In this document: piece by piece, positions 1 to 64,000 of the stretch
How positions within the stretch are numbered: position 1 is the stretch's first letter
Layout of the letters: the number at the start of each line of letters is the position of its first letter
Assembly (NCBI RefSeq): GCF_037996645.1
Contig: NZ_JBBMXV010000001.1
Span: forward strand, 252,168 to 316,167
Length of the DNA: 64,000 nt
Reading direction: 5' to 3'
DNA from: Halalkalicoccus tibetensis
GTDB taxonomy: Archaea > Halobacteriota > Halobacteria > Halobacteriales > Halalkalicoccaceae
Notes under the pieces: model-generated
Database searches by the model: none
Seen by the model: the letters and a program-made list of their open reading frames with translations, nothing else
Told to the model about the DNA's origin: nothing
Program-made: the position numbers and the translations under genes

Positions 1-135
1 CTCGGCCGTGATCTCCGTCGTCTCCCCCGTCGCACCCGGGAGGTCGATCACGACCAGGTACTCGTCGTCGCGTTCGAGGAGGTCGGCGAAAACGGCATCG
101 GGAAGCTCTCTCAGAGCCTCGCGCAGCGCTGGCAT
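1..135 (-). CDS. Hsp20/alpha-crystallin family protein, N-terminal part only
   Basis: The gene reads leftwards and runs off the window, so only the first 45 codons are seen. They begin MPALREALRELPDAVFADLL and continue into a segment with LVVIDLPGATGET, the usual opening of haloarchaeal small heat-shock-like proteins before the alpha-crystallin domain. Family members are ATP-independent cytosolic holdases. A T-rich box about 28 bases upstream of the ATG fits a leaderless transcript. The crystallin core itself lies outside the window, so the assignment rests on the N-terminus alone. Confidence 0.6.
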   Translation of the reverse strand, partial: MPALREALRELPDAVFADLLERDDEYLVVIDLPGATGETTEITAE

Positions 136-159
136 ACCCGTCGGTAGGGACGCGGGGGC

Positions 160-167
160 GAAAAAGC
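160..167 (-). promoter_or_regulatory. TATA-like box of the Hsp20 gene
   Basis: On the minus strand this reads GCTTTTTC and is centred about 28 bases before the ATG at 135, the spacing of an archaeal TATA box for a leaderless mRNA. It overlaps no coding sequence. Confidence 0.4.
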
Positions 168-173
168 CCGCGG

Positions 174-944
174 TCACGCGACCAGGACGAACAGTGCGAC
201 GACCGCCACGAACAGCCCCGGAAGGAGGTACAGCCCGCCCGTCCGGAGCGCGCGAAACCCGACCCGGCGGGGCGAACCGTCGCCGATCAGGAACGGCGCC
301 CCCTCGCCGTGGCCCACGACGGCGTTGACGCTCCCGGCCCGCCCCGACGCCGGCCGTGCCCGCCCGAGGACGTAGACCTCCCCGCCAGGGCGAAGTCGCC
401 GCTCGACGTACCGGCGATCCGAGCCCGTCGCGACCGAGAACAGCCGTAGATCGAGCCGGGAGTTCTCACAGGAGACCGCGTCGTTGGCCTCGATGTATCG
501 CTGGACGCGCTCCGGGGGAGCGCTCCCGCCGTCGACCTCGACCCGCTCCGTGTCCGCGCCGATCCGCACGTCTGCCAGCCGAGGGTCGACGAGAACGCTG
601 CCCGAGTCGTCCGCGAGCACGAACGGCACCGACTGGGTCACCGAGTCGACCTCGGTCCACGAGCCGCCGTGCTGGCCGGACTCGTACTCCTCGACGACCG
701 TCTCGACGAACAGGCAGTCCTCGCCGGTGAAGGGTCCTTCGAGGAGCTCCTCGGCCACGCGAGCGGTTCCGTGGAGCTCGATCGTCCCCTCCGAGTCCGT
801 CAACAGGTCGCTGACCCGGCCGGTCGGCGTCGAGAACACCCGATAGGCGGTGTAAAATTCCCGCCCGGCGACGAGCAGGGAGCCGGCGGCGACCGCTCCA
901 CAGACGAGGAGAACGACGAGGACGACCGGGGACGGGAGGACCAT
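174..944 (-). CDS. GIDE-domain membrane protein
   Basis: 256 residues from the ATG at 944. A hydrophobic segment at about 4-27 and a second near the C-terminus (about 233-255) frame a soluble middle part. The central IELHGTARVAEELLEGPFTG and DCLFVETVVEEY blocks match the GIDE domain (PF12483), named from mitochondrial MUL1 E3 ligases and common in archaea. No RING finger is present, so ubiquitin-ligase activity is not implied. An upstream in-frame ATG at 1064 would run into moeA and lacks a promoter, whereas a TATA-like box sits about 27 bases before 944. Function in archaea is unknown. Confidence 0.7.
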   Translation of the reverse strand: MVLPSPVVLVVLLVCGAVAAGSLLVAGREFYTAYRVFSTPTGRVSDLLTDSEGTIELHGTARVAEELLEGPFTGEDCLFVETVVEEYESGQHGGSWTEVDSVTQSVPFVLADDSGSVLVDPRLADVRIGADTERVEVDGGSAPPERVQRYIEANDAVSCENSRLDLRLFSVATGSDRRYVERRLRPGGEVYVLGRARPASGRAGSVNAVVGHGEGAPFLIGDGSPRRVGFRALRTGGLYLLPGLFVAVVALFVLVA

Positions 945-963
945 GAATATCGCTCTCACGACC

Positions 964-998
964 GTGAAATAAACGTACTGGCGACGTGGGCTTTTATC
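964..998. promoter_or_regulatory. Divergent promoter region between GIDE gene and moeA
   Basis: Minus-strand CGTTTATTTCAC lies about 27 bases before the GIDE start at 944. Plus-strand GGCTTTTATCC lies about 27 bases before the moeA ATG at 1021. Both spacings fit leaderless transcripts in opposite directions. Confidence 0.5.
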
Positions 999-1020
999 CC
1001 CGGGCCCGCAACCCCTTCGC

Positions 1021-2238
1021 ATGAGCCAGGACGACCTCCAGCGCTCGGGGTTCAAGGAGCGCACGCGGATCGACGAGGCCCGAGAGCGCCTGCTCGAACG
1101 AGTCGCGTCCCACGACCGGACCGAGCGCGTCCCGCTCGCGAGCGCGGACGGCCGGACGCTCGCGACCCGCGTGACGGCGCCGAAGCCCGTCCCGGGCTAC
1201 GACCGGGCGGCGATGGACGGCTACGCGGTGCGCGCCGAGGACACCTTCGGCGCGAGCGACCGCTCGCCGAACCTCCTGCGCGAGGGCGAGGACGTCGGCC
1301 CCGAGACCGCGGTCCGCGTGCATACGGGCAGCGAGCTCCCCGAGGGCGCCGATGCGGTCGTGATGATCGAGCAGGTCGAGCGGGTGGGCGAGGAGCTCGA
1401 GGTGGGCGACGGCGTCGCGGAGGGCGAGAACGTCGGGCCGGTAGGAGAGGACGTCGCCGAGGGCCAGACGCTCTACGAGCCGGGTCATCGAGTTCGTCCC
1501 TCGGATCTGGGCCTCCTGAAGTCGGTGGGGCTGACCGAGGTCGAGGTGAGCGAGCGCCCGACGGTCGCGGTGATCCCGACCGGCGAGGAGCTCGTCCAGT
1601 CCGATCCCGAACCGGGCGAGGTGATCGAGACCAACGGCCTGACGGCCTCGCGGCTCGCCGACCGCTGGGGCGGGCGACCCACCTATCGGGACGTCGTCAC
1701 AGACGACCGCGAGGCGCTGCGGGCGGCGATCCAGCGCGACCTCACGAAGGACCTGATCGTCACGACGGGCGGCTCCTCGGTGGGCGAGCGCGACCTCATC
1801 CCGGAGGTCGTCGACGAGATCGGCGAGGTGCTCGTCCACGGCGTCGCGCTGAAGCCGGGCCACCCGGTTGCCTTAGGCGTCGTCGAGGAGACTCCCGTTC
1901 TCATGCTCCCGGGCTACCCCGTCGCCTGCATCGTCAACGCCGTCCAGTTCCTCCGGCCCGCGCTCAAACGCGCCGGCGGGATGCCCTGCGAGGACCACCC
2001 GACGACCGAGGCGACCCTCGAACGGAAGATCCGAAGCGAGCCCGGCGTGCGGACGTTCGCGCGGGTGAAGGTCGATCGCGGCGGGAACGAAACGACCGCG
2101 CTTCCCACGCGGGTCAGCGGCTCGGGCGTCCTTTCCAGTGTGGCGCTCGCGGACGGCTGGGTGGTCGTGAGCGAGGACCGCGAGGGGATCGCGGAGGGCG
2201 AGACGGTCGCCGTCGAGGACTGGGAGTGGTCGGCATGA
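1021..2238 (+). CDS. moeA: Molybdopterin molybdenumtransferase MoeA (first copy)
   Basis: 405 residues, normal MoeA length. MoeA inserts molybdate (or tungstate) into adenylated molybdopterin in the cytosol. Seen: the N-terminal YDRAAMDGYAV motif (about 60-70), the MPT-binding core with TVAVIPTGEELV, IVTTGGSSVGERD and VALKPGHPVA, and LPGYPVACIV, followed by a C-terminal beta-barrel part. It ends in a 4-base overlap (ATGA) with a second moeA, so the two are probably translationally coupled. Haloarchaea often carry this tandem pair; one possible reason is separate Mo and W handling, which is inference. Confidence 0.93.
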   Translation: MSQDDLQRSGFKERTRIDEARERLLERVASHDRTERVPLASADGRTLATRVTAPKPVPGYDRAAMDGYAVRAEDTFGASDRSPNLLREGEDVGPETAVRVHTGSELPEGADAVVMIEQVERVGEELEVGDGVAEGENVGPVGEDVAEGQTLYEPGHRVRPSDLGLLKSVGLTEVEVSERPTVAVIPTGEELVQSDPEPGEVIETNGLTASRLADRWGGRPTYRDVVTDDREALRAAIQRDLTKDLIVTTGGSSVGERDLIPEVVDEIGEVLVHGVALKPGHPVALGVVEETPVLMLPGYPVACIVNAVQFLRPALKRAGGMPCEDHPTTEATLERKIRSEPGVRTFARVKVDRGGNETTALPTRVSGSGVLSSVALADGWVVVSEDREGIAEGETVAVEDWEWSA

Positions 2239-4118
2239 CTGATCGAAAGGAGTTCCGCGAGCTCGTGCCGCCCCAACAAGCCCACGAGGCCATCGCGTCG
2301 CTCGATCTGGGCGGCGGGAGCGAGGCGGTCTCCCTGCGCGAGGCCCGCGGGCGGGTCCTCGCAGAGCGGGTCGACGCCGACCTCGACGTCCCGGGGTTCG
2401 ACCGCGCGAGCATGGACGGCTACGCGGTCCGGGCCCGCGACACCTTCGGGGCCGACGAGGCCGATCCAGTAGTGTTGGATCTCGCTGGCTCGGTCCACGC
2501 CGGCGAGGAGCCCGACGTCACGGTCGAGGCGGGGAGCTGCGTCGAGATATCGACGGGCGCGGTGATGCCGCCGGGCGCGGACGCCGTGGTGATGGTCGAG
2601 CGAACCGATGAACGCGAGAACGGAAGCGCGGTCGAGATCCGCACCTCGCTCGCCCCGGGCGATCACGTGATGCTCGCGGGCGCGGACGTCGCCGGCGGCG
2701 AGCGTGCCTTGGGACCTGGAACCCGGCTCACGCCCCGCGAGATCGGCCTGCTGTCGGCGCTCGGCGTCGACGCCGTGCCGGTGCGATCGAAACCCCACGT
2801 GGGGATCGTCTCGACGGGCGACGAACTGGTCAGGCCCGGCGAGGCGCTCCACAGCGAGCGCGGGCAGATCTACGACGTCAACAGCTACACGATCGCCACG
2901 GCCGTCGAGGAGGCCGGCGGCGAGGCCGAGCTGTACCCCCACGCCGGCGACGACTACGAGGAGATGGAACGGGTCCTCACGGAAGCCGCAGAGGAGTGTG
3001 ATCTGGTGCTCTCCTCGGGCTCGACCTCCGCGAGCGCCGTCGACGTGATCTACCGCGTGATCGAGGACCGCGGAGAGTTACTGTTGCACGGCGTGGCGAT
3101 CAAGCCCGGCAAGCCGATGCTGGTCGGAGAGTTCCCCGACTCGGCCTACGTCGGCCTGCCGGGCTACCCCGTCTCGGCGCTCATGATCTTCCGCCACTTC
3201 GTCGCTGGCGCGATCCGGCGGGCCGCCGGGGTTCCCGAACCCCGGACGGCGACCGTCGAGGCCGAGATGGCCCTCGAGGAGCGCTACGGCGAGGGCCGGA
3301 CCCGGCTCATGCCCGTCGGACTCATAGAGAACGGCGAGGGCACCACCCTCGCATACCCGGTCGACAAGGGCTCGGGGGCGACGACCAGCCTCGTCGAGGC
3401 CGACGGCGTCGTCGAGGTCGACCCCGACACGGCCTACCTCGACGCCGGCGAGCGGGTCTCGGTCGATCTCTTCTCGCCGGACGTCCGCCCGCCGGGGGTC
3501 TTCGGCGTCGGCGAGGACGACCCCTTCCTCTCGGGCGTGCTCGACGAGCTCGACCACCCCCGGTATCTGTCGATCGGGGGCCGCCAGGGGCTCCGGCGGC
3601 TCGACCGCGGCGCGCCCGACTTCGCCGTGACGTCGGGCCCCGTCGAGCGCGAACTCGACGCAACCGAGTTCGGCGGCTGGAGCCGCGAGTGGGGGCTCGT
3701 CGTTCCCTCGGATAACCCCGAGGGGATCGAGGAGCTCGCGGACCTCGCGGACCGCGAGCTGCGCTTCGTCAACCGACCCACGGACTCGGGGCTTAGGGGT
3801 ACCCTCGACGACGCGGTCGAGACGCTCGCCGGCGAGCGCGGCGAGTCGCGAGCCGACCTCACGGAACGGATCGACGGCTACGAGCTGACCGTCCGGGCTC
3901 AGGAGAGCCCCGCCCGAAAGGTCGCCGCGGACGGGGCGGACGCGGGGCTCGGGCTCCGTGCGACCGCGGAGAAACTGGGGCTGGGCTTCGTCTCGCTGGG
4001 CGAGGAACGGGTGACGGTGCTCGCGAACCCCGATCGGATGGAGAAACCGGGCGTCGAACGGCTTCGGGAGGTCCTCGAGACCGCCGAAATAGAGGGGCTA
4101 CCGGGCTTCGGCGGATAG
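2235..4118 (+). CDS. moeA: MoeA with C-terminal periplasmic-binding-protein-like domain
   Basis: 627 residues. The first ~400 form a complete MoeA (FDRASMDGYAV, VGIVSTGDELV, VLSSGSTSASAVDV, VAIKPGKPMLVG, VGLPGYPVSALM). The last ~200 residues (from about DPFLSGVLDELDHPRYL) form a PBP-like domain as in PF12727, a family that in bacteria responds to molybdate or cofactor. The start is the ATG overlapping the stop of the preceding moeA by 4 bases. The fusion suggests ligand sensing or cofactor handover at the enzyme; that role is inferred. The last 21 bases overlap the convergent HAD gene. Confidence 0.9.
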   Translation: MTDRKEFRELVPPQQAHEAIASLDLGGGSEAVSLREARGRVLAERVDADLDVPGFDRASMDGYAVRARDTFGADEADPVVLDLAGSVHAGEEPDVTVEAGSCVEISTGAVMPPGADAVVMVERTDERENGSAVEIRTSLAPGDHVMLAGADVAGGERALGPGTRLTPREIGLLSALGVDAVPVRSKPHVGIVSTGDELVRPGEALHSERGQIYDVNSYTIATAVEEAGGEAELYPHAGDDYEEMERVLTEAAEECDLVLSSGSTSASAVDVIYRVIEDRGELLLHGVAIKPGKPMLVGEFPDSAYVGLPGYPVSALMIFRHFVAGAIRRAAGVPEPRTATVEAEMALEERYGEGRTRLMPVGLIENGEGTTLAYPVDKGSGATTSLVEADGVVEVDPDTAYLDAGERVSVDLFSPDVRPPGVFGVGEDDPFLSGVLDELDHPRYLSIGGRQGLRRLDRGAPDFAVTSGPVERELDATEFGGWSREWGLVVPSDNPEGIEELADLADRELRFVNRPTDSGLRGTLDDAVETLAGERGESRADLTERIDGYELTVRAQESPARKVAADGADAGLGLRATAEKLGLGFVSLGEERVTVLANPDRMEKPGVERLREVLETAEIEGLPGFGG

Positions 4119-4769
4119 CCCGACTCCGAGGCCGGGACCGATATCGAGCTCCTCGAAGCTGCGTACGCGGTGGTTGCCGAGCACGCAGACGCCCCGGCTG
4201 TCCGGTCCGTGGCGCTCGACGTGGATCGCGTCGAGACCGGCGTTCCAGGCCGCGCCCACGTCGTTCGCGCCGTCGCCCGCGAGCACACCCCGGCCCTCGA
4301 CGCCGAGGTCGGCCATCGCCCGCTCGACGGGCGTCGGGTCGGGCTTCCAGCCCACCTCGTCCGAGCAGCAGACCACGGCGTCGAACCAGTCGGCGATGTC
4401 GAGGCGCTCGAGGACGGGCTCGGCCAGGAACGGCTGACAGTGGGTGACCAGCCCGACGGGCTCCTCGATGTCGGCGACGAACGCCGCGTCCTCGTAGAGG
4501 GTCGTCGCATCGACGCGCTCTTCGGGCTGTTCGACTTCATCGAAGGCCGCCCAGAACGGCTCACGGTCGATCCCCAGGGCGGCGATCTGTGCCTCCCGGT
4601 CGGCGCCGAGGCCGTACCACAGGCCCCGGGCCTCGCGGTCGGAGAACTCGCGGCCGATCCGCTCGCCCACGCGGTCGAACGTCTCGCGGACGTAGGACCA
4701 CTCGACGTCGACCAGCGTCCCGTCGAGGTCGAGCAGCCAGAAGTCGTAGTCGGTCGCGCTACCGGTCAT
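4098..4769 (-). CDS. HAD-superfamily hydrolase
   Basis: 223 residues. Motif I DLDGTLVD lies near residue 13; VTHCQ serves as motif II; WKPDP carries the motif III lysine; GDGANDVGAAWNAG is motif IV. An alpha-helical cap lies between motifs I and II, as in the phosphoglycolate phosphatase/HAD-IA group. A soluble small-molecule phosphatase is likely, substrate unknown. Its 3' end overlaps moeA by 21 bases convergently. Confidence 0.85.
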   Translation of the reverse strand: MTGSATDYDFWLLDLDGTLVDVEWSYVRETFDRVGERIGREFSDREARGLWYGLGADREAQIAALGIDREPFWAAFDEVEQPEERVDATTLYEDAAFVADIEEPVGLVTHCQPFLAEPVLERLDIADWFDAVVCCSDEVGWKPDPTPVERAMADLGVEGRGVLAGDGANDVGAAWNAGLDAIHVERHGPDSRGVCVLGNHRVRSFEELDIGPGLGVGLSAEAR

Positions 4770-4799
4770 AGAGGGTCTCGGATACGGGTCCGGTACGTA

Positions 4800-5177
4800 T
4801 CAACGTTCTGCCCCCCGCCCCACCTCGATCGAGCTCGCGAAGTACTTGTTGAGCACCTCGCTCACGGAGTCGGCGTTGAACTGCGAGAGGTCGTCGGCGA
4901 TCGCTCCCTTGAGCGCCTCGTACTCCGCCTCGCTCGTCTCGAAGCGGCGGTACTCGACGTTCTCGACCGGGACGCCGAGCGCCTCCTCGGCGAGCCCGCG
5001 CAGGTGGTCCGGCGCGTTCGCCTCGCCGCGCCAGAGGTTGTCCCGGAAGAACAGCCAGCCGTCCTCGCCGGGCGGGTCGGCCTCGCTCTCCAGCGTCGTC
5101 TCGAAGGTCGCGGGCTCGACCCGGACGCCGCTCGCGGGGTCGAGGCGAAATCGCACGGCGAAGACGTAGCGTGCCAT
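4800..5177 (-). CDS. LWR-salt protein
   Basis: 125 residues, highly acidic. It contains FFRDNLWRGE (about 46-55), the Leu-Trp-Arg signature for which this haloarchaea-specific family is named. No membrane segment or catalytic motif is visible and the function is unknown. Its ATG overlaps the stop of the pterin dehydratase gene by 4 bases (ATGA), so the two are co-translated. Confidence 0.8.
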   Translation of the reverse strand: MARYVFAVRFRLDPASGVRVEPATFETTLESEADPPGEDGWLFFRDNLWRGEANAPDHLRGLAEEALGVPVENVEYRRFETSEAEYEALKGAIADDLSQFNADSVSEVLNKYFASSIEVGRGAER

Positions 5178-5452
5178 CAGGCCTCGTCGTTCACCGCCCC
5201 GGCCATCTCGATGTCCTGGTCGGTGATCCCGCCCTCCTCGTGGCTGGTGAAGCGGACTTCCACTTCCTGGAAGTCGACGATCATCTGGGGGTGGTGGAAC
5301 TCCTCGTCGGCGATCTCGCCGACCTCGCGGGCGAAGTCGAGCCCCGCGAGGTAGTCGTCGAACTCGAAGGTCCGGGTGATCTCCTCGCCGTCGCGTTCCC
5401 AGCCCTCGGGGAGCTGTGTCTGGATCTCGTCGTCGTCGAGTAGTTCTGCCAT
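5177..5452 (-). CDS. 4a-hydroxytetrahydrobiopterin dehydratase (PCD/DCoH family)
   Basis: 91 residues, typical length. The motif FHHPQM followed by SHEEGGITDQDIEMA (about 53-85) carries the catalytic histidines and the terminal signature of pterin-4a-carbinolamine dehydratases. In animals and some bacteria this enzyme recycles the pterin of phenylalanine hydroxylase; no hydroxylase is visible in the window. In other organisms homologues aid molybdopterin or folate metabolism, and molybdopterin genes lie about 1 kb away. It overlaps the downstream LWR gene by 4 bases. Confidence 0.9.
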   Translation of the reverse strand: MAELLDDDEIQTQLPEGWERDGEEITRTFEFDDYLAGLDFAREVGEIADEEFHHPQMIVDFQEVEVRFTSHEEGGITDQDIEMAGAVNDEA

Positions 5453-5516
5453 GTCGTGCGCGAGGGTACGCGGGCCGATAAAAGCCGGCCCTGCGTTCTC
5501 CGAGCCGGAGTCGGGA

Positions 5517-6842
5517 TCAGTCGTCCTCGATCCGGGCGGCGACCTCGGGCGGTATTTCCGAACCCTCGGGACCGATCCCCTTTCGGGGTGCCATCGGCCC
5601 CTCGCCGTCCTCGTCGTCGGCGGGGTCGAACAGCTGGATCGCGGTGTTGATCGTCTCCCAGTCGTCCTCGGCGGCGGCCTCCCGCAGGCTTCGGGTCGGT
5701 GCCGACAGCAGCTGGCCGACCAGCGCGTCGGCCATCGCCTCGACGGTCTCGCGCTGTTCGTCGGTGAGGTCGCCCTGGGACTCGAGCTTCGAGATCGCCG
5801 TCGTCACCTCCGCGCGCTTGGTCCGCTCGGCACCCTCGTACATCCCGCTGATCACGTCGTCGGCCTGTCGGCGCTTGAACTGCTCGAGCAGGTGGTCGAG
5901 CTCCTCGTCGATCATCGTCTCGACCTCGCGGGCGGCCGCGGCCCGGGTCCGTTCCGTGCGATCGGTCACCGTCTCGAGGTCGTCGAGGTCGTAGACGGCG
6001 ACCCCCTCGAGTTCGCCGGCCCGCGGGTCGACGTCCCGGGGCTTCGCGAGGTCGACGACGGTACACTCGCCGACGAACAGCGACGCGTCGAGTACCGGCT
6101 CGTCGCTCCCCGTCGCGGCGATCACGACATCGGCATCGGCGGCGCTTCGTTCGAGCGCCGAAAGCGATCGTGCCTCGGCGTCGATCGGCAGCTCGCTCGC
6201 GACGTGCTCGGCCCGCGATCGGGTCCGGTTCGCGACGACCAGCTCCGCGAGGTCGTGTCGCGAGAGCGCCTGTGCGGCGAGCGTTCCCATCTCGCCGGCA
6301 CCGACGACCAGCGCCGTCGCGTCCTCGATGTCGCGGTCGGCGGCGACGAGCGAGACCGCCGCGCTGCCCAGCGAGACGACGCCCTCGTTGATCGCCGTTT
6401 CGGTGCGTGCGCGCTCGCCGACGTGGATCGCCTTCAACAGGGCGTCCTCGAGCAGCCCGCCGAGCGCCCCCACGCCGCGGGCCTGGGTGTAGGCCTCCCT
6501 GACCTGGCCGATGATCTGGTCCTCGCCGAGCACCAAGGATTCGAGGCCCGCCGCGACCCGCAGCAGATGCCGGAGGCTCTCCTCGTGACCCGTCCAGACC
6601 GCCGCCTCGCCGAGGTCGCCGGCCCACGTCCCGAGGGCGGCCCGGCCGACCGCCGGGTCGGGCGTGACGACGTACGCCTCCGCACGGTTACACGTCTGGA
6701 GGGCGAACGCCTCGCTGACTCCCTCCCGGTCCAGCAGGTCCTCGACCAACGCCCGCTGATCGAGCCGGCAAGCGTCGTCGATCCGATCGACGGAGGCGGT
6801 CTCGTGAGTGATACGGACGCCGATGATGACGCCGCCGCTCAC
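5517..6842 (-). CDS. hemA: Glutamyl-tRNA reductase
   Basis: 441 residues. HemA reduces glutamyl-tRNA(Glu) to glutamate-1-semialdehyde, the first committed step of tetrapyrrole synthesis. Seen: the nucleophile Cys51 in LQTCNRAEAY, LVLGEDQIIGQVREAY, an NADPH Rossmann site VVGAGEMGTLAAQAL (about 190-205), and a long helical dimerisation region with an acidic tail. Its ATG overlaps the stop of the precorrin-2 dehydrogenase gene by 4 bases, so it is the last gene of a three-gene tetrapyrrole operon. Confidence 0.96.
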   Translation of the reverse strand: MSGGVIIGVRITHETASVDRIDDACRLDQRALVEDLLDREGVSEAFALQTCNRAEAYVVTPDPAVGRAALGTWAGDLGEAAVWTGHEESLRHLLRVAAGLESLVLGEDQIIGQVREAYTQARGVGALGGLLEDALLKAIHVGERARTETAINEGVVSLGSAAVSLVAADRDIEDATALVVGAGEMGTLAAQALSRHDLAELVVANRTRSRAEHVASELPIDAEARSLSALERSAADADVVIAATGSDEPVLDASLFVGECTVVDLAKPRDVDPRAGELEGVAVYDLDDLETVTDRTERTRAAAAREVETMIDEELDHLLEQFKRRQADDVISGMYEGAERTKRAEVTTAISKLESQGDLTDEQRETVEAMADALVGQLLSAPTRSLREAAAEDDWETINTAIQLFDPADDEDGEGPMAPRKGIGPEGSEIPPEVAARIEDD

Positions 6843-7489
6843 GCTGAATCCCCTTCCGATTCGACTCTCTCGATCACGTCTGCAACCACTTGCGAGCGCT
6901 TCGTGTCGCCGCTACGTAAATCCTTCCAAACCGACGACGACGAGACGACACCCCGGAGGGCCTCGCGACGCCGCTCGGCCGCCAGCCCCGACAGGGCCTC
7001 CCGGAGCTCGCCGGCGACCGCCGCCACCTCGCCGGCGCCCTCGATCTCGGGCTCGATCCGTTTCCTGAGCTCCCGGCTCAGCGCCGGGCTCGTCCCGCCG
7101 GTCGAGACAGACACCACCACCGGGTCCTCGCGGACCGTCGCGGGAACGACGACGCTGCCGGGCTCCCGTGAGCCGTGGGTGTCCGCGCGGTTGACCAGCA
7201 CGCCGCGCTCCCTCGCCTCCCGCTCGATCGCGGCGTTCAGCTCCCCGTCGTCGGTCGCCGCGACGGCCAACGCCGGCCGTGTCCGCTCGAACCAGTCCGG
7301 GACGTCCTCGGGAGTCGGCGCCGCCCGGACCAGCTCGCTGTCGCCGAACTCGCGCTCCCCATCGAAGGCGGGGCTCACGACCAGCGTCCGGGCCTCGCGG
7401 GCGAACCGCCGCGCCTTCCGGGCGCCGACGCTCCCGCCACCGAACACCATCACGGTCTGCCCCTCGAAATCGTGGAGCAAGGGGATCAT
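6839..7489 (-). CDS. Precorrin-2 dehydrogenase (CysG/Met8 N-terminal-like)
   Basis: 216 residues from the ATG at 7489. The N-terminal VMVFGGGSVGARKARRF (about 13-29) is the NAD site of siroheme-synthase dehydrogenases, followed by LAVAATDDGELN and RGVLVNRADTH. It oxidises precorrin-2 to sirohydrochlorin and may also chelate iron as Met8 does. No methyltransferase half is fused. The start overlaps the ahbAB stop by 4 bases and the stop overlaps the hemA start by 4 bases. An upstream in-frame extension exists but is antisense-like and not needed. Confidence 0.9.
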   Translation of the reverse strand: MIPLLHDFEGQTVMVFGGGSVGARKARRFAREARTLVVSPAFDGEREFGDSELVRAAPTPEDVPDWFERTRPALAVAATDDGELNAAIEREARERGVLVNRADTHGSREPGSVVVPATVREDPVVVSVSTGGTSPALSRELRKRIEPEIEGAGEVAAVAGELREALSGLAAERRREALRGVVSSSSVWKDLRSGDTKRSQVVADVIERVESEGDSA

Positions 7490-8550
7490 TCGGTGTTCGC
7501 GTCCGCGCGTTCGTCCAGCCGGATGCCGGTCTTCTTCAGGATGCGCGTCGAGAACAGGCTGTCCCAGTCGTCCTCGCTCACCTCCCAGAACCCCGCCATC
7601 CGCTCGCGGACCTGCTCGATGCGCTGCTCGCTCTCGGCCTCGCTGCGTCCGTGGGTCATCGCGAAGAAGTTGTACGGCCAGACGCCCTCGTGGCGCGGGC
7701 GCTGGTAGCAGTGGGTGACGAAGGGGAGCGAGGCGATCGCGGGGCCGACCTCGCTCACCAGGTCGTCGGGGACGTCCCAGACGGTCATCCCGTTCTCGGT
7801 GTAACCAAGCGCGTAGTGGTTCGGGATGACGCCGACCCGGCGGACCTTGCCCTCCTCGTCGAACCGCTTGATCGTCGCACGGACCCACTCGGGATCGGCG
7901 TCGAGCTCCTCGGCGATCGCCGCGTAGGGGTCGGCGACGATCGGAAAGCCGTCCTGGATCGCGAGCACGAGGTCTCGTTCCTCGGGCGTCAGGGTCGTGC
8001 TGTCGGTCGGCTCGACTGCGGGACCGAGCCTCGAGAGGTCGACGTCGCCCTCCGGGATCGGCCCGTCGAGCATGAACTTCGCCTCGACGCGGAACTCGCG
8101 TTGCTTGGGGAGGTCGTACGTCTCCTGGCCGGTCTCCTCCTCGATCGCCGCGAGGACCTCCTCGACGCGCGATTCGTCCGCCACCGAGACGACGAACCAC
8201 ATGTTGAGGTGGGGGTGTTCGCGCTCGTAGTTGTGTGCGACCTCCCGGTGGGCGTTGACCGTCTCGGCGACTTCCTCGAAGCGCTCTTCCGGAGCGTGCA
8301 TCGCGACCAGCGTCGCCGTGCCGCCGATCTCCTGGGCGTTGACCAGCGCGCCGAAGCGCGTGAGGACGCCCTCCTCGTCGAGCCGTCGTACCCGTTCGAG
8401 AAGCTCCTCGCCGCTCACCTCGACGCCCCGTTCCGAGAGGGCCCGCGCCGCGTGTTCGAAGGGCCGTTCGCTGACGGGAAAGCCACCCTGAAACGCGTTG
8501 ATCAGCGCGCGGTCGATCCGGTCGAGCTCCTCGACCTCGGCCCGTGTCAT
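7486..8550 (-). CDS. ahbAB: Siroheme decarboxylase, fused AhbA-AhbB halves
   Basis: 354 residues made of two Lrp/AsnC-like repeats. Each has an N-terminal winged-helix (LINAFQGGFPVSERPF at about 16-31; VLAIQDGFPIVADPY in the second half) and a ligand-binding half. Diagnostic segments are HNYEREHPHLNMWFVV in the first and HCYQRPRHEGVWPYNFFAM in the second. AhbA and AhbB remove the two acetate carboxyls of siroheme in the alternative heme pathway. In many archaea and sulfate reducers they are separate proteins; here both halves lie on one chain. The operon with precorrin-2 dehydrogenase and hemA supports this role over transcriptional regulation. Confidence 0.88.
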   Translation of the reverse strand: MTRAEVEELDRIDRALINAFQGGFPVSERPFEHAARALSERGVEVSGEELLERVRRLDEEGVLTRFGALVNAQEIGGTATLVAMHAPEERFEEVAETVNAHREVAHNYEREHPHLNMWFVVSVADESRVEEVLAAIEEETGQETYDLPKQREFRVEAKFMLDGPIPEGDVDLSRLGPAVEPTDSTTLTPEERDLVLAIQDGFPIVADPYAAIAEELDADPEWVRATIKRFDEEGKVRRVGVIPNHYALGYTENGMTVWDVPDDLVSEVGPAIASLPFVTHCYQRPRHEGVWPYNFFAMTHGRSEAESEQRIEQVRERMAGFWEVSEDDWDSLFSTRILKKTGIRLDERADANTE

Positions 8551-8611
8551 GTCCGGATCTCGGGGTTCGGGCGGGATAAGCGTCGCGTTGCCGTCCGGGT
8601 GCCCATCGGGA

Positions 8612-9013
8612 CTACTCCTCGACGCCGGTCACTTGAAACCCCTTCTCGCGGATCGCCTTGAGGATCCCCTCGTGGTCCGCGCTCGCCTCGTAGTAGAAGA
8701 CGACGTCGAACGACCCCTCCCGGAGGAGCTGCTGGCACTCCCAGACGAACCCGTCATCCTCGAGGGTCAGCCCCTGGTGTTGGTTCGACGCGAAGTCCGA
8801 GTCGTTCGACCCCGAGTAGACGTAGGTGTCGGTCGGGTCGTAGCCGGCCCCTTCGGCGATGATCTCGCCGATGTCGACGGTCGCCTGGTGCATCTCGATG
8901 TCGTCGCTGCCGTCCAGATCGGTGTGGACGATCGCGCCGGCGAGCTCGATCTCGCCCGGTTCGAGCAGGCGTTTCGTCCGCTGGTAGAGGTCCTCGTCGA
9001 GGGGTTCGCTCAT
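8612..9013 (-). CDS. DUF5778 family protein
   Basis: 133 residues, acidic and soluble, with no membrane segment. It opens with DEDLYQRTKRLLEPGEIELA and carries IVHTDLDGSDDIEMHQATV and FDVVFYYEASADHEGILKAI. I recognise this as the haloarchaeal DUF5778 family, whose function is unknown. It stands alone between ahbAB and the cold-shock gene, all on the minus strand. Confidence 0.75.
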   Translation of the reverse strand: MSEPLDEDLYQRTKRLLEPGEIELAGAIVHTDLDGSDDIEMHQATVDIGEIIAEGAGYDPTDTYVYSGSNDSDFASNQHQGLTLEDDGFVWECQQLLREGSFDVVFYYEASADHEGILKAIREKGFQVTGVEE

Positions 9014-9126
9014 ACGAGCGGTGGGCCCGCCGGCCCTATACCGTTCACGGTACGCGTCGCTCGCGGGCTCGATAATAGGAAACGTGGTTCACGGGCGGAT
9101 GCCCCGAACGATCGTCGAAGCGCCGA

Positions 9127-9321
9127 TTACAGCCGTTCCAGGTTCGTCGCTCGAGGACCCTTGTCGGCCTGTTCGATGTCGAACTCGACCTCCTGTCCTT
9201 CCTCGAGGTCGGGGCCGCCCACGTCCTCCATGTGGAAGAACACGTCCTCCTCGGAATCTTCGCTGTCGATAAAGCCGTAACCGCCGGTGTCGTTGAAGAA
9301 GTCGACCGTACCTTTCGCCAT
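9127..9321 (-). CDS. Cold-shock protein (CspA family)
   Basis: 64 residues from MAKGTVDFF, one OB-fold cold-shock domain. RNP1-like GGYGFI and RNP2-like DVFFHM, which bind single-stranded nucleic acid, are intact. It is probably an RNA chaperone. A longer reading from 9429 is in frame, but the family always begins at this MAKGTV. The A-rich stretch at 9350-9362 (TTTTTTAAG on the minus strand) lies about 35 bases upstream and is the likely TATA element. Confidence 0.95.
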   Translation of the reverse strand: MAKGTVDFFNDTGGYGFIDSEDSEEDVFFHMEDVGGPDLEEGQEVEFDIEQADKGPRATNLERL

Positions 9322-9413
9322 TGCAACTCCCTCTTCGCCGTCCACCCTTAAAAAACTGCGCAAAAGTCGGCGGGCACAAGGCTCATTGCACCGGCTGCCG
9401 TCGCCGAACGTAG

Positions 9414-10319
9414 ATGGCACCGTCCGCACGTTCGCTCGGCTCGCGCGTCTACGAGAACCTCCTCCTCCGCGAGATCGACGACGGACCGGCCCACGTCGCC
9501 GTCATCCAGGACGGCAACCGCCGCTACGCCGAGAAACGCGGGGCCGAAACGACCGACGGCCACCGCGCCGGCGCACAGACGACCGAACGGGTCCTCGATT
9601 GGTGTGAGGAGCTGGGCATCGAGGAGCTCACTCTCTATGCTTTCTCGACGGAGAACCTCGATCGGCCCCGCGAGGAGCGCGAGGCGCTCTACGACCTGCT
9701 CTGTGAGAAGCTCCGGGAGTTCGCCGACGCCGACCGGGTTCACGACGGCGGCGTGTCGATCCGCGCGCTCGGCGACCTCTCGCTGCTGCCAGAGCGGGTC
9801 CAGGAGGCGGCCCGCTACGCCGAGCGCCGGACCCGTGACTACGACACGTTCGTGCTCAACATCGCGCTGGCCTACGGCGGCCGGGCCGAGCTACTAGGGG
9901 TAGCCCGCGACGTCGCCGGCGCGGTCGAGTCCGGCGAGCTCGCCTCCGAGGAGATCGACGCCGGGACGATCGACTGCCGGCTCTACGACGACGAGGTCCG
10001 GGACGTCGACCTGATCATCCGCACCGGCGGCGACGAGCGCACCTCGAACTTCCTGCCGTGGCACGCCAACGGCAACGAGGCGGCGGTGTTCTTCTGTGCG
10101 CCCTACTGGCCGGAGTTCTCGAAGATCGACTTCCTCCGGGCGGTCCGTACCTACCAGCACCGCGAGGCCTCCTGGCAGAACACGAAGACCCAGCGCGCGC
10201 TGGCGCTGGTCGGCGCGCTCTCGGACGTCGACCTCCCGCAGGCCCGCGACGTCCTCGACGGGAACGCTGACGGCGAGAGCGACCCCGCCCGGGAGACCGC
10301 CGCCCCGATCGAGCAGTAG
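9414..10319 (+). CDS. uppS: cis-Prenyltransferase (undecaprenyl-diphosphate synthase family), catalytic type
   Basis: 301 residues. It condenses isopentenyl diphosphate onto an allylic primer with Z geometry to make the polyprenol carrier for glycan assembly at the membrane. Seen: region I HVAVIQDGNRRYAEKRG with catalytic Asp33, LTLYAFSTENLDRP, and region V LIIRTGGDERTSNFLPWH...WPEF. The tail after about 275 is an acidic extension. It converges on a second family member 273 bases downstream that lacks the region I motif; the two may act together (inference). Confidence 0.9.
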   Translation: MAPSARSLGSRVYENLLLREIDDGPAHVAVIQDGNRRYAEKRGAETTDGHRAGAQTTERVLDWCEELGIEELTLYAFSTENLDRPREEREALYDLLCEKLREFADADRVHDGGVSIRALGDLSLLPERVQEAARYAERRTRDYDTFVLNIALAYGGRAELLGVARDVAGAVESGELASEEIDAGTIDCRLYDDEVRDVDLIIRTGGDERTSNFLPWHANGNEAAVFFCAPYWPEFSKIDFLRAVRTYQHREASWQNTKTQRALALVGALSDVDLPQARDVLDGNADGESDPARETAAPIEQ

Positions 10320-10335
10320 ACCGATCGGAACCGGC

Positions 10336-10604
10336 GTCGCTTCGCTCGCGACGACGTTCGGACGGTGAGCGAAGCGAACCGACCGTCCGGGAGGCTCGTA
10401 CGAGCCTCCCGTGACTTGGACCATCGTCCGAACTTCGTCGGTCCTCTCACTGGCGCTCGCTACCCGACGACGGTTGGACTAGCGTCCGAACCACCGGGAA
10501 GCCCGCAGAAGCTTCCCGTACTTCGGACGGTTCGCGTCGCTCACCGTCCGAACCGCCGAAAGGCTCCCTCCGTTCGCCTTTCGTGATTCGGCCTAGCGGC
10601 CGAA
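10336..10604. repeat. Array of inverted repeats between convergent uppS genes
   Basis: At least six stem-forming elements are packed here. CGGACGGT pairs with ACCGTCCG (10359-10366 and 10382-10389). A perfect 24-base palindrome follows (10388-10411, half-site CGGGAGGCTCGT). CGGGAAGC pairs with GCTTCCCG (10495-10502/10511-10518). TTCGGACGGT pairs with ACCGTCCGAA (10522-10531/10543-10552). CGAAAGG pairs with CCTTTCG (10557-10563/10577-10583). TTCGGCC pairs with GGCCGAA (10587-10604). About three degenerate units can be discerned, each with TCCGAACC, a GGGA(A/G)GC-type stem and a GTGATTCGG-like trailer. The last stem covers the 3' end of the minus-strand gene. A bidirectional terminator cluster or a dispersed repeat are both possible. 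Confidence 0.75.
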
Positions 10605-11201
10605 CCGCCGGCTTCGTTTCTTGTAATCGAGCACGGCCCTGAGGTAGTCCCGCTTTCTGAAATCGCGCCAGTTGACGTCGGTGAAGTAGAGTTCGGCGTA
10701 GACCGACTGCCAGATCATGAAATCCGAGAGCCGTTCTGCGCCCGTCTTGATCAGCAGGTCGGGCTCGTCGGGGAACACCAGCTGGGCCTCGATGTCGGCG
10801 TCGGTGATCCCGTCGGGATCCCGCTCGCCGCGCTCGACCTCGCGGGCCAGCGCCCGCACCGACCGCGCGAACTCGCGCTTGCCGCCGTGGCCGATCGCGA
10901 TCCGGATCGGGGCGTCGGCCTGCTGGGTGTCGTCGGGCCCCCGGACGTCGACCCGCCGGGGCGCCTCGAGCTCCGCCAGCTCGCTCACGAGGGTGGGCGC
11001 GGCCGCCGGATCCAGCACGCTCACGTAGACGGTCACGCGGTCGGCGTCGTACTCGTAGGCCCACTCGAGGACCGATTCGAGGGTGGTGTAGGCCCCGCGT
11101 TCGAGGAGGTCGCGCTCGGTGATCACGATGGCGACGTGTTCGGGGAGCGCGCCGTCATGGCGCCGAACCCGGCTGGCGAGATAACGGTCGTACAGTCCCA
11201 C
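10593..11201 (-). CDS. cis-Prenyltransferase homologue lacking the catalytic DGNR motif
   Basis: 202 residues from a GTG at 11201 (VGLYDRYLASRVRRHDG). The family fold is clear: EHVAIVITERD, then a C-terminal LIKTGAERLSDFMIWQ, YAELYFTDVNWRDF and YKKRSRRFGR that match region V. Where catalytic members have DGNRR, this protein has ITERD, so the Mg-diphosphate-binding Asp is absent. It may be a non-catalytic partner subunit, as Nus1/NgBR is for eukaryotic enzymes, or have another role. A longer reading from 11270 exists; the GTG is preferred because GGCTTACGGG lies about 26 bases upstream of it. Confidence 0.8.
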   Translation of the reverse strand: MGLYDRYLASRVRRHDGALPEHVAIVITERDLLERGAYTTLESVLEWAYEYDADRVTVYVSVLDPAAAPTLVSELAELEAPRRVDVRGPDDTQQADAPIRIAIGHGGKREFARSVRALAREVERGERDPDGITDADIEAQLVFPDEPDLLIKTGAERLSDFMIWQSVYAELYFTDVNWRDFRKRDYLRAVLDYKKRSRRFGR

Positions 11202-11285
11202 ACTCCCCCTCTCGCGGGCGAGCCCGTAAGCCTCACGGCCCCGTTTCGGAACGGGTAAGTGGCCGACCACGAAACCGGGGCCGTA

Positions 11286-12593
11286 GTGACCGGACGAGTC
11301 CGGCGTGCGGGGGCGTTCGCGCTCGTGGGCAGCCTCTCGCTTGCCGCGCCGCTGCTCGGCCCCGCGGCGTTCGTCCCCTTCGCCGCCGTCGGCCTGCTGG
11401 CCGCACTCGTCATCGACGAGGGGCGGGCCTTCGACCTCTTCGCCCGCCCCGGCGACTACGAGGAACGGACCCTCTACGGGCTCGCGGGCTTCTCGCTCGC
11501 CGCGACCGCCCTCGCGTTGCTCGTGATCGTCGGCTTTCCTCCCGAGCTGTTCGCCGGGACGGTCTGCCTGCTCGCCGGCGGCAACCTCGCCCAGCAGGCC
11601 GTCACGGCCCGCACCACCGACGATCTCCCGACGACCGCCGGCTTCGCGACAGGGGGCTTTCTCGCCGGGCTGGGCGCACAGCTCGTCGTCACCCCGTTCT
11701 CGCTGGGGGTCGCCCCCGCCGCGGCGGCCTTCCTCGCGGCCTGCGGCGCGCTCATCGCCGCCCTGCTGCGCGCGGTGCTCTACCAGCGCGACGACCCGCT
11801 CGTGCTGCTGAGCGTGGGGCTCGTGCTGTGGGTCGTCTCGGACCTGGGGATCGTGACCACCGGCCTCGAGGTCGTCGGCGCGATCGCGGTGACGGCGCTG
11901 CTCGGCTACGTCTCCTACGCGCTCGGCACCGCCTCCATCCCGGGGATGGTCACCGGAATGTTGCTCGCGCTCGTCACCATCGTCCTCGGGGGCTACGGCT
12001 GGTTCGTCCTGCTGATCGCCTTCTTCGCCATCGGCGGGCTCTCCTCGAAGTTCCGCTACGACCGGAAGCTCGCCCGCGGGGTCGCCGAGGACAACGAGGG
12101 CGCCCGCGGCAGCGGCAACGTCCTCGGCAACTCAGCGGTCGCGCTCGTGGCGGTGCTGGGCTACGCCGCGACGCCCGACCCCCTCGACGTCCCCCCAGAG
12201 CTGTTCTTCTTCGCGTTCGCGGGCGCGATCGCCACCGCGATGGCCGACACCCTCTCGAGCGAGATCGGCGGCGTCTACGACGACCCCCGCCTGATCACGA
12301 CCGGCGAGCCCGTCCCGCCCGGCACCGACGGCGCGGTCACCTGGCAGGGCGAGCTGGCCGGGTTCGCGGGCGCGGTGGCCGTCGCGATCCCCGCGCTGTT
12401 CCTGTTCGAGGCCATCGGCTCGCTGGGGGCCGTGCTGATCGCCGTCGGCGGAGTCGCGGGCATGACCGCCGACAGCCTGTTCGGGGCCACTGTCGAGAAC
12501 CGCTGGCTCGACAACCAGGGCGTGAACTTCCTCGCGACGCTGGTCGGCGCGCTGGTCGCGGTGGGGCTCGCGGCGCTGGCGGGGCTGTTCTAG
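11286..12593 (+). CDS. DUF92 family integral membrane protein
   Basis: About 435 residues from the GTG at 11286 (TGRVRRAGAFALVG); a GTG at 11259 in the same frame is the alternative. It is hydrophobic throughout, with about ten membrane helices. The C-terminal half holds the family core: GLSSKFRYDRKLARG, RGSGNVLGNS, ATAMADTLSSEIGG, GTDGAVTWQGELAG and GMTADSLFGATVENRWLDN. DUF92 is related to plant VTE6 phytyl-phosphate kinase and to archaeal membrane CTP-dependent kinase-like proteins, so a prenyl or lipid phosphate role is plausible, notably beside cis-prenyltransferases. Its stop overlaps that of dnaG by 4 bases. Confidence 0.85.
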   Translation: MTGRVRRAGAFALVGSLSLAAPLLGPAAFVPFAAVGLLAALVIDEGRAFDLFARPGDYEERTLYGLAGFSLAATALALLVIVGFPPELFAGTVCLLAGGNLAQQAVTARTTDDLPTTAGFATGGFLAGLGAQLVVTPFSLGVAPAAAAFLAACGALIAALLRAVLYQRDDPLVLLSVGLVLWVVSDLGIVTTGLEVVGAIAVTALLGYVSYALGTASIPGMVTGMLLALVTIVLGGYGWFVLLIAFFAIGGLSSKFRYDRKLARGVAEDNEGARGSGNVLGNSAVALVAVLGYAATPDPLDVPPELFFFAFAGAIATAMADTLSSEIGGVYDDPRLITTGEPVPPGTDGAVTWQGELAGFAGAVAVAIPALFLFEAIGSLGAVLIAVGGVAGMTADSLFGATVENRWLDNQGVNFLATLVGALVAVGLAALAGLF

Positions 12594-13906
12594 GCGGGCC
12601 CGACGAGTTCGTCGAAGGTGCGGATCCGGACGCTCGTCGGTCGTTTCACGTACTGCCCGCGCTCGCGCGCGATCACCTGTGAGACCCCGCGCTGGGCCGC
12701 GACGTCGAGCACGCGCTGGCTCAGCTCGCCGTCGAGGACGATCGCCCGGGGCGGCTCCTCGGCCCTACGGACGGCCTCGAACGCCTCCTCGGCCGGTGCG
12801 CTCGCGAGCTCGGCGAACTCGCCGTCGAGCAGGCGGACCGTTTCCGTCCCCCCGCCGATGGCGTCCTCGGCGTGTTCGCGCAGGCTCGCGGGGGCCTCCG
12901 GTTCGGGTTCGGCTTCAGGCTCGGCCTCGACCCCCGCCGTCGCACCGCCCTCGTCCGGAGCCGGTTCCGCGTCGGGACCCGACGGCTCCGCGGGCGATTC
13001 GGCGGTCTCGGCGGCTCCGGCGACCTCGCTCGTCTCGTCGGGGGCGGGCCGGGTGCTGCCGTCGGTCGCCGCGATGACCTCCCGTGGCGTGGCGGCGTCG
13101 GCGACCGCCCGGAGCGACACCTTCTCCCGCAGCGCCGCCAGCGCCTCCTCGCGCGCGAGGTCCTCGACGGACCGCCCCTGTGGGGCGAAGGCGATCGAGT
13201 CGATCTCGCCGACCTGCTCCAGTTCCTTCATGATGAGCTCGCCGCCCCGGTCGCCGTCGAGGAAGGCCGTCGTGGTTCGGTCCTTCGTCAGCTCCGCGAT
13301 CGGCTCGGGCACGTTCGTCCCCTCGACCGCGACGGCGTTCTTGATCCCGTACTTCAGCAGCTGGAGGACGTCGGCCCGGCCCTCGACGACGATGACCGCG
13401 TCGCCGTCGGCCACGCGGGGGCCGGCGGGGTAGCCCTCGTACTCGGTGATGTCCTCGACGCGGACGCTCTCGCGGACCCGTTCGAGCAGCTCGTCGCTCG
13501 AGAGCGCCGTCTCGTCGAACGCCGTCGAGAGCAGCTCGCGCGCCCGGCCGACGACCTCGCGGCGGGCGGCCGCGCGGGTGTCCTCGATCCGGCTGACTTC
13601 GAGGGTCGCCCGGCAGGGGCCGACGCGCTCGATGGTCTCCAGGGCCGCCGCGAGGACGGCGGTCTCGACCTTGTCCATGCTGGTCGAGACGGTCACCGTC
13701 CCCGTCGACTGGCCGGCCTGGCTCGCGATCTCGACGTCTATCCGCCCGACGCGCGAGGACTGCTGGAGGTCGTGGATGTCGAGATCGTCGCCCAGTAGCC
13801 CCTCGGTCTGGCCGAAGATCGCGCCGACGACGTCACTCCGCTCGACCACCCCGTCTGCGGTGACGTCCGCGTGAATGAGGTATTTCGTGGTATCGTTGAA
13901 TGTCAT
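12590..13906 (-). CDS. dnaG: Archaeal DnaG (TOPRIM primase-like protein)
   Basis: 438 residues, opening MTFNDTTKYLIHADVTADG, standard for archaeal DnaG. The TOPRIM domain lies at about 165-260, with AVIVVEGRADVLQLLKYG (Glu) and TTAFLDGDRGGELI (DxD). An acidic, Glu/Pro-rich linker of about 90 residues leads to a C-terminal domain. In archaea this protein associates with the exosome and RNA decay, and a limited primase activity has been reported in Sulfolobus. The acidic linker is a haloarchaeal embellishment. Confidence 0.95.
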   Translation of the reverse strand: MTFNDTTKYLIHADVTADGVVERSDVVGAIFGQTEGLLGDDLDIHDLQQSSRVGRIDVEIASQAGQSTGTVTVSTSMDKVETAVLAAALETIERVGPCRATLEVSRIEDTRAAARREVVGRARELLSTAFDETALSSDELLERVRESVRVEDITEYEGYPAGPRVADGDAVIVVEGRADVLQLLKYGIKNAVAVEGTNVPEPIAELTKDRTTTAFLDGDRGGELIMKELEQVGEIDSIAFAPQGRSVEDLAREEALAALREKVSLRAVADAATPREVIAATDGSTRPAPDETSEVAGAAETAESPAEPSGPDAEPAPDEGGATAGVEAEPEAEPEPEAPASLREHAEDAIGGGTETVRLLDGEFAELASAPAEEAFEAVRRAEEPPRAIVLDGELSQRVLDVAAQRGVSQVIARERGQYVKRPTSVRIRTFDELVGPA

Positions 13907-14027
13907 TGGTAACTGTCATGAACGTCCCCATGACGGCTCTAGTTCGTGCCGAGAGCTGAAAATAATTGCCGTCTGCGGGCACGATAGGGGTCGATATCGG
14001 ACGGATGACCGTGCTGGCGGCCGGAAC

Positions 14028-14273
14028 TCAGTCGATCCCGTTTCGGTACTCCTCGAAGGTCGATCGGACGGTCTCCCGGGCGTCCTCCCGGCTCGTCTCG
14101 CCGAAGGCGTACTCCCCGATCCGGACGCTCTCGACGACGGCGATCGCCGACGGGTCCTCGACCAGGAAGAAGGTGACCGTGTGTGCCCCGTACCAGACGG
14201 CCATCACGCGACGATCGTCGCTGAACGACACGTACTGTGCCCCCTCGAGCGCCTCGGCGAGTGCGATCGTCAC
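14028..14273 (-). CDS. Small haloarchaeal protein of unknown function
   Basis: 81 residues from a GTG at 14273. The sequence MTIALAEALEGAQYVSFS is followed by alternating hydrophobic strands (VMAVWYGAHTVTFFLVE, AIAVVESVRIGEYAF) and an amphipathic acidic C-terminal helix (SREDARETVRSTFEEYRNG). There is no signal or membrane segment and I do not recognise a named family. It lies between dnaG and the DUF6293 regulator, which is transcribed the other way. Confidence 0.6.
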   Translation of the reverse strand: MTIALAEALEGAQYVSFSDDRRVMAVWYGAHTVTFFLVEDPSAIAVVESVRIGEYAFGETSREDARETVRSTFEEYRNGID

Positions 14274-14329
14274 GACTCCCCATCACGACGGGCGGTGTTA
14301 GTTCTGGCCCTCTGAGAGCGCATTCGACA

Positions 14330-14359
14330 GTTCTTAACGATCCGCGGGCGGACCCGCGG
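14330..14359 (+). promoter_or_regulatory. TATA-like box and hairpin in front of the DUF6293 gene
   Basis: TTCTTAACG (about 14331-14339) sits about 27 bases before the ATG at 14362. Between it and the ATG lies a perfect 7-base inverted repeat, CCGCGGG-CGGA-CCCGCGG (14342-14359). The palindrome occupies the expected transcription start and would be ideally placed for repression; autoregulation by the HTH protein encoded next is an inference. Confidence 0.5.
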
Positions 14360-14361
14360 GT

Positions 14362-15252
14362 ATGCAGACCCACATCGTGCCGGTCGGCTTCGACTACGAC
14401 CGGCTGATCGCGCCACTGGTACGCGATCAACACGACGTCGACCGCGTGATCCTCATCGAGGGGGCGATCGGCAGCGAAGCCAACATAGAGTACTCGCGGA
14501 ACCTCGCGGGGAAACTGGAGAAGGACTTCCAGAACCTGCTCGGGGCCGAGACCCGACGTCTCGGGCTGGAGGACGTCTACGACTACGACGCCGCCTTCGA
14601 ACAGGCCTACCGGCTGATCAACGCCGAGCTCGACGCCGGCAACGAGGTCTGGGTCAACGTCAGCACGATGCCCCGGACGGTGAGCTTCGCGGTCGCGACC
14701 GCCGCCAACTCACTGATGGTCGAGCGCGACGAGGACGGCCGACGGGTCCACACCTACTACACCGCCCCCGAGAAGTACCTCGAGACCGAACTCGCCGAGG
14801 AGCTGCGCCGCGGGGTCGAGTTCCTCGAGGACGCCCGGGAGGAGGGGATCGACCCCGAGCGGGTCGACGAGCGCCTCGAGACGATCCGTGAGCTGCTCGA
14901 CGAGTTCGACGAGCGGGGCACCACCATCGGCGCCAAGGAGATCGGCGGGCGCCACATCGTCGAGCTGCCGATCGCCTCCTTCTCGAACGTCAAGCCGTTC
15001 GAGGAGCTGATCCTCTTCAAGCTCGGCGAGGACGGCACCTTCGAGAGCGTCAGCGAACTCGCCGAGGCGCTGGCCGACGAGCTCGACGAGCCCTACACCG
15101 ACAGCTTCCGCTCGAAGGTGATCTACAACGTCGACCGCCTGGGCCCGAGCGGCAAGGGCTACATCGAGCGCGAGGAACGGGGCAAGTCCTACCGGACGCG
15201 GCTCTCGCGGATCGGCGAGCTGTGGGTCCGGGCCCACTCCAGCGCGGAGTGA
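14362..15252 (+). CDS. DUF6293/HFX_2341-family regulator: CARF-like domain plus winged helix
   Basis: 296 residues. The N-terminal MQTHIVPVGFDYDRLIAPL and WVNVSTMPRTVSFAVATAANS (about 95-116) mark a Rossmann-like CARF fold, the domain that senses nucleotide second messengers. An amphipathic linker (about 150-205) leads to a C-terminal winged helix (LPIASFSNVKPFEELILFKLG to GKGYIEREERGKSYRTRLSRIGELWV). I recognise it as the HFX_2341 transcriptional-regulator family. No cas or effector gene is nearby, so the ligand and targets are unknown; a palindrome just upstream hints at autoregulation. Confidence 0.8.
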   Translation: MQTHIVPVGFDYDRLIAPLVRDQHDVDRVILIEGAIGSEANIEYSRNLAGKLEKDFQNLLGAETRRLGLEDVYDYDAAFEQAYRLINAELDAGNEVWVNVSTMPRTVSFAVATAANSLMVERDEDGRRVHTYYTAPEKYLETELAEELRRGVEFLEDAREEGIDPERVDERLETIRELLDEFDERGTTIGAKEIGGRHIVELPIASFSNVKPFEELILFKLGEDGTFESVSELAEALADELDEPYTDSFRSKVIYNVDRLGPSGKGYIEREERGKSYRTRLSRIGELWVRAHSSAE

Positions 15253-15262
15253 ACGTCGTGGT

Positions 15263-15934
15263 CTACGCTCCCTCGACCTGCGCCTTCTTCGCGCGCGTCG
15301 CGAGCGCGAGGAAGGTGATCCAGATCGTGAGCATCGTCGCGCCCCATCCGGCGACCTGGAACGCCGTCGTGTTCAAAGCGAGCTCGACGGCCATCGGGTC
15401 GGCGAAGGGAAGGTTCGTGTGGTGGGGGCCGCCGACGATCGGGACGAAGTAGTCGACCGTGAGGTCGAAACTGTACCAGAGAAGCGCCGCGGCGATCGCC
15501 GGGATCGAGAAGTCGCTGTAGCGGTGGATCAGGAAGGCCTGGGCGACCATCCCGAGATGGCTGGCCAAGAGGAAGGCGTACATCGGGGTCGCCGTCTGGG
15601 CGAGGAAGGCGTCGTTGAAGACGACGAGGGTAAAGGGCGTCCAGAGCCCGAGCTTGATGTTGCCGAAGAACGCGAGCATGTCGATCAGTTCGTTCTGCTT
15701 ATCGAGCTTCCAGAGCGCGAGGCTCAGCGCGATGAACAGCGTCGCGAGCGGGCTATCGGGCACCCACGGCCACATTACTACCGGTGTCCCCGCGAACTGA
15801 AACCGATAGTACCAGAAGCCGAAGGCCGTCCCCGCGACGTTGATCGCGACGATCACCCAGGCGTACCGCAGCGCGAGGTCCTCCAGCTGGCGGGGAAGCG
15901 GGGCGAGCCACGCGGGGAGGGGCGATCCGGTCAT
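15263..15934 (-). CDS. DUF1405 family membrane protein
   Basis: 223 residues from the ATG at 15934, with about six membrane helices. Characteristic stretches are WVIVAINVAGTAFGFWYY, MWPWVPDSPLATLFIALSLALW, FGNIKLGLWTPFTLV and DLTVDYFVPIVGG, diagnostic of DUF1405 (YpjA-like). Function is unknown. A second member of the family is encoded at 60933-61565. It converges on the DUF6293 gene and is divergent from the aminotransferase. Confidence 0.85.
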   Translation of the reverse strand: MTGSPLPAWLAPLPRQLEDLALRYAWVIVAINVAGTAFGFWYYRFQFAGTPVVMWPWVPDSPLATLFIALSLALWKLDKQNELIDMLAFFGNIKLGLWTPFTLVVFNDAFLAQTATPMYAFLLASHLGMVAQAFLIHRYSDFSIPAIAAALLWYSFDLTVDYFVPIVGGPHHTNLPFADPMAVELALNTTAFQVAGWGATMLTIWITFLALATRAKKAQVEGA

Positions 15935-16021
15935 CGTCCCGATGGGCGACCGAGCGGACCAAAGACCTGCCGGTTCCCCGCGACCCGTGTGGGTTTTGGG
16001 CGACGCGTCCGATGTCGGGAC

Positions 16022-17098
16022 ATGGACGACCGAGAGACGCTCGTGATGACGCCCGGCCCGACCGCGCTCCCCGAATCGGTCCGCGAAGCGATGGCCCGCC
16101 CGATCCACAACCCCGACGTCGAGCCGGAGTTCACCGAGCTCTATCGTGATCTCCTCGAGAAGCTCGGGGAGGTCTACGGCACCGACGACGACCTCGTGGT
16201 GCTGGCGGGTGAGGGGATGGTCGGGCTGGAGACGGGCGTCGACTCGCTGATCGAGGAGGGCGATACCGTCCTCTGTCTCGCCAACGGGATCTACGGGGCG
16301 GGCTTCGCCGACCTCGTCGAGAGCCACGGCGGCGAGCCCGTGGTCCACGGGGCCGAGCCGACCGAGGGGTTCGACCCCGAAGCGGTGCGGGAGGCCGTCG
16401 AGGAGCACGACCCCGCGGTGGCGACGATGGTCCACTGCGAGACGCCCACGGGGGTGCTGAACGAGCTCGACGGCGTTCTCGAGGTGCTCGATCAGCGCGA
16501 CGTGCTCTCAGTCGTCGACGCCGTCTCCTCGCTTGGCGGGACCGAGGTCCCGACCGAGCACATCGATATCGGTCTCGGGGCTACCCAGAAATGCCTCAGC
16601 TCGCCGCCCGGGCTCGCGACGCTGTCGGTGAGCGACGCCGCCTGGGAGCGCGTCGCGGCGGTCGAACAGGACTCCTTCTACCTGAACCTCGAACCCTGGC
16701 GCGATCTCGGGCTCGACGACCCGCCAGCCGCCTTCCCCTACACCCACTCGGTGTCGAACTGCTACGCCCTCGACGCCTCGCTCGACCTCCTGCTGGAGGA
16801 GGGACGCGAGGACGTCTTCGAGCGCCACGCCGAGGCCGCCGAACACTGTCGCGAGCGCGGGCGCGAGCTCGGGCTCGAACCGTTCTCGGCGGAGCTCGCC
16901 TCGCCGACCGTCACCGCCTTCGCGGTCGAGGGGCGCGCCGAGGAGCTTCGGGAACGGGTCGCCGAGGAGGGTGTCGTCCTCGCGACGGGCCTCGGCGAGT
17001 ACGCCGAGGACCTGCTGCGGGTGGGCCACATGGGCTACAACGCCGACATCGAACGGGTCGATCGGACGATGGACGCGCTCGACGCCGCCCTGGAATGA
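16022..17098 (+). CDS. Class V aminotransferase (alanine-glyoxylate/serine-pyruvate type)
   Basis: 358 residues. It opens with [19 protein letters not shown], the fingerprint of the AGT/SPT group. [42 protein letters not shown] and the PLP lysine in [15 protein letters not shown] follow. This PLP enzyme transfers amino groups between alanine or serine and 2-oxo acids; the exact substrate pair cannot be read. A TTTTGG box about 27 bases upstream suggests a leaderless single-gene transcript. Longer readings into 15.4 kb are antisense to the DUF1405 gene and were rejected. Confidence 0.9.
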
Positions 17099-17101
17099 GA
17101 G

Positions 17102-17137
17102 AGGTCACATAACTGACCTGACTGAATCATGTTATGC
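17102..17137 (+). promoter_or_regulatory. Inverted repeat and TATA-like box before a small membrane gene
   Basis: AGGTCA-CATAAC-TGACCT (17102-17119) is a perfect 6-base inverted repeat just after the aminotransferase stop. GTTATG at about 17131-17136 is the likely TATA element for the ATG at 17161. The repeat could be a terminator stem or an operator. Confidence 0.35.
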
Positions 17138-17160
17138 ACCCCGGGCGCCTGGGGGTGGGT

Positions 17161-17343
17161 ATGACGACGAGGACCGATCGGGAGCCCACAGAGGACGGTT
17201 CGGGGGACGACATCGGCGCCGGCATCGCGATCGGAGTCGCCCTCGGGGTCGGGGTCGGGCTGGCCACCGACAACCTCGCGCTGTGGCTCCCGCTGGGCGT
17301 GGCGATCGGGGTCGCGGTCGGCGCGGGGATGGGGAAGCGATAG
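17161..17343 (+). CDS. Small glycine-rich membrane protein
   Basis: 60 residues from the ATG at 17161; an ATG at 17134 would add nine. After an acidic N-terminus come two hydrophobic stretches with regular Gly spacing ([20 protein letters not shown] and [18 protein letters not shown]), a glycine-zipper pattern. Such peptides usually pack as helical hairpins in membranes. No function can be assigned. Confidence 0.6.
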
Positions 17344-17374
17344 GGACGACGGCGACCGTCGGGACGACCGACAC

Positions 17375-17382
17375 GTATTACC
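17375..17382 (+). promoter_or_regulatory. TATA-like box of pdxS
   Basis: GTATTACC is centred about 27 bases before the pdxS ATG at 17406, consistent with a leaderless transcript. Confidence 0.45.
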
Positions 17383-17405
17383 CGCGCCCGTCCTTCGGGC
17401 CGACC

Positions 17406-18314
17406 ATGCCCGAGGAGACCGACATCGAGGAACTGAAGCGTGGCACCGATCTGGTCAAGCGGGGGTTCGCACGGATGCAGAAGGGCGGGGTCATCATGGA
17501 CGTCGTCGACGCCGAGCAGGCCCGCGTCGCCGAGGAGGCCGGCGCGGTCGCCGTGATGGCCCTGGAGGCGGTTCCCGCGGACATCCGCAAGCGCGGCGGC
17601 GTCGCGCGGATGGCCGACCCTGCGGACGTCAGCGAGATCGTCGACTCGGTCTCGATCCCGGTGATGGGCAAGTCCCGCATCGGCCACACGAAGGAGGCCC
17701 AGATCCTCGAGGCCGTCGGCGTCGACATGATCGACGAGTCGGAGGTCCTCACTCCCGCCGACGACGCCTACCACATCGACAAACGCGAGTTCACCGCGCC
17801 GTTCGTCTGCGGGGCGCGGAACCTCGGGGAAGCGCTCAGGAGGATCGAGGAGGGCGCGGCGATGATCCGCACCAAGGGCGAGGCCGGCACCGGCGACGTC
17901 AACCAGGCCGTCCACCACCAGCGCCAGATCAAGGGTGCGATCCGCAAGCTCGAGGGGATGAACCACGAGGAGCGCGAGGCGTTCGCCCGTGAGATCGAGG
18001 CACCGGCCCATCTCGTCCACGAGACCGCAGAGGCCGGACGGCTCCCGGTCGTGAACTTCGCGGCGGGCGGGATCGCCACGCCCGCCGACGCGGCGCTGAT
18101 GATGCACCACGGCTGTGACGGCATTTTCGTCGGTTCGGGGATCTTCGGCGCCCAGAACCCCGAAGCGATGGCCGACGCGATCGTCGCGGCGACCACCAAC
18201 TGGGACGACCCCGAGACGCTCGCGGGGATCGCCTCGAACGTCGGAAAGAGCATGAAGGGCGACGCGAACGTCGACCTGCCCGAGGAGGAGCGCCTGCAGG
18301 ACCGCGGCGTCTGA
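17406..18314 (+). CDS. pdxS: Pyridoxal 5'-phosphate synthase subunit PdxS
   Basis: 302 residues. PdxS makes PLP from ribose 5-phosphate, glyceraldehyde 3-phosphate and ammonia supplied by PdxT. Seen: [20 protein letters not shown] (catalytic Asp32), [14 protein letters not shown], the Schiff-base lysine in [11 protein letters not shown] (Lys89), [13 protein letters not shown] and the phosphate site of [22 protein letters not shown]. The partner pdxT is not adjacent and not in the window. The chain is full length. Confidence 0.97.
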
Positions 18315-18394
18315 GTTCGAAGATCCCGACACCGACGACGGCACCGTAACGCAGTGACTGTGGCTTTTTGTCGTCGCGCTCCGATACCCCCGTC

Positions 18395-19372
18395 ATGGAG
18401 TTCGGCGTCCTCAGCACGGCGGGTATCGCACGGAAGGCCTTTCTCCCGGCAGCCGCGGCCAGCGACCACGCCGTCGGCGCGATCGCCTCGCGCGACGCCG
18501 AGCGCGCGCGGTCGGTCGCCGGGGAGTACTCGATTCCACGCCACTACGGGAGCTACGGGGAACTGCTCGAGGACGACGACCTCGACGCGGTCTACGTCCC
18601 GCTGCCCAATGCGCTGCACGCCGAGTGGACCCGGAAGGCCGCCGACGCCGGCCACGACGTGCTCTGCGAGAAACCCCTCGCCGCGGACGCCGAGGAGGCT
18701 CGCGCGACCGTCGAGCACTGTCGCGAACGGGGCGTGACGCTGATGGAGGGGTTCATGTACCGGTACCACCCCCGCACCGAGCGTGCGGTCGCGCTCGCAC
18801 GCGAGGAGCTCGAGGGCGTCCACTCGGTGTCGGCGACGTTCAAGTTCCCGCTCGGGGACGACCCCGCGGACGTCCGCCTCTCGCCGGAGCTCGCCGGCGG
18901 CAGCCTGATGGACGTGGGCTGCTACGCGGTGTCGGCCGCTCGGCTGTTCCTCGGCGAGCCCGAACGGGCCTTCGCCACGACCCACGACTCGCGGGGCGCC
19001 GGCGTCGATACCGACCTCGCCGGGGTGCTGGAGCTCGGCGACGGCGCCTCGGCCCGGGTCGCCTCGGGCTTCGACTCGCGGCTGATCCAGCGCTACCGCG
19101 TCGAGGGGGAGAACGGCTGGATCGAGGTCGAGGACGCCTTCGACGCGCCGACCGATGAGCCCACCGAGCTCGCCTACCGGATCGACGGCCGGAAGGGCAC
19201 GGAGACGTTCGACCCGGTCGACCAGTTCCGACTCGAGGTCGAGCACTTCGCATCGGCGGTCGAATCGGGCGAGTCGCCGCAGACGGACGGCGAGGGGGCG
19301 GTCGCAAACATGGAGGCCATCGACGCGCTCGCCGAGAGCGCCCGCCGTGACGAGGTCGTCGACGTCGAGTGA
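18395..19372 (+). CDS. Gfo/Idh/MocA-family oxidoreductase
   Basis: 325 residues from the ATG at 18395. An N-terminal Rossmann fold starts FGVLSTAGIARKAFLPA, with the family signature LCEKPLAADAEEA (about 90-102, EKP lysine) and GGSLMDVGCYAVSAARLFLG (about 168-187) in the substrate-binding half. It is an NAD(P)-dependent dehydrogenase of a sugar, inositol or related polyol; the substrate is not deducible. It is unlike the longer haloarchaeal D-xylose dehydrogenase. A T5 tract about 27 bases upstream may be its promoter. Confidence 0.88.
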   Translation: MEFGVLSTAGIARKAFLPAAAASDHAVGAIASRDAERARSVAGEYSIPRHYGSYGELLEDDDLDAVYVPLPNALHAEWTRKAADAGHDVLCEKPLAADAEEARATVEHCRERGVTLMEGFMYRYHPRTERAVALAREELEGVHSVSATFKFPLGDDPADVRLSPELAGGSLMDVGCYAVSAARLFLGEPERAFATTHDSRGAGVDTDLAGVLELGDGASARVASGFDSRLIQRYRVEGENGWIEVEDAFDAPTDEPTELAYRIDGRKGTETFDPVDQFRLEVEHFASAVESGESPQTDGEGAVANMEAIDALAESARRDEVVDVE

Positions 19373-19378
19373 CCGGCT

Positions 19379-20254
19379 TCAGAACAGCTCCGCGCCCCGC
19401 CCGACCTCCGTCTGGTAGGCGCGGGTCTCGATCCCCCGTTCGGCGAACCGATCGAGCATCGCGCTCGCGATTCCCTTCCTGCGCTCGTCCTCGCAGGCGG
19501 CGATGATCGCCGGACCCGCGCCGCTGACCGTGACGCCGGTCGCGCCGGCCTCGAGGGCGGCCTCGCGGACGCCGTCGTAGCCGTCGATGAGTTCGGCGCG
19601 CGCGGGCGTGACGATTCCGTCCTCCATCCCCTGACCGACGAGCGCGGGGTCGTCGCGGAACATCCCCGCGACCAGCGTCGCCGCCCGGCCGACGCAGTCG
19701 ACGACCTGTGAGACCTCCGCCGAGCGGGGCACCACCCGTCGGGCGTCGCGCGTCGAGATCACGAGCTCGGGCAGACAGACCACCAGCGGGATCGAGGCGT
19801 CGACCTGCGTGACCCCCTCTGGGGTGGCGATCGTAAAGCCGCCCATGATCGAGGGCGCGACGTTGTCGGCGTGGGCCTCCCCCGAGACCAGCGCCTCGCC
19901 CTCGGCGGCGTAGGGCACGAGCTCCTCGCGTGAGTGACCCAGCCCGTAGGCCTCGTCGATCGCGACGGCGACCGCCGCGGCGCTGGCCGCGGAAGAGCCG
20001 AGTCCCGAGGAGGGCCGAACCCCCTTGTCGATGCGGATCTCCGCGGGAGCGTCGAGGGCCTTCGCGACCGCCCCGGCGACGTTCTTCTCGGGGTCCTCGG
20101 GGATGTACTCGCTGCCCGCCCCGTACATCTCGATGGTCGTCTCCTCGGCGGGCTCGATCCGGACGACGTCGGCGGGCTTCGAGAGCGCCGCGCCGAAGAC
20201 GTCGAAGCCGCTTCCGAGGTTCGCGCTCGTCGCGGGGGCCCGCACGGTAACCAT
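19379..20254 (-). CDS. thrB: Homoserine kinase
   Basis: 291 residues, a GHMP kinase. It phosphorylates homoserine for threonine synthesis. It opens VTVRAPATSANLGSGFDVFG; the ATP loop is RPSSGLGSSAASAAAVA (about 80-95); GEAHADNVAPSIMGG and the C-terminal VSGAGPAIIAA are intact. The gene converges on the Gfo/Idh/MocA gene with 6 bases between stops. The start is the conserved MVTVRAPAT. Confidence 0.95.
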   Translation of the reverse strand: MVTVRAPATSANLGSGFDVFGAALSKPADVVRIEPAEETTIEMYGAGSEYIPEDPEKNVAGAVAKALDAPAEIRIDKGVRPSSGLGSSAASAAAVAVAIDEAYGLGHSREELVPYAAEGEALVSGEAHADNVAPSIMGGFTIATPEGVTQVDASIPLVVCLPELVISTRDARRVVPRSAEVSQVVDCVGRAATLVAGMFRDDPALVGQGMEDGIVTPARAELIDGYDGVREAALEAGATGVTVSGAGPAIIAACEDERRKGIASAMLDRFAERGIETRAYQTEVGRGAELF

Positions 20255-20303
20255 GCCCGTCCTTCCCGGAGGGTGGGCAAAAAGGTAGCGTCTCCCGGAG
20301 CCG

Positions 20304-20894
20304 TCAGGCGTCTCCCTCCTCGCGGACGCCGGGCGCGCTGCCCACGTCGACGTCCGCCGGCTCCTCGCGGCCACCGACGCCGACCTCGCCGTGCTCGTCC
20401 TCGACGTAGAGGTCGTCGGCGAAGCCGCCCTCCGCGTGGGGGTGGTCGGGGTCGTCGAGCTTCTCCAGCGTGGCCGGCGCCTCGGGGATCCCGTCCGCAG
20501 GCCGGAAGGCCCCAAGGGGATCGTCGATAGTGATGTCGTAGCGCTCGAAGAAGTTCGCGTAGCGCTCGTAGTGGTCCTCCAGTTCGTCGACCGGGATCTC
20601 CATCATCTCGGTCCAGCCGTGGTTGTAGAAGTCGAAATTGGCCTGGATGTGGGTGATCTCCCTGGCCTCGGCCTCGTCGAACTCCTCCTCCAGGGCGCGG
20701 AGATACGTGTCCATCGTCGCGTCGAAGAAGGCATCGAGGTGTGCCCGGCGCTCCTCCTGACGGTCCTCGTCGGCCTTGTCGAGGAAGATCTTCGTATGCA
20801 TCTTCACCAGCCCGTAGTTCGCGACGTCGCGGACGCCGGGAGTCGAGAGTGCCTTCTTCGCGGCCCAGTGGCGCGGGTTCTGTCGGATCTTCAT
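20304..20894 (-). CDS. DUF6149 family protein
   Basis: 196 residues, opening MKIRQNPRHWAAKKALSTPG. The first ~130 residues are helical (ANYGLVKMHTKIFLDKADED, ITHIQANFDFYNHGWTEMMEIP); the last ~60 are acidic and probably disordered. This matches the haloarchaeal DUF6149 family of unknown function. It is divergent from the FAD oxidoreductase with about 90 bases between the starts. Confidence 0.75.
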   Translation of the reverse strand: MKIRQNPRHWAAKKALSTPGVRDVANYGLVKMHTKIFLDKADEDRQEERRAHLDAFFDATMDTYLRALEEEFDEAEAREITHIQANFDFYNHGWTEMMEIPVDELEDHYERYANFFERYDITIDDPLGAFRPADGIPEAPATLEKLDDPDHPHAEGGFADDLYVEDEHGEVGVGGREEPADVDVGSAPGVREEGDA

Positions 20895-20985
20895 GGGCGG
20901 GGGTTGGGACGCCAGGACCATCAACGTCCCGCCGGCGGCTCGTAGAATAGCAACCGACTTTACCCCTCGTATCGAACCCCCCGCC

Positions 20986-22221
20986 ATGACCCAGTCGTAC
21001 GTGATCATCGGCGATGGGATCTCGGGGAGTTCCGCCGCCGAGACCCTCCGGGAGAAGGACCCCGACGCGGACATCACGGTCGTAACCGACGAGGGTGAAC
21101 CGCTGTACAACCGCATTCTCATCAAGGAGTTCGCGAAGGGCAAGCTGCCCGAGGCGCCCATCTCCATCCACGACGAGGGCTGGTACGAGGAGCGCGACAT
21201 CACCCTCAGCCTCAACACCCACGTCACCGGCGTCGATCCCGAGGGCCACGTCGTTCACACCCACGAGGGCGACGACCTCGAGTACGACAAGCTGCTGATC
21301 GCGACCGGCGGCACCCCTACCCAGCTGCCCGTCGAGAACAGCGACGCCGAGGGGATCCACCACTTCTGGACGTTCCAGGACGCCCGCAAGATCGAGGAGG
21401 ACGCCAGCGAGGCGGAGAAGGGCGTCGTCGTCGGCGCGGGACTGCTCGGGATCGACCTGGCGGCGATCTGTGGCGCCCAGGAGGTCGACGGGAAGTACCT
21501 CATGCGCGGGAACCGCTGGTGGCGCTACGCGCTGTCGCTCGACGGCGCGGAGATCATCCACGAGGGGCTGCGCGAGAAGGGCGTCACCCCCGTCTTCGAC
21601 AGCGGCGTCGACCGCTTCGAGGTCGACGACTCGGGGCGCGTGACCGCGGCGATCGACCCCAACGGCGAGCGCTTCGAGGCCGACTTCGTCGGGATCGCCA
21701 TCGGGCTCGACTTCAACACCGAGTACCTCCGCGGGGCGGGCCTCGAGGAGGACGGCGGGATCGTCGTCGACGAGTACATGCAGACCAGCGTCGACGATAT
21801 CTACGCCTCGGGCGACCTCACCCGGTTCTACGACACCATCCTCGGCGAGTACGCCCAGAACGGCTCGTGGGGCTCGGCCAAGGAGCAGGGCACGATCGCC
21901 GCGACGAACATGGTCAACGACGACGAGAGCGAGGCGTTCCGCTGGGTCTCCTCCTACTCGATCACGCACTTCGACTTCCCCTTTCTCTCCTTCGGCCATC
22001 CCACCCTCGGCGACGAGTACGTCGAGCGCAAGTACTCCGACACCGAGTGGCGCCGCATCGCCATCAAGGACGGCAAGATCGTCGGCGGCGTGCTGATCGG
22101 CGATCTGGCCCCCCAGACCCGCCTGAAGAAGCTCATGCGCGAGGAGACCGACGTCTCGGGCCAGACCGACGTCCTGATCGAGGAGGAGATCGATCTGGAC
22201 GATCTCGCGGTCTCGCAGTAA
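20986..22221 (+). CDS. NAD(P)/FAD-dependent oxidoreductase (pyridine nucleotide-disulfide type)
   Basis: 411 residues. The FAD site IIGDGISGSSAAETLRE (about 7-23) departs from the strict GxGxxG only in its third residue. LLIATGGTPTQLP, the NAD(P) site VVGAGLLGIDLAAI (about 142-155) and VDDIYASGDLTRFY are present. It resembles the NADH-dependent ferredoxin/rubredoxin reductase and nitrite-reductase-type FAD fold, with no redox-active CxxxxC disulfide visible. The electron acceptor is unknown. TTTACC about 27 bases upstream of the ATG fits a leaderless promoter. Confidence 0.87.
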   Translation: MTQSYVIIGDGISGSSAAETLREKDPDADITVVTDEGEPLYNRILIKEFAKGKLPEAPISIHDEGWYEERDITLSLNTHVTGVDPEGHVVHTHEGDDLEYDKLLIATGGTPTQLPVENSDAEGIHHFWTFQDARKIEEDASEAEKGVVVGAGLLGIDLAAICGAQEVDGKYLMRGNRWWRYALSLDGAEIIHEGLREKGVTPVFDSGVDRFEVDDSGRVTAAIDPNGERFEADFVGIAIGLDFNTEYLRGAGLEEDGGIVVDEYMQTSVDDIYASGDLTRFYDTILGEYAQNGSWGSAKEQGTIAATNMVNDDESEAFRWVSSYSITHFDFPFLSFGHPTLGDEYVERKYSDTEWRRIAIKDGKIVGGVLIGDLAPQTRLKKLMREETDVSGQTDVLIEEEIDLDDLAVSQ

Positions 22222-22246
22222 GGCGTACTAGTCGTCGCCGATACGG

Positions 22247-22252
22247 TTTTTT
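22247..22252 (+). terminator. Oligo-T terminator after the FAD oxidoreductase gene
   Basis: Six consecutive T residues followed by ATT lie 25 bases after the stop codon. Archaeal RNA polymerase terminates at such T tracts without a hairpin. Confidence 0.5.
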
Positions 22253-22338
22253 ATTCAACTGGGTTCGTGAACCAGCCGGTAGGTACAGGGAGTTTACGAA
22301 TCAATCGCTGCAGATGAGATATCTAAGCCAACGGAAGT

Positions 22339-22346
22339 CTTATACA
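22339..22346 (+). promoter_or_regulatory. TATA box of the DUF5518 gene
   Basis: CTTATACA is centred about 26 bases before the ATG at 22369, a clear archaeal TATA sequence in a locally AT-rich segment. Confidence 0.6.
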
Positions 22347-22368
22347 ATGTAGTGATAATGTCTCAGAC

Positions 22369-22800
22369 ATGATAATGCCGGAAATATCTCCTCTAAACCT
22401 GAATGAGGGTGCATTGAGATATGCCATCATTGGCGGGCTTGTTTCAATCCCGCTTAGTCTTGGGCATCACTGGTGGTCAGGGATGGGAAATACCTTTTCG
22501 ACCCTCCCGATCTTCTTTGGAGGCCTTCTTGCAGGTTATCTCGCACAGAAGAACACTCAAAAGCCTGCGACGGCGGGTGTTGGTGCGGGATTAATCGGTG
22601 GCTTGCCGGGATACATCTTTATGCTCCCGTCGATGGTTCAGACAGTGACAGCATCGTCGCCCGGAACCGTCTTAGTGCTAGCATTTTTTATTCCAGTAAT
22701 CCTCGCTGTCGCTGCTCTTCCCGGATGGATTGGTGGATTAGTCGGCGGCTGGTTGGCCAAGAAGGTCGAGAGAAAGCAGGTCACTGCTGCCAATAGTTGA
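22369..22800 (+). CDS. DUF5518 family membrane protein
   Basis: 143 residues with four hydrophobic helices (YAIIGGLVSIPLSLG, TLPIFFGGLLAGYLA, AGVGAGLIGGLPGYIFMLPS, LAFFIPVILAVAALPGWIGG) and a Lys-rich tail. I recognise the DUF5518 family of small haloarchaeal membrane proteins, function unknown. Codon and base use are plainly more AT-rich than in the neighbours, and the protein is less acidic, which suggests recent acquisition. An ATG two codons later is an equally possible start. Confidence 0.75.
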   Translation: MIMPEISPLNLNEGALRYAIIGGLVSIPLSLGHHWWSGMGNTFSTLPIFFGGLLAGYLAQKNTQKPATAGVGAGLIGGLPGYIFMLPSMVQTVTASSPGTVLVLAFFIPVILAVAALPGWIGGLVGGWLAKKVERKQVTAANS

Positions 22801-23062
22801 AATTTAGTGCTTTTGTTGGGGAGCCACTCGCTATTCCTAGTAAACACCTCCGGAGCAACAGAAGTGGACTACCTCATCAAGCGAACTGAGTGGTGGTGTT
22901 TGTCGCTTAATAGGGTGGTACCGGCGATAGATTCGCAGCTGTACATACCGTTTCGTCGAATCGGTCCCTGTCGAAAACGAACGGAGAAACTACACCGGAG
23001 ACTACTGGTAAGGCCCGCTCCGAGGCACACACCGAAGTTCCCGGGGCCCGTTTTCCGAATCG
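22801..23062. other. AT-rich intergenic tract, no gene found
   Basis: 262 bases between DUF5518 and the aldo/keto reductase. The first ~180 bases share the AT-rich composition of the DUF5518 gene; normal GC content returns near 22970. No open frame with family resemblance, inverted terminal repeat or tRNA is visible. It could be the remnant end of the acquired segment. Confidence 0.5.
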
Positions 23063-23911
23063 ATGGTAGACAACGAGAGCGACACCTTCGACATCGGCGG
23101 CGAGTTGACCGTTCATCGACTCGGCTTCGGCGCGATGCGGATCACCGGCGAGGAGATCATCGGCCCGCCGGAGGACGAGGACGAGGCTCGGGAGGTCCTC
23201 GAGCGAGCCCGCGAGATCGGCGTCGACTTCGTCGACACGGCCGACTCCTATGGCCCCTGCGTGAGCGAGCGGCTGATCGGCGAGGCCTACGGGCCCGACT
23301 ACGAGGACGTCGTCGTCGCCACGAAGGGCGGGCTCTGGCGCACCCTCGACGGGAGCTGGCCGCCGTGTGGCGACCCCGAGTACCTCCAGGACGCCCTGAT
23401 GGGCAGCCTCGATCGCCTCGGCGTGGACTCGATCGACCTCTATCAGTTCCACCGACCCGACCCCGACACCCCCTTCGAGGAGTCGGTCCAGCAGCTGGCG
23501 GAGTTCAAGGACCAGGGCTACATCGACCACGTCGGCGTGAGCAACGTCTCGGTCGAGCAGCTCGAGGAGGCGCGCGACATCGTCGATATCGCGACCGTCC
23601 AGAACGAGTTCAACGTCGGCGACCGATCCGACGAGGACGTGCTCGAGGCCTGTGAGGACGCCGGCATCGGCTTCATCCCGTGGTCGCCGATCGGCTCGGG
23701 CGACGACGACCTCGGGGGGAAGGCCGACGCCGTCTCGGAGATCGCCGAGGCCCACGACGCGAGCGACTCGCAGATCGCGCTGGCGTGGCTGCTCCAGCGC
23801 TCGCCCGTGACGCTCCCGATCCCGGGCACCTCGAGCGTCGAGCACTTAGAGGAGAACGTCGCGGCCAGCGGGATCGAGCTGAGCGACGACGAGATGAACA
23901 GGCTAGAGTAG
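23063..23911 (+). CDS. Aldo/keto reductase
   Basis: 282 residues, a TIM-barrel NADPH-dependent carbonyl reductase. Seen: LGFGAMRITG, DFVDTADSYG (catalytic Asp), VVATKGG (catalytic Lys), IDLYQFHRPD (His), IDHVGVSNVSVEQLEEA, and the cofactor-binding SPVTLPIPGTSSVEHLEENV near the end. It is somewhat short but complete. The catalytic tetrad Tyr is in the DSYG motif. The substrate is unknown. The start is the ATG at 23063. Confidence 0.92.
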   Translation: MVDNESDTFDIGGELTVHRLGFGAMRITGEEIIGPPEDEDEAREVLERAREIGVDFVDTADSYGPCVSERLIGEAYGPDYEDVVVATKGGLWRTLDGSWPPCGDPEYLQDALMGSLDRLGVDSIDLYQFHRPDPDTPFEESVQQLAEFKDQGYIDHVGVSNVSVEQLEEARDIVDIATVQNEFNVGDRSDEDVLEACEDAGIGFIPWSPIGSGDDDLGGKADAVSEIAEAHDASDSQIALAWLLQRSPVTLPIPGTSSVEHLEENVAASGIELSDDEMNRLE

Positions 23912-23952
23912 GAAGCGGTATCGTTTTCGGGCGTCCCGGCCGAGGATGAGCC

Positions 23953-24366
23953 ATGAGCATGGAAGGCAGCGGCGACATGAGCCTCGCGTTCGATCTGGCG
24001 GCACTTCAGGAGCTGGCCGAGCCCGACCGGGTGTTCACCGACGCGCGCCAGTGGACCGAGTACGTCGGCGTCGTCAGCGAGAAGCCGACCTACGTGGTGA
24101 CGAACTTCACCCGCAAACACCGGATCCGGCAGGACTTCTTCTCGGGCCCGCGCGGGCGCGAGGAGAGCCTCGAGAGCGTCAAGGACCAGTTCGACACCGC
24201 CCGTCACGTCCTCGTCGGGACGGCCGAGGAGGACCGCGAGCTCGCGGAGCGGGTCGGCTGGGAGTACCTCCCCGTCGAGGACGCCGCCGAGGCCGCGGGC
24301 TGGGAGCTGGCCGCGGACGCCCCCGAACCCGAACCCGCCGAGGACGAGCGCGACGACTGGCCCTGA
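23953..24366 (+). CDS. Conserved haloarchaeal protein (DUF7124-like)
   Basis: 137 residues. Core: LAALQELAEPDRVFTDARQW, YVGVVSEKPTYVVTNFTRKH, RIRQDFFSGPRGREESLESV and ARHVLVGTAEEDRELAERVG, then an acidic tail. I recall these blocks from a widespread haloarchaeal family listed as DUF7124, but the number is from memory. No catalytic motif or membrane segment is seen. An internal ATG at 23989 is less likely as the start. Confidence 0.65.
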   Translation: MSMEGSGDMSLAFDLAALQELAEPDRVFTDARQWTEYVGVVSEKPTYVVTNFTRKHRIRQDFFSGPRGREESLESVKDQFDTARHVLVGTAEEDRELAERVGWEYLPVEDAAEAAGWELAADAPEPEPAEDERDDWP

Positions 24367-24381
24367 GCGAAACGACGGGGC

Positions 24382-24388
24382 TTATTAG
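24382..24388 (+). promoter_or_regulatory. TATA-like box of the DUF7847-like gene
   Basis: TTATTAG is centred about 25 bases before the ATG at 24410, consistent with a leaderless transcript. Confidence 0.45.
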
Positions 24389-24409
24389 GCGACCGGGACA
24401 CCGACCGAT

Positions 24410-25234
24410 ATGGCACTCGACGTCGGACGCGCGCTGAAGGAAGGGGCCGAACGGCTCGCGAGCCGCAACGGCGCCCTGTTCGTCGGCGCCTTCCTGCTCG
24501 TCTCACTGGTCGGAAACGTCGCCCTCGACAGCGCGGCGGTCGCCCTCGAGGCCCTGACGGCGGAGCTGGCCGCCGAAGCGGGCCAGCCAGCGCCCGAGTC
24601 GCTGCCCGAAGGGGCGACGCCGCTGGCGTTCGACCTGCCCGGCTCGGTCATCAGCATGCTTCTGGTGGCCTGGCTGCTCGCCTGGGCCGCCACGAGCGTC
24701 CTCGCGGTCCGCGTCATGGCGAGCGAGCACACGAGCGCGATCCCCGACGAGCTGCTCTCACGGCGGCTGACAAGCGCGACGATCCACGAGCTCGTCGCCC
24801 GCGTCGTGGTCCTGACGCTGGTCGGGGTCGGTTTCCTGCTGTTCGTCCTCCCCGGGGTCTTCCTCGCGATCTGCTTCTACTTCGTCCGGCCGCTGATCGC
24901 GATCGAGGACCGCAACGCGATCGACGCGATGACCGAGAGCTGGCGGCTCTCGCGGGGCGACCGCCTCGCGGTCCTCGGGGTGATGCTCGGCGCGGTCGCC
25001 GTCTACGTCGCGATCTCGCTCGCGGGGTCGCTCGGCGCGCTCGTCCTTTCGCCGGTGCCCGGCGCCGGGATGGCGGTCTCGATCGCCTTTGCTGCGGTCG
25101 CGAACGTCTTCTGGCTCGCCGTCTCGGCCCGGGCGTTCGTCCAGCTGCGCGAGCCCGAGGAGCCAGAACCCGAACCCACGGAGGGCTCCGGGCCCGACGA
25201 CGAGTGGGACGACCCGCCGGGCGTCGAGTGGTAA
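24410..25234 (+). CDS. Multi-pass membrane protein (DUF7847-like)
   Basis: 274 residues with about six hydrophobic segments (GALFVGAFLLVSLVGNVAL, ISMLLVAWLLAWAATSVLAV, VVVLTLVGVGFLLFVLPGVF, LAVLGVMLGAVAVYVAISLA and others) and an acidic, Pro-rich cytoplasmic tail. The block YFVRPLIAIEDRNAIDAM followed by ESWRLSRGDR is shared with glycerophosphoryl-diester-phosphodiesterase membrane-region proteins and haloarchaeal DUF7847. No catalytic motif is present, and transport or scaffold roles are open. Confidence 0.7.
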   Translation: MALDVGRALKEGAERLASRNGALFVGAFLLVSLVGNVALDSAAVALEALTAELAAEAGQPAPESLPEGATPLAFDLPGSVISMLLVAWLLAWAATSVLAVRVMASEHTSAIPDELLSRRLTSATIHELVARVVVLTLVGVGFLLFVLPGVFLAICFYFVRPLIAIEDRNAIDAMTESWRLSRGDRLAVLGVMLGAVAVYVAISLAGSLGALVLSPVPGAGMAVSIAFAAVANVFWLAVSARAFVQLREPEEPEPEPTEGSGPDDEWDDPPGVEW

Positions 25235-25247
25235 GGGAAAACGCGTC

Positions 25248-25255
25248 CTTTAACC
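25248..25255 (+). promoter_or_regulatory. TATA-like box of the DUF5815 gene
   Basis: CTTTAACC is centred about 27 bases before the ATG at 25279. The box helps choose that ATG over the in-frame ATG at 25204, which lies inside the upstream gene. Confidence 0.5.
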
Positions 25256-25278
25256 GATTGACGGCGCAAGTGAGGACG

Positions 25279-25806
25279 ATGGCAACGCCCCGCGTCCCCG
25301 GCGACGAGGAGATCGAGCTCCCCTGTGGCGAGTCCGTCTCGCTCGCGGAGCTGGACATGGGGATGCGCGAGTACGCCTGTTCCTGTGGCGAGCGCCACGC
25401 CGTCGTGATGGACGTCCACCCGCCCTCGCGGTTCGTCCCCGAGGCGATCGTCGAGGTACTCAGAGAGACCGTCGAGACCGAGGACGACTTCGGCGAGTTC
25501 GGCACGCCCCACGTCATGGGGGTCGTCCTCGAGGAGTTCCCCGAGGAGGTCGTCGCCGAGGACGTCTCCGACGACGGCACGGTCGGGTACTCGATGCTCT
25601 GGCTGACCGACTTCGATTCTCGAAGACTGCACGTGATCGTCGTCGAGCTGTTGGTCGAGCTGATGGATCACGCCATCAGCCACGCGGAGGACGACACCGC
25701 CGCCACCGAGTTCGAGGAGCAGATGCTCGAGTTCGACGTCGAGGCGTTCGTCGACGACTATCGAACGGCTCGCGAGTTCGAGAGCGAGCACGACCGGCCG
25801 GCCTGA
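25279..25806 (+). CDS. DUF5815 family protein
   Basis: 175 residues. The N-terminal LPCGESVSLAELDMGMREYA and CSCGERHAVVMDVHPPSRFVPE hold CG and CSCGxxH motifs suggesting a small metal-binding knuckle. LVELMDHAISHAEDDTAA lies in the C-terminal helical half. I recognise a haloarchaeal family annotated DUF5815, function unknown. A TATA-like box supports the start. Confidence 0.7.
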   Translation: MATPRVPGDEEIELPCGESVSLAELDMGMREYACSCGERHAVVMDVHPPSRFVPEAIVEVLRETVETEDDFGEFGTPHVMGVVLEEFPEEVVAEDVSDDGTVGYSMLWLTDFDSRRLHVIVVELLVELMDHAISHAEDDTAATEFEEQMLEFDVEAFVDDYRTAREFESEHDRPA

Positions 25807-25845
25807 CGGGGCAAACTGTTTGTGGGCGAGCGACGATCGATGGGT

Positions 25846-27081
25846 ATGACGACCACCGACCGCTCGCGGGAGCGCCGCGAGGAGATCGAGGCGATCCTCG
25901 AGCGAAAGCCCGGCGTCCGTGAGGTCCGCGACGAGGCGGATCGGTATACGGTCGTCGGAGCCGCGGGACGGGGCACCTACGCGAACTGGCTGACGCCGGT
26001 CGAGGAGCACTTCGTCTGTCACCGCAACGCGATCCCCGAGATCGAGGACGACTCCTGGAGCGTCGCCTTCTCCGGTGGGCTCGCGGGCGAGGCCTCGGTG
26101 GCAGAACTCGCCGAACGGTTCCCGACGGTCGCGGTCGCGCACACGATGGAGTGTGCGGGCAACGGACGGGGCCAGCACGAGCCCGAGACCGGCAGCGTCC
26201 AGTGGGGCTTCGAGGCCGCCGCCACCGCCGTCTGGACGGGCGTCCCCCTGAGCTCCGTGCTGCGGGCGTTCTCGGAAGAGCTCCCCGAGGAGGGCTGGCT
26301 GACCGCCGTGGGTGGTGACCCGGACGAGGAGGGCGTCTTCGCGCGGTCGATCCCCCTCGAAAAGGCGGTGGACGACTGCATTCTGGCCGTCGGCGTCAAC
26401 GGTCGGCAGATCCCCGCCGAGCACGGCTATCCCGTCCGGCTGCTCGTCCCGGGCTGGTACGGCGTCAACAGCGTGAAGTGGCTCGACGAGCTGCGCCTCG
26501 CGGACTCGATGGTCACGGAGGGCTCGCTCGACCGGCCCGGGCGCCACGCGCGGTGGCAACAGGAGGACTACCGGATCCATCCCGCCGGCGAGGCTCCCGA
26601 ATGGATGGAAACGATCGGAACCGCAGACACCTGGGGGCAGTTGGAATCGGACGAGGTCGCACATCCCTACACGTTCGATCAGAACGTCATGTCGGTGATC
26701 GGGACGCCCGACGGCGAGGGGTCGATCCGCGCCGGGGAAATCGACGTCTGTGGGGTCGCGTGGGCGGGCGACGACTCGGTCGAGCGCGTCGAGGTTTCCT
26801 TCACTGGAGGCGACGAGTGGACCGAGGCAGAGCGCTTCGGTCCCGAGTATTCGGGTGCCTGGCGGCTCTTCCGGTGCTCCTGGAACGCGGAGCCGGGCAC
26901 TCACCGCCTCGTCTCGCGGGCGACCGACGAGCACGGGCGGACCCAGCCCGCGACGATCGGCTCGCCCGAGGAGGGGCTCGACGCCCTCGGCTCCGGTCGG
27001 TACCCCTGGAACGAGGGCGGATACGCGGCCAACGCGTACCTGCCGAACGCGCTCGAGGTCCGAGTCGAGCCCGACGAGTAG
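25846..27081 (+). CDS. Sulfite-oxidase-type molybdopterin-dependent oxidoreductase
   Basis: 411 residues from the ATG at 25846. The Mo-binding cysteine is Cys103 in HTMECAGNGRGQ. VPLSSVLRAF, EHGYPVRLLVPGWYGVNSVKWL and the C-terminal dimerisation domain (SIRAGEIDVCGVAWAGDDSV, YANAYLPNALEVRV-like ending) are typical of the family. No Tat signal or heme b5 domain is present, so it is probably cytoplasmic. Substrate (sulfite or another S/N oxide) is unknown. Its cofactor would need the MoeA and MoaB proteins encoded elsewhere in the window. Confidence 0.9.
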   Translation: MTTTDRSRERREEIEAILERKPGVREVRDEADRYTVVGAAGRGTYANWLTPVEEHFVCHRNAIPEIEDDSWSVAFSGGLAGEASVAELAERFPTVAVAHTMECAGNGRGQHEPETGSVQWGFEAAATAVWTGVPLSSVLRAFSEELPEEGWLTAVGGDPDEEGVFARSIPLEKAVDDCILAVGVNGRQIPAEHGYPVRLLVPGWYGVNSVKWLDELRLADSMVTEGSLDRPGRHARWQQEDYRIHPAGEAPEWMETIGTADTWGQLESDEVAHPYTFDQNVMSVIGTPDGEGSIRAGEIDVCGVAWAGDDSVERVEVSFTGGDEWTEAERFGPEYSGAWRLFRCSWNAEPGTHRLVSRATDEHGRTQPATIGSPEEGLDALGSGRYPWNEGGYAANAYLPNALEVRVEPDE

Positions 27082-27129
27082 GCTTCGAATCTCGAAACTC
27101 GGCTTCGCTTTCCTCAGCGTATCGTGTCG

Positions 27130-27137
27130 CTTATTAC
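27130..27137 (+). promoter_or_regulatory. TATA-like box of carB
   Basis: CTTATTAC (about 27130-27137) is centred about 27 bases before the ATG at 27160. This supports that ATG over the in-frame alternatives at 27124 and 27139. Confidence 0.5.
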
Positions 27138-27159
27138 GATGTACGAACTGAACCCGACA

Positions 27160-30297
<3,138 letters not shown>

Positions 30298-30342
30298 AGC
30301 GGCCGGGTAAACGTTCAACCGGCTCGCGCCGATAGGTGAGCC

Positions 30343-31044
30343 ATGGCCATCGAAACCGTGCTGGTGGCGGGTGCGAGCGGGAAGACGGGCCGCGAGCTCC
30401 TGAACCTCCTTCGAACCACGGGGCTCTCGGTCCGCGCGATGACGCGCGATCCCGGGAAGGTCGATCAGTTGGAACGGCTGGGCGCCGACGAGGTGATCGT
30501 CGGGAACCTCCTCGAGCAGGCCGACGCCGACCGCGCCGTTTCGGGCGTCGACGCCGTGCTCTGTGCGGTCGGGACGAAACCCGGCCTCGGGGCGCTCACG
30601 GGCCCGTTCGTCGACGGGCAGGGCGTGATGACCCTCGCTGACGCCGCGAGCGAGGCGGGCGTCGAACACTTCGTCTTCGAGTCCTCCCTGGGGGTCGGCG
30701 ACGCGAAGGCCGGCCTGCCCCTTCCTGCGCGCCTGCTCATCCGGCCGATCCTGCGCGCGAAGGACCGATCCGAGAGCCATCTCCGCGAGTCGGGCCTGAC
30801 CTACACGATCCTCCGACCCGGGATGCTGACCGACGACGCGCCCTCGGGCGATGCCGTCGTCGGCGAGGGCGGCGACTCGGTCTCGGGTCGCATATCGAGG
30901 GCAGACGTCGCGCGGCTGATGGTCGCCGCGCCCTTCACCCCCGAGGCCGCCGGTCGGACCCTCGAGATCGCGGGCCGGGACGGCCTTCGCGGCACGCCGA
31001 CGAACGTCGTGGCCATGAGGTGGGTCGAGCCGAGCGCGGTATAG
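30343..31044 (+). CDS. NAD(P)-binding atypical SDR protein
   Basis: 233 residues. The N-terminal VLVAGASGKTGRELL (about 6-20) is the GxxGxxG-type nucleotide loop of NmrA/atypical SDRs; VEHFVFESSLGVGD and YTILRPGMLTDD are the later family motifs. The classical YxxxK catalytic pair is not evident. Similar proteins act as NAD(P)H-dependent reductases or redox sensors. GGTAAACG upstream may be a TATA element. Confidence 0.85.
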   Translation: MAIETVLVAGASGKTGRELLNLLRTTGLSVRAMTRDPGKVDQLERLGADEVIVGNLLEQADADRAVSGVDAVLCAVGTKPGLGALTGPFVDGQGVMTLADAASEAGVEHFVFESSLGVGDAKAGLPLPARLLIRPILRAKDRSESHLRESGLTYTILRPGMLTDDAPSGDAVVGEGGDSVSGRISRADVARLMVAAPFTPEAAGRTLEIAGRDGLRGTPTNVVAMRWVEPSAV

Positions 31045-31119
31045 AGACCTATAGAGACTCGGGAGGGGACTATATCCCTATTAGGAAAGTTGATACGTTC
31101 TCCCGAGCAATGGCCGGCA

Positions 31120-31923
31120 ATGGCTACCGGCCGGAGCATCGATCCACTGTGGGCCGCCGAGTCGGTCCGCGTGTCGGTCCCGGAGACCGCACCGTCGCTG
31201 ATCGCCCACCGCGGCTTCGCGGGCGAGTACCCGGAGAACACGGCCGCTGCGATCCGGGCGGCCGCCGCCGCGGCCGACTGGGTCGAGATCGACTGCCGAC
31301 CGACCGCCGACGGCGCGATCGCCGTCTTCCACGACCACCGCCTCGACCGCTGCACCCCCCTCTCGGGGCCCGTCAGCGAGGTCGGGAGCGAGGCGCTGTT
31401 CTCGACGCCCGTCGACGGCGGCGGGACCGTCCTCTCGCTGCCCACGGCCCTCTCGCTCGTCCCGGCCGAGGTCGGCGTCGTGCTCGACCTCAAGGGCCGA
31501 TCCGGTGAGTCGCCGACCGGCGAGCCCGAGGACTGGGGCTGGATCGACCGCGTCGTCGAGGTCGCCCGGGACGCCCCGAACCCGACCCTCGCCTCGACGT
31601 TCTGGGAGGGGGCGCTCTCGACGGTCGACGGACGCCTGCCGACGGCCTATCTCTTCGCCGACGACGTCGAGGAGGCGTTCACCGTCGCCGAACGACACGG
31701 CTGTCGGGCGATCCATCCTCCATCGGAACTGATCGCCGGGACGCCCTTTGCCGCCCGCGACGCGCCCGACGACCTCCTCTCGCGGGCCGAGGAGCGCGGA
31801 CTCGCGGTCAACGTCTGGACGGTCACGGGTCGCCACGAGGCGGCGGCGCTCGCGGAGCGGGGCGTCGACGGGCTCATCGCGGACTACGGCGACGTCCTCG
31901 CGCCGCGCGCGCTCCCGCCGTAG
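31120..31923 (+). CDS. Glycerophosphodiester phosphodiesterase
   Basis: 267 residues from the ATG at 31120; an earlier TTG in frame is disfavoured. SLIAHRGFAGEYPENT (catalytic HR and N), WVEIDCRPTADGAIAVFHD (metal-binding ExD and second catalytic His), VVLDLKGR, NVWTVTG and GVDGLIADYGDVL are the GDPD signature series. It hydrolyses glycerophosphodiesters to glycerol phosphate and an alcohol. There is no signal peptide. CTATATCC about 50 bases upstream is a likely TATA box, giving a short leader. It converges on carA with 7 bases between stops. Confidence 0.92.
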   Translation: MATGRSIDPLWAAESVRVSVPETAPSLIAHRGFAGEYPENTAAAIRAAAAAADWVEIDCRPTADGAIAVFHDHRLDRCTPLSGPVSEVGSEALFSTPVDGGGTVLSLPTALSLVPAEVGVVLDLKGRSGESPTGEPEDWGWIDRVVEVARDAPNPTLASTFWEGALSTVDGRLPTAYLFADDVEEAFTVAERHGCRAIHPPSELIAGTPFAARDAPDDLLSRAEERGLAVNVWTVTGRHEAAALAERGVDGLIADYGDVLAPRALPP

Positions 31924-31930
31924 GACGGCC

Positions 31931-32995
31931 TCAGTCGGCGCTCGGGCTCGCGGCCTGCGTGCGGGCCATCCCGAGGACGTCGTCGAAGAAGTCGAGCGAG
32001 TCGTGGGGCCCCGGGTTCGCCTCGGGGTGGTACTGGCGGGTGATCACGCCCAGCTCGTCGCTCTCGAGGCCCTCGGGCGTGTCGTCGTTGACGTTGATCT
32101 GGGTCACCTCCAGATCGCCCGGCTCCGCGACCGTGTAGCCGTGGTTCTGGGTCGTCATCACGACCTTCCCCGAGCGCAGGTCCCGGACGGGCTGGTTGAC
32201 GCCGCGGTGGCCGAAGGTCATCTTCTCGGTCTCGCCGCCCAGCGCCCGGGCGACGATCTGCTGGCCCAGACAGATCCCCGCGACGGGGATCTCGCCGACG
32301 AACTCCTCGACGAGCACTCGGGCAGCCTCGAAGTTCGCGGGGTCGCCCGGCCCGTTCGAGACGAACAGCACGTCGGGGTCGAGCTCCTCGATCTCCGCGG
32401 GCGTCGTGTCGTAGGGCAGGACGTGGACGTCCGCGCCGCGCTCGACCAGCGAGGAGGTGATCGATCCCTTCGCGCCACAGTCGATCAGCGCGACGTCGAA
32501 CTCGCCCCCGCCCTCGACCGTATAGGACTCCTCGACGCTGACCTGCGCGCCGATGTCGACGTGCTCGCTCATCCCCTTGCACTCGGCGAGTTCCTCGCGG
32601 GCGTCCTCGGGGGTGGCGTCGGGGCCGGCGGCGATCCCGCATTTCATCGCACCCTCGTCGCGGATCTCGGTGACCAGATCGCGCGTGTCGACGTGGTCGA
32701 TCGCTGGCACGCCCTGTTCGGCGAGCCAGTCGGCCAGATCGTCGGTGAGTTCGAGGGCGATCGCGGCGCGGGGGTGGACCCGCTCGGACTCGAATCGCTC
32801 CTCTCGAACGCCGTAGTTCCCCACCAGCGGGTACGAGAAGGTCAACACCTGCTCCTCGTAGGAGGGGTCGGTCAGGCTCTCCTCGTAGCCAGTGTAGGCG
32901 GTCGTGAAGACCAGTTCCCCGCGTGCGGTTCCGGGGGCGCGGGTACGCGCTTCGAGCACGCGCCCGCCCTCGATTGCCAGGTAGGCGTCCGACAT
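31931..32995 (-). CDS. carA: Carbamoyl-phosphate synthase small subunit
   Basis: 354 residues. CarA releases ammonia from glutamine for CarB. The N-terminal CPSase_sm domain (YTGYEESLTDPSYEEQVLTF) is followed by a class I glutamine amidotransferase with nucleophile Cys242 in GICLGQQIVARALGG, GHRGVNQPV, and the His323/Glu325 pair in QYHPEANPGPHDS. Transcription starts from a divergent promoter shared with an Lrp regulator, with GTTTATAC about 29 bases before the ATG. Control by that regulator is likely but inferred. Confidence 0.96.
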   Translation of the reverse strand: MSDAYLAIEGGRVLEARTRAPGTARGELVFTTAYTGYEESLTDPSYEEQVLTFSYPLVGNYGVREERFESERVHPRAAIALELTDDLADWLAEQGVPAIDHVDTRDLVTEIRDEGAMKCGIAAGPDATPEDAREELAECKGMSEHVDIGAQVSVEESYTVEGGGEFDVALIDCGAKGSITSSLVERGADVHVLPYDTTPAEIEELDPDVLFVSNGPGDPANFEAARVLVEEFVGEIPVAGICLGQQIVARALGGETEKMTFGHRGVNQPVRDLRSGKVVMTTQNHGYTVAEPGDLEVTQINVNDDTPEGLESDELGVITRQYHPEANPGPHDSLDFFDDVLGMARTQAASPSAD

Positions 32996-33020
32996 TACGA
33001 GATGCGTATGGACACGCCGC

Positions 33021-33069
33021 GTATAAACCTTGCTTTCGAAGCGAGGTTACGAATTTCGTAACGATAAAG
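33021..33069. promoter_or_regulatory. Divergent carA/lrp promoter with a 17-base palindrome
   Basis: The carA TATA (GTTTATAC on the minus strand) occupies 33021-33028. The lrp TATA-like CGATAAAG lies at about 33062-33069. Between them is the perfect inverted repeat GTTACGAA-T-TTCGTAAC (33046-33062), directly abutting the lrp box. Size and symmetry suit a dimeric Lrp/AsnC protein, so autoregulation of lrp and control of carA are expected. Confidence 0.65.
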
Positions 33070-33095
33070 CCGGCCGGCGGAGAACCCGAACCCGA

Positions 33096-33506
33096 ATGGA
33101 CGAGCTGGATCGGGAGATCCTCGACGTGCTGCGCCACGACGCCCGAACCCCCTACACGGAGATCGCCGAACGGGTCGGAACCAGCGAGGGGACGGTCAGA
33201 AACCGGATCGAGCGGCTGACCGAGACCGGGATCATCGAGCGCTTCACCGTCACCACCCGGACGGGCAACATCAAGGCGATGATCGAGCTCGGCGTCGACG
33301 TCGCGGTCGACACCACCGAGGTCGCCGGGCGGATGGCCGAGTGGACCGCCGTCGACTACGTCTGGCAGGTCTCGGGCGAGGAGGACGTCGTGTTGATCGT
33401 CGACGCCGCCGACACCGGCGAGGTCAACGACCTCATCACGCGTGCCCGCGACATGGACGAGGTCGTGAGCACCACCACCCGGCTGATCCTCGACGAGCAG
33501 CGCTAG
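33096..33506 (+). CDS. Lrp/AsnC family transcriptional regulator
   Basis: 136 residues from MDELDREILDVLRHDARTPY. An N-terminal winged helix (about 1-50, with VGTSEGTVRNRIERLTETG as recognition region) is followed by a RAM ligand-binding domain (IKAMIELGVDVAVDTTEVAG, VSGEEDVVLIVDAADTGEVN). Divergent placement from carA with a palindrome between them suggests feedback control of carbamoyl-phosphate synthesis by an amino acid or pyrimidine-related ligand (inference). The stop overlaps that of the PHP gene by 4 bases. Confidence 0.9.
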   Translation: MDELDREILDVLRHDARTPYTEIAERVGTSEGTVRNRIERLTETGIIERFTVTTRTGNIKAMIELGVDVAVDTTEVAGRMAEWTAVDYVWQVSGEEDVVLIVDAADTGEVNDLITRARDMDEVVSTTTRLILDEQR

Positions 33507-34213
33507 TCGTCGCCGCTCGCGCCCTCGTCCCCGGGCGGCGGCCCGATTCCAGGGCTATCGCCGAGGTGACCCTTGTACTCGTGGACGCGTCGGTAGCCCC
33601 GCCGGACGAGCCGGGCGAAGGGGTCATCCGAGAGCCGAGCCTCGACCCGGCCCTCGCGGATCGCCCCGACGATCGACTCGGGGCTGGGGTCGGCCTCGAT
33701 CCGCGTGTAAGCACGCCCGACCTCGATGGGATAGTGGGCGTCGCTGCCCCCGACCAGCGGAATCCCCCGCACTTCGGCGATCTCCCGGACGAGCGGCCAC
33801 GTTCGGGGATGTTTGCCGTTGAGCTCGATCGCGTCGAACTCGACGTCGGTCTCGCGGATCGTGCTGTTGCGAAACGGGTGAGCGATGATCGCGACACAGC
33901 CCCGGTCGTGGGCGAGCTCGACCGCCTCTGCGGGCGTGAGCCGCCCCTTCTCGGTCCGGGTCGGGGGATCGGGGCCGAGGACGAGGACGTGGCCCTTCGT
34001 CGTCGAGATCTCGATCCCCGGGATCGAGAGGAAGCCCTCTTCGGGATCGCCGAGCGGCCGGTAGTAGTCGTGGTTCGTCAGGGCGACGCCGTCGAGCCCG
34101 CGGCGCTTCGCGACGCCGGCGAGCGCGGCGTGGCCGTACCGGTCAAACCGGGCCGCCAGACGGTCGTGGCCGTGGAAGAACCGTGTGTGTGCGTGGAGAT
34201 CGAGCGAGAGCAC
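33503..34213 (-). CDS. PHP-domain phosphoesterase
   Basis: 236 residues from a GTG at 34213, giving the opening LSLDLHAHTRFFHG with the metal-binding HxH of PHP proteins. DGVALTNHDYYR (third His), FLSIPGIEISTTKGHVLVLG (Glu), CVAIIAHPFRN and VGGSDAHY (DxH) complete the site. A metal-dependent phosphoesterase is likely; the substrate is unknown. The acidic C-terminus may be disordered. Longer readings to 34936 run antisense through the next gene. Confidence 0.85.
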   Translation of the reverse strand: MLSLDLHAHTRFFHGHDRLAARFDRYGHAALAGVAKRRGLDGVALTNHDYYRPLGDPEEGFLSIPGIEISTTKGHVLVLGPDPPTRTEKGRLTPAEAVELAHDRGCVAIIAHPFRNSTIRETDVEFDAIELNGKHPRTWPLVREIAEVRGIPLVGGSDAHYPIEVGRAYTRIEADPSPESIVGAIREGRVEARLSDDPFARLVRRGYRRVHEYKGHLGDSPGIGPPPGDEGASGDD

Positions 34214-34265
34214 ACCCCGTCTACACCCCGCCAACGCTTTGCGCTTTGGTCTCCTCGTCCGGGAC

Positions 34266-35192
34266 ATGGCCGGCAACGAGGACGACTGTGTCGTCGTCGT
34301 GAACCCCGAGAGCGGTCGGGGGGACGACGGTATCTCGAGGATACGCGAACTGGCTGCCGAGTACGGGTTCGAACTCGCGGTCTCCGAGGAGCCCGGTGAC
34401 CCCGTCGATCTGACCCGCAAGGCGATCGAGGCGGGCGCGACCCGGATCGGTGCCTGTGGCGGCGACGGGACGGTGAACGAGGTCGTCCGCGGGATCGACG
34501 CCGCGGGGGCGCTCGAGGCGACGCTGCTGGGTGTGATCCCCGGCGGGACCGGCAACAACTTCGCGGGCAACGTCGGCGTCGAGGGGATCGAACACGGCTT
34601 CGAGCTGCTGGCCGAGGGGGAGACCCGTCGGATCGATCTCGGGGTCGCCGGCGACCAGCTGTTCGTCAACTCCTCGGTTTGCGGGCTGACCGCCGACGCC
34701 AGCGAGTCGACCTCCTCGGACCTGAAGGGGCGCTTCGGCGAGCTCGCGTACGTCTTCAACACGATCGACCGGATGCGCGACTTCGAGTCGATCCCGCTGC
34801 ACGTCCACGCCGAGGACGCGGGCGGGAGCTGGGACGGCAACGCGATGTTCGTCCTGATCGGCAACGCGCGGCGCTTTCCCGCCGGCGGGAACGAGCAGGC
34901 CAACGTCGAGGACGGCCTGTTCGAGGTGACGATCATCGAGGACGTCTCGACGGGCCAGCTGGTCCGCGAGACCGCGACCCGCCGCCTCCTCGGCGGCGAG
35001 GTCAGCAGCCTCCATCGGCTGACCGCCTCGTCGCTAACCGTCGACGTCAGGGGCGACGAGCCGGTCTCGTTTAGCTTCGACGGCGAGATCGCCCGGTTCG
35101 ACGAGCTCCCCTGTCGCGTCCGGCCAGGTGCCCTCGCGGTGCGGGTCGGCGACGCCTACGACCCGATCCCGCCGGAACCGGAGGATGTTTGA
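34266..35192 (+). CDS. Diacylglycerol-kinase-family lipid kinase
   Basis: 308 residues. CVVVVNPESGRGDDG, the catalytic loop GACGGDGTVNEVVRG (about 57-71) and LLGVIPGGTGNNFAGN (about 87-102) define the DAGK/YegS/sphingosine-kinase catalytic domain; the C-terminal beta domain is complete (VEDGLFEVTIIEDVS, VSFSFDGEIARFD). Substrate is probably a membrane lipid or polyprenol. It may share a transcript with the idi-like gene 22 bases downstream. Confidence 0.9.
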   Translation: MAGNEDDCVVVVNPESGRGDDGISRIRELAAEYGFELAVSEEPGDPVDLTRKAIEAGATRIGACGGDGTVNEVVRGIDAAGALEATLLGVIPGGTGNNFAGNVGVEGIEHGFELLAEGETRRIDLGVAGDQLFVNSSVCGLTADASESTSSDLKGRFGELAYVFNTIDRMRDFESIPLHVHAEDAGGSWDGNAMFVLIGNARRFPAGGNEQANVEDGLFEVTIIEDVSTGQLVRETATRRLLGGEVSSLHRLTASSLTVDVRGDEPVSFSFDGEIARFDELPCRVRPGALAVRVGDAYDPIPPEPEDV

Positions 35193-35214
35193 CCGGGCCG
35201 GCTGATATCGGGAT

Positions 35215-35781
35215 ATGAGCGTTCAGGACACCGCGGGCGAGGAGCCACACGAGAACGCCCGCCAGGAGGTCATCGCGGTCGACGCCGACGACGCAGAACA
35301 GGGGCTCGTCAACCGCCTCGAGGCCCACACCGGCGACGGGATCCGCCACCGGGCGTTTACCGCCCTGGTCTTCGACAACGACGACAACATCCTGCTGGCC
35401 CAGCGCAGCCCCGAGAAACGTCTCTGGGACACCCATTGGGACGGCACCGTCGCCTCCCACCCCGTCCAGGGCCAGAGCCAGGAGGACGCCACCCGGGCTC
35501 GACTCGACGACGAACTCGGGATCGCCCCCTCCCAGTACACCGACCTGCGGGTGACCGACAAGTTCGAGTACAAACGCTACTACCCCCACGAGGGCGTCGA
35601 ACACGAGGTCTGTGCCGTGCTCAAATGCACGCTCGACGATACTACCTTGGACCCCGACGAGGCCGAGGTCGCGGGGCTGATGTGGGTGCCCTACGAACGG
35701 CTCTACGAGAACCCCAAGTGGTACCGCCAGCTTCGCCTCTGTCCCTGGTTCGAGATCGCGATGCGCCGCGATTTCGACTGA
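35215..35781 (+). CDS. idi: IPP isomerase (type 1)-like Nudix protein
   Basis: 188 residues. The Nudix-type IDI fold is evident: HTGDGIRHRAFTALVF, LLAQRSPEKRLWDTHWDGTV, SHPVQGQ and ARLDDELGI, with the metal and acid pair Glu129/Glu131 in GVEHEVC. At the position of the catalytic Cys (Cys67 in E. coli, before the conserved HP) this protein has Ala80. Activity as a classical isomerase is therefore doubtful unless another residue substitutes. Location next to a lipid kinase and general length fit an isoprenoid role. Confidence 0.8.
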   Translation: MSVQDTAGEEPHENARQEVIAVDADDAEQGLVNRLEAHTGDGIRHRAFTALVFDNDDNILLAQRSPEKRLWDTHWDGTVASHPVQGQSQEDATRARLDDELGIAPSQYTDLRVTDKFEYKRYYPHEGVEHEVCAVLKCTLDDTTLDPDEAEVAGLMWVPYERLYENPKWYRQLRLCPWFEIAMRRDFD

Positions 35782-35816
35782 GGGGACTTTTTGTCTCCGG
35801 CGCGAGAAGGGACCGT

Positions 35817-36479
35817 ATGGCACCCGACAGCCGCGTCTATCGCCTCGTGGACGGCATCTCGAACGTCTATCTCGTCGACGACGGCGAACTGACGCTCGTC
35901 GACGCCGGGACGCCGGGCGACGCGAAGGAGATCCGCGAGGGGATCCGCGCGCTCGGCCACGCCGTCGCCGACGTCGACCGCGTCCTGCTCACCCACTACG
36001 ACTACGACCACGTCGGCGCGCTCTCCTCGCTCGGACTGAACGTCCCGATCCACGCCGGCGAGCCCGACGCGACCTACGTGACCGGCGCGGCGAAGCCCCC
36101 GCTTACGAACCTGAAGGGGCTCACCCAGCGCGTCCTCGGGCGGAGCCTCGACCACCCGGACCTCACCTCGCTGCCGGTGACCGACGGCGAGGAGATCGGC
36201 GGCTTCCGGGCCTACCGCACGCCGGGCCACACCGCCGGCCACACGGTCTACCTCCACGAAGGGCTCGACGTCGCCTTCCTCGGCGACTGCGTCCGAGAGG
36301 AGGAGAGCACCCTCCAGCCGATGCCGGGTTGGTTGTGTGCGGACGCGGAGCGAAACCACGAGAGCATCAAGGAGCTCTCCGAACGGATCCCGACCTTCGA
36401 TTACGGCGCGCCGGGCCACGGCGAGCCGATCACCGCGGGCGCGAGCGCCGTCTTGCGCCGCGTCGCGGCCGGGCTGTAA
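35817..36479 (+). CDS. MBL-fold metallohydrolase with an HxDxDH site
   Basis: 220 residues from the ATG at 35817. Metallo-beta-lactamase fold: YLVDDGELTLVDAGTPGD, VLLTHYDYDHVGAL, GFRAYRTPGHTAGHTVYL, VAFLGDCVRE and YGAPGHGEPI. The first metal motif reads H60-Y-D62-Y-D64-H65 rather than HxHxDH, so one ligand is replaced by Asp. Other metal ligands remain, and similar variants are found in glyoxalase-II-like halophile proteins. Substrate is unknown. A T5 tract about 28 bases upstream may serve as promoter. Confidence 0.87.
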   Translation: MAPDSRVYRLVDGISNVYLVDDGELTLVDAGTPGDAKEIREGIRALGHAVADVDRVLLTHYDYDHVGALSSLGLNVPIHAGEPDATYVTGAAKPPLTNLKGLTQRVLGRSLDHPDLTSLPVTDGEEIGGFRAYRTPGHTAGHTVYLHEGLDVAFLGDCVREEESTLQPMPGWLCADAERNHESIKELSERIPTFDYGAPGHGEPITAGASAVLRRVAAGL

Positions 36480-36485
36480 GCCGAA

Positions 36486-36494
36486 TCCTTATTT
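36486..36494 (+). promoter_or_regulatory. TATA-like box of a small membrane gene
   Basis: TCCTTATTTT is centred about 27 bases before the ATG at 36517, just after the MBL stop. Confidence 0.45.
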
Positions 36495-36516
36495 TCGGTG
36501 CGGACCTACCCTTAGT

Positions 36517-36744
36517 ATGGCTCTCCAGTACTACGATCTCGTCCTCGGCGGTATCATCGCGAGCGTAGCGACCGGGGCGCTCGTCGGCGCGCTGACGTCG
36601 GTGTCGAGCCTCGTTGCGATCGTCGCCGCGTGTGGCGTCGCGGCCGGGCTGATCGGCCACGCGATCTTCGTCGGCCCCGTCGAGGGGGTCGAGGACCTCT
36701 CGAAGGAGGTCGAGCGGGTCGGTCCCGTCGAGCTCTCCGACTAG
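36517..36744 (+). CDS. Small two-helix membrane protein
   Basis: 75 residues, opening MALQYYDLVLGG. Two hydrophobic segments (IIASVATGALVGALTSV and VAIVAACGVAAGLIGHAIFV) are followed by a short acidic tail. A TATA-like box supports the start. No family is recognised, though similar small proteins are common in haloarchaea. It ends in a 4-base convergent overlap with the next gene. Confidence 0.6.
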   Translation: MALQYYDLVLGGIIASVATGALVGALTSVSSLVAIVAACGVAAGLIGHAIFVGPVEGVEDLSKEVERVGPVELSD

Positions 36745-36986
36745 CTCGCCGCCGACCAGACCGCGACGATCCCGAGCAGCACCGCCGGCACGAGCGGGAG
36801 AACGAGGTAGGCGACGAAGAAGGGCAGCATGTCCGGCGGGTGAAAGAGGATGATCGCGGGCGCGACGAGGAACGTGAAGACGATCACGCCGACGAGCGTC
36901 CAGCCCCGCCGGTCGAACTCCCGCTCGTCGGCGTTCGCTCCCGGCTCGACCCCGGGCTCGTAGACGTAGCCGCGATCATCGCTCAT
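36741..36986 (-). CDS. Small membrane protein of unknown function
   Basis: 81 residues. A polar, acidic N-terminus (DDRGYVYEPGVEPGANADER) precedes two membrane helices (LVGVIVFTFLVAPAIILF and LPFFVAYLVLPLVPAVLLGIVAVW). It is immediately downstream of the alcohol dehydrogenase, on the same strand with 2 bases between, so it is likely cotranscribed. No function can be assigned. Confidence 0.6.
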   Translation of the reverse strand: MSDDRGYVYEPGVEPGANADEREFDRRGWTLVGVIVFTFLVAPAIILFHPPDMLPFFVAYLVLPLVPAVLLGIVAVWSAAS

Positions 36987-36988
36987 TG

Positions 36989-38014
36989 CTAGAGTTCGCT
37001 GTCCGGAACCACAACTACCTTTCCAAAGCCCTCGCGCTCCTCGATGATCTCGTGGGCGCGTGCGGCCTCGCTCATCGGCAGCGTCTCCCTGATCTCCGGC
37101 TCGAAGGTGCCGTCCCAGACCAGTTCGAGGGCCGTTTCTGCCTGCTCGGGGGTCGCCATCGTCGAGCCGATCACCGACAGCTGGTTCCAGAACATCCGGT
37201 TCAGTCCCGCGCCGGGGTTCGGGCCCGTCGTCGCCCCGCAGGTGACGATCCGCCCGCCCTTCGCGAGGCTCTTCAGGGATTCGTCCCAGGTCTCCGCGCC
37301 GATGTGGTCGACCACCATGTCGACCCCGCGGCCGTCGGTCAGCGACTTGACCTCGCTTCCGAACTCCGTCTCGGCGTAGTTGATCGTCTCGTCGGCGCCG
37401 ATCTCCCGGGCGTACCCCAGTTTCTCCTCGGAGCTCGCGGTGGCGTAGACGGTCGCGCCGGCATGGGCGGCGACCTGGACCGCGGCGTGGCCGACCCCCC
37501 CGGAGGCCCCCAGTACGAGGACGTCCTCGCCGGCCTGGAGCCCGCCGCGTTCGATCAGCATCCGCCAGGCGGTCTGGAAGACCAGCGGCGCGGCCGCCGC
37601 GGTCTCCCAGTCGACGCCCTCGGGCACGGGAACGAGGTTGTCCTCGGGGATCGCCGCGTACTCGCTGTGGACTCCCCGAACGTGCTCGCCGATGATGTGA
37701 AAGCGCGGGTCGAGCGTCGAGTCGTCCATGCGCTCGTCGCCGACGCCCGCGATGAGCGCGACCCGGTCGCCCTCCGAGAAGCGGCTGGCGTCCTCGCCGA
37801 CCTCGCTGACGACGCCCGCACAGTCGCTGCCCGGGACGTGTGGCATTTCGAGGTCCAGTCCGGGTAGCCCCTTTCGCGTCCAGACGTCGAGGTGGTTCAG
37901 CGCGCCGGCCTTCACGTCGACGAGCACTTCGTCGTCGCCCACTTCGGGGTCGGGGAACTCGCCGTACTCGATGACGTCGCGCCCGCCGTGCTCCGCGAAC
38001 TGGACTGCGTCCAT
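36989..38014 (-). CDS. Zinc-type alcohol dehydrogenase/quinone oxidoreductase (MDR)
   Basis: 341 residues from MDAVQFAEHGG; upstream in-frame ATGs at 38026 and 38041 are less typical. A GroES-like N-terminal domain (LNHLDVWTRKGLPGLDLEMPHVPG, SDCAGVVSEVG) is followed by a Rossmann domain with VLGASGGVGHAAVQVAAHAGA (about 155-175) and VDMVVDHIGAETWD. NAD(P)H-dependent; substrate unknown. The gene is divergent from the MoaB-type gene. Confidence 0.88.
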   Translation of the reverse strand: MDAVQFAEHGGRDVIEYGEFPDPEVGDDEVLVDVKAGALNHLDVWTRKGLPGLDLEMPHVPGSDCAGVVSEVGEDASRFSEGDRVALIAGVGDERMDDSTLDPRFHIIGEHVRGVHSEYAAIPEDNLVPVPEGVDWETAAAAPLVFQTAWRMLIERGGLQAGEDVLVLGASGGVGHAAVQVAAHAGATVYATASSEEKLGYAREIGADETINYAETEFGSEVKSLTDGRGVDMVVDHIGAETWDESLKSLAKGGRIVTCGATTGPNPGAGLNRMFWNQLSVIGSTMATPEQAETALELVWDGTFEPEIRETLPMSEAARAHEIIEEREGFGKVVVVPDSEL

Positions 38015-38089
38015 ACGCGTGGGCATGGTTACCGCGGCCAAAACTGTACTGGTGGCGGTCTTTTAGACACTGGAACGGGAAGGGGGGAC

Positions 38090-38671
38090 ATGGCCAAGGA
38101 GACCCGACAGGACGAGCGCAAGGACGAACACGACCACCACGACCACCACGGAGGCCACGGCCACCACGCCCACGATATCGAGGAGCTCTCGGCCGGCGTC
38201 GTGACGGTCTCCTCCTCGCGTACGACCGGCGAGGACCCCTCGGGGGACGCGATCATCGGGATCCTCGAGGAGGCGGGGATCGAACTGGCCCACCGCGAGC
38301 TCATCCCCGACGACTTCGACCGGGTCCAACAGACCGTCAACAACCTCACCCACCGGGACGACGTCGACCTGATCGTCACGACCGGCGGCACCGGCGTCAC
38401 CCCCGACGACGTCACCGTCGAGGCCGTCGAGGCGCTCATCGGCAAGACGCTGCCGGGCTTCGGCGAGCTGTTTCGCACCCTCTCCCACGAGGAGGTCGGC
38501 ACCCGGATCGTCGCCACGCGCGCGGTCGCGGGGATCGTCGACGGCGTCCCCGTCTTCTGCCTGCCCGGCAGCGAGAACGCCGTCCGCCTGGGGACCGAGG
38601 AGATCATCGTCGAGGAAGCCTCCCACCTCGTGGGTCTGGCCGCACGCGACATCGACATGAAGGACGACTGA
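38090..38671 (+). CDS. MoaB/MogA-type molybdenum cofactor protein with His-rich N-terminus
   Basis: 193 residues. After a polar start comes a histidine cluster (about 14-30, HDHHDHHGGHGHHAHD), then the MoCF_biosynth fold: GVVTVSSSRTTGEDPSG, LIVTTGGTGVTPDDVTVEAV (TGGTG is the MPT-binding signature) and VFCLPGSENAVRLGTEEII. It adenylylates molybdopterin before metal insertion by MoeA. The histidines may bind a transition metal; this is inference. MoeA genes lie at the left of the window and a molybdoenzyme at 25.8 kb. Confidence 0.9.
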   Translation: MAKETRQDERKDEHDHHDHHGGHGHHAHDIEELSAGVVTVSSSRTTGEDPSGDAIIGILEEAGIELAHRELIPDDFDRVQQTVNNLTHRDDVDLIVTTGGTGVTPDDVTVEAVEALIGKTLPGFGELFRTLSHEEVGTRIVATRAVAGIVDGVPVFCLPGSENAVRLGTEEIIVEEASHLVGLAARDIDMKDD

Positions 38672-38678
38672 GGACCGA

Positions 38679-39116
38679 TCAGGCGACCTCGATCCCCGCC
38701 GCTCGGCGGCGCTTCTCGTACTCCCCGTCGCTCCCGGAGACGATCGCCCCGAGCCGGTCCTCGTACTCCGAAACGGTCCAGGGCCCTGCGTCCTCGGGTG
38801 GTGACGGAACCGCCATCGTCGCCTGATAGTTATCGATCGAGAGCAACACGTGCGAGCTCACCGGCGACCGCCCGTAGATCACCCAGTATCGGTAGCCCGC
38901 ATCGATCGGGGCGTCCTCGTGGCCCGACCACTCCGACTCGCGCTCCCAGTCGACGTTTCGGCCGCGCTCGATACGCAGCTCGACCTCCTCGTGGTTGACC
39001 CATGTGATGTGTTTATAATCGGCCGTCTCCAGCATCCCGAAGCCGGATTTGTGGAAGTCCCAGTCCTTCGATGCCGATTCGAGTACCGTTTGGCGTATTT
39101 CATCGACACTCGTCAT
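38679..39116 (-). CDS. Haloarchaeal protein of unknown function
   Basis: 145 residues from the ATG at 39116, chosen because CTTATAG lies 27 bases upstream. Sequence features include SASKDWDFHKSGFGMLETAD, EEVELRIERGRNVDWERESE and GYRYWVIYGRSPVSSHVLLS. It is soluble with no signal peptide. I do not recognise a family. It is convergent with the moaB-type gene. Confidence 0.6.
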   Translation of the reverse strand: MTSVDEIRQTVLESASKDWDFHKSGFGMLETADYKHITWVNHEEVELRIERGRNVDWERESEWSGHEDAPIDAGYRYWVIYGRSPVSSHVLLSIDNYQATMAVPSPPEDAGPWTVSEYEDRLGAIVSGSDGEYEKRRRAAGIEVA

Positions 39117-39309
39117 GTACGTGTCGAGTCCGGACCGAACTATAAGTGTAGTGTTCGTTCGGTTATCATTGTCGGGCGAGGCATGGGCTCTAACGATACG
39201 GACCGACAGCACCCATGTCGATTCTTCCGCGCTTTTAATTTTTTATTTATAACTCCGTATGAAATAATTAGATAACGATAACACCCAGTGGTTCATGTGT
39301 TCAAGGGTC
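39117..39309. promoter_or_regulatory. AT-rich divergent promoter region
   Basis: Minus-strand CTTATAGTT (about 39139-39147) is the TATA element of the 145-residue gene. TTTTATTTATAAC (about 39240-39252) and ATTAGATAAC (about 39264-39273) are candidate TATA elements for the plus-strand LVIVD-type gene. Nothing else is seen. Confidence 0.45.
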
Positions 39310-40827
39310 ATGCACGACAGTTCACGGCGCGAGTTCCTGAAGTACGGCGGGATCGCCGCGGCGGCCGGCGCAATGGGGGCCGGAACGGCGACAGCGGGTG
39401 GTGGGGCCGGCGACGGTGAGGGCGTCCCGGGCACCATCGATCGCCTCGGGCACGACTTCCTGGAGAACCCACCGGGAATTTACACCTACGGTGCGGTACG
39501 CGACGACGGGGAGTACGCGGTCATGGGGGGCTACTACGGCGAGGGTGGCAGCTTCCTCGTCGATCTCTCAGACCTCAAGAACCCCGAGCAAGTTCATCGG
39601 GTTCCCTCGGCGAACACCAACCGGCAGAACGACGTGAAGTTCGACCCACGCGACGGCCTCTACTATCGCACCCAGGAGGCCAACGTCGAGGGCGGGGAGA
39701 TGGGCTTTCAGGTCATCGACTACGGCTACGACAGGGGGAGCGTCGAGAACCCCGAGATCGTCGCGACCGTCGAGACACCTCGAACCGGCGTGCACAAGCT
39801 CGAAGAACATCCCGAGGGGCCGCTCGTCTACCCGATCGACAAGGACGGCTCGGAGCCGGGAATCCTGATCTACGACGTGAGCGATCCCTCAGAGCCGGAG
39901 TACCTCTCCGAGTTCGGCCCTGACGGCTACTGTCACGACCTCGAGATCGATATCGATAGGGAGCTGATCCACGCGGCGTACATCGGAGGGGAGTTCGTCG
40001 GCTACGTGATCTTCGACGTCAGCGACCCCTACGACCCGGTGGAGGTCTCTCGGATCGACTACGCCGAGCGGCCGGACTACGAGGAGATCGGTGAGCCGGG
40101 CTTCGAGAGCTGCCACCAAGCGAGCTTCGACCCCGAGCGCGAGTTGGCCATCGTCGGCGACGAGATCGGCGAAGGGGTCCCGGGCGGCAAACACGTCTAC
40201 GACATCGGCTGGGACGAGGGCTCGCCCGAAGAACCGGTCCACATCGGTTTCACCCACTCGCCCAACGCCACCGAGCAGGACGAGGATGAGCCGTTCTTCT
40301 GGACGACACACTTCCACAACGTGGTTCCCTGCGGCGACGTTACCCTACTGGTCGATGGCGGCTACCACGAGGGGGTTTGGGTCGCCGACATCACCGACCC
40401 GACGGATCCGACGCCCGCCGAGAGCTACCCGACCCACGAGGACGAGGAGCTGATCGGTCAGCTGGGCAGCGGTCCGGTCGTCGAGCTCCTCGACGGCCTC
40501 CACCCGCCGTTCGTTTGGTCGATCGAGTACAACGCCGAGCGTGAGTTCGTCTTCGCAAGCGACTCGCTGACCGGGGCGTACACGTTCGAGCTCTCGCCCG
40601 AGGAGTTCGAGCCCCGGACGATCGAGGAGGAGATCAGACGGACGTATGAACCCCACGACGAGATCGGGGCCGATGGGCTGGAGCTCGCCTACCACTACTA
40701 CGCCGAACACGCCTCCGTACCGAACACCGGAAACGAGACCATGTCCGACGAGGCGCTCGCCCAGATCGAGACGATCGCCGAGGAGGAGGGCGTCGAGCTC
40801 GAGGAGTTCGAGATGGCCCACCACTGA
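39310..40827 (+). CDS. Tat-exported LVIVD-repeat beta-propeller-like protein
   Basis: 505 residues from MHDSSRREFLKYGG; an ATG five codons earlier is possible. SRREFLKYGGIAAAAGAMGA is a twin-arginine signal, so the protein is exported folded. Repeated D(V/I/L)(S/T)D..P blocks occur (FLVDLSDLKNPEQV, ILIYDVSDPSEPEYL, YVIFDVSDPYDPVEV, VWVADITDPTDPTPA), as in LVIVD-repeat proteins, which are predicted propellers. The C-terminal ~60 residues are helical with many His and Tyr. Function unknown; a surface or extracellular binding role is likely. Confidence 0.82.
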   Translation: MHDSSRREFLKYGGIAAAAGAMGAGTATAGGGAGDGEGVPGTIDRLGHDFLENPPGIYTYGAVRDDGEYAVMGGYYGEGGSFLVDLSDLKNPEQVHRVPSANTNRQNDVKFDPRDGLYYRTQEANVEGGEMGFQVIDYGYDRGSVENPEIVATVETPRTGVHKLEEHPEGPLVYPIDKDGSEPGILIYDVSDPSEPEYLSEFGPDGYCHDLEIDIDRELIHAAYIGGEFVGYVIFDVSDPYDPVEVSRIDYAERPDYEEIGEPGFESCHQASFDPERELAIVGDEIGEGVPGGKHVYDIGWDEGSPEEPVHIGFTHSPNATEQDEDEPFFWTTHFHNVVPCGDVTLLVDGGYHEGVWVADITDPTDPTPAESYPTHEDEELIGQLGSGPVVELLDGLHPPFVWSIEYNAEREFVFASDSLTGAYTFELSPEEFEPRTIEEEIRRTYEPHDEIGADGLELAYHYYAEHASVPNTGNETMSDEALAQIETIAEEEGVELEEFEMAHH

Positions 40828-40838
40828 CCCCGGCCCGA

Positions 40839-41156
40839 CTACGACGGCAGCGGACAGAGGCTTGCGGTGAAGACGACCGTCTCGTCGGTGTCGTTTCGCG
40901 CGCCGTGTTCGACGCCGCGTTCGTGGAGCACGACGCCCGGTGCGTCGATCTCCTCTTCGTCGTCGCTCTGGACTACCGTCACCGTCCCCTCCAGGACGTG
41001 AAAGACGTTCGTCGAGTCGCCGTGTTCGTGCGGATCCAGTTCGGCGCCCGGACCGAGCGCGAACGCCTTGACCAGCACGTCGTCCTCCGCGACCAGTTCC
41101 TCGCTTACGACTTCGTCCTCCTCGGGTTCGAGGTCGGGATAGCGATCGAATGCCAT
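40839..41156 (-). CDS. Cupin-domain protein
   Basis: 105 residues from MAFDRYPDLEPEEDE. A single cupin barrel: GAELDPHEHGDSTNVFHVLEGTVTV (motif 1 with HxH and later Glu) and a motif 2 VVLHERGVEHGARN with one His. It probably binds a divalent metal. Small cupins of this type act as sugar isomerases, dioxygenases or binding proteins, so the role is open. Confidence 0.85.
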   Translation of the reverse strand: MAFDRYPDLEPEEDEVVSEELVAEDDVLVKAFALGPGAELDPHEHGDSTNVFHVLEGTVTVVQSDDEEEIDAPGVVLHERGVEHGARNDTDETVVFTASLCPLPS

Positions 41157-41202
41157 GGCCGCCCTTCGGCGGATCGGCACAAAAACGCGGCGGTCGTCGG
41201 GA

Positions 41203-41520
41203 CTACAGCTCCTCGGCGACCGCGTCGGGACCGAGCAGGTTCGGATCGACCGACAGGTCCGCGAGCGGCCGGGCGAACTCCGGCAGCGAGTCGTGGGCGT
41301 AGACGACGATCCGCACCGAGCCGTTGAGCTCGCGCGCGACGGGGATGCCGGTCGCGTGGACCGTGTCGGTGATCGCGAAGACGTCGGCCGACTCGATCCC
41401 GGCGGCCTCCAGCGCCTCGCGGTCGGCGAACCCCTCGATCCGGCTCACGTCGAATCCCTCGGCCTCGAGCGCCTCGCCCAGTCCCTCGGCGTCCTCGCCG
41501 GCGATGACTGCCTCGCTCAT
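41203..41520 (-). CDS. Rossmann-like haloarchaeal protein (DUF7126-like)
   Basis: 105 residues. [39 protein letters not shown] and [20 protein letters not shown] have the alternating pattern of a small Rossmann fold resembling a TrkA-N nucleotide-binding domain without the full GxGxxG. I recall this family directly after guaA in haloarchaea (DUF7126, sometimes mislabelled CTP synthetase). Its ATG overlaps the guaA stop by 4 bases, so a link to GMP or CTP synthesis is plausible. Confidence 0.7.
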
Positions 41521-42434
41521 TCGTACTCGATGGTCGCCGGTGGCTTGTGCGTCACGTCGTAGACGACGCGCGCGACGTTCTCGTTCTCGCCGGTGATCCG
41601 ACTTTGGATGCGCTGAAGCGTCTCCCAGTCGATCTCCTGGGCGCGCGCGGTCATGCCGTCCCGGCTCTCGACCGACCTGACCGAGACGACCCAGCCGTGG
41701 ACGCGGTTGTCGCCCTTCACGCCGGTGGCCTTGCCGATCACGGCCGCGAGCGCCTGCCAGGGCTCGTACTCCGCCAGCTCGTCCTCGACGACGTGACAGG
41801 ATTCGCGGGCCACCTCCAGTTTCTCCTTGGTGACCTCGCCGATGACCCTGACCGCCAGCCCGGGCCCCGGGAACGGCATGCGTTCCGCGACGATCTCCTC
41901 GAGGCCGAGCTCGCGGGCGACCTCGCGGACCTCGTCCTTGTAGAGGTCGCGGACGGGCTCGACGATCCCCTCGAAGTCGATCACCTCGGGCAGGCCGCCG
42001 ACGTTGTGGTGGGACTTGATCCCACCCTCCGACTCGATGCGGTCGGGGTAGATCGTCCCCTGCACCAGGAAGTCGGCGTCGGCCTCCTTCGCCTCGCGCT
42101 CGAACTCCCGGATGAATCCTTCACCTATCACCTCGCGTTTCTCCTCGGGGTCGGTGACCCCCGAGAGGGCGTCCAGAAAGCGCTCCTCGGCGTCGACCAC
42201 CCGCAGGCTCTCCATGTAGGAGAACGTGTCCGCTACCTGTTCGGTCTCGCCCTTGCGCATCAGGCCGGTGTCGACGTAGACGGGGGTGAGCTGCTCGCCG
42301 ACGGCCTCGTAGGCAAGGGCGGCCGCCACTGAGGAGTCGACCCCGCCCGAGAGCGCGATGACGGCGTTGGCGTCGCCGATCTCCTCGCCGATCTCCGCGA
42401 CCGCCTCGTCGATGAACTCCTCGGAGTTCACCAT
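41517..42434 (-). CDS. guaA: GMP synthase subunit B (ATP pyrophosphatase and dimerisation)
   Basis: 305 residues. The PP-loop [17 protein letters not shown] (about 24-40) adenylates [35 protein letters not shown] and the C-terminal [17 protein letters not shown] are standard. In archaea the glutaminase is a separate protein (subunit A), not seen in this window. The ATG overlaps the pyrG stop by one base (position 42434), so CTP and GMP synthesis are coupled genetically. Confidence 0.96.
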
Positions 42435-44077
42435 CAGGCCTCGACCTCCCTGCTGGCGCGTTCGAGCACGGCGTCGACCAGCCCGACGAACGGCGGGCTC
42501 GCGCGGCCCGGCCGCGAACGGAACTCGGGGTGGAACTGCGTGCCGAGGAAGTACGGGTGGCCCTCGATCTCGAGTATCTCCATACGGTTGTTCGCCCGCC
42601 CCGAGAAGGTGAGTCCTTCGGCTTCGAGGCGCTCGATGTACTCGGGGTTGACCTCGTAGCGGTGGCGGTGGCGCTCCGTGCAGGCCTCGGCGCCGCCGTA
42701 GACCTCGCTCGCGAGGGTTCCGGTCCGGATGTCGGTGTCGTGGGCGCCCAGCCGCATCGTCCCGCCCATGTCCTCGACCTCGTACTGCTCGGGCAGGATG
42801 TCGATCACCGGGTGCTCTGCGTCGGGCTCGATCTCCGCCGAGTGAGCCCCGTCGAGCCCGCAGACGTGGCGTGCGTACTCGACGACCGCCATCTGGAAGC
42901 CCAGACAGAGCCCCAGGTACGGGACGCGCTCCTCGCGGGCGTGGCGGATCGCCTCGATCTTCCCCCGGGTGCCCCGCGAACCGAAGCCGCCGGGGACGAC
43001 GATCGCGTCGGCCCCCTCGAGGCGCTCGCGGTGGGCCGCGGCCATCTCGTCGGAGTCGACCCACCGGACGTTCACCTCGACGTTCCGTTCGAGCCCGGCG
43101 TGTTTCAGCGCCTCGTGGATCGAGAGGTACGCGTCCTCCAGGGCGTACTTGCCCACGAGCGCGACGTCGATCTCGCCCTCGGCCTCCCGGGTGACGAGCT
43201 CGCGCCACTCGTTCTCGCGCTCGCCCTCGGGCAGGGCCTCGCTCGCGAGTCCCAATCGCTCCATCACGTACTCGTCGAGACCCTCCTCCTCGACCATCAG
43301 CGGCACCTCGTAGATGTCCTCGACGTCGGGGTTCGAGAACACCGCCTCGGTGGGGACGTCGCCGAACAGCGCGATCTTCTCCTTGGTCTTGGGCTCCAGG
43401 TGGTCGTCACAGCGCCCGACGACGATGTCGGGCTGCAGGCCGATCGAGCGCAGCTCCTTGACGCTGTGCTGGGTCGGCTTGGTCTTCTGCTCGCCGTTCT
43501 TCGAGTACGGGACGAGCGTCACGTGGGTGAAGAGGATGTCCTCCTCCTCCTCCTCGTGGGCGAACTGGCGCAGCGCCTCGAGATACGGCATCCCCTCGAT
43601 GTCGCCGACGGTCCCCCCGACCTCGATCAGACAGACGTCGGTCCCCTCGGCGGCCTCGCGGATTCGCCGTTTGATGTCGTCGGTGATGTGGGGGATGATC
43701 TGGACGGTCTCGCCGAGGTAGTCGCCGGCGCGCTCCTTCTCGATGACGTGCTGGTAGGTCTTTCCGGTGGTGACGTTGTGGTCGAACGTCATGTCGATGT
43801 CGAGGAAGCGCTCGTAGTTCCCGAGATCGAGGTCGACCTCGCCGCCGTCCTTCAGCACGTAGACCTCGCCGTGCTGGTAGGGGTTCATCGTCCCGGCGTC
43901 GACGTTGAGGTAGGGGTCGATCTTCACCGCGGTGACGTCGAACCCGGCGTTCTTCAGGAGACGGCCGGTGCTCGCGGCGGTGATCCCCTTTCCGAGGCCG
44001 GACATGACCCCGCCGGTGACGAAGACGAACTTGCACCCGAGAGAAGGATCGTAGTCGCTGTTCGGTTCGGTCGGCAT
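42434..44077 (-). CDS. pyrG: CTP synthase
   Basis: 547 residues. It aminates UTP to CTP with glutamine. The N-terminal synthetase domain has [20 protein letters not shown] (about 17-36) and [20 protein letters not shown]; the C-terminal class I amidotransferase has Cys391 in [16 protein letters not shown] and the GTQFHPEF His/Glu pair. The start at [14 protein letters not shown] fits; longer frames are antisense. It is the first gene of a pyrG-guaA-DUF7126 series with overlapping stops and starts. Confidence 0.97.
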
Positions 44078-44120
44078 ACCGACCCTGCGCGAAGGGAATA
44101 AAAAACGGTTTCGGAGCGGC

Positions 44121-45182
44121 CTACGGCGTCGCCTCGTCGAAGAAGCCCTCGGCCTCGTCGATCCCGAGGACGAACTCCGGGCCGAACTCCCCCGCCGGCG
44201 TTCGATAGCCGGACCCGACCTCGCCGTCGAGGACTCGTTGGGCGACCGCGAGCGCACACGCCCCCGTCACGACGTAGGGATCGCTCATCCGCAGCCGCGA
44301 GACGACGCGTTCACCCTCGTCGTCCGTCGCCTCGCCCCAGAAGTAGGTCGTCCCGCGCTCGCGCGCCCGCTTCGAGGGGCCCTCCCGAAGGACCTGCGCG
44401 AGGCGTTTCAATCCCTCCCGAACGGGCCCGGTCGCCAGCAGCGGGGCGACGTAGCGATGGGCCTTGAGCGCGAGCCGCGACGGCGGCGGCGCGAAGACGT
44501 AGACCTCGACGTTCGAGACGCCGGTCGTGTAGTGGGCCGTCGAGACGTCACCGAGCGGCATCGTCACCGCGGGCCGGATCCCGCGCCCGAAGTCGATCCG
44601 CCGGGACTTCCAGCCCGCGGGGACGTGCTCGAGCCGGCCTTCGTTCCTGATCGCCCCGCCGTCCTCCAACCCCTCGAACAGCGTCGTGATCGAGCCCACG
44701 GAGGGCGGGCGGAACGTCTCGGCGCCGAGCGCCAGATCGGTCGCATCGGGCATGCGCTCGACGAGGTGGGCCGCCAGACAGTCCATCGGCACCGACGAGA
44801 GCGCCGCGGCCGGGAACAGCGTCACCTCCGCCTCCTCGGCGTCGTCGCTCCGGCGTTTGACCCGCTCGATGACGGGGATCTCGCCGGTGATGTCGACGTA
44901 GTCCGTCCCGCTCTCGATACAGGCCTCCACGAGCTCGTCGGCGGTGTTCGAGAACGGGCCGGCGCAGTTCAGGACCACGTCGACGTCCGCGAGCTCCTCG
45001 GCTGCGGCCCCCGGATCCGAGAGGCCGAACGCCCGGTGTTCGAGACCGAGGTCGGCCGCCTGCTCGACGAGCGCCTCGCGGTCGCGGCCGGCGAGGATCG
45101 GTTCGAGCCCTCTTTGGGTAGCTTCCTCGGCGATCAGTCGCCCGTTGTAGCCGTACGAGCCGTAGATGAGGAGCGTCGCCAT
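44121..45182 (-). CDS. Saccharopine dehydrogenase-like NADP-binding protein
   Basis: 353 residues. [20 protein letters not shown] (about 4-23) is the nucleotide loop; [20 protein letters not shown] and [14 protein letters not shown] are typical of the saccharopine dehydrogenase/trans-acting enoyl reductase group. A hydrophobic stretch near the C-terminus may touch the membrane, as in the mycobacterial enoyl reductase homologues of this group. Function in archaea, perhaps lipid saturation, is not established. TTTAAC lies 27 bases before the ATG. Confidence 0.85.
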
Positions 45183-45405
45183 GTCCGTCGGTTCGGCCCG
45201 TCGGCTGTTAAACGGCCGGCCGGCAGGAGCACCCGCCGGGAGCGAAGCGACGAGCCGGTAACACCGACGCCACCCCGTTACACGGGCGTCGCCGAGCGGT
45301 TATGTGGTTCGGCGACGAATCAGGTAACGTCGTGATACCGACTCGAACCCCGACCCGACGGCCGGCCGTACGGCGCGTGAACCGACTGCCGACCGAGGGG
45401 GAGCG
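45183..45405. promoter_or_regulatory. Divergent intergenic region between two NAD(P)-binding proteins
   Basis: Minus-strand CCGTTTAAC (45207-45215) is the TATA box of the saccharopine-dehydrogenase-like gene. On the plus strand, GGTAAC, CGTTAC and again GGTAAC recur within about 80 bases (about 45250-45330), and GACGCC pairs with GGCGTC around CCCCGTTACAC. A regulator site is possible. No coding frame or RNA gene is seen. Confidence 0.35.
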
Positions 45406-46311
45406 ATGACGGACCCGAGGGCGGTCCTCGTAACCGGCGCGACGGGCAACCAGGGCGGCGCGGTGGTCGACCACCTGCTCGCTTCCGGAACCGAGTTCGA
45501 CGTCCGCGGGCTCACCCGTGACGCCACGAGCGACGCGGCGGGCGAACTCGAGGAGCGGGGCGTGACGATGGTCGAGGGTGACTTGAACGACCCCGAGACG
45601 CTCCGCGAACCCATCGCCGACGCCGAGGCCGTCTTCGCGGTGACGAACTTCTGGACGGAGGGCTACGAGGGCCAGGTCCAGCAGGGGAAGAACCTCGCCG
45701 ACGTCGCCGCGGAGGAGGGCGTCGAGCAGTTCGTCTTCAGCGGCGTCGGCAGCCACGACCAGGAAACCGGCGTTCCCCACTTCGACTCTGCCTGGGAGAT
45801 CGACCGGCACGCCCAGGACCTCGACCTCCCGCTGACGGTCCTCCAGCCCGTCTTCTTCCTCCAGAACCTCGAGGCGTTCGCAGAGGACGTCATGGAGGGA
45901 ACCCTTGCACTACCCCTCGAGGAGGGCGTTTCCCTCCAGATGGTCGACGTCGACGACGTGGGCCGCGCGGCGGCGGTCGCCCTCGAGCGCCCCGAGGAGT
46001 TCGTCGGCGAGCGCTACGACCTCGCGGGCGACGAGGCGACCCTCGAGGAGATGGCGTCGGCCCTCTCGGAGGTCACTGGTCGGGAGATCGAGGCCCACCA
46101 CCTCCCCATCGAGGAGGCCTACGACTCCTTCGGCGAGGAGTTCACCGTCATGTGCGAGTGGTTCAACGAGGTCGGCTACGACGCGCCGATCGACGAGCTG
46201 CCGGAGACGTTCGGCTTCGAGTTCACCGACCTCGAGGCGTACCTCCGCGGGCACGGCTGGGAGGAGAAGGAGGGAATGGCATCGGTTCCCGGCTGGGTCA
46301 AGGCCCTCTGA
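45406..46311 (+). CDS. NmrA-family NAD(P)-binding protein
   Basis: 301 residues. AVLVTGATGNQGGAVVDHLL (about 5-24) is the NmrA/HSCARG nucleotide loop; VTNFWTEGYEGQVQQGKNL, QFVFSGVGSHDQETG and LQPVFFLQNLEAF match the family, which senses NAD(P)H/NAD(P) ratios or reduces quinones. The catalytic Tyr-Lys pair of classical SDRs is absent. The last 14 bases overlap the convergent hydrolase gene. Confidence 0.9.
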   Translation: MTDPRAVLVTGATGNQGGAVVDHLLASGTEFDVRGLTRDATSDAAGELEERGVTMVEGDLNDPETLREPIADAEAVFAVTNFWTEGYEGQVQQGKNLADVAAEEGVEQFVFSGVGSHDQETGVPHFDSAWEIDRHAQDLDLPLTVLQPVFFLQNLEAFAEDVMEGTLALPLEEGVSLQMVDVDDVGRAAAVALERPEEFVGERYDLAGDEATLEEMASALSEVTGREIEAHHLPIEEAYDSFGEEFTVMCEWFNEVGYDAPIDELPETFGFEFTDLEAYLRGHGWEEKEGMASVPGWVKAL

Positions 46312-46897
46312 TCCCGGCGAAAAAGTCCGCCACCGACCCCGCGATCCGCTCGTGGTTGCCCAGGAAGAAGTGGTCGGCCGAGAACTCCTCGACGGTCGCG
46401 CCGGCCTCGCGTGCCGCCTCGATTACCGGTTCCCAGTCGGCGGTCGTATCGCGGGTCCCGTAGATCACTTGGAGCGGGCAGTCGAGAGCAGAAACCGCCC
46501 CGCCGACGTCGAGGCCCTCCCCGACCCCCGCCGCGGGCGCGAGCGCCGAAACGCCTACCACCGGCTCCTCGATCGAGGACGCCGCGAGGATCGCCATCGC
46601 GCCGCCGAAGCTGTAGCCGAACACTCCCACTGATTCGAACTCCTCCCTGGCCCATCGGATCGCGTTTCTCGCGTCCTCGCGCTCGCCGTAACCCTCGTCC
46701 CACTCGCCGTAGTCGAAGCGCAGACAGGCCGTCCCCCGCTCCGTGAGCGCCCCGCTCACCGCCTTCAGCCGGGGATCGCCCCGGTGCCCGCGGTGCTGGG
46801 GATGGGGCGGGCAGGCGACGATCGCGGCTCCGGAGTCGGGATCGCCGTCGAGGGTGCCCCGGACGTCCCGCGCGCCGGGGAGAACCACGTCGGTCAT
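46298..46897 (-). CDS. Alpha/beta hydrolase, dienelactone-hydrolase-like
   Basis: 199 residues. AAIVACPPHPQHRGHRGDPRL, TACLRFDYGEWDEGYGE and the nucleophile elbow VGVFGYSFGGAMAILAA (Ser in GYSFGG) show the fold; VIYGTRDTTADW supplies the Asp and ADHFFLGNHERI the His. An esterase or thioesterase is likely. It is divergent from pspA with one short AT-rich box between them. Confidence 0.87.
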   Translation of the reverse strand: MTDVVLPGARDVRGTLDGDPDSGAAIVACPPHPQHRGHRGDPRLKAVSGALTERGTACLRFDYGEWDEGYGEREDARNAIRWAREEFESVGVFGYSFGGAMAILAASSIEEPVVGVSALAPAAGVGEGLDVGGAVSALDCPLQVIYGTRDTTADWEPVIEAAREAGATVEEFSADHFFLGNHERIAGSVADFFAGIRGP

Positions 46898-46915
46898 GGC
46901 TCCCGTTCGGCGGGG

Positions 46916-46926
46916 ATATTTTTAAG
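46916..46926. promoter_or_regulatory. Shared AT box for divergent hydrolase and pspA promoters
   Basis: ATATTTTTAAG is centred about 28 bases before the pspA ATG (46949) and about 24 bases before the hydrolase ATG (46897). It is the only AT-rich element in the 51-base gap, so one box may serve both directions. Confidence 0.5.
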
Positions 46927-46948
46927 CACTGGGCCGCAATGACGGTCC

Positions 46949-47803
46949 ATGGGAATACTCTCGCGAATGTCGTACGTCATCCGGTCGAAGGTCAACGCGG
47001 CCCTCAACCGGTCGGAGGACCCCCGGGAGACGCTCGACTATTCGTACGAACAGATGCGCGACCGCCTGCAGGACGTCAAACAGGGGATCGCCGACCTCAC
47101 CACCCAGAAGAAGCGCCTCGAGATGCAGAAACGCCGCCTCGAGGAGAACGTCGAGAAACACAACGAGCAGGCCCGCGAGGCGGTGGCCCAGGACCGCGAC
47201 GACCTCGCGCGCCAGGCCCTGGAGAAGAAGAAGGCGAAGATGAGCCAGATCGAGCAGCTCGAGACCCAGATCGCGGACCTTCAGGACAAACAGGAGAACC
47301 TCGTCGAGCAGAAGAACGAGCTACAGAACCGCATCGAGCAGTTCCGCACCAAGAAGGAGACGATGAAGGCCCAGTACGAGGCAAGTGAGGCCAGCGTCCG
47401 CGTCTCGGAGGCGATGACGGGCGCGGGCGACGAGATGGCCGACGTCTCGCGGGCGATCGAGCGCGCCGAGGAGGACACCGAGGAGATGGAGGCGCGCTCG
47501 GCGGCGATGGACGAGCTGCAGGACACCGGCGCGTTCGACGACGCGCTCTCGGACAAGGACAGCATCGACCGCGAACTCGACGCCGGCCGGACCGACAGCG
47601 AGGTCGAGGCCGAGCTCGACACGCTGAAGGGCGAGATGGGCAAGGAAACGGTCTCGGAGGACGAGAGCGAACCCGCCGAAAGCGAGAGCGAGGCCGAAGC
47701 CGGGATGGACGTCGACCTCGACGAGGAGGTCGACGTCGAGGAGGAGCTCGAGGCGAGCGAGATCGACGAGGAGCTCGAGGAGCTCCGCGACGAGGGACGA
47801 TAA
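46949..47803 (+). CDS. pspA: PspA/IM30 (ESCRT-III-like) membrane-stress protein
   Basis: 284 residues. The N-terminal GILSRMSYVIRSKVNAALNR and the long coiled coil from about 30 to 190 (ETLDYSYEQMRDRLQDVK, MQKRRLEENVEKHNEQARE, KKAKMSQIEQLETQIADL) match PspA/IM30/Vipp1. The final ~85 residues are a strongly acidic halophilic extension. The family polymerises on damaged membranes and maintains proton impermeability. Its position beside HPP, UspA and unknown membrane proteins suggests a membrane-stress neighbourhood. Confidence 0.92.
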   Translation: MGILSRMSYVIRSKVNAALNRSEDPRETLDYSYEQMRDRLQDVKQGIADLTTQKKRLEMQKRRLEENVEKHNEQAREAVAQDRDDLARQALEKKKAKMSQIEQLETQIADLQDKQENLVEQKNELQNRIEQFRTKKETMKAQYEASEASVRVSEAMTGAGDEMADVSRAIERAEEDTEEMEARSAAMDELQDTGAFDDALSDKDSIDRELDAGRTDSEVEAELDTLKGEMGKETVSEDESEPAESESEAEAGMDVDLDEEVDVEEELEASEIDEELEELRDEGR

Positions 47804-47818
47804 CGGCCAGTTCTCGAG

Positions 47819-48334
47819 TCAGTCCTCGAAGGTCGGATGCGTGTCGCCGACCAGCCGCTCGAACAGCCACAGGGCCGCGGCGTGGACCTCGACGAGGACG
47901 ACGACGCTCGCGACGATGATCGCGACCTGGACCGGCGTCGAGAGCAGCCCGAGCGAGACGATCAGCGTGGTCGCACACGCCGGCGCGTGGTTCGTGTCCG
48001 TCGCGATCATCCCCCAGCTGGTCGCGACGATCGAGAGGACGCCGCTCGCGGCGAGCCGGAGCCCCTCGGGCGAGAACGCGGCCGGCGTGCTCGTGATCGA
48101 GACGCCGGCCGCGAGCAGGCTGTAGGCGAGCAGGCCGGCGACGCCGCCGATGAGGTGGCTCCCGACGACCTTGTACGTTCGCGTGCGCTCGCCCCGGCGG
48201 TCGAACGCGAGGATGAACGCCGAGGGGCCGAGGCTCGGAAAGACGAACGGCTGGCCGCTCGCCCAGGCGACGAGCCCCAGCACGGTGAACAGGAAGCCCG
48301 CATAGAGGCTGGTCCCGAGCCGCCGTCGTACCAT
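47819..48334 (-). CDS. HPP family membrane protein (first copy)
   Basis: 171 residues from MVRRRLGTSLYAGFLF, with five hydrophobic segments. PFVFPSLGPSAFILAF and TNHAPACATTLIVSLGLL are the family blocks; the eponymous HPP reads HAP here. HPP proteins in chloroplasts and cyanobacteria transport nitrite. A second copy lies at 50499-51071 with a NarK-like transporter between them. Alternative starts upstream lie in the uspA promoter region. Confidence 0.85.
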   Translation of the reverse strand: MVRRRLGTSLYAGFLFTVLGLVAWASGQPFVFPSLGPSAFILAFDRRGERTRTYKVVGSHLIGGVAGLLAYSLLAAGVSITSTPAAFSPEGLRLAASGVLSIVATSWGMIATDTNHAPACATTLIVSLGLLSTPVQVAIIVASVVVLVEVHAAALWLFERLVGDTHPTFED

Positions 48335-48438
48335 ACGTCTCCTCGATCCGCCCGTCCATAAGCCCCGTTCGATCCGGCCGCGTCGCGACCGTCGTACTCG
48401 GCCCCAGACTCTTGGCGCTCGAGCGACAGGGTTCGGGC

Positions 48439-48861
48439 ATGGATCAACGGATCCTCGTCCCGTTCGACGGATCGGACGCGTCCGAGACCGCGCTCGAACG
48501 AGCACTCGAGGAGAACCCCGACGCCGAGATCACGGCGCTCAACGTCCTCGACTCGGCGGAACTGGCCTACGGCGGCGTCCAGGGCAGCGCGGCCGAGAGC
48601 CTGACCGATGCCCAACGGGAGGAGGCAGAAGAGCTGCTCGAGCGGGCCGAGGCCCGCGCCGCCGACCATGAGGGGGGCTTCCGGACCGCCCTCGAGGTCG
48701 GCTCGCCGGGCGAGGCCATCGTCGAGTACGCGAACGAGAACGACATCGACCATATCATCATGGGGAGCCACGGCCGGTCGGGGCTCTCGCGGATCGTCGT
48801 CGGGAGCGTCGCCGAGACGGTCGTCCGGAACTCGCCGCTGACGGTGACGATCGCTCGCTAA
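48439..48861 (+). CDS. Universal stress protein
   Basis: 140 residues from MDQRILVPFDGSDASETALE. The ATP-binding signature GSHGRSGLSRIVVGSVAETVVRNS (G-2x-G-9x-G-S) spans about 110-133. It is a single-domain ATP-binding UspA, often a partner or regulator of neighbouring transporters in haloarchaea. It is divergent from the first HPP gene and convergent with the MFS gene. Confidence 0.93.
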   Translation: MDQRILVPFDGSDASETALERALEENPDAEITALNVLDSAELAYGGVQGSAAESLTDAQREEAEELLERAEARAADHEGGFRTALEVGSPGEAIVEYANENDIDHIIMGSHGRSGLSRIVVGSVAETVVRNSPLTVTIAR

Positions 48862-48922
48862 TCAGCCCCTTTTCCTCTATGGGACCCCCCTCGGGGTACG
48901 AATCCGACGCCGACCCTCCCGA

Positions 48923-50260
48923 TCAGTGCATCGCCGACTCGTCGGCGGCCCCCGAGGCATCGGGGCCGACGAACTTCAGCGCGACCGAGACCGCGACGCA
49001 GGCCGCGCTCAGCCCGGCGATGACGGAGAACCCGCGCGCGTAGCCTATCTCGCCGAAGACGTCGACGAACACGCCCAGGAGGGGGAGCACGAGAAGCGTC
49101 CCCGCACCGCCGATGCCGCCGATCCAGCCCGAGGCCCCGCCGACGGCGTCCGGGACGTACTTCGGGACGAGCTCGAAGACCGCCGCGTTCGCGATCCCCA
49201 TCCCCGTGCCGAGCACCATCATACCGACGAACGAGGCGGTGATCCCCGTCGCGAACGTGGCGATCCCCGCGCCGGCGACCATCACGGCGAAGCTGACCGC
49301 GGCGACGTCCTCGCCGCCGAAGCGGTCGCTGAGGCTACCGCCAGGGATCCTGATCAGCGAGCCGTAGACGACGAACACGCCCGCGAACAGGCCGGCCATC
49401 GTCAGGCTCATGTCGTGAAACAGGTTCCAGTAGGTCGGATACCAAGTCGTCAGCGCGGTGAACCCACCCCCGTAGGAGACGGTATAGAGGAAGACGAGCA
49501 CCCATGTCCAGTGGTTCATCGAGGACTCCCGCAGCGAGTCCCACGTATCGCCCGCCGGGAAGACCTCCTGGCCCATCTCCTCCGCGACCCCCTTCGCCTT
49601 CTCGGCGTCCAGCCCCCTATCGAGGAGCTGGAAGTAGTAGGGGTTCGCGCCGTAGGCGAAGTAGAGAACGGTCACGACGATCATGAACACGAGCCACGCC
49701 GAGTACGCGATCGCCAGTCCCCCGATCCCGATCAGGACGGGAATGAGCGAGTTGAACACCCCGGGACCGATGTTGCCCGCCCCGGCGAACGCGCCCATCG
49801 CGAACCCCTGTCTATCCTCCGGGAACCAGTAGGAGGTCTGGGCGATCCCGACCGAGAACGTCGCGCTGCCGGCCCCGGCCAGGATCCCGAAGACGAGCAG
49901 CGGGACGTAGAGATGCGACCCGAAGTCGTCGGGATAGAAGAGGACGAGGGTCCCGACCAACCCCGCGATCCCGACGATCGTCATCGCGAGAAGGATCAGG
50001 ATCGGCGTCCGGGCACCGATGTCGTCGACCCAGGCGCCGAACGGTACCCTGAGGATCACCTTGCTGATGTGGGGCGAGGAGAGCAACAGCCCCAACAGTG
50101 CGCCTGAGATACCGAGTGCCTCCTGAAACGTCGGCCCCGCGACGCCGTAGAAGGCGATCGTCGTCAGGCCGGCGAAGAAGGAGAGCGTCGCCATCGCCAG
50201 CCCACGCCTGGGGTTTCCAGTGATCCCGTACTCCTCGCGCGGGTCGCCGTTGTCTCCCAT
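48923..50260 (-). CDS. MFS transporter, nitrate/nitrite porter (NarK)-like
   Basis: 445 residues and about 12 membrane helices. GMGIANAAVFELVPKYVPD and GGASGWIGGIGGAGTLLVLP in the second half match the nitrate-signature region of NarK/NasA porters; SSPHISKVILRVPFGAWVDD and RIPGGSLSDRFGG are the MFS loop motifs. The central cytoplasmic loop (about 200-250) is short. Nitrate or nitrite uptake or efflux is likely, though no nitrate reductase gene is in the window. An SD-like AAGGAG precedes the ATG, unusual in this window. Confidence 0.83.
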   Translation of the reverse strand: MGDNGDPREEYGITGNPRRGLAMATLSFFAGLTTIAFYGVAGPTFQEALGISGALLGLLLSSPHISKVILRVPFGAWVDDIGARTPILILLAMTIVGIAGLVGTLVLFYPDDFGSHLYVPLLVFGILAGAGSATFSVGIAQTSYWFPEDRQGFAMGAFAGAGNIGPGVFNSLIPVLIGIGGLAIAYSAWLVFMIVVTVLYFAYGANPYYFQLLDRGLDAEKAKGVAEEMGQEVFPAGDTWDSLRESSMNHWTWVLVFLYTVSYGGGFTALTTWYPTYWNLFHDMSLTMAGLFAGVFVVYGSLIRIPGGSLSDRFGGEDVAAVSFAVMVAGAGIATFATGITASFVGMMVLGTGMGIANAAVFELVPKYVPDAVGGASGWIGGIGGAGTLLVLPLLGVFVDVFGEIGYARGFSVIAGLSAACVAVSVALKFVGPDASGAADESAMH

Positions 50261-50266
50261 CAGCGA

Positions 50267-50272
50267 CTCCTT
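50267..50272 (-). promoter_or_regulatory. Shine-Dalgarno-like site of the MFS gene
   Basis: AAGGAG on the minus strand lies 6 bases before the ATG at 50260. Most genes here appear leaderless, so this mRNA probably has a leader; AATTTATTTC (about 50300-50309) upstream could be its TATA box. Confidence 0.45.
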
Positions 50273-50295
50273 ACCGTTCGCGACCTTTAGTGGTT

Positions 50296-50331
50296 GTGAA
50301 ATAAATTATTTTGAACTCTACAATATTTCAC
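50296..50331. promoter_or_regulatory. Inverted repeat in the MFS/HPP divergent promoter region
   Basis: GTGAAATA (50296-50303) and TATTTCAC (50324-50331) form a perfect 8-base inverted repeat with a 20-base spacer, in an AT-rich tract. It overlaps the likely MFS promoter. A second strong TATA, CTATAAATATTTAA (about 50354-50367), points towards the HPP gene and predicts a leader of about 100 bases. Confidence 0.5.
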
Positions 50332-50498
50332 TCGTTCAATTATGGATCCTATAGGAGCTATAAATATTTAAAACGGACAGCGAGGCTGCGGGCGAAACGT
50401 GTCGGATTCGAACGGATCGCGCCGTTTTCCGTCCGGAGGGGCGGCGGGCGATACGATACCAGTGGCTACTTGCGGCAGGCTCCCCGAACAGTAGGTCG

Positions 50499-51071
50499 AT
50501 GATCAGCGAGGCGCTCCGTGGCAGCATCAACGACAAGATCAGCGCCGGGATCTACGTCGCGAGCCACTTCATCGTCCTAGGCATCATCGCGCTCTTGACG
50601 GGCCAGCCGTTCATCTTCCCGAGCCTCGGCCCCTCCGCCTACCTGATGGCGACCGGGGAGACCAAGCGAGCGGCGGGCGGCTACCACGTCATCGGCGGGC
50701 ACTTCGTGGCGGTGATCACCGGCTCGATCGCCTACCACCCGATCGCCGACGGGCTGGTCGCGACCGAGGAGCTCGGCGAGGCTGGGCGGTTCGCCCCCGA
50801 AATCTTCCAGCTCGCCGCGAGCAGCACTGTCGCGATGGTACTATGTACCGTCGGAATGCTTGCGGCCAAGACCAACCACCCTGCAGCGTGTGCGACGACG
50901 CTGATCGTCGCGCTCGGGCTGCTCACCGGCCCGTTGAACATCACGATCATCATGGGATCGGTCGTGATCCTATACGTCCTTCACGAGAAGGTGCTCTACC
51001 CCGGCGCCAAGCGCCTCGGCCTCGAGCCCGATGACCCCCGGCCCGTCGACGACGACGACAAGGACCCGTGA
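50499..51071 (+). CDS. HPP family membrane protein (second copy)
   Basis: 190 residues with five hydrophobic segments. PFIFPSLGPSAYLMAT, YHVIGGHFVAVITGSIAY and TNHPAACATTLIVALGLLTG are the family blocks; the HPP signature reads HPA. It is a paralogue of the protein at 47819-48334 and carries an acidic C-terminal tail (PDDPRPVDDDDKDP). A nitrite or anion transport role is suggested by plastid HPP proteins and by the adjacent NarK-like gene. Confidence 0.87.
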   Translation: MISEALRGSINDKISAGIYVASHFIVLGIIALLTGQPFIFPSLGPSAYLMATGETKRAAGGYHVIGGHFVAVITGSIAYHPIADGLVATEELGEAGRFAPEIFQLAASSTVAMVLCTVGMLAAKTNHPAACATTLIVALGLLTGPLNITIIMGSVVILYVLHEKVLYPGAKRLGLEPDDPRPVDDDDKDP

Positions 51072-51086
51072 ACCACGCCCGACGGG

Positions 51087-52094
51087 TCACTCCTCGATAT
51101 CGACCCGCGGGACGAACGGTCCGAAGTCGGCGGTTCGGCTCGTGATCGTCGCGATGCGGAGCGTGTAGGCGAGCAGCACCACGAACGGGAGGAACACGAG
51201 CGTCACCGCGGCGCTGACGACGAACACGAGCCCCGGTGTGGGGAGCGTCTCGATGATCCGGCCGTACGTCATCATGAAGATCCCGCCGCCCAGGAGGGTC
51301 GGGAACCCGACGTACAGCAGGAGTTTCGAGAGGTACGCGAGCTCGTGTTGCATGTACATCGTTTTGAACGTCTGGCGGGCGACGGCGAGGTGACCGAGCA
51401 GTTCGATGAGCGTTTCGAACCGCTCGACGACGTCGTCGGAAAGCACATCGTCGTGCTTCTCGCGAATCATCCGGACGGCATAGAGGTGCGCGCCGTTGAA
51501 GTGTCCGAGCACCGCCGACAGCGCCTCGAACGTTCCCAGGTCGGCCCCTTCGAGCGCCTCGTTCACCTGCTCGCCCTCGTCCTCGATCGCGCCGACGAGC
51601 TCCCCGATCGAGGAGCTCAGCTCCGGATCGTCGAGGGGCTCGACCGCCGACTGCAGCGTTTCCGCCTGATCGGCGACCGCGCTCACGATCGACTGCAGGA
51701 AGTCGGCCGGCGATGCCGGGCTGATGCTGGATCCGGTCACCGTCTCCACCTCCCGTCGGAACGAGACCATCCCATCGAACCGGTCCTGGAGGTCGCTCGG
51801 CCAGCCCATCTCCTGGGAGAGCACGAGCTGGTTGATCGCGAGCACGATCGTGATGAAGGGGAGCGTCCCGCCGACGATCGAGCCGACGAGCGTCGTCGCG
51901 GTCGCGGGATCGGTCACGGGGATATAGCCGGCGAACCCGATCGCGACGCAGACCGAGAAGACGACCGCCGAGACCAACGCCACGAGCACGAACCGGCTCC
52001 CGTCCAGGAGCAGCCAGCGTTTGACCGGCGACTCGCGCAGCCGTTCGTGGACGAGGTCGCTCTGTGGGGTCTCCTCGTCGATCGGTGTGCCCAT
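51087..52094 (-). CDS. Unassigned four-helix membrane protein, paralogue A
   Basis: 335 residues from MGTPIDEETPQSDLV. TM1 at about 34-55, TM2 about 68-92, a cytoplasmic helical domain (about 96-255), TM3 about 258-280 and TM4 about 290-315. TM2 ends in INQLVLSQE (Gln89, SQE 93-95). The soluble part has LGTFEAL and TFKTMYMQHELAYLSK; the tail has YTLRIATITSRTADFGPFVP. The same motifs recur in the three next genes. No known family is recognised; a channel, transporter or membrane sensor are all possible. Confidence 0.72.
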   Translation of the reverse strand: MGTPIDEETPQSDLVHERLRESPVKRWLLLDGSRFVLVALVSAVVFSVCVAIGFAGYIPVTDPATATTLVGSIVGGTLPFITIVLAINQLVLSQEMGWPSDLQDRFDGMVSFRREVETVTGSSISPASPADFLQSIVSAVADQAETLQSAVEPLDDPELSSSIGELVGAIEDEGEQVNEALEGADLGTFEALSAVLGHFNGAHLYAVRMIREKHDDVLSDDVVERFETLIELLGHLAVARQTFKTMYMQHELAYLSKLLLYVGFPTLLGGGIFMMTYGRIIETLPTPGLVFVVSAAVTLVFLPFVVLLAYTLRIATITSRTADFGPFVPRVDIEE

Positions 52095-52163
52095 GTACCG
52101 GCTACCGACGACGGCCACAAAAAGGGACCCGTGGATCGAGCGCTCCGCGTCCGTTCGTCGAGC

Positions 52164-53207
52164 TCACTCCTCGTCGTAGGCGAGTTCGAACGGATCGTCC
52201 TCCGGCGCTTTCTGCGGGATCATGGGGCCGATGGAGGCCGTCCGGCGCGCCAGCGTCGCCATCCTGAGGACGTACGACGCCATCAGCGCGAGGGGCGAGG
52301 CGACGACGAGCAGGAGCGCCGTCACGGCGTACGGGAGCAGCGGGGGCGCGATCACGGCCCCGCCGACGCCGCCGTACAGAAACCCGATCGTCATCGCCGC
52401 GAACACCGAGGGGACCCCACAGTAGAGCGTCTCGCGTGAGAACTTGGTGAGCTCTCGCTGCATGTACGTCGTCTTGAAGTGGGTCCGGGCGATGTTGAAC
52501 AGCTCGAGCGTATCGAGCAGGTCGTCGAACGCCTCGACGGTCTCTTCGGAAAGCTCGTCACCGTGCTGGCTCTTGAGGCGTCGGGCGGCGTAGATCTGCC
52601 AGGCGTCGTTGTAGTCGGCCGCCGCCGCGACCACGTCGAACGTCCCGAAGCTCGAGCTCTCGAGTGTGTCTGCGACGTTGGTCGTGCTCTCGTGGACGCC
52701 TGAGACGTACGACTCGATGAGCGCCCGGGGCCCGCCGTCACCTCCGCCGTCGACGGACTCCCCGAGCGTGTCGGCCCGCTCGTGTATCGTGTCGACGAGG
52801 AGGTAGAACAGCGCGACCGGCGAGGCGGGGCTGGCCGGGGCGTCCGAGGCGTCCTCGATCTCCTCACGGAACCCCATGACGCCGCTCAACTCGTCGCGGG
52901 CCTCGCCCGCCGAGTTGAACTCCTGTGAGAGGATCATCTGGTTGATCGACACGACGAGCGTGACGAGCGAGAACGTCCCCGCGATCATCCCGCCCGCCAG
53001 CCGCGTGATCGAGTCGTCGTTCTGGAAGGCAATGACGCCCAGTTTATCCAGTCCGAGGAACCAGACGCCAACCCCGAGGAGGACCGCCGCGGCGACGAGA
53101 AGGCGACTACCGTTGACCAGGAACCACTCGACGGGACTTGCTCCCGACTCCCGACCCATCTCGCTGCCGTGTGACTCCAACGTCTCGCCGTCTTCCGACG
53201 TGTCCAT
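52164..53207 (-). CDS. Unassigned four-helix membrane protein, paralogue B
   Basis: 347 residues from MDTSEDGETLESHGS; an ATG three codons earlier is possible. Same architecture as its neighbours: TM1 about 35-53, TM2 about 70-94 ending SINQMILSQE (Gln90, SQE 94-96), a helical cytoplasmic domain with SFGTFDVV and HFKTTYMQRELTKFSRETLYCG, TM3, TM4, then YVLRMATLARRTASIGPMIP. It is the most divergent copy, with a longer acidic N-terminus and a Gly-rich insert (DGGGDGGP, about 162). It is divergent from paralogue C. Confidence 0.72.
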   Translation of the reverse strand: MDTSEDGETLESHGSEMGRESGASPVEWFLVNGSRLLVAAAVLLGVGVWFLGLDKLGVIAFQNDDSITRLAGGMIAGTFSLVTLVVSINQMILSQEFNSAGEARDELSGVMGFREEIEDASDAPASPASPVALFYLLVDTIHERADTLGESVDGGGDGGPRALIESYVSGVHESTTNVADTLESSSFGTFDVVAAAADYNDAWQIYAARRLKSQHGDELSEETVEAFDDLLDTLELFNIARTHFKTTYMQRELTKFSRETLYCGVPSVFAAMTIGFLYGGVGGAVIAPPLLPYAVTALLLVVASPLALMASYVLRMATLARRTASIGPMIPQKAPEDDPFELAYDEE

Positions 53208-53439
53208 GGCCCACGCTACTGTCGTCGCCCCCAAAAAGGACGGCGTTGCAACACTCCTCTCCCGTCTGGGTCGCCCTCGCTGCCGATGCCAGGAACCGCC
53301 GCCGGCCGCGCAGCGGCAAGCCCAACCACTATTTTCGTTCGCTTTCGCTACATGGTATGTATGAATCGTAGCCGCGGTAGTCGGTGCGATCGGTTCGGTT
53401 CGGGTGGACGGGACGGCGTCGAAGCGGGGCTGACGTAGA

Positions 53440-54465
53440 ATGGGATCGGATCCGGACGGTTTCGTCGAGCGCATACGGAACAGCCAGTTCCGACTCTGGT
53501 TACTGTTGCGGCTCAACCGCTGGGTGCTTGCCGGCGCCATCCTCTCGATCGTCTTCGTGTCGCTCGTCGTCGCGACCCAGGCCCGGATCAGCCCGTTTCG
53601 GGTGCTGGTGTCCGACAACGACGCGCTCTGGTGGATCTTCTCCGCGTTCATCGGCGCCATCATCACCGGCGTCACGCTGGTCGTCTCGATCGGCCAGATC
53701 GTGCTCTCCCAGGAGCTCGGCGCGGTCGGCGACCAGCGTGAGCGCATGGAGGAGTCGATGGACTTCCGGAAGGACATCGAGGACGAGATCGACCTCTCGG
53801 TGAGCCCGCCCGAGCCCGCCGCCTTCCTCAAACTGCTCGTCGACCGGACCGGGGCGCAGGCCGAGCACCTCCAGGAGGTCGTCGAGGACGAGCGCGACGA
53901 GGAGCTCAAGGAGAAGATCGACGACTACGTCGACGACCTGCTCGAGAACGCCGAGGAGGTGAGCGATGGGCTAGATAACGCCCAGTTCGGCACGTTCGAG
54001 GTGCTCTGGTCGTCGTTCAAGTTCAACTACTCCTGGAAGATCTTCGAGGCCCGCCGCATCAGGAACGACCACCGGGAGTCGCTCTCGGAGGACGCCGAGG
54101 AGACGTTCGACGAGCTGCTCGAACGGCTCAAGCTGTTCGGACCGGCCCGCGAACACTTCAAGACGCTGTACTTCCAGTGGGAGCTCGTCAACGTCTCGCG
54201 CGCGCTGCTGTACGCCTCGATCCCCGCGCTGATCACCATCGGGATCATCCTGATGAACGTCGGCCCGACCGCCTTCCCCGGTACGACCCTCGGGATCGAC
54301 AACATCGTCTGGGTGGCCGCCTTCGGGTTCACGGTCGGCGTCACGCCGTTCGTGATCCTGCTGTCGTACACCCTCCGGATCATGACGCTCGCGAAGCGCA
54401 CGCTGGCGATGGGGCCGTTCATCCTCCGGAAGGCCGAGCGCGAGGAGGACATCGACTGGTCGTAA
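53440..54465 (+). CDS. Unassigned four-helix membrane protein, paralogue C
   Basis: 341 residues. TM1 about 28-46, TM2 about 66-90 ending SIGQIVLSQE (Gln86, SQE 90-92), GAVGDQRERMEESMDFRKDI, SPPEPAAF, QFGTFEVLW, a Trp/Tyr-rich NYSWKIFEARRIRNDH, and HFKTLYFQWEL (Phe240-Lys-Thr), TM3 about 256-274, TM4 about 287-312, then YTLRIMTLAKRTLAMGPFIL. It is very close to paralogue D, including long stretches identical at DNA level. Function unknown. Confidence 0.75.
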   Translation: MGSDPDGFVERIRNSQFRLWLLLRLNRWVLAGAILSIVFVSLVVATQARISPFRVLVSDNDALWWIFSAFIGAIITGVTLVVSIGQIVLSQELGAVGDQRERMEESMDFRKDIEDEIDLSVSPPEPAAFLKLLVDRTGAQAEHLQEVVEDERDEELKEKIDDYVDDLLENAEEVSDGLDNAQFGTFEVLWSSFKFNYSWKIFEARRIRNDHRESLSEDAEETFDELLERLKLFGPAREHFKTLYFQWELVNVSRALLYASIPALITIGIILMNVGPTAFPGTTLGIDNIVWVAAFGFTVGVTPFVILLSYTLRIMTLAKRTLAMGPFILRKAEREEDIDWS

Positions 54466-54503
54466 CGCTCGGGGTTTTTCCCACCCGGCTTCGACCGGGC
54501 GGT

Positions 54504-55535
54504 ATGGCGAACGATGACGAGTACGAGACGACGATGCTCGAACGGGCCGAGGGGAGCGAGCTGCGACTGTACGTACTGTTGCGCCTCAACCGTTGGGTGC
54601 TCTCGGGGGCGATCCTCGCGATCGTCTTCGGGGCGCTGGTGGCGATGAGCGCACTGGAGCTCGGACCGTTTCGCGACATCGTCCAGGACGCCGACGCGAT
54701 CCAGAACATCTTCAGCTCGATGTTCGGCCCGATCATCACCGGCGTCACGCTCGTCGCGACGATCGGCCAGCTCGTGCTCTCCCAGGAGCTCGGCGCGGTC
54801 GGCGACCAGCGCGAACGCATGGACGAGGCGATGGAGTTCCGACGCGACATCGAAAGCGAGAGCGATCTGGACGTCAGCCCACCCGAACCCGCCGCGTTCC
54901 TGCGCGAGCTCGTCGCCGCGACCGAGGACCGCGCCGAACGGCTGCGGGAGGCCGTCGAGGACGAACGCGACGAGGAGCTCAGGGAGAACGTCAACGAGTA
55001 CGTCGATAGCCTCGATAAGAACGCCGAAGCAGTCAGGGAAAAGATCGAGGACGCACAGTTCGGCACGTTCGGCGTGATCTGGGCCGCGCTCGACTTCAAC
55101 TACTCCTGGAAGATCTTCCAGGCTCGCCGGATCCGCGACGAGTACGAGGGCTCGCTCTCCGACGACGCCAACGAGGCCATCAGCGACACGATCGAGATGC
55201 TCAAGCTCTACGGGCCGGCCCGTGAGCACTTCAAGACGCTGTACTTCCAGTGGGAGCTGATCAACCTCGCGCGCGCGCTGCTGTACGCCTCGATCCCCGC
55301 GCTGATCGTCACCGCGGGGATGTTGATGTACGTCGACGGCGGCTCGCTGCCCGGGGCCACGCTCGGCGTCGACAACCTCGTCTGGCTCACCTCGGGGGCC
55401 TTCACGATCACGCTGATCCCGTTCGTGGTGCTGATCGCGTTCATCTTCCGGATCGCGACGGTCGCCCAGCGCACGCTGGCGATGGGGCCGTTCATCCTCC
55501 GGGAGTCGAGCCGGGACGCCGAAAGCGACGTCTGA
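54504..55535 (+). CDS. Unassigned four-helix membrane protein, paralogue D
   Basis: 343 residues from MANDDEYETTMLERAEG. Near-duplicate of paralogue C: TM2 ends TIGQLVLSQE (Gln89, SQE 93-95), then GAVGDQRERMDEAMEFRRDI, SPPEPAAF, QFGTFGVIW, NYSWKIFQARRIRDEY, HFKTLYFQWEL and AQRTLAMGPFIL. It starts 38 bases after the stop of C in the same direction and is probably cotranscribed. The cytoplasmic domain is highly charged and could oligomerise as a coiled coil. Confidence 0.75.
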   Translation: MANDDEYETTMLERAEGSELRLYVLLRLNRWVLSGAILAIVFGALVAMSALELGPFRDIVQDADAIQNIFSSMFGPIITGVTLVATIGQLVLSQELGAVGDQRERMDEAMEFRRDIESESDLDVSPPEPAAFLRELVAATEDRAERLREAVEDERDEELRENVNEYVDSLDKNAEAVREKIEDAQFGTFGVIWAALDFNYSWKIFQARRIRDEYEGSLSDDANEAISDTIEMLKLYGPAREHFKTLYFQWELINLARALLYASIPALIVTAGMLMYVDGGSLPGATLGVDNLVWLTSGAFTITLIPFVVLIAFIFRIATVAQRTLAMGPFILRESSRDAESDV

Positions 55536-55556
55536 CGGCCCCCGATGGCGTAACCG

Positions 55557-55590
55557 GGGCTCCCCTGGACTCGCCCCTCGGGAGCCCTTT
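55557..55590 (+). terminator. Stem-loop with short T tract after paralogue D
   Basis: GGGCTCCC (55557-55564) pairs perfectly with GGGAGCCC (55580-55587), followed by TTT, 22 bases after the stop codon. The T tract is short for an archaeal terminator, so the stem may act as an RNA-stabilising end instead. Confidence 0.4.
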
Positions 55591-55720
55591 CGGATCGGGA
55601 TGCGAACGCGGCCGAGGACGCCCGGTTCGGTTATCAAGGACCAGATTGAAGCGCGCTCGTTGCGACCACTCCAGTGTATGAGTTCGAAGGTCGTTCGCGA
55701 CCGAACGGGTGGTCGGTAAT

Positions 55721-56221
55721 ATGGATCGGGACGAGGGGATCGGGCGCCGACGACTGCTGGCCACGCTCGGATCGGGCGCTGCAATCGGTGTCGCGGGCTG
55801 TCTGGGCTCGGGGTCGAGCTCCGAGCCGGCCTATGAGTCCGGCGATGTTCCCGGCGAGATCGACGGCGAGGAGCGGACCGCCGAGGAGACGACGGCCGCC
55901 GAGTCGATGGCCGAGCAGACGCCACAGGCCGATCTCGCCCCGCTTGACGCGCTCTCGTTGGTCGAGCACGGGTTCGTCTTCGAGGAGGGTTACACCGGCT
56001 CGACGGTCCAGGGGACGGCCGAAAACGACGGCGACGAGCGCCTCGACAGCGCCGAGGCTCGCGTGCGCGTCTACAACGACGAGGGCGAACAGTTGGGGCT
56101 GTACCTCGATTCGGTCAGCGATCTCGAAGGGGGCTCGGAGTGGGCCTTCGAGGTGGTCCTGCTCGAATCGCCCGAGGACATCGCGGACTACGACATCGCG
56201 GCCGTGGGCCTACCGGACTGA
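55721..56221 (+). CDS. Tat-exported lipoprotein with FxLYD-like domain
   Basis: 166 residues from MDRDEGIGRRRLLATLG. The twin-arginine signal GRRRLLATLGSGAAIGVAGC ends in a lipobox cysteine (about Cys26), so the mature protein is probably lipid-anchored outside. A Thr/Glu/Ala-rich spacer leads to a beta-rich domain: TVQGTAENDGDERLDSAEAR, VRVYNDEGEQLGLYLDSVSD and WAFEVVLLE, as in FxLYD domains. Its role is unknown. It overlaps the convergent racemase gene by 12 bases. Confidence 0.8.
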   Translation: MDRDEGIGRRRLLATLGSGAAIGVAGCLGSGSSSEPAYESGDVPGEIDGEERTAEETTAAESMAEQTPQADLAPLDALSLVEHGFVFEEGYTGSTVQGTAENDGDERLDSAEARVRVYNDEGEQLGLYLDSVSDLEGGSEWAFEVVLLESPEDIADYDIAAVGLPD

Positions 56222-57244
56222 GACGCCGGTCCCGCGCCCGACGCCCGCGAGGTCGATCTCCCCCTCGGAAAGCGGGACGCCGTCGTATGGGTCCTCCGCG
56301 AGCAGCAGCGAGCCGTCGAGGTCGGCGTAGTCGAGCAGCGGCGCGAGGTGACACGCCGCCGCGATCGAGGCGTTCGACTCGGTCATGCAGCCGAGCATCG
56401 TCTCCAACCCGTGGGCGCGGGCCGCCGCGAACATCGCGCGGGCCTCGCGCAGGCCCCCACATTTCATCAGCTTGACGTTCGCGATGTCGGCGATCTCGGC
56501 GACTCGGGAGATATCGTCGAGCGTCACGCAGGACTCGTCGGCCGCGATCGGTAGCGCCGAGCGCTCGCGGACGAAGCGCATCCCCTCGGGGTTCCCGGCG
56601 GGGACGGGCTGCTCGACGAACTCCACGCCGTACTCCGCGAGTGCGTCGATTTTCCGGACGGCCTCGCGGGGCGACCACGCCTCGTTGGCGTCGACCCGGA
56701 TCGTCGCGTCGGGCGCCTCGTCCCTGATCGTCTCGATGATCTCCTCGTCCCGTCCCGTCCCGAGCTTGATCTTCAACGTGGAGTAGCCCCGTTCGCGGGC
56801 GGTCGCGGTCTTCTCGCGCATCGCCCCCGTCTCGTCGATCCCGATCGTGTAGGAGGTCTCGACCACCTCCTCGGGATCGAAGCCCCAATAGCGATACAGC
56901 GGCAGATCCAGGCGCTTGGCGACGAGGTCGTGCAGCGCGATCGACACCGCACACCGTGCGGCGGGGTTCAGGTTCACCCGCTCGACCATTCGGCGTTCGA
57001 TCCGTGCGAGCTGATGGGGGTCGCCCACCTCCTCGACGACTGCGAGGAGGTCGGGCAGGACGGCCTCGACGGTGGCGGCCGTCTCGCCGTAGTGCGCGGA
57101 GGGGGCGGCCCCGCCGATCCCGATGTGCTCGCCGTCGCCCACCCGGACGATCACGTTCTCGGTCTCCTCGGTCGTGCCGCGCGCGATGGTGAAGGGGAAC
57201 TCCAGGGGCAGGGTGACCCGCTCGAACCCCGTTTCGAGCGTCAC
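56210..57244 (-). CDS. dgcA: Enolase-superfamily epimerase, DgcA (N-acetyl-D-glutamate racemase)-like
   Basis: 344 residues from a GTG at 57244 that overlaps the upstream stop by 4 bases (GTGA). Enolase-superfamily site: STLKIKLGTG (KxK), IRVDANEAWS (Asp), VEFVEQPVPAGN (Glu), IAADESC (Asp) and ANVKLMKCGG (Lys). This is the dipeptide epimerase/N-acylamino acid racemase group. Pairing with a DUF1611 protein matches the DgcN-DgcA D-glutamate catabolic pair described in marine bacteria. A plain dipeptide epimerase is the alternative. Confidence 0.82.
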   Translation of the reverse strand: MTLETGFERVTLPLEFPFTIARGTTEETENVIVRVGDGEHIGIGGAAPSAHYGETAATVEAVLPDLLAVVEEVGDPHQLARIERRMVERVNLNPAARCAVSIALHDLVAKRLDLPLYRYWGFDPEEVVETSYTIGIDETGAMREKTATARERGYSTLKIKLGTGRDEEIIETIRDEAPDATIRVDANEAWSPREAVRKIDALAEYGVEFVEQPVPAGNPEGMRFVRERSALPIAADESCVTLDDISRVAEIADIANVKLMKCGGLREARAMFAAARAHGLETMLGCMTESNASIAAACHLAPLLDYADLDGSLLLAEDPYDGVPLSEGEIDLAGVGRGTGVSVR

Positions 57245-58254
57245 AACAACGCCTCCAGCAGCTCGTCGGCCCCGAAGCGGACCGGGTCCGTCGCCGGCAC
57301 GCCCAGATCCGAGCCGTACTCGTCGATCGCGTCGCGGGCGGGGCCCTCGTCGACGATGTCGACCGTGTTGAGCGCGCCCGCGGCGACCTCCGTCCCGTGG
57401 ACCGGGGCGGCCAGCCCCTCGTAGAGGTCGACGTACTCCTCCATCGGCGGGATCTCGAACTCCTCGTAGCCGTGGATGGCCTCGCGGCCCGCGGCGTGAC
57501 AGAGCACGAGCTGGTCGGGCATCGCGCCGTGGAGGATTCCACACGTGACCGCCGAGTAGGCGGGATGGATGATCGTCCCCTGGCCCTCGACGAACAGGTA
57601 GTCGTGCTCGTCGCCCTTCTCGAGGATCATCTCCTCGACGGCGCCCGCGGTGAAGTCCGAGACGACGCGGTCGATCGGGTTGCCCCAGCCCTCGATCATG
57701 ATCCCCGTTTGACCGGTGGGGATGAACGCGGCGTCGACCCCCTGCTCCTGGGCGGCGCGCGCGAGTTCGAGCGAGACGGTCATCTTCCCCACCGAACAGT
57801 CCGTCCCCACCGTCAGGATCACCTCGGCGTCGACCTCCTTCGCTACTCCCTGGCTCACCGTGAGGTCGTCGTCGGGCTTGCGGACGTCCCACAGTTCGCA
57901 GTCGTTCTCCTCGGCCAGCTCGACGAACTCGGGGTCCTCCGAGAGGAAGTAGTGCAGCCCCGAGATGACGTCACAGCCCCGCGAGAGGGCGTTCTCGACG
58001 TCCTCGCGCCAGCTCTCCTCGAACCCGCCGCCGATCGGAGCGATCCCGATCAGGAGGGCGTCGGCCTCCTCGACGTCGTCCATCCCCTCGACGATCGGGG
58101 CGTCCGGGGCCCCGGGGACGTACTCGGCGACCTGCCCGCCGGCGCGCTCGCGATCGAGGACGGCAGTAACGTCGTAATCGCCGTAGCGGATGACGCCGAC
58201 GGCCGTTTTCGCGCGCTCCGGGAACTTCTCGTGTGCGAGAACCGCGACTTCCAT
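57241..58254 (-). CDS. dgcN: DUF1611 protein, DgcN (D-glutamate N-acetyltransferase)-like
   Basis: 337 residues from MEVAVLAHEKFPERA. An N-terminal Rossmann-like domain (ADALLIGIAPIGGGFEESWR, CDVISGLHYFLSEDPEFVEL) precedes a P-loop-like domain with VGTDCSVGKMTVSLELARAA (about 152-171), GQTGIMIEGWG and EGQGTIIHPAYSAV. It is translationally coupled to dgcA. In bacteria DgcN acetylates D-Glu with acetyl-CoA, and DgcA racemises the product. GGGTTAAC lies 27 bases upstream of the start. Confidence 0.82.
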   Translation of the reverse strand: MEVAVLAHEKFPERAKTAVGVIRYGDYDVTAVLDRERAGGQVAEYVPGAPDAPIVEGMDDVEEADALLIGIAPIGGGFEESWREDVENALSRGCDVISGLHYFLSEDPEFVELAEENDCELWDVRKPDDDLTVSQGVAKEVDAEVILTVGTDCSVGKMTVSLELARAAQEQGVDAAFIPTGQTGIMIEGWGNPIDRVVSDFTAGAVEEMILEKGDEHDYLFVEGQGTIIHPAYSAVTCGILHGAMPDQLVLCHAAGREAIHGYEEFEIPPMEEYVDLYEGLAAPVHGTEVAAGALNTVDIVDEGPARDAIDEYGSDLGVPATDPVRFGADELLEALL

Positions 58255-58356
58255 ACGGGGTGGAGGCACAACTGGATGTTAACCCTTTAGATGCCGGTCG
58301 GGATAGGGACGGACGAACGATGGCCGCAAGCCCTCCCCGCATCCACGTGATCATGA

Positions 58357-58371
58357 CGAAAATCATTTTCG
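58357..58371 (+). promoter_or_regulatory. 15-base palindrome at the pit promoter
   Basis: CGAAAAT-C-ATTTTCG is a perfect inverted repeat about 29-43 bases before the pit ATG (58400), that is, over the expected BRE/TATA position. A repressor bound here would block TBP/TFB. A phosphate or metal regulator is plausible. Confidence 0.55.
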
Positions 58372-58399
58372 CAGGAGACACATAACTTACCATATAGTT

Positions 58400-59560
58400 A
58401 TGGAGGTCCTCGCTCTCGGTGTCCTCGTGGCCGTCTTCGTCGGGTTCAACATCGGCGGCTCCTCGACCGGGATCGCCTGGGGGCCCGCGGTCGGCGCGGG
58501 CGTCGTCAGCAAGACCGGCGCGGCGGCGATCATGACCGTCTTCGTCTTCGTCGGCGGGTGGACGGTCGGCCGGAACGTCATCGACACGCTCGGGGAGGGG
58601 ATCGTCCCCGCGTCGGTGTTCACCCTCGAGGTCTCGATCGCCGTGCTGTTCTTCATCGGGCTGGGCATCCTCGTCGCGAACGTCTTCGGGGTACCCGTGC
58701 CGACCTCGATGACCGCCGTGGGATCGATCGCCGGCGTCGGCCTCGCGACCGGGACGCTCAACTGGGCGACGATGGGTCGGATCGTCTCCTGGTGGGTCGT
58801 CACGCCCGTGGTCGCCTTCTGGATCGGCGGCGTCGTCGGGCGATACCTCTACCCGTATCTCGACCGCTACGTGAAGGTCGACCGCTCGCCGGGCGCGCTG
58901 CTCGTCCTCGATCGCTCGGGATCGCTTCCACAGCCCGCCCTCGGGCCGAACACGACGTCCCGCGAACTGGTCACGACGGTCGGGATCCTGCTCATCTGCT
59001 GTTACATGGCCTTCAGCGCGGGCGCCTCGAACGTCGCGAACGCCGTCGCGCCGCTCGTAGGCAGCGGCGCACTCGACGTGAACGTCGGGATCGCCCTCGC
59101 GACGCTCGCGATCGGGCTCGGCGCGTTCACCATCGCCCGGCGGACGATGGACTCGGTCGGCAACGACCTCACCGAACTCCCGCTGCTGGCCGCGCTGATC
59201 GTCGCGCTGGTGGCCTCGACGATCACGACGTTCCTCTCGTGGCTCGGCATCCCGATCAGCCTCGTGATGGCGACCGTGATGACGATCGTCGGGCTGGGCT
59301 GGGGGCGCGCGAGCCGGACCGCCACGGTCGGCGACATCGCCCGCGGCGAGGCCGACGTCGAGCTCTCGATGAACGCGCTGACGGCCGAAGCGCCCTCGGA
59401 CGTCCCCCGGATGGGCGAGGAGCGTCCCGAGGAGCTCACCGAGGGTGCCGACCTCGTCAACCCGCGGGCGGTCGCCCGGTTCGTCTCGCTGTGGATCATC
59501 GGCCCGTCGTTCGCGGCGGGGCTGTCCTATCTCTTCTTCTCCGTCGTCCCGCTGGTCTAA
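58400..59560 (+). CDS. pit: PiT-family inorganic phosphate transporter
   Basis: 386 residues with about ten membrane helices. The two inverted-repeat signatures are FVGFNIGGSSTGIAWGPAVG near the N-terminus and SAGASNVANAVAPLVGSG at about 205-222; VPVPTSMTAVGSIAGVGL and LGIPISLVMATVMTIVGLGWG are the paired re-entrant segments. A cytoplasmic loop precedes the last helix. It is a low-affinity cation- or proton-coupled phosphate symporter. The first signature is degenerate (GGSS for GANN). The stop overlaps that of the next gene by 4 bases. Confidence 0.93.
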   Translation: MEVLALGVLVAVFVGFNIGGSSTGIAWGPAVGAGVVSKTGAAAIMTVFVFVGGWTVGRNVIDTLGEGIVPASVFTLEVSIAVLFFIGLGILVANVFGVPVPTSMTAVGSIAGVGLATGTLNWATMGRIVSWWVVTPVVAFWIGGVVGRYLYPYLDRYVKVDRSPGALLVLDRSGSLPQPALGPNTTSRELVTTVGILLICCYMAFSAGASNVANAVAPLVGSGALDVNVGIALATLAIGLGAFTIARRTMDSVGNDLTELPLLAALIVALVASTITTFLSWLGIPISLVMATVMTIVGLGWGRASRTATVGDIARGEADVELSMNALTAEAPSDVPRMGEERPEELTEGADLVNPRAVARFVSLWIIGPSFAAGLSYLFFSVVPLV

Positions 59561-60435
59561 AGCCGATATAGGCGGCTCGTGAAGAAATCACCGAGCGCCT
59601 CTTCGAGGGCGTCCTCGGGGTCACCCGTCGCGTCGACCGCCCGCGTCGCGTCGGCGTCGAACTCCTTCAACAGGGTGCGCTGGCCGACGACGATCAGCCG
59701 CTCGGGGCCGGCCTCGGCGATCGCCTCGCGACACTTCCCGAGGTGCTCCGCGATCTGGTCGTCCCGGCGGCGCTCGAAGCGCCCCTGCGAGAACCCGCCC
59801 TTCGAGTGGTCGCCCTTGACGTCGCTCTCGAAGGCGCGAAACGCCACCCGCTCGTGCCCCCGGTACTCCCCCATCGCGAAGAGGTCCGAGCGAACGAGCG
59901 CGAACGCGAACTCGCCCTCCGGGAGGAACCAGCCGAACTCGAGGTCCACGCTGTCGCTCCACGTCGAGAACGGGTCGGGCGCGAGCGGCGCCCGAAGGGC
60001 CACGCTCACGAGGCCGGCGTCGTCGGCCACCGCGAGACAGGGGCTGGCCCGCGAGACGAGCGGGGCGCGCTCGCCGAACGCCGCCTCGACCTCCTCGGGG
60101 ACGTCGTCGTCGACCATCGCCGTCAGCACGCCCTCCTCGCTCGTCCGGAGGCTATCGAGCCGCGAGAGCACCTCCCGGAGGCGCTCGCCGCGAAGCGTCT
60201 CGACGCCGCGGAAGTCGAGCCCCGGCTCCTCGTCGGTTCGGTCGAGCCGACCCTCGAGGTCGCTGATACGGTTCTCGAGGCGGTTCTCGCGCTCCTCGGC
60301 CCCCTGTCTGTCCCGCACGGCCTCGCGGCGGCGCTCGCGCTCGGCCTCGAAGCGCTCCTCGAGGCGGTCGCGTTCCGCCTCGAGTTCGGCGATGCGCTCC
60401 TTGAGCTCGCTCCGGCCGAGCAGGTCGTCGAGCAT
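59557..60435 (-). CDS. Vms1/ANKZF1-family peptidyl-tRNA hydrolase (eRF1-like)
   Basis: 292 residues from MLDDLLGRSELKERI. Residues about 5-75 form a charged coiled coil (ELKERIAELEAERDRLEERF). The C-terminal VLRF1-type domain has VKGDHSKGGFSQGRFERRRD (about 215-234); the GGFSQ loop replaces the GGQ of eRF1 and carries the catalytic glutamine. FVALV-like strands and RLIVVGQRTLLKEF complete it. The family cuts peptidyl-tRNA on stalled ribosomal subunits. A leucine-zipper-free alternative start is not evident. Confidence 0.85.
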   Translation of the reverse strand: MLDDLLGRSELKERIAELEAERDRLEERFEAERERRREAVRDRQGAEERENRLENRISDLEGRLDRTDEEPGLDFRGVETLRGERLREVLSRLDSLRTSEEGVLTAMVDDDVPEEVEAAFGERAPLVSRASPCLAVADDAGLVSVALRAPLAPDPFSTWSDSVDLEFGWFLPEGEFAFALVRSDLFAMGEYRGHERVAFRAFESDVKGDHSKGGFSQGRFERRRDDQIAEHLGKCREAIAEAGPERLIVVGQRTLLKEFDADATRAVDATGDPEDALEEALGDFFTSRLYRL

Positions 60436-60461
60436 ACCGGAGGGCGGGCGCCGGCGCGCTT

Positions 60462-60815
60462 TTATCTTCCGGCCCGTCCCGCCGAAACGATATCGAGCAG
60501 CTGGGAGGCGCGGTCGGCCTTCGCCAGCAACACCTCCCGGGGGGCGGGGAGCGCGTCGGCGTCGGTGGAGTCGATCCGTTCGCGCGGGACCATCAGGGTG
60601 TGTTCGGGCACGCCGTCCTCGCCGTGGACCGCGAAGTGCTGCTGGGCGAGCTTCATCACGAGCGGGTGATCGAGGCGCTCGATCCCCGACCCGTCGGCGT
60701 ACAGCTGCTCGTTCACCAGCTCGTGTTGCTCGCGGCACAGCGCCGCGTGCTCTCCGTCGTACGGTTCGACGAACAGCCGCCCGACGTAGTAGCTGCGGGA
60801 GAATGTCTCAAACAT
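60462..60815 (-). CDS. DUF5802 family protein
   Basis: 117 residues from MFETFSRSYYVGRLFVEPYD. HAALCREQHELVNEQLYADG, IERLDHPLVMKLAQQHFAVH and GVPEHTLMVPRE are the family blocks. Small, soluble, haloarchaea-specific, function unknown. The ATG at 60815 is preferred to 60830 because GTTATATACT lies about 33 bases upstream. It follows 26 bases upstream of the Vms1-type gene in the same direction and may be cotranscribed. Confidence 0.78.
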   Translation of the reverse strand: MFETFSRSYYVGRLFVEPYDGEHAALCREQHELVNEQLYADGSGIERLDHPLVMKLAQQHFAVHGEDGVPEHTLMVPRERIDSTDADALPAPREVLLAKADRASQLLDIVSAGRAGR

Positions 60816-60843
60816 GCTATTCGATGTCATATTCTACTTCGGA

Positions 60844-60876
60844 GTATATAACGCCTTTGCGACATGTTTATATCGA
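60844..60876. promoter_or_regulatory. Divergent TATA boxes between DUF5802 and DUF1405 genes
   Basis: GTTATATACT on the minus strand (60843-60852) serves the DUF5802 gene. GTTTATATCG on the plus strand (about 60867-60876) points to the DUF1405 gene and predicts a leader of about 35 bases before the ATG at 60933. Confidence 0.5.
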
Positions 60877-60932
60877 ACCGCACGGCGAGGACAGCGCCAG
60901 TGCTTTGTCGGTGGCGCACGCCCCGTCGAACG

Positions 60933-61565
60933 ATGATCCCGCGGCGGTACGCCCGTTACTACCTCGAGAACGCCCCGAGCCTGCTGTGGCTGCTGTTGGT
61001 GAACGTCCTCGCCCTGCTCGTCGGCGTCCGGTTCTACGTCGAGACGATGCCCGCGGTCCACACCTTCCTCTGGCCGTTCTACCTCGACTCGCCGGCCGCA
61101 CTCCTCCTCGTCACGCTCTCGCTGACCACGCTGCTCGCGAACCTCGGGAACCCCCTCGACGAGGTCCCCCACAACCGTGCGCTGGCCTACCTCCACACGC
61201 TGGCGTTCGTCTGGCTCGTCAAGTACGGGCTCTGGACGGCCCTCGCGCTCAACCTCGGCTTCACCCACTACTTCCCCGACCTCTACGACTACTGGTTCAT
61301 CGTGATCACGCATCTGGCGTTTGTCCTCGAGGCCTACCTGCTCCCTCACTACGGGCGGACCACTCGGGGTGCGCTCGCGCTCTCGCTCGTCCTCCTGCTC
61401 GCGAACGACGCCTTCGACTACCTGCTCGGCTACCACCCGCCGCTTCGCTACGAGCCCGGGCTTCTGCTGCCGGTCGCCACCGTCGGGCTCTCGCTGCTCT
61501 CGGTGTGGCTCGCCTCGCGGGTGTTCGATCGACTGGAGCCTGCAGATGCAAGCCATTCAAGCTGA
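60933..61565 (+). CDS. DUF1405 family membrane protein (second copy)
   Basis: 210 residues from MIPRRYARYYLENAPSLLW; an ATG at 60864 would add 23 basic residues overlapping the TATA box. About six membrane helices: LLWLLLVNVLALLVGVRFYV, FLWPFYLDSPAALLLVTLSL, LAFVWLVKYGLWTALALNLG, FVLEAYLLPHY and ALALSLVLLLANDAFDYLLG. Paralogue of the protein at 15263-15934. It is followed 44 bases later by an HTH regulator on the same strand. Confidence 0.83.
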   Translation: MIPRRYARYYLENAPSLLWLLLVNVLALLVGVRFYVETMPAVHTFLWPFYLDSPAALLLVTLSLTTLLANLGNPLDEVPHNRALAYLHTLAFVWLVKYGLWTALALNLGFTHYFPDLYDYWFIVITHLAFVLEAYLLPHYGRTTRGALALSLVLLLANDAFDYLLGYHPPLRYEPGLLLPVATVGLSLLSVWLASRVFDRLEPADASHSS

Positions 61566-61609
61566 TGGGGAGACACGCTTTTCCGTTCCCGTCGCCTACC
61601 GCCGGATAG

Positions 61610-62263
61610 ATGGACTCCGCGGCGTTGCTGGATCTCCTCGGGAACGAGAACCGACGGCGGATCCTTCGGCTTCTCTCACACAAGCCCTGCTACGTCACGG
61701 AGATCTCCGACTACCTCGGCGTCAGCCCCAAGGCGGTGATCGACCACCTCCGCAAGCTCGAGGAGGCGGGGGTCGTCGAGAGCCGGGTCGACGACAAACG
61801 CCGCAAGTATTTCCACATCGCGCGCAACCTCCGGCTCGAGGTCAGCGTCTCCCCCTACGGCTACGCCTCGAAAAGCGCGTATCCCGCCAGCTCGAGCCTC
61901 GACATGAAGAGCTCCTGTAGCCATCTCACGATCAACGTCGCCGCGGCCGACGGCGGCGACGTCTGTGACCTAGCCGGCGAGCTCCGCAAGCTCGAGGAAC
62001 TCGAAGACGAACTCTCGCTGGCCCAGCGGTGGGTCCAGGGCCGCATCGCCGACGCCCACGAGCGCATCAGCGAGGCGATCGGCGACGGGGAGAACAGCCG
62101 GCTGTACGCGGCGGTGCTCTCGGCGCTCGACAACGGGGCCACTGACACGGGTACGATCGCGGAGCAGGCCGACCTGCCCGAACCGGTCGCCGAGGACGCG
62201 CTGTCGGTGCTCTCGGATCACGGGGTCATCCGGCGGACCGACGACGGCTGGGCGCTCGATTAG
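61610..62263 (+). CDS. ArsR-like winged-helix transcriptional regulator
   Basis: 217 residues. LLDLLGNENRRRILRLLSHK, VTEISDYLGVSPKAVIDHLR and KLEEAGVVESRVDDKRRKYF (about 7-70) form an ArsR-type winged helix with wing. A middle region (CSHLTINVAAADGGDVCDLAG) and a coiled-coil stretch (about 125-160) lead to a second helix-turn-helix (VLSALDNGATDTGTIAEQAD, LSVLSDHGVIRRTDDGW). No metal-binding cysteine pair typical of ArsR is clear. Targets unknown. Confidence 0.85.
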   Translation: MDSAALLDLLGNENRRRILRLLSHKPCYVTEISDYLGVSPKAVIDHLRKLEEAGVVESRVDDKRRKYFHIARNLRLEVSVSPYGYASKSAYPASSSLDMKSSCSHLTINVAAADGGDVCDLAGELRKLEELEDELSLAQRWVQGRIADAHERISEAIGDGENSRLYAAVLSALDNGATDTGTIAEQADLPEPVAEDALSVLSDHGVIRRTDDGWALD

Positions 62264-62706
62264 ATCTCGCGGGTCAGCCCGTCGCGTAGATCGGAGCCGA
62301 AGTACGCGCCGAGCGCACAGACCACCAGCCCGAAGACCGCCCCGAGCGCCGCGATCGTTAGTCCGCTGCCGACGACGACCCAGACGAGGTAGTCGAACGC
62401 CGTCGAGAGCCCCAGCACCGCCGCGCCCGCGACGCCGGCCTCCGCCATGGGACGGGTCTCGCTCGCGGCACCCAACAGGAAGGCGCCGACGAACGCGCCC
62501 AGAACGCCGCCCATCACCGGGATCGTCGCCCCGCCGACGAGGGTGCCCGCGAGGACGAGCACGAGCGCGAGGAGGAACCGCTTGGGCGAGAACAGCGTTC
62601 CGGCGCGCTCGCGAACCCGGCCTCGGGAGCGCTCCGAGGACTCGCCGAGGTCGACCTCGTGGTCCTCGCTTCGGGTCTCGGTCAGCTGATCGGTTCGCTC
62701 CGCCAT
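62260..62706 (-). CDS. DUF456-like membrane protein
   Basis: 148 residues from MAERTDQLTETRSEDHE. A 45-residue charged N-terminus precedes Gly/Ala-rich membrane helices (FLLALVLVLAGTLVGGATIP, MGGVLGAFVGAFLLGAASE, AGVAGAAVLGLSTAFDYLVW, SGLTIAALGAVFGLVVCALG). The pattern resembles DUF456 proteins; the match is moderate. It overlaps the HTH gene by 4 bases convergently. Confidence 0.65.
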   Translation of the reverse strand: MAERTDQLTETRSEDHEVDLGESSERSRGRVRERAGTLFSPKRFLLALVLVLAGTLVGGATIPVMGGVLGAFVGAFLLGAASETRPMAEAGVAGAAVLGLSTAFDYLVWVVVGSGLTIAALGAVFGLVVCALGAYFGSDLRDGLTREI

Positions 62707-62794
62707 ACCACCCCTCCTTCCCCTACGACAAAGGACCTTTCGGCGGGTCGGCGAAACGGATGCATTGAAGTCCGACCGGCGGGAATTCCCCCGC

Positions 62795-64000
62795 ATGAAC
62801 GCAGGCGACCGCGTCCGTGCGAGGCGGGCCGACACGACCTACGAGGGCGTCCTCCTGCCCTCCTCGAACGAGGACCACCTCGTCCTCAAGCTCGACGGCG
62901 GGTACAACGTCGGGATCGATCGCGAGGGAGCCGACGTCGAGACCCTCGAGACCGACGTCTACGAGATCGGCGAGGGAAGCACCGACGAGGAGTCGGAAGT
63001 CAAGTTCGACGAGGAGCTTCCTACCGTCTCGCTGATCAGTACCGGAGGCACGATCGCCTCGACGGTCGACTACCGCACCGGCGCGGTCACGGCGCAGTTC
63101 GACGCCGAGGACGTGCTCCGCGCGGTACCGGATCTGGCCGGCCTCGCGAACTACCGGGGGCGGGTGGTCACGAACATCCTCTCGGAGAACATGACCCCCG
63201 CGGTCTGGCGCGAGCTCGCGGAGGCCGTCCACGAGGAGATCGAGAACGGTGCCGACGGCGTCGTCGTCATGCACGGCACCGACACGATGCAGTTCTCCGC
63301 GTCGGCGCTCTCGTTCATGCTCGACACCCCCGTGCCGGTGGTCTTCACCGGCAGCCAGCGCTCGGCGGATCGACCCTCCTCGGACAACGTGATGAACGCG
63401 GTCTGTGCCGTCGAGGCCGCCAAAAGCGACCTCGCGGAGGTGCTCGTCTGCATGCACGCCACCGGGTCCGACGACCGCTGTGCGCTGCATCGCGGCACCC
63501 GGGTCAGGAAGAACCACACGTCTCGGCGGGACGCCTTCGAGACGATAGGGAGGGAGCCGCTCGCGGAGATCGACTACGCGAACCGTGAGGTCTCGGTCCG
63601 CCGGGAGCACGCGACGCGGGGCGATCGCGAGCTCTCGCTCTCGCCCGCCCTCGAAGCCGACGTCGGACTGCTGAAGTACACCCCCGGGATGGGTCCCGAG
63701 GCGCTCGCGCCCTACGAGGACGCGGCGGGGCTCGTGATCGAGGGCACCGGGCTGGGCCACGTCCACACCGACTGGATCCCCCGGATCGCCGAACTGGTCG
63801 AGTCGGGGACGCCGGTCGTGATGACCAGCCAGTGTCTCGAAGGACGGGTCTGTGACCGGGTCTACGACACCGGCCGAGACCTCCTCGAGGCGGGCGTGAT
63901 CGAGGCCGGCGACACCCTGCCGGGTACCGCGAAGGTCAAACTCATGTGGGCGCTCGCGAACGCGGGGTCCGCTACGGAGGCCGAGGAGCTGCTGCGGGAG
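62795..64000 (+). CDS. gatD: Glu-tRNA(Gln) amidotransferase subunit D, C-terminus cut by window end
   Basis: 402 codons from the ATG at 62795 run open to the window edge; family members have about 415-420 residues, so little is missing. An N-terminal SH3/Tudor-like segment (NAGDRVRARRADTTYEGVLL) is followed by an L-asparaginase-like domain: PTVSLISTGGTIASTVDYRTG (first catalytic Thr), VVVMHGTDTMQFSASALSFML (Thr/Asp), FTGSQRSADRPSSDN and LLKYTPGMGPEAL. With GatE it converts Glu-tRNA(Gln) to Gln-tRNA(Gln) in archaea. gatE is not in view. Confidence 0.96.
   Translation, partial: MNAGDRVRARRADTTYEGVLLPSSNEDHLVLKLDGGYNVGIDREGADVETLETDVYEIGEGSTDEESEVKFDEELPTVSLISTGGTIASTVDYRTGAVTAQFDAEDVLRAVPDLAGLANYRGRVVTNILSENMTPAVWRELAEAVHEEIENGADGVVVMHGTDTMQFSASALSFMLDTPVPVVFTGSQRSADRPSSDNVMNAVCAVEAAKSDLAEVLVCMHATGSDDRCALHRGTRVRKNHTSRRDAFETIGREPLAEIDYANREVSVRREHATRGDRELSLSPALEADVGLLKYTPGMGPEALAPYEDAAGLVIEGTGLGHVHTDWIPRIAELVESGTPVVMTSQCLEGRVCDRVYDTGRDLLEAGVIEAGDTLPGTAKVKLMWALANAGSATEAEELLRE

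Follow-up and report, generated by a model that had tools for sequence, protein, structure and literature searches.

The locus

Two convergent genes coding for members of the cis-prenyltransferase family, here designated A and B, are located in the window, which is the whole stretch of 64,000 nucleotides of Halalkalicoccus tibetensis DNA that was analysed. The features of the locus are:

9414-10319, plus strand: subunit A, cis-prenyltransferase, 301 aa, with DGNRR intact, C-terminal RXG absent and a helical C-terminal extension
9510-9524, plus strand: DGNRR codons of A, for the catalytic Asp and diphosphate-binding Arg residues, assigned from the sequence
10320-10592, no strand: convergent gap between A and B, with a large imperfect palindrome
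10593-11201, minus strand: subunit B, diverged and presumably non-catalytic homologue, 202 aa, GTG start at 11201, stop at 10593, C-terminus RRFGR
10593-10610, minus strand: RXG tail codons (RRFGR) and stop codon of B, predicted cap for the active site of A
11259-12593, plus strand: DUF92/PF01940 integral membrane protein (TIGR00297-like), divergent from B

The convergent arrangement given in the original prediction was confirmed; A is on the plus strand, B on the minus strand, and 273 bp are between them. The full DGNRR motif claimed for the first protein is present in A, the ITERD sequence of B stands at the position of QDGNRR in A, and the C-terminal region V was confirmed to be kept in B, where both LIKTGAERLSDF and WQSVYAEL were found. 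For B, the mechanical open reading frame extends to a GTG at 11270, and the GTG at 11201 was used as the start. In Pfam, A was matched by PF01255 over profile positions 1-216 (E 6e-68) and B over positions 109-219 only (E 1e-27), and the cut-off was passed by both. The NCBIfam polyprenyl diphosphate synthase model TIGR00055 accepted A with 233 bits versus a cut-off of 109.55, whereas B remained under this cut-off with 90.6 bits and was not accepted. The closest named homologue of B is the one from Halalkalicoccus paucihalophilus, with 85% identity.

The gap between A and B contains a perfect 24 bp palindrome (10388-10411) inside the larger imperfect one, and RNA folding of the gap gave a z of -8.24. 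A second copy of the palindrome was not found in the same genome. The palindrome is possibly a two-way terminator.

Complementary loss of the DGN and RXG motifs

For human DHDDS/NgBR, it was described that the RxG C-terminus of NgBR extends over the interface and contributes to both substrate sites, touching a DHDDS loop with E81, N82, K84 and R85 in addition to R37 (PMC7573591). A point which the original prediction did not contain is that an RXG tail is kept by B, in the form RRFGR, and is absent from A. The motifs were followed in an alignment to E. coli UppS of 154 A-type, 167 B-type and 8 MM_0014-type sequences, derived from genomes of the phylum, both within and outside the class to which the window belongs. 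The aligned rows are sequences and not independent genomes, and some species may be represented in both the named and the unnamed collection. A-type and B-type sequences were sorted by whole-length profile scores, and not by the tail alone.

In the A-type sequences, D26, G27, N28, R29 and R30 are invariant wherever the row reaches them (152 or 153 rows), and DGNRR was identified in 152 of the 152 sequences complete at that position. Also S71, N74, R77, R194, R200 and S202 are each present in 154/154, and RXG, that is R/K242 with G244, was found in none of the 154. The DGN motif, for its part, occurs in none of the 167 B-type sequences; two rows align D and N at columns 26 and 28, yet are without the motif. 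Here, the tail is retained, with R239, R241 and G244 in 167/167 each and position 242 occupied by R in 165 and by K in 2 sequences, and in all 167 the [RK]XG is followed by exactly one residue to the C-terminus.

At the DGN position, the commonest motif of B is VITERDLL (90/167), and SETDLL, SDADLV and MITGRDLA are variants in other rows. The UppS segments 33-43, 77-84 and 95-114 are missing from most B rows, and with them the donor-site residues R39, H43 and R77. From the IPP site, K/R194, R200 (127/167) and S/T202 are kept in most B-type sequences, and E213 was found in 167/167.

The residues of DHDDS receiving the tail have conserved counterparts in A, with E81, N82, R85 and R37 corresponding to E73 (153/154), N74 (154/154), R77 (154/154) and R29 (152/152). 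For R38 of DHDDS, which is involved in donor binding beside the tail, the counterpart is R30 (153/153). The counterpart of K84, a further tail contact, is not conserved.

Occurrence and gene organization

Among the 116 genomes sampled from the class, exactly one B was identified in every genome and at least one A in 115, with 121 A genes in total; the genome without A (G072) is a draft assembly in 120 contigs. In five of the 116, A outnumbers B. A and B are located within 10 kb of each other in 90 genomes, convergent in all 90, and within 1.5 kb in 76. A larger distance on one contig separates the genes in 15 of the 116 genomes, and 10 others have them on different contigs, which is a point against a heteromeric enzyme.

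For the other classes of the phylum, 55 genomes were picked from 163, with all six genomes without a match included. Both genes were found in 45, neither in 6, A only in 3 genomes (83-89% complete) and B only in 1. Of the pairs on the same contig at a distance of up to 10 kb (coordinates read by eye), 16 are convergent, all within 4 kb, and in one genome (G241) A and B share a strand, with 9.5 kb between them. One family (f16) gave a PF01255 match in 0/5 sampled genomes (G122, G131, G140, G149, G156), which are 75-91% complete. If this absence is real, the glycan carrier would be made there without any cis-prenyltransferase of the PF01255 family. A divergent member with PDGHRRY replacing DGNRR was observed in genome G002 (L212, 614-1999, minus strand), where it is the third PF01255 match (E 2e-29).

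The genome of the window itself contains three A and one B. The two additional A paralogues (L001, 1405-2349, contig C3; L002, 1327-2262, contig C6) are 55 and 57% identical to A, are both without RXG and are located on low-GC contigs (GC of 0.48 and 0.45 versus 0.685). No further B accompanies them, and the one B in the window may serve them as well. A Pfam scan around these copies, covering two stretches of 20 kb with ten proteins each, did not reveal glycosylation genes. On public plasmids, an A-type sequence is present on pMETEV01 of Methanohalobium evestigatum (L243), the sole archaeal record among the matches listed, which were 40 of the 109 with A and 20 of the 110 with B.

A DUF92 gene is arranged head-to-head with B in 74 of 80 named loci, and two distant genomes also gave a DUF92 match next to B. 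The phytyl-phosphate kinase VTE6 of plants belongs to the DUF92 family, which suggests that the neighbour might be a prenyl-phosphate kinase with a connection to the carrier pathway. A literature search on the role of DUF92 in archaea gave nothing apparently relevant. The gene is regarded as linked to B and is not claimed as a component of the enzyme.

Predicted structures

Both subunits match the cis-prenyltransferase fold, by fold matches in the PDB and by PF01255. The single-chain AF2 model of B reached a pLDDT of 89 and a pTM of 0.85; the tail and the region around residues 151-180 are of low confidence. The match of this model to NgBR (6z1n_B; Z 15.0, rmsd 3.9, 180 aligned, residues 1-202 to 80-293) is tied with the match to UppS (Z 15.5). 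The model of A matched DHDDS (7pb1_A, Z 29.2) and bacterial UppS (Z 29.0), which also is a tie; its C-terminus consists of a long helix, 237-269, followed by a helix at 274-286, without a short tail. A membrane anchor was not found in B by hydropathy, the top 19-residue value being 1.14 versus 2.41 in the DUF92 neighbour. Over the B-type sequences, the top values range from 0.5 to 1.7.

Comparison to known systems

In Methanosarcina mazei, MM_0618 and MM_1083 were reported to form a heteromeric enzyme with C45-50 products (PMC8131916, citing Emi et al. 2019). In a Methanosarcina-type genome of our sample (G221), the PF01255 proteins are A, B and one resembling MM_0014 (E 3e-138 to 7caq), with no other, and therefore the pair of A and B corresponds as a whole to the pair MM_0618/MM_1083 by elimination. 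The haloarchaeal pair is, by elimination only, probably orthologous to these proteins. Both systems belong to the same phylum, and in M. mazei the two PF01255 paralogues of the same A and B clades, again assigned by elimination, occur beside one of the MM_0014 type. The class studied here differs in that most genomes carry the pair tail-to-tail. An MM_0014-type third enzyme was not seen among those extra matches of the class genomes that were examined.

The human enzyme hcis-PT (DHDDS/NgBR, 6W2L/6Z1N) is described with a catalytic subunit which, like A, contains DGN, is without RXG and has a helical C-terminal extension (PMC7573591). NgBR resembles B in that the Asp is absent, the family similarity is restricted to the C-terminal half, and the chain ends with RXG plus one residue. 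However, B is without the N-terminal membrane anchor, and its C-terminal half is much more UppS-like: by profile comparison, which is not a tree, B matched UppS with E 2e-35, DHDDS with 3e-24, NgBR with 1e-10 and Nus1 with 6e-5. An assignment of B to the NgBR subfamily was rejected, since the anchor is absent and the sequence is nearer to UppS, and the likeness to NgBR is claimed for the working mode only.

In yeast, where Rer2 or Srt1 combine with Nus1, several catalytic paralogues may share one non-catalytic subunit, as they may here. Nus1 is reported to have Asn at the position of the RXG Arg (PMC7573591, PMC7839719), in contrast to the Arg in 165 of the 167 B-type sequences. The bacterial homodimeric UppS shares the fold with both proteins, the C-terminal half with B and the DGN motif with A, but carries DGN and RXG in a single chain, whereas here they are split over two chains. 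A description of a heteromeric enzyme in haloarchaea was not recognised in the open-licence literature searched, which is weak evidence of absence.

Origin of the pair

B forms one clade, both in a tree of 81 rows (90/56) and in a tree of 49 rows from which the longest rows were left out (100/100), and the same is true for A (99/93 and 99/91). Since B is one supported clade and present as a single copy in each of the 116 class genomes, the pair is not due to chance. As A and B are each one clade, the split most likely arose once in the phylum and was inherited by descent.

Human DHDDS was placed beside A (97/91, and 97/88 without the tail columns), in a tree which included only one eukaryotic and eight bacterial sequences and no Asgard or other archaeal phyla. 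In the AU test, two other placements of DHDDS were not rejected, one with B (p 0.118) and one with the MM_0014 type and the bacteria (p 0.107), so that the link between DHDDS and A was dropped as an established result and is kept as a hint, DHDDS being tentatively sister to A. It is possible, though we consider it rather doubtful, that the split into an RXG-less catalytic and a tail-donating protein predates the eukaryotes, with DHDDS inherited as an archaeal A-type protein that was already partner-dependent, and the human dolichol enzyme as a direct descendant of this kind of enzyme.

The proposed heteromeric enzyme and its alternatives

For the original prediction of a heteromer of a catalytic and a non-catalytic homologue, all sequence-level predictions hold. 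It is supported by the complementary loss of DGN and RXG, the near-perfect co-occurrence, the conserved linkage and the fold matches to NgBR and DHDDS, as well as by the retention in A of most residues that would receive the tail and by the heteromer reported in the same phylum (PMC8131916). Points against it are that B is closer to UppS than to NgBR in sequence and no closer to NgBR in fold, that the anchor of NgBR is absent from B, and that the K84 counterpart is not conserved in A. Very probably, A and B form a heteromeric cis-prenyltransferase for the precursor of a dolichol-phosphate-type carrier, in which A catalyses the reaction and the RRFG tail of B completes the site of A. From the sequences, the pair is best read as an obligate heteromer, B capping the active site of A as in DHDDS/NgBR and MM_0618/MM_1083. 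A would bind the allylic primer, Mg2+ and IPP and carry out the chemistry, but, because its RXG tail is lost, would not be able to close its own active site. B, without a donor site and parts of the tunnel, would pair with A via the dimer face usual for the family, and its C-terminal RRFG tail would reach over the interface into the active site of A. The composite active site that had been envisaged should thus be read as asymmetric, with the substrate site provided by A and only the capping tail and the dimer face provided by B. The product would be a polyprenyl diphosphate, the precursor of the dolichol-phosphate-type glycan carrier. For H. volcanii, C60 dolichol phosphate has been reported (PMC10821996), and this is a likely end product.

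Alternatively, A might be an active homodimer and B a protein of its own, such as a regulator or one that binds lipids, with ancestry alone being shared. MM_0014 is without RXG and was nevertheless reported to be crystallised as a homodimer (PMC8131916), so the absence of RXG alone does not require a partner, and the class genomes with more than one A per B also fit an independent A. However, the RRXG tail is among the most conserved positions of B, and the known role of this tail is to complete the active site of the partner. For a protein whose own donor site is lost, such strict retention of the tail has no other explanation, and the co-occurrence of A and B is almost perfect. An independent B is considered unlikely.

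Still less probable is that B is an active enzyme for another substrate, with a rebuilt active site in which ITERD would serve as metal ligand. Most B rows have a well-conserved TERDLL, and residues of the IPP site are kept in most of them, together with the invariant E213; but R39, H43 and R77 have been lost with their segments from most B-type sequences, and the motif drifts in other rows, unlike a catalytic motif. The loss of the catalytic Asp and of the donor-site segments would also agree with a decaying duplicate without a role, an explanation that is scarcely credible for a gene retained as one copy in every class genome, forming one clade over many families and having a strictly conserved tail.

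Implications

Protein glycosylation in haloarchaea needs a glycan carrier lipid. The heteromeric enzyme proposed to provide its precursor is of a kind already known, and the pair is spread through the Halobacteriota genomes sampled. As far as the searches show, the strict complementarity throughout the phylum is new, as is the hint of DHDDS being sister to A. It is implied that genes of this phylum annotated as stand-alone UppS code for proteins which are probably inactive alone. Changes in the RXG tail of NgBR are reported to cause human disease (PMC7573591). Provided that the heteromer is obligate, human DHDDS/NgBR would have a simple soluble model in the haloarchaea, among them the tractable Haloferax volcanii, and the origin of the eukaryotic heteromer would become testable by archaeal sampling.

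Follow-up and report, generated by a model that had tools for sequence, protein, structure and literature searches.

We examined a 64,000-nucleotide stretch of the Halalkalicoccus tibetensis genome, hereafter the window, in which a sequence-only reading had described four consecutive genes for paralogous membrane proteins of no recognizable family. An ORF check of the window confirmed that the four genes, designated A through D, are intact, begin with ATG, and lack internal stops, with two on the minus strand and two on the plus strand (Table 1). A and B form one same-strand pair and C and D another, B and C are divergently oriented, and C and D are probably co-transcribed. Alignment of the four proteins revealed that D shares 60% identity with C, whereas A shares 36% and B 34%, and that the shared motifs reported in the original reading are indeed invariant or nearly so. 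Features common to all four (C numbering) are Q86, LSQE at 89–92, GTF at 184–186, FKTxYxQxEL at 240–249, RxxT at 313–316, RT at 320–321, and GP at 325–326, and the remaining reported motifs are at least nearly invariant. In phylogenetic trees, A, B, and the C/D group represent old lineages that stand apart from each other. The B subfamily is ancient and adjoins pspA in Natrialbaceae.

Table 1. Genes A through D and neighboring features, in window coordinates
Feature	Coordinates	Strand	Description	Evidence
pspA (PspA/IM30, PF04012)	46949..47803	+	sole PF04012 match in the genome; conserved neighbor of the family	E 1e-27
HPP-family membrane protein (TM_HPP)	47819..48505	-		profile match
Universal stress protein (Usp)	48439..48861	+		profile match
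MFS transporter (MFS_1)	48923..50260	-	NarK-like gene of the sequence-only reading	profile match
Second HPP-family protein	50499..51071	+	HPP recurs among array loci	profile match
Paralogue A	51087..52094	-	335 aa with four TM helices predicted; the ORF stays open as far as GTG 52118	motifs; AlphaFold2 pTM 0.81
Paralogue B	52164..53207	-	347 aa; same strand as A, 69 nt gap	motifs; tree
Paralogue C	53440..54465	+	341 aa	AlphaFold2 pLDDT 88, pTM 0.82
Paralogue D	54504..55535	+	343 aa; starts 38 nt past C	motifs; tree
Small secreted protein	55709..56221	+	Tat/lipoprotein-type N-terminus (RRRLLATLG...GCLG); recurrent neighbor	no Pfam family
Enolase-superfamily (MR_MLE) enzyme	56210..57244	-	conserved flank of pspA locus	
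DUF1611 protein	57241..58269	-	conserved flank of pspA locus	

The neighbors named in that reading, HPP, NarK-like, UspA, and PspA genes, were all recovered by profile matching, and four genes (HPP, Usp, MFS, and HPP, in mixed directions) stand between pspA and genes A through D. The window is an expanded form of a pspA–family–MLE–DUF1611 locus in which the outer markers are retained. Elsewhere in the genome, on contig C5 (L224:8508-11304), another family member lies next to a close copy of the MFS gene, accompanied by two Usp genes and a fragment of HPP; this segment and window positions 48412-51071 look like a duplicated block.

Searches with proteins A through D against Pfam, NCBIfam, PHROGs, and PADLOC returned only weak, chance-like matches and no credible family, and a Pfam scan of 107 family members likewise gave no credible match. 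Nothing convincing emerged when the PDB was searched by sequence and by profile. Fold searches of the PDB with models of C and A produced no significant match (the lowest Foldseek E values were 0.47 and 0.083), and the C model returned nothing at E under 0.001 from a viral structure library. The absence of a recognizable family, as stated in the sequence-only reading, is supported. Tweety homologues (TTYH), which have a five-TM topology, recur for both models with Z values of 10–13, mostly through the four-helix bundle, but these scores are level with those of unrelated four-helix bundles, and whole-chain rmsd values are 11–13 Å. Phage records contained no match to the family, and among the plasmid matches listed, all are from haloarchaeal plasmids. 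PspB, PspC, and LiaI-LiaF profiles are not among the Pfam matches listed for the four window proteins and the 107 members. DUF2254 (PF10011) was rejected as a relative, as it gave one sub-threshold Pfam match with an E value of 0.61 and an hhalign probability of 4%. Matches to YtxH (13 of 107 members, best E 5.7e-5 in one member) and to Apolipoprotein, phrog_24201, and similar entries fall in the charged helical domain and were read as matches of composition.

The AlphaFold2 model of the divergent protein A, which was generated separately, also reached a pLDDT of 88 and has the same plan as that of C, namely short amphipathic helices, two TM helices, a helical domain of ~140 residues, and two further TM helices. 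The models therefore agree with the order of two helices, helical domain, and two helices that had been proposed from the sequence. In the C model, TM1 (residues 27–47) and a long TM2 (62–93) precede the helical domain (~94–232), which is followed by a long TM3 (233–273) and TM4 (288–323). Judging from the distribution of charges, the acidic helical bundle is predicted to lie in the cytoplasm together with both termini.

Nearly all invariant polar residues are located at the predicted cytoplasmic ends of the TM helices, where they comprise Q86, S90, and E92; R237, E238, K241, T242, Y244, Q246, and E248; R313, T316, R320, and T321; and R27. Conservation is maximal at these ends of TM2, TM3, and TM4. 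The Gln/SQE motif had been placed inside a hydrophobic helix and was read as suggesting a pore or coordination site. However, in the C model it sits at the cytoplasmic end of the 32-residue helix 62–93 (the side being assigned from charges), away from mid-membrane, and its residues group with R27, K241, E248, R313, and R320 at the cytoplasmic face. Nor was any channel fold matched. Because the invariant polar residues lie at the cytoplasmic TM ends rather than mid-membrane, we favor an interaction or sensor site over a pore.

A class survey restricted to genomes of at least 90% completeness identified the family in 275 of 292 haloarchaeal genomes, often in multiple copies, where copy numbers are lower bounds because few candidates were scored per genome. 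In the rest of the phylum, a single genome (G309) among ~240 non-haloarchaeal genomes carries the family. Nanohaloarchaea contigs (L064 and L074) also bear it. The family, which was undescribed before, is almost confined to halophilic archaea. The G309 copy (L230, G309:C2) is isolated in a region of 37% GC with no pspA nearby, and was possibly transferred. The H. tibetensis genome has 12 copies, whereas many genomes show only one, which counts against an obligate hetero-complex. The expectation of a conserved multi-copy cluster was borne out, but copies are also found singly and scattered (eight of the 12 in H. tibetensis), and thus the cluster represents a local expansion and not a fixed unit.

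We assessed linkage to pspA with an unbiased set of pspA (PF04012) genes from 80 haloarchaeal genomes, one from each, by scanning 6 kb on either side. A family gene was present within this distance at 43 of the 80 loci, compared to about one or two expected from random placement, and in 39 of the 43 linked loci the nearest family copy is downstream of pspA on the same strand. Binomial values for this linkage take no account of shared ancestry, and therefore the size of the effect carries more weight than the p-value. The synteny with PspA genes that had been proposed as a check is strongly evident, and the suggested direction of membrane stress is supported. When the genes flanking 80 family loci were clustered, PspA was the commonest neighbor (52 loci). 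In genera distant from each other (Haladaptatus, Halegenticoccus, Halohasta, Halarchaeum, Halorientalis, and Halogeometricum), pspA is followed by just one family gene, which has the same orientation, whereas Natrialbaceae and the window have two to five family genes of differing types at the pspA locus. In one genus (g23), 14 of 15 genomes carry the family, nearly always as a single copy, and in each of the five genomes with known positions for both genes it is adjacent to pspA. Intergenic gaps between pspA and the family gene are 44–135 nt at the nine adjacent loci measured. The remaining 37 pspA loci lack a family gene within 6 kb, two genomes have family genes but no detected PspA, and several have PspA without the family. 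Since each gene is found without the other, neither strictly requires its counterpart.

PspA is an ESCRT-III-type membrane-repair protein, and the gene order leads us to give roughly even chances to the reading that the family serves haloarchaeal PspA as a membrane partner, either as anchor or as sensor, and has been duplicated and diversified. This reading draws on the pspA linkage, the same-strand downstream order, the membrane plan, and precedents from Bacillus subtilis and Haloferax volcanii. Two features of the partner class are seen in the family: same-strand gene linkage to pspA, which is observed, and insertion in the membrane with a cytoplasmic portion that could reach PspA, which is predicted with a topology based on charges. 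In such a role, the TM part would sense a disturbed bilayer or an ion leak, a conserved network (R27, E92, K241, E248, R313, and R320) located where TM1 through TM4 meet the cytoplasm might relay the change, and the helical bundle would dock PspA at the site of damage, as YdjG and YdjH do for PspA in B. subtilis. Scattered and array copies could have been adapted to respond to different triggers or to work with different partners. More tentative, and on balance doubtful, is the broader proposal of a halophile-specific membrane-stress system in which a new four-TM fold would serve as sensor and recruitment platform for PspA, with up to about a dozen paralogues per genome reading different insults at saturating salt.

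SPFH proteins work alongside PspA in B. subtilis. In that organism, the membrane proteins YdjG and YdjH (with YdjI), encoded in the pspA operon, resemble the family in gene position and in its proposed role, as YdjG and YdjH are needed for PspA to reach the membrane (PMC8581546). They differ in that they act with an SPFH protein, whereas no recurrent SPFH gene was seen at the haloarchaeal pspA locus, although a stray copy does have one nearby (L227). PspB and PspC are also integral membrane partners of PspA, as is proposed for the family, but they are small proteins that cross the membrane once or twice (PMC11237479) rather than four times, and neither is among the matches listed for the family. 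In H. volcanii, the level of PspA rises at high salt (PMC3235422), and the TM protein Hvo2637 is encoded directly downstream of pspA (PMC9239133); the nearest family gene is likewise downstream at most of the linked loci. Unlike the family, Hvo2637 is known from one report with weak bPH_4 and EphA2_TM assignments, in which no family was recognized (PMC9239133). We consider Hvo2637 a putative family member; if it proves to be one, this one-off annotation would be corrected. Archaeal PspA networks have been called largely unknown (PMC9239133), and haloarchaeal PspA now gains a specific, widespread, and genetically testable candidate for a membrane partner. The family nearly marks the haloarchaea, yet it has no model in the libraries searched.

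The linkage might instead reflect passive gene order, wherein the family gene belongs to a conserved stretch of chromosome next to pspA but has no joint function with it. The MLE and DUF1611 genes are also conserved next to pspA, even where the family gene is missing, and hence inherited gene order may account for some of the linkage. However, strand and order are constrained, the link is seen in two settings (MLE/DUF1611 flanks or a threonyl-tRNA-synthetase-like gene), and the pspA-adjacent copies come from several deep lineages of the family tree. These differing flanks and lineages argue against a purely inherited order, which we judge to be very improbable. An oligomeric ion channel, either anion-selective or mechanosensitive, is a stronger alternative, but we nevertheless find it unlikely. 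Bestrophins and the bestrophin-like PF14023 proteins have four TM helices and a helical cytoplasmic part, and the family recalls them in its long TM2, TM3, and TM4 that continue into the cytoplasmic helical domain. The polar residues would then form a cytoplasmic vestibule or gate, for which similar polar clustering would be seen, and pspA would be linked through shared protection of the membrane potential in osmotic shock. Also consistent with a channel are the MscS, Na+/H+ exchanger, HPP, and MFS genes near stray copies or in the window, and the expansion of the family in organisms of high salt. Against it, the conserved polar residues are not distributed along a TM face, and the fold searches gave no significant match: bestrophin 5t5n ranked 31 by Foldseek (E 1.3, TMq 0.18) and fell outside the best 50 by VIA-align. 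Moreover, in a scan of 59 haloarchaeal genomes, including that of H. tibetensis, neither of the bestrophin-type profiles PF14023 and PF25539 reached its cut-off, and no such profile is among the Pfam matches listed for the 107 members.

The eight H. tibetensis copies located at a distance from pspA, whose neighborhoods contain MscS, Na+/H+ exchanger, Usp, SPFH, and BAT-HTH_10 genes, make wider or additional roles likely. A further explanation is that the family acts as a scaffold of general use in membrane stress or regulation and has several partners (a DUF4177 protein, BAT-HTH_10 regulators, and Usp), among which PspA is only one. At two loci (L225:4923-6202 and L228:3768-5029), a DUF4177 gene and the start of the family gene share 4 nt, which suggests translational coupling; four of the eight stray copies (L221, L223, L224, and L225) have BAT-HTH_10 regulator genes, which could regulate them, within ~2 kb; and Usp genes occur at several loci. 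However, these links were seen at few loci, haloarchaea commonly carry BAT-HTH_10 and Usp genes, and the pspA link is far above chance, such that we regard the scaffold as improbable and continue to prefer a membrane partner of PspA. Among the other genes near stray copies are those for an MscS-type mechanosensitive channel (L222:1605-2564) and an SPFH/Band_7 protein (L227:8914-10032). DUF4177 also underlies the match in several of the plasmid hits.
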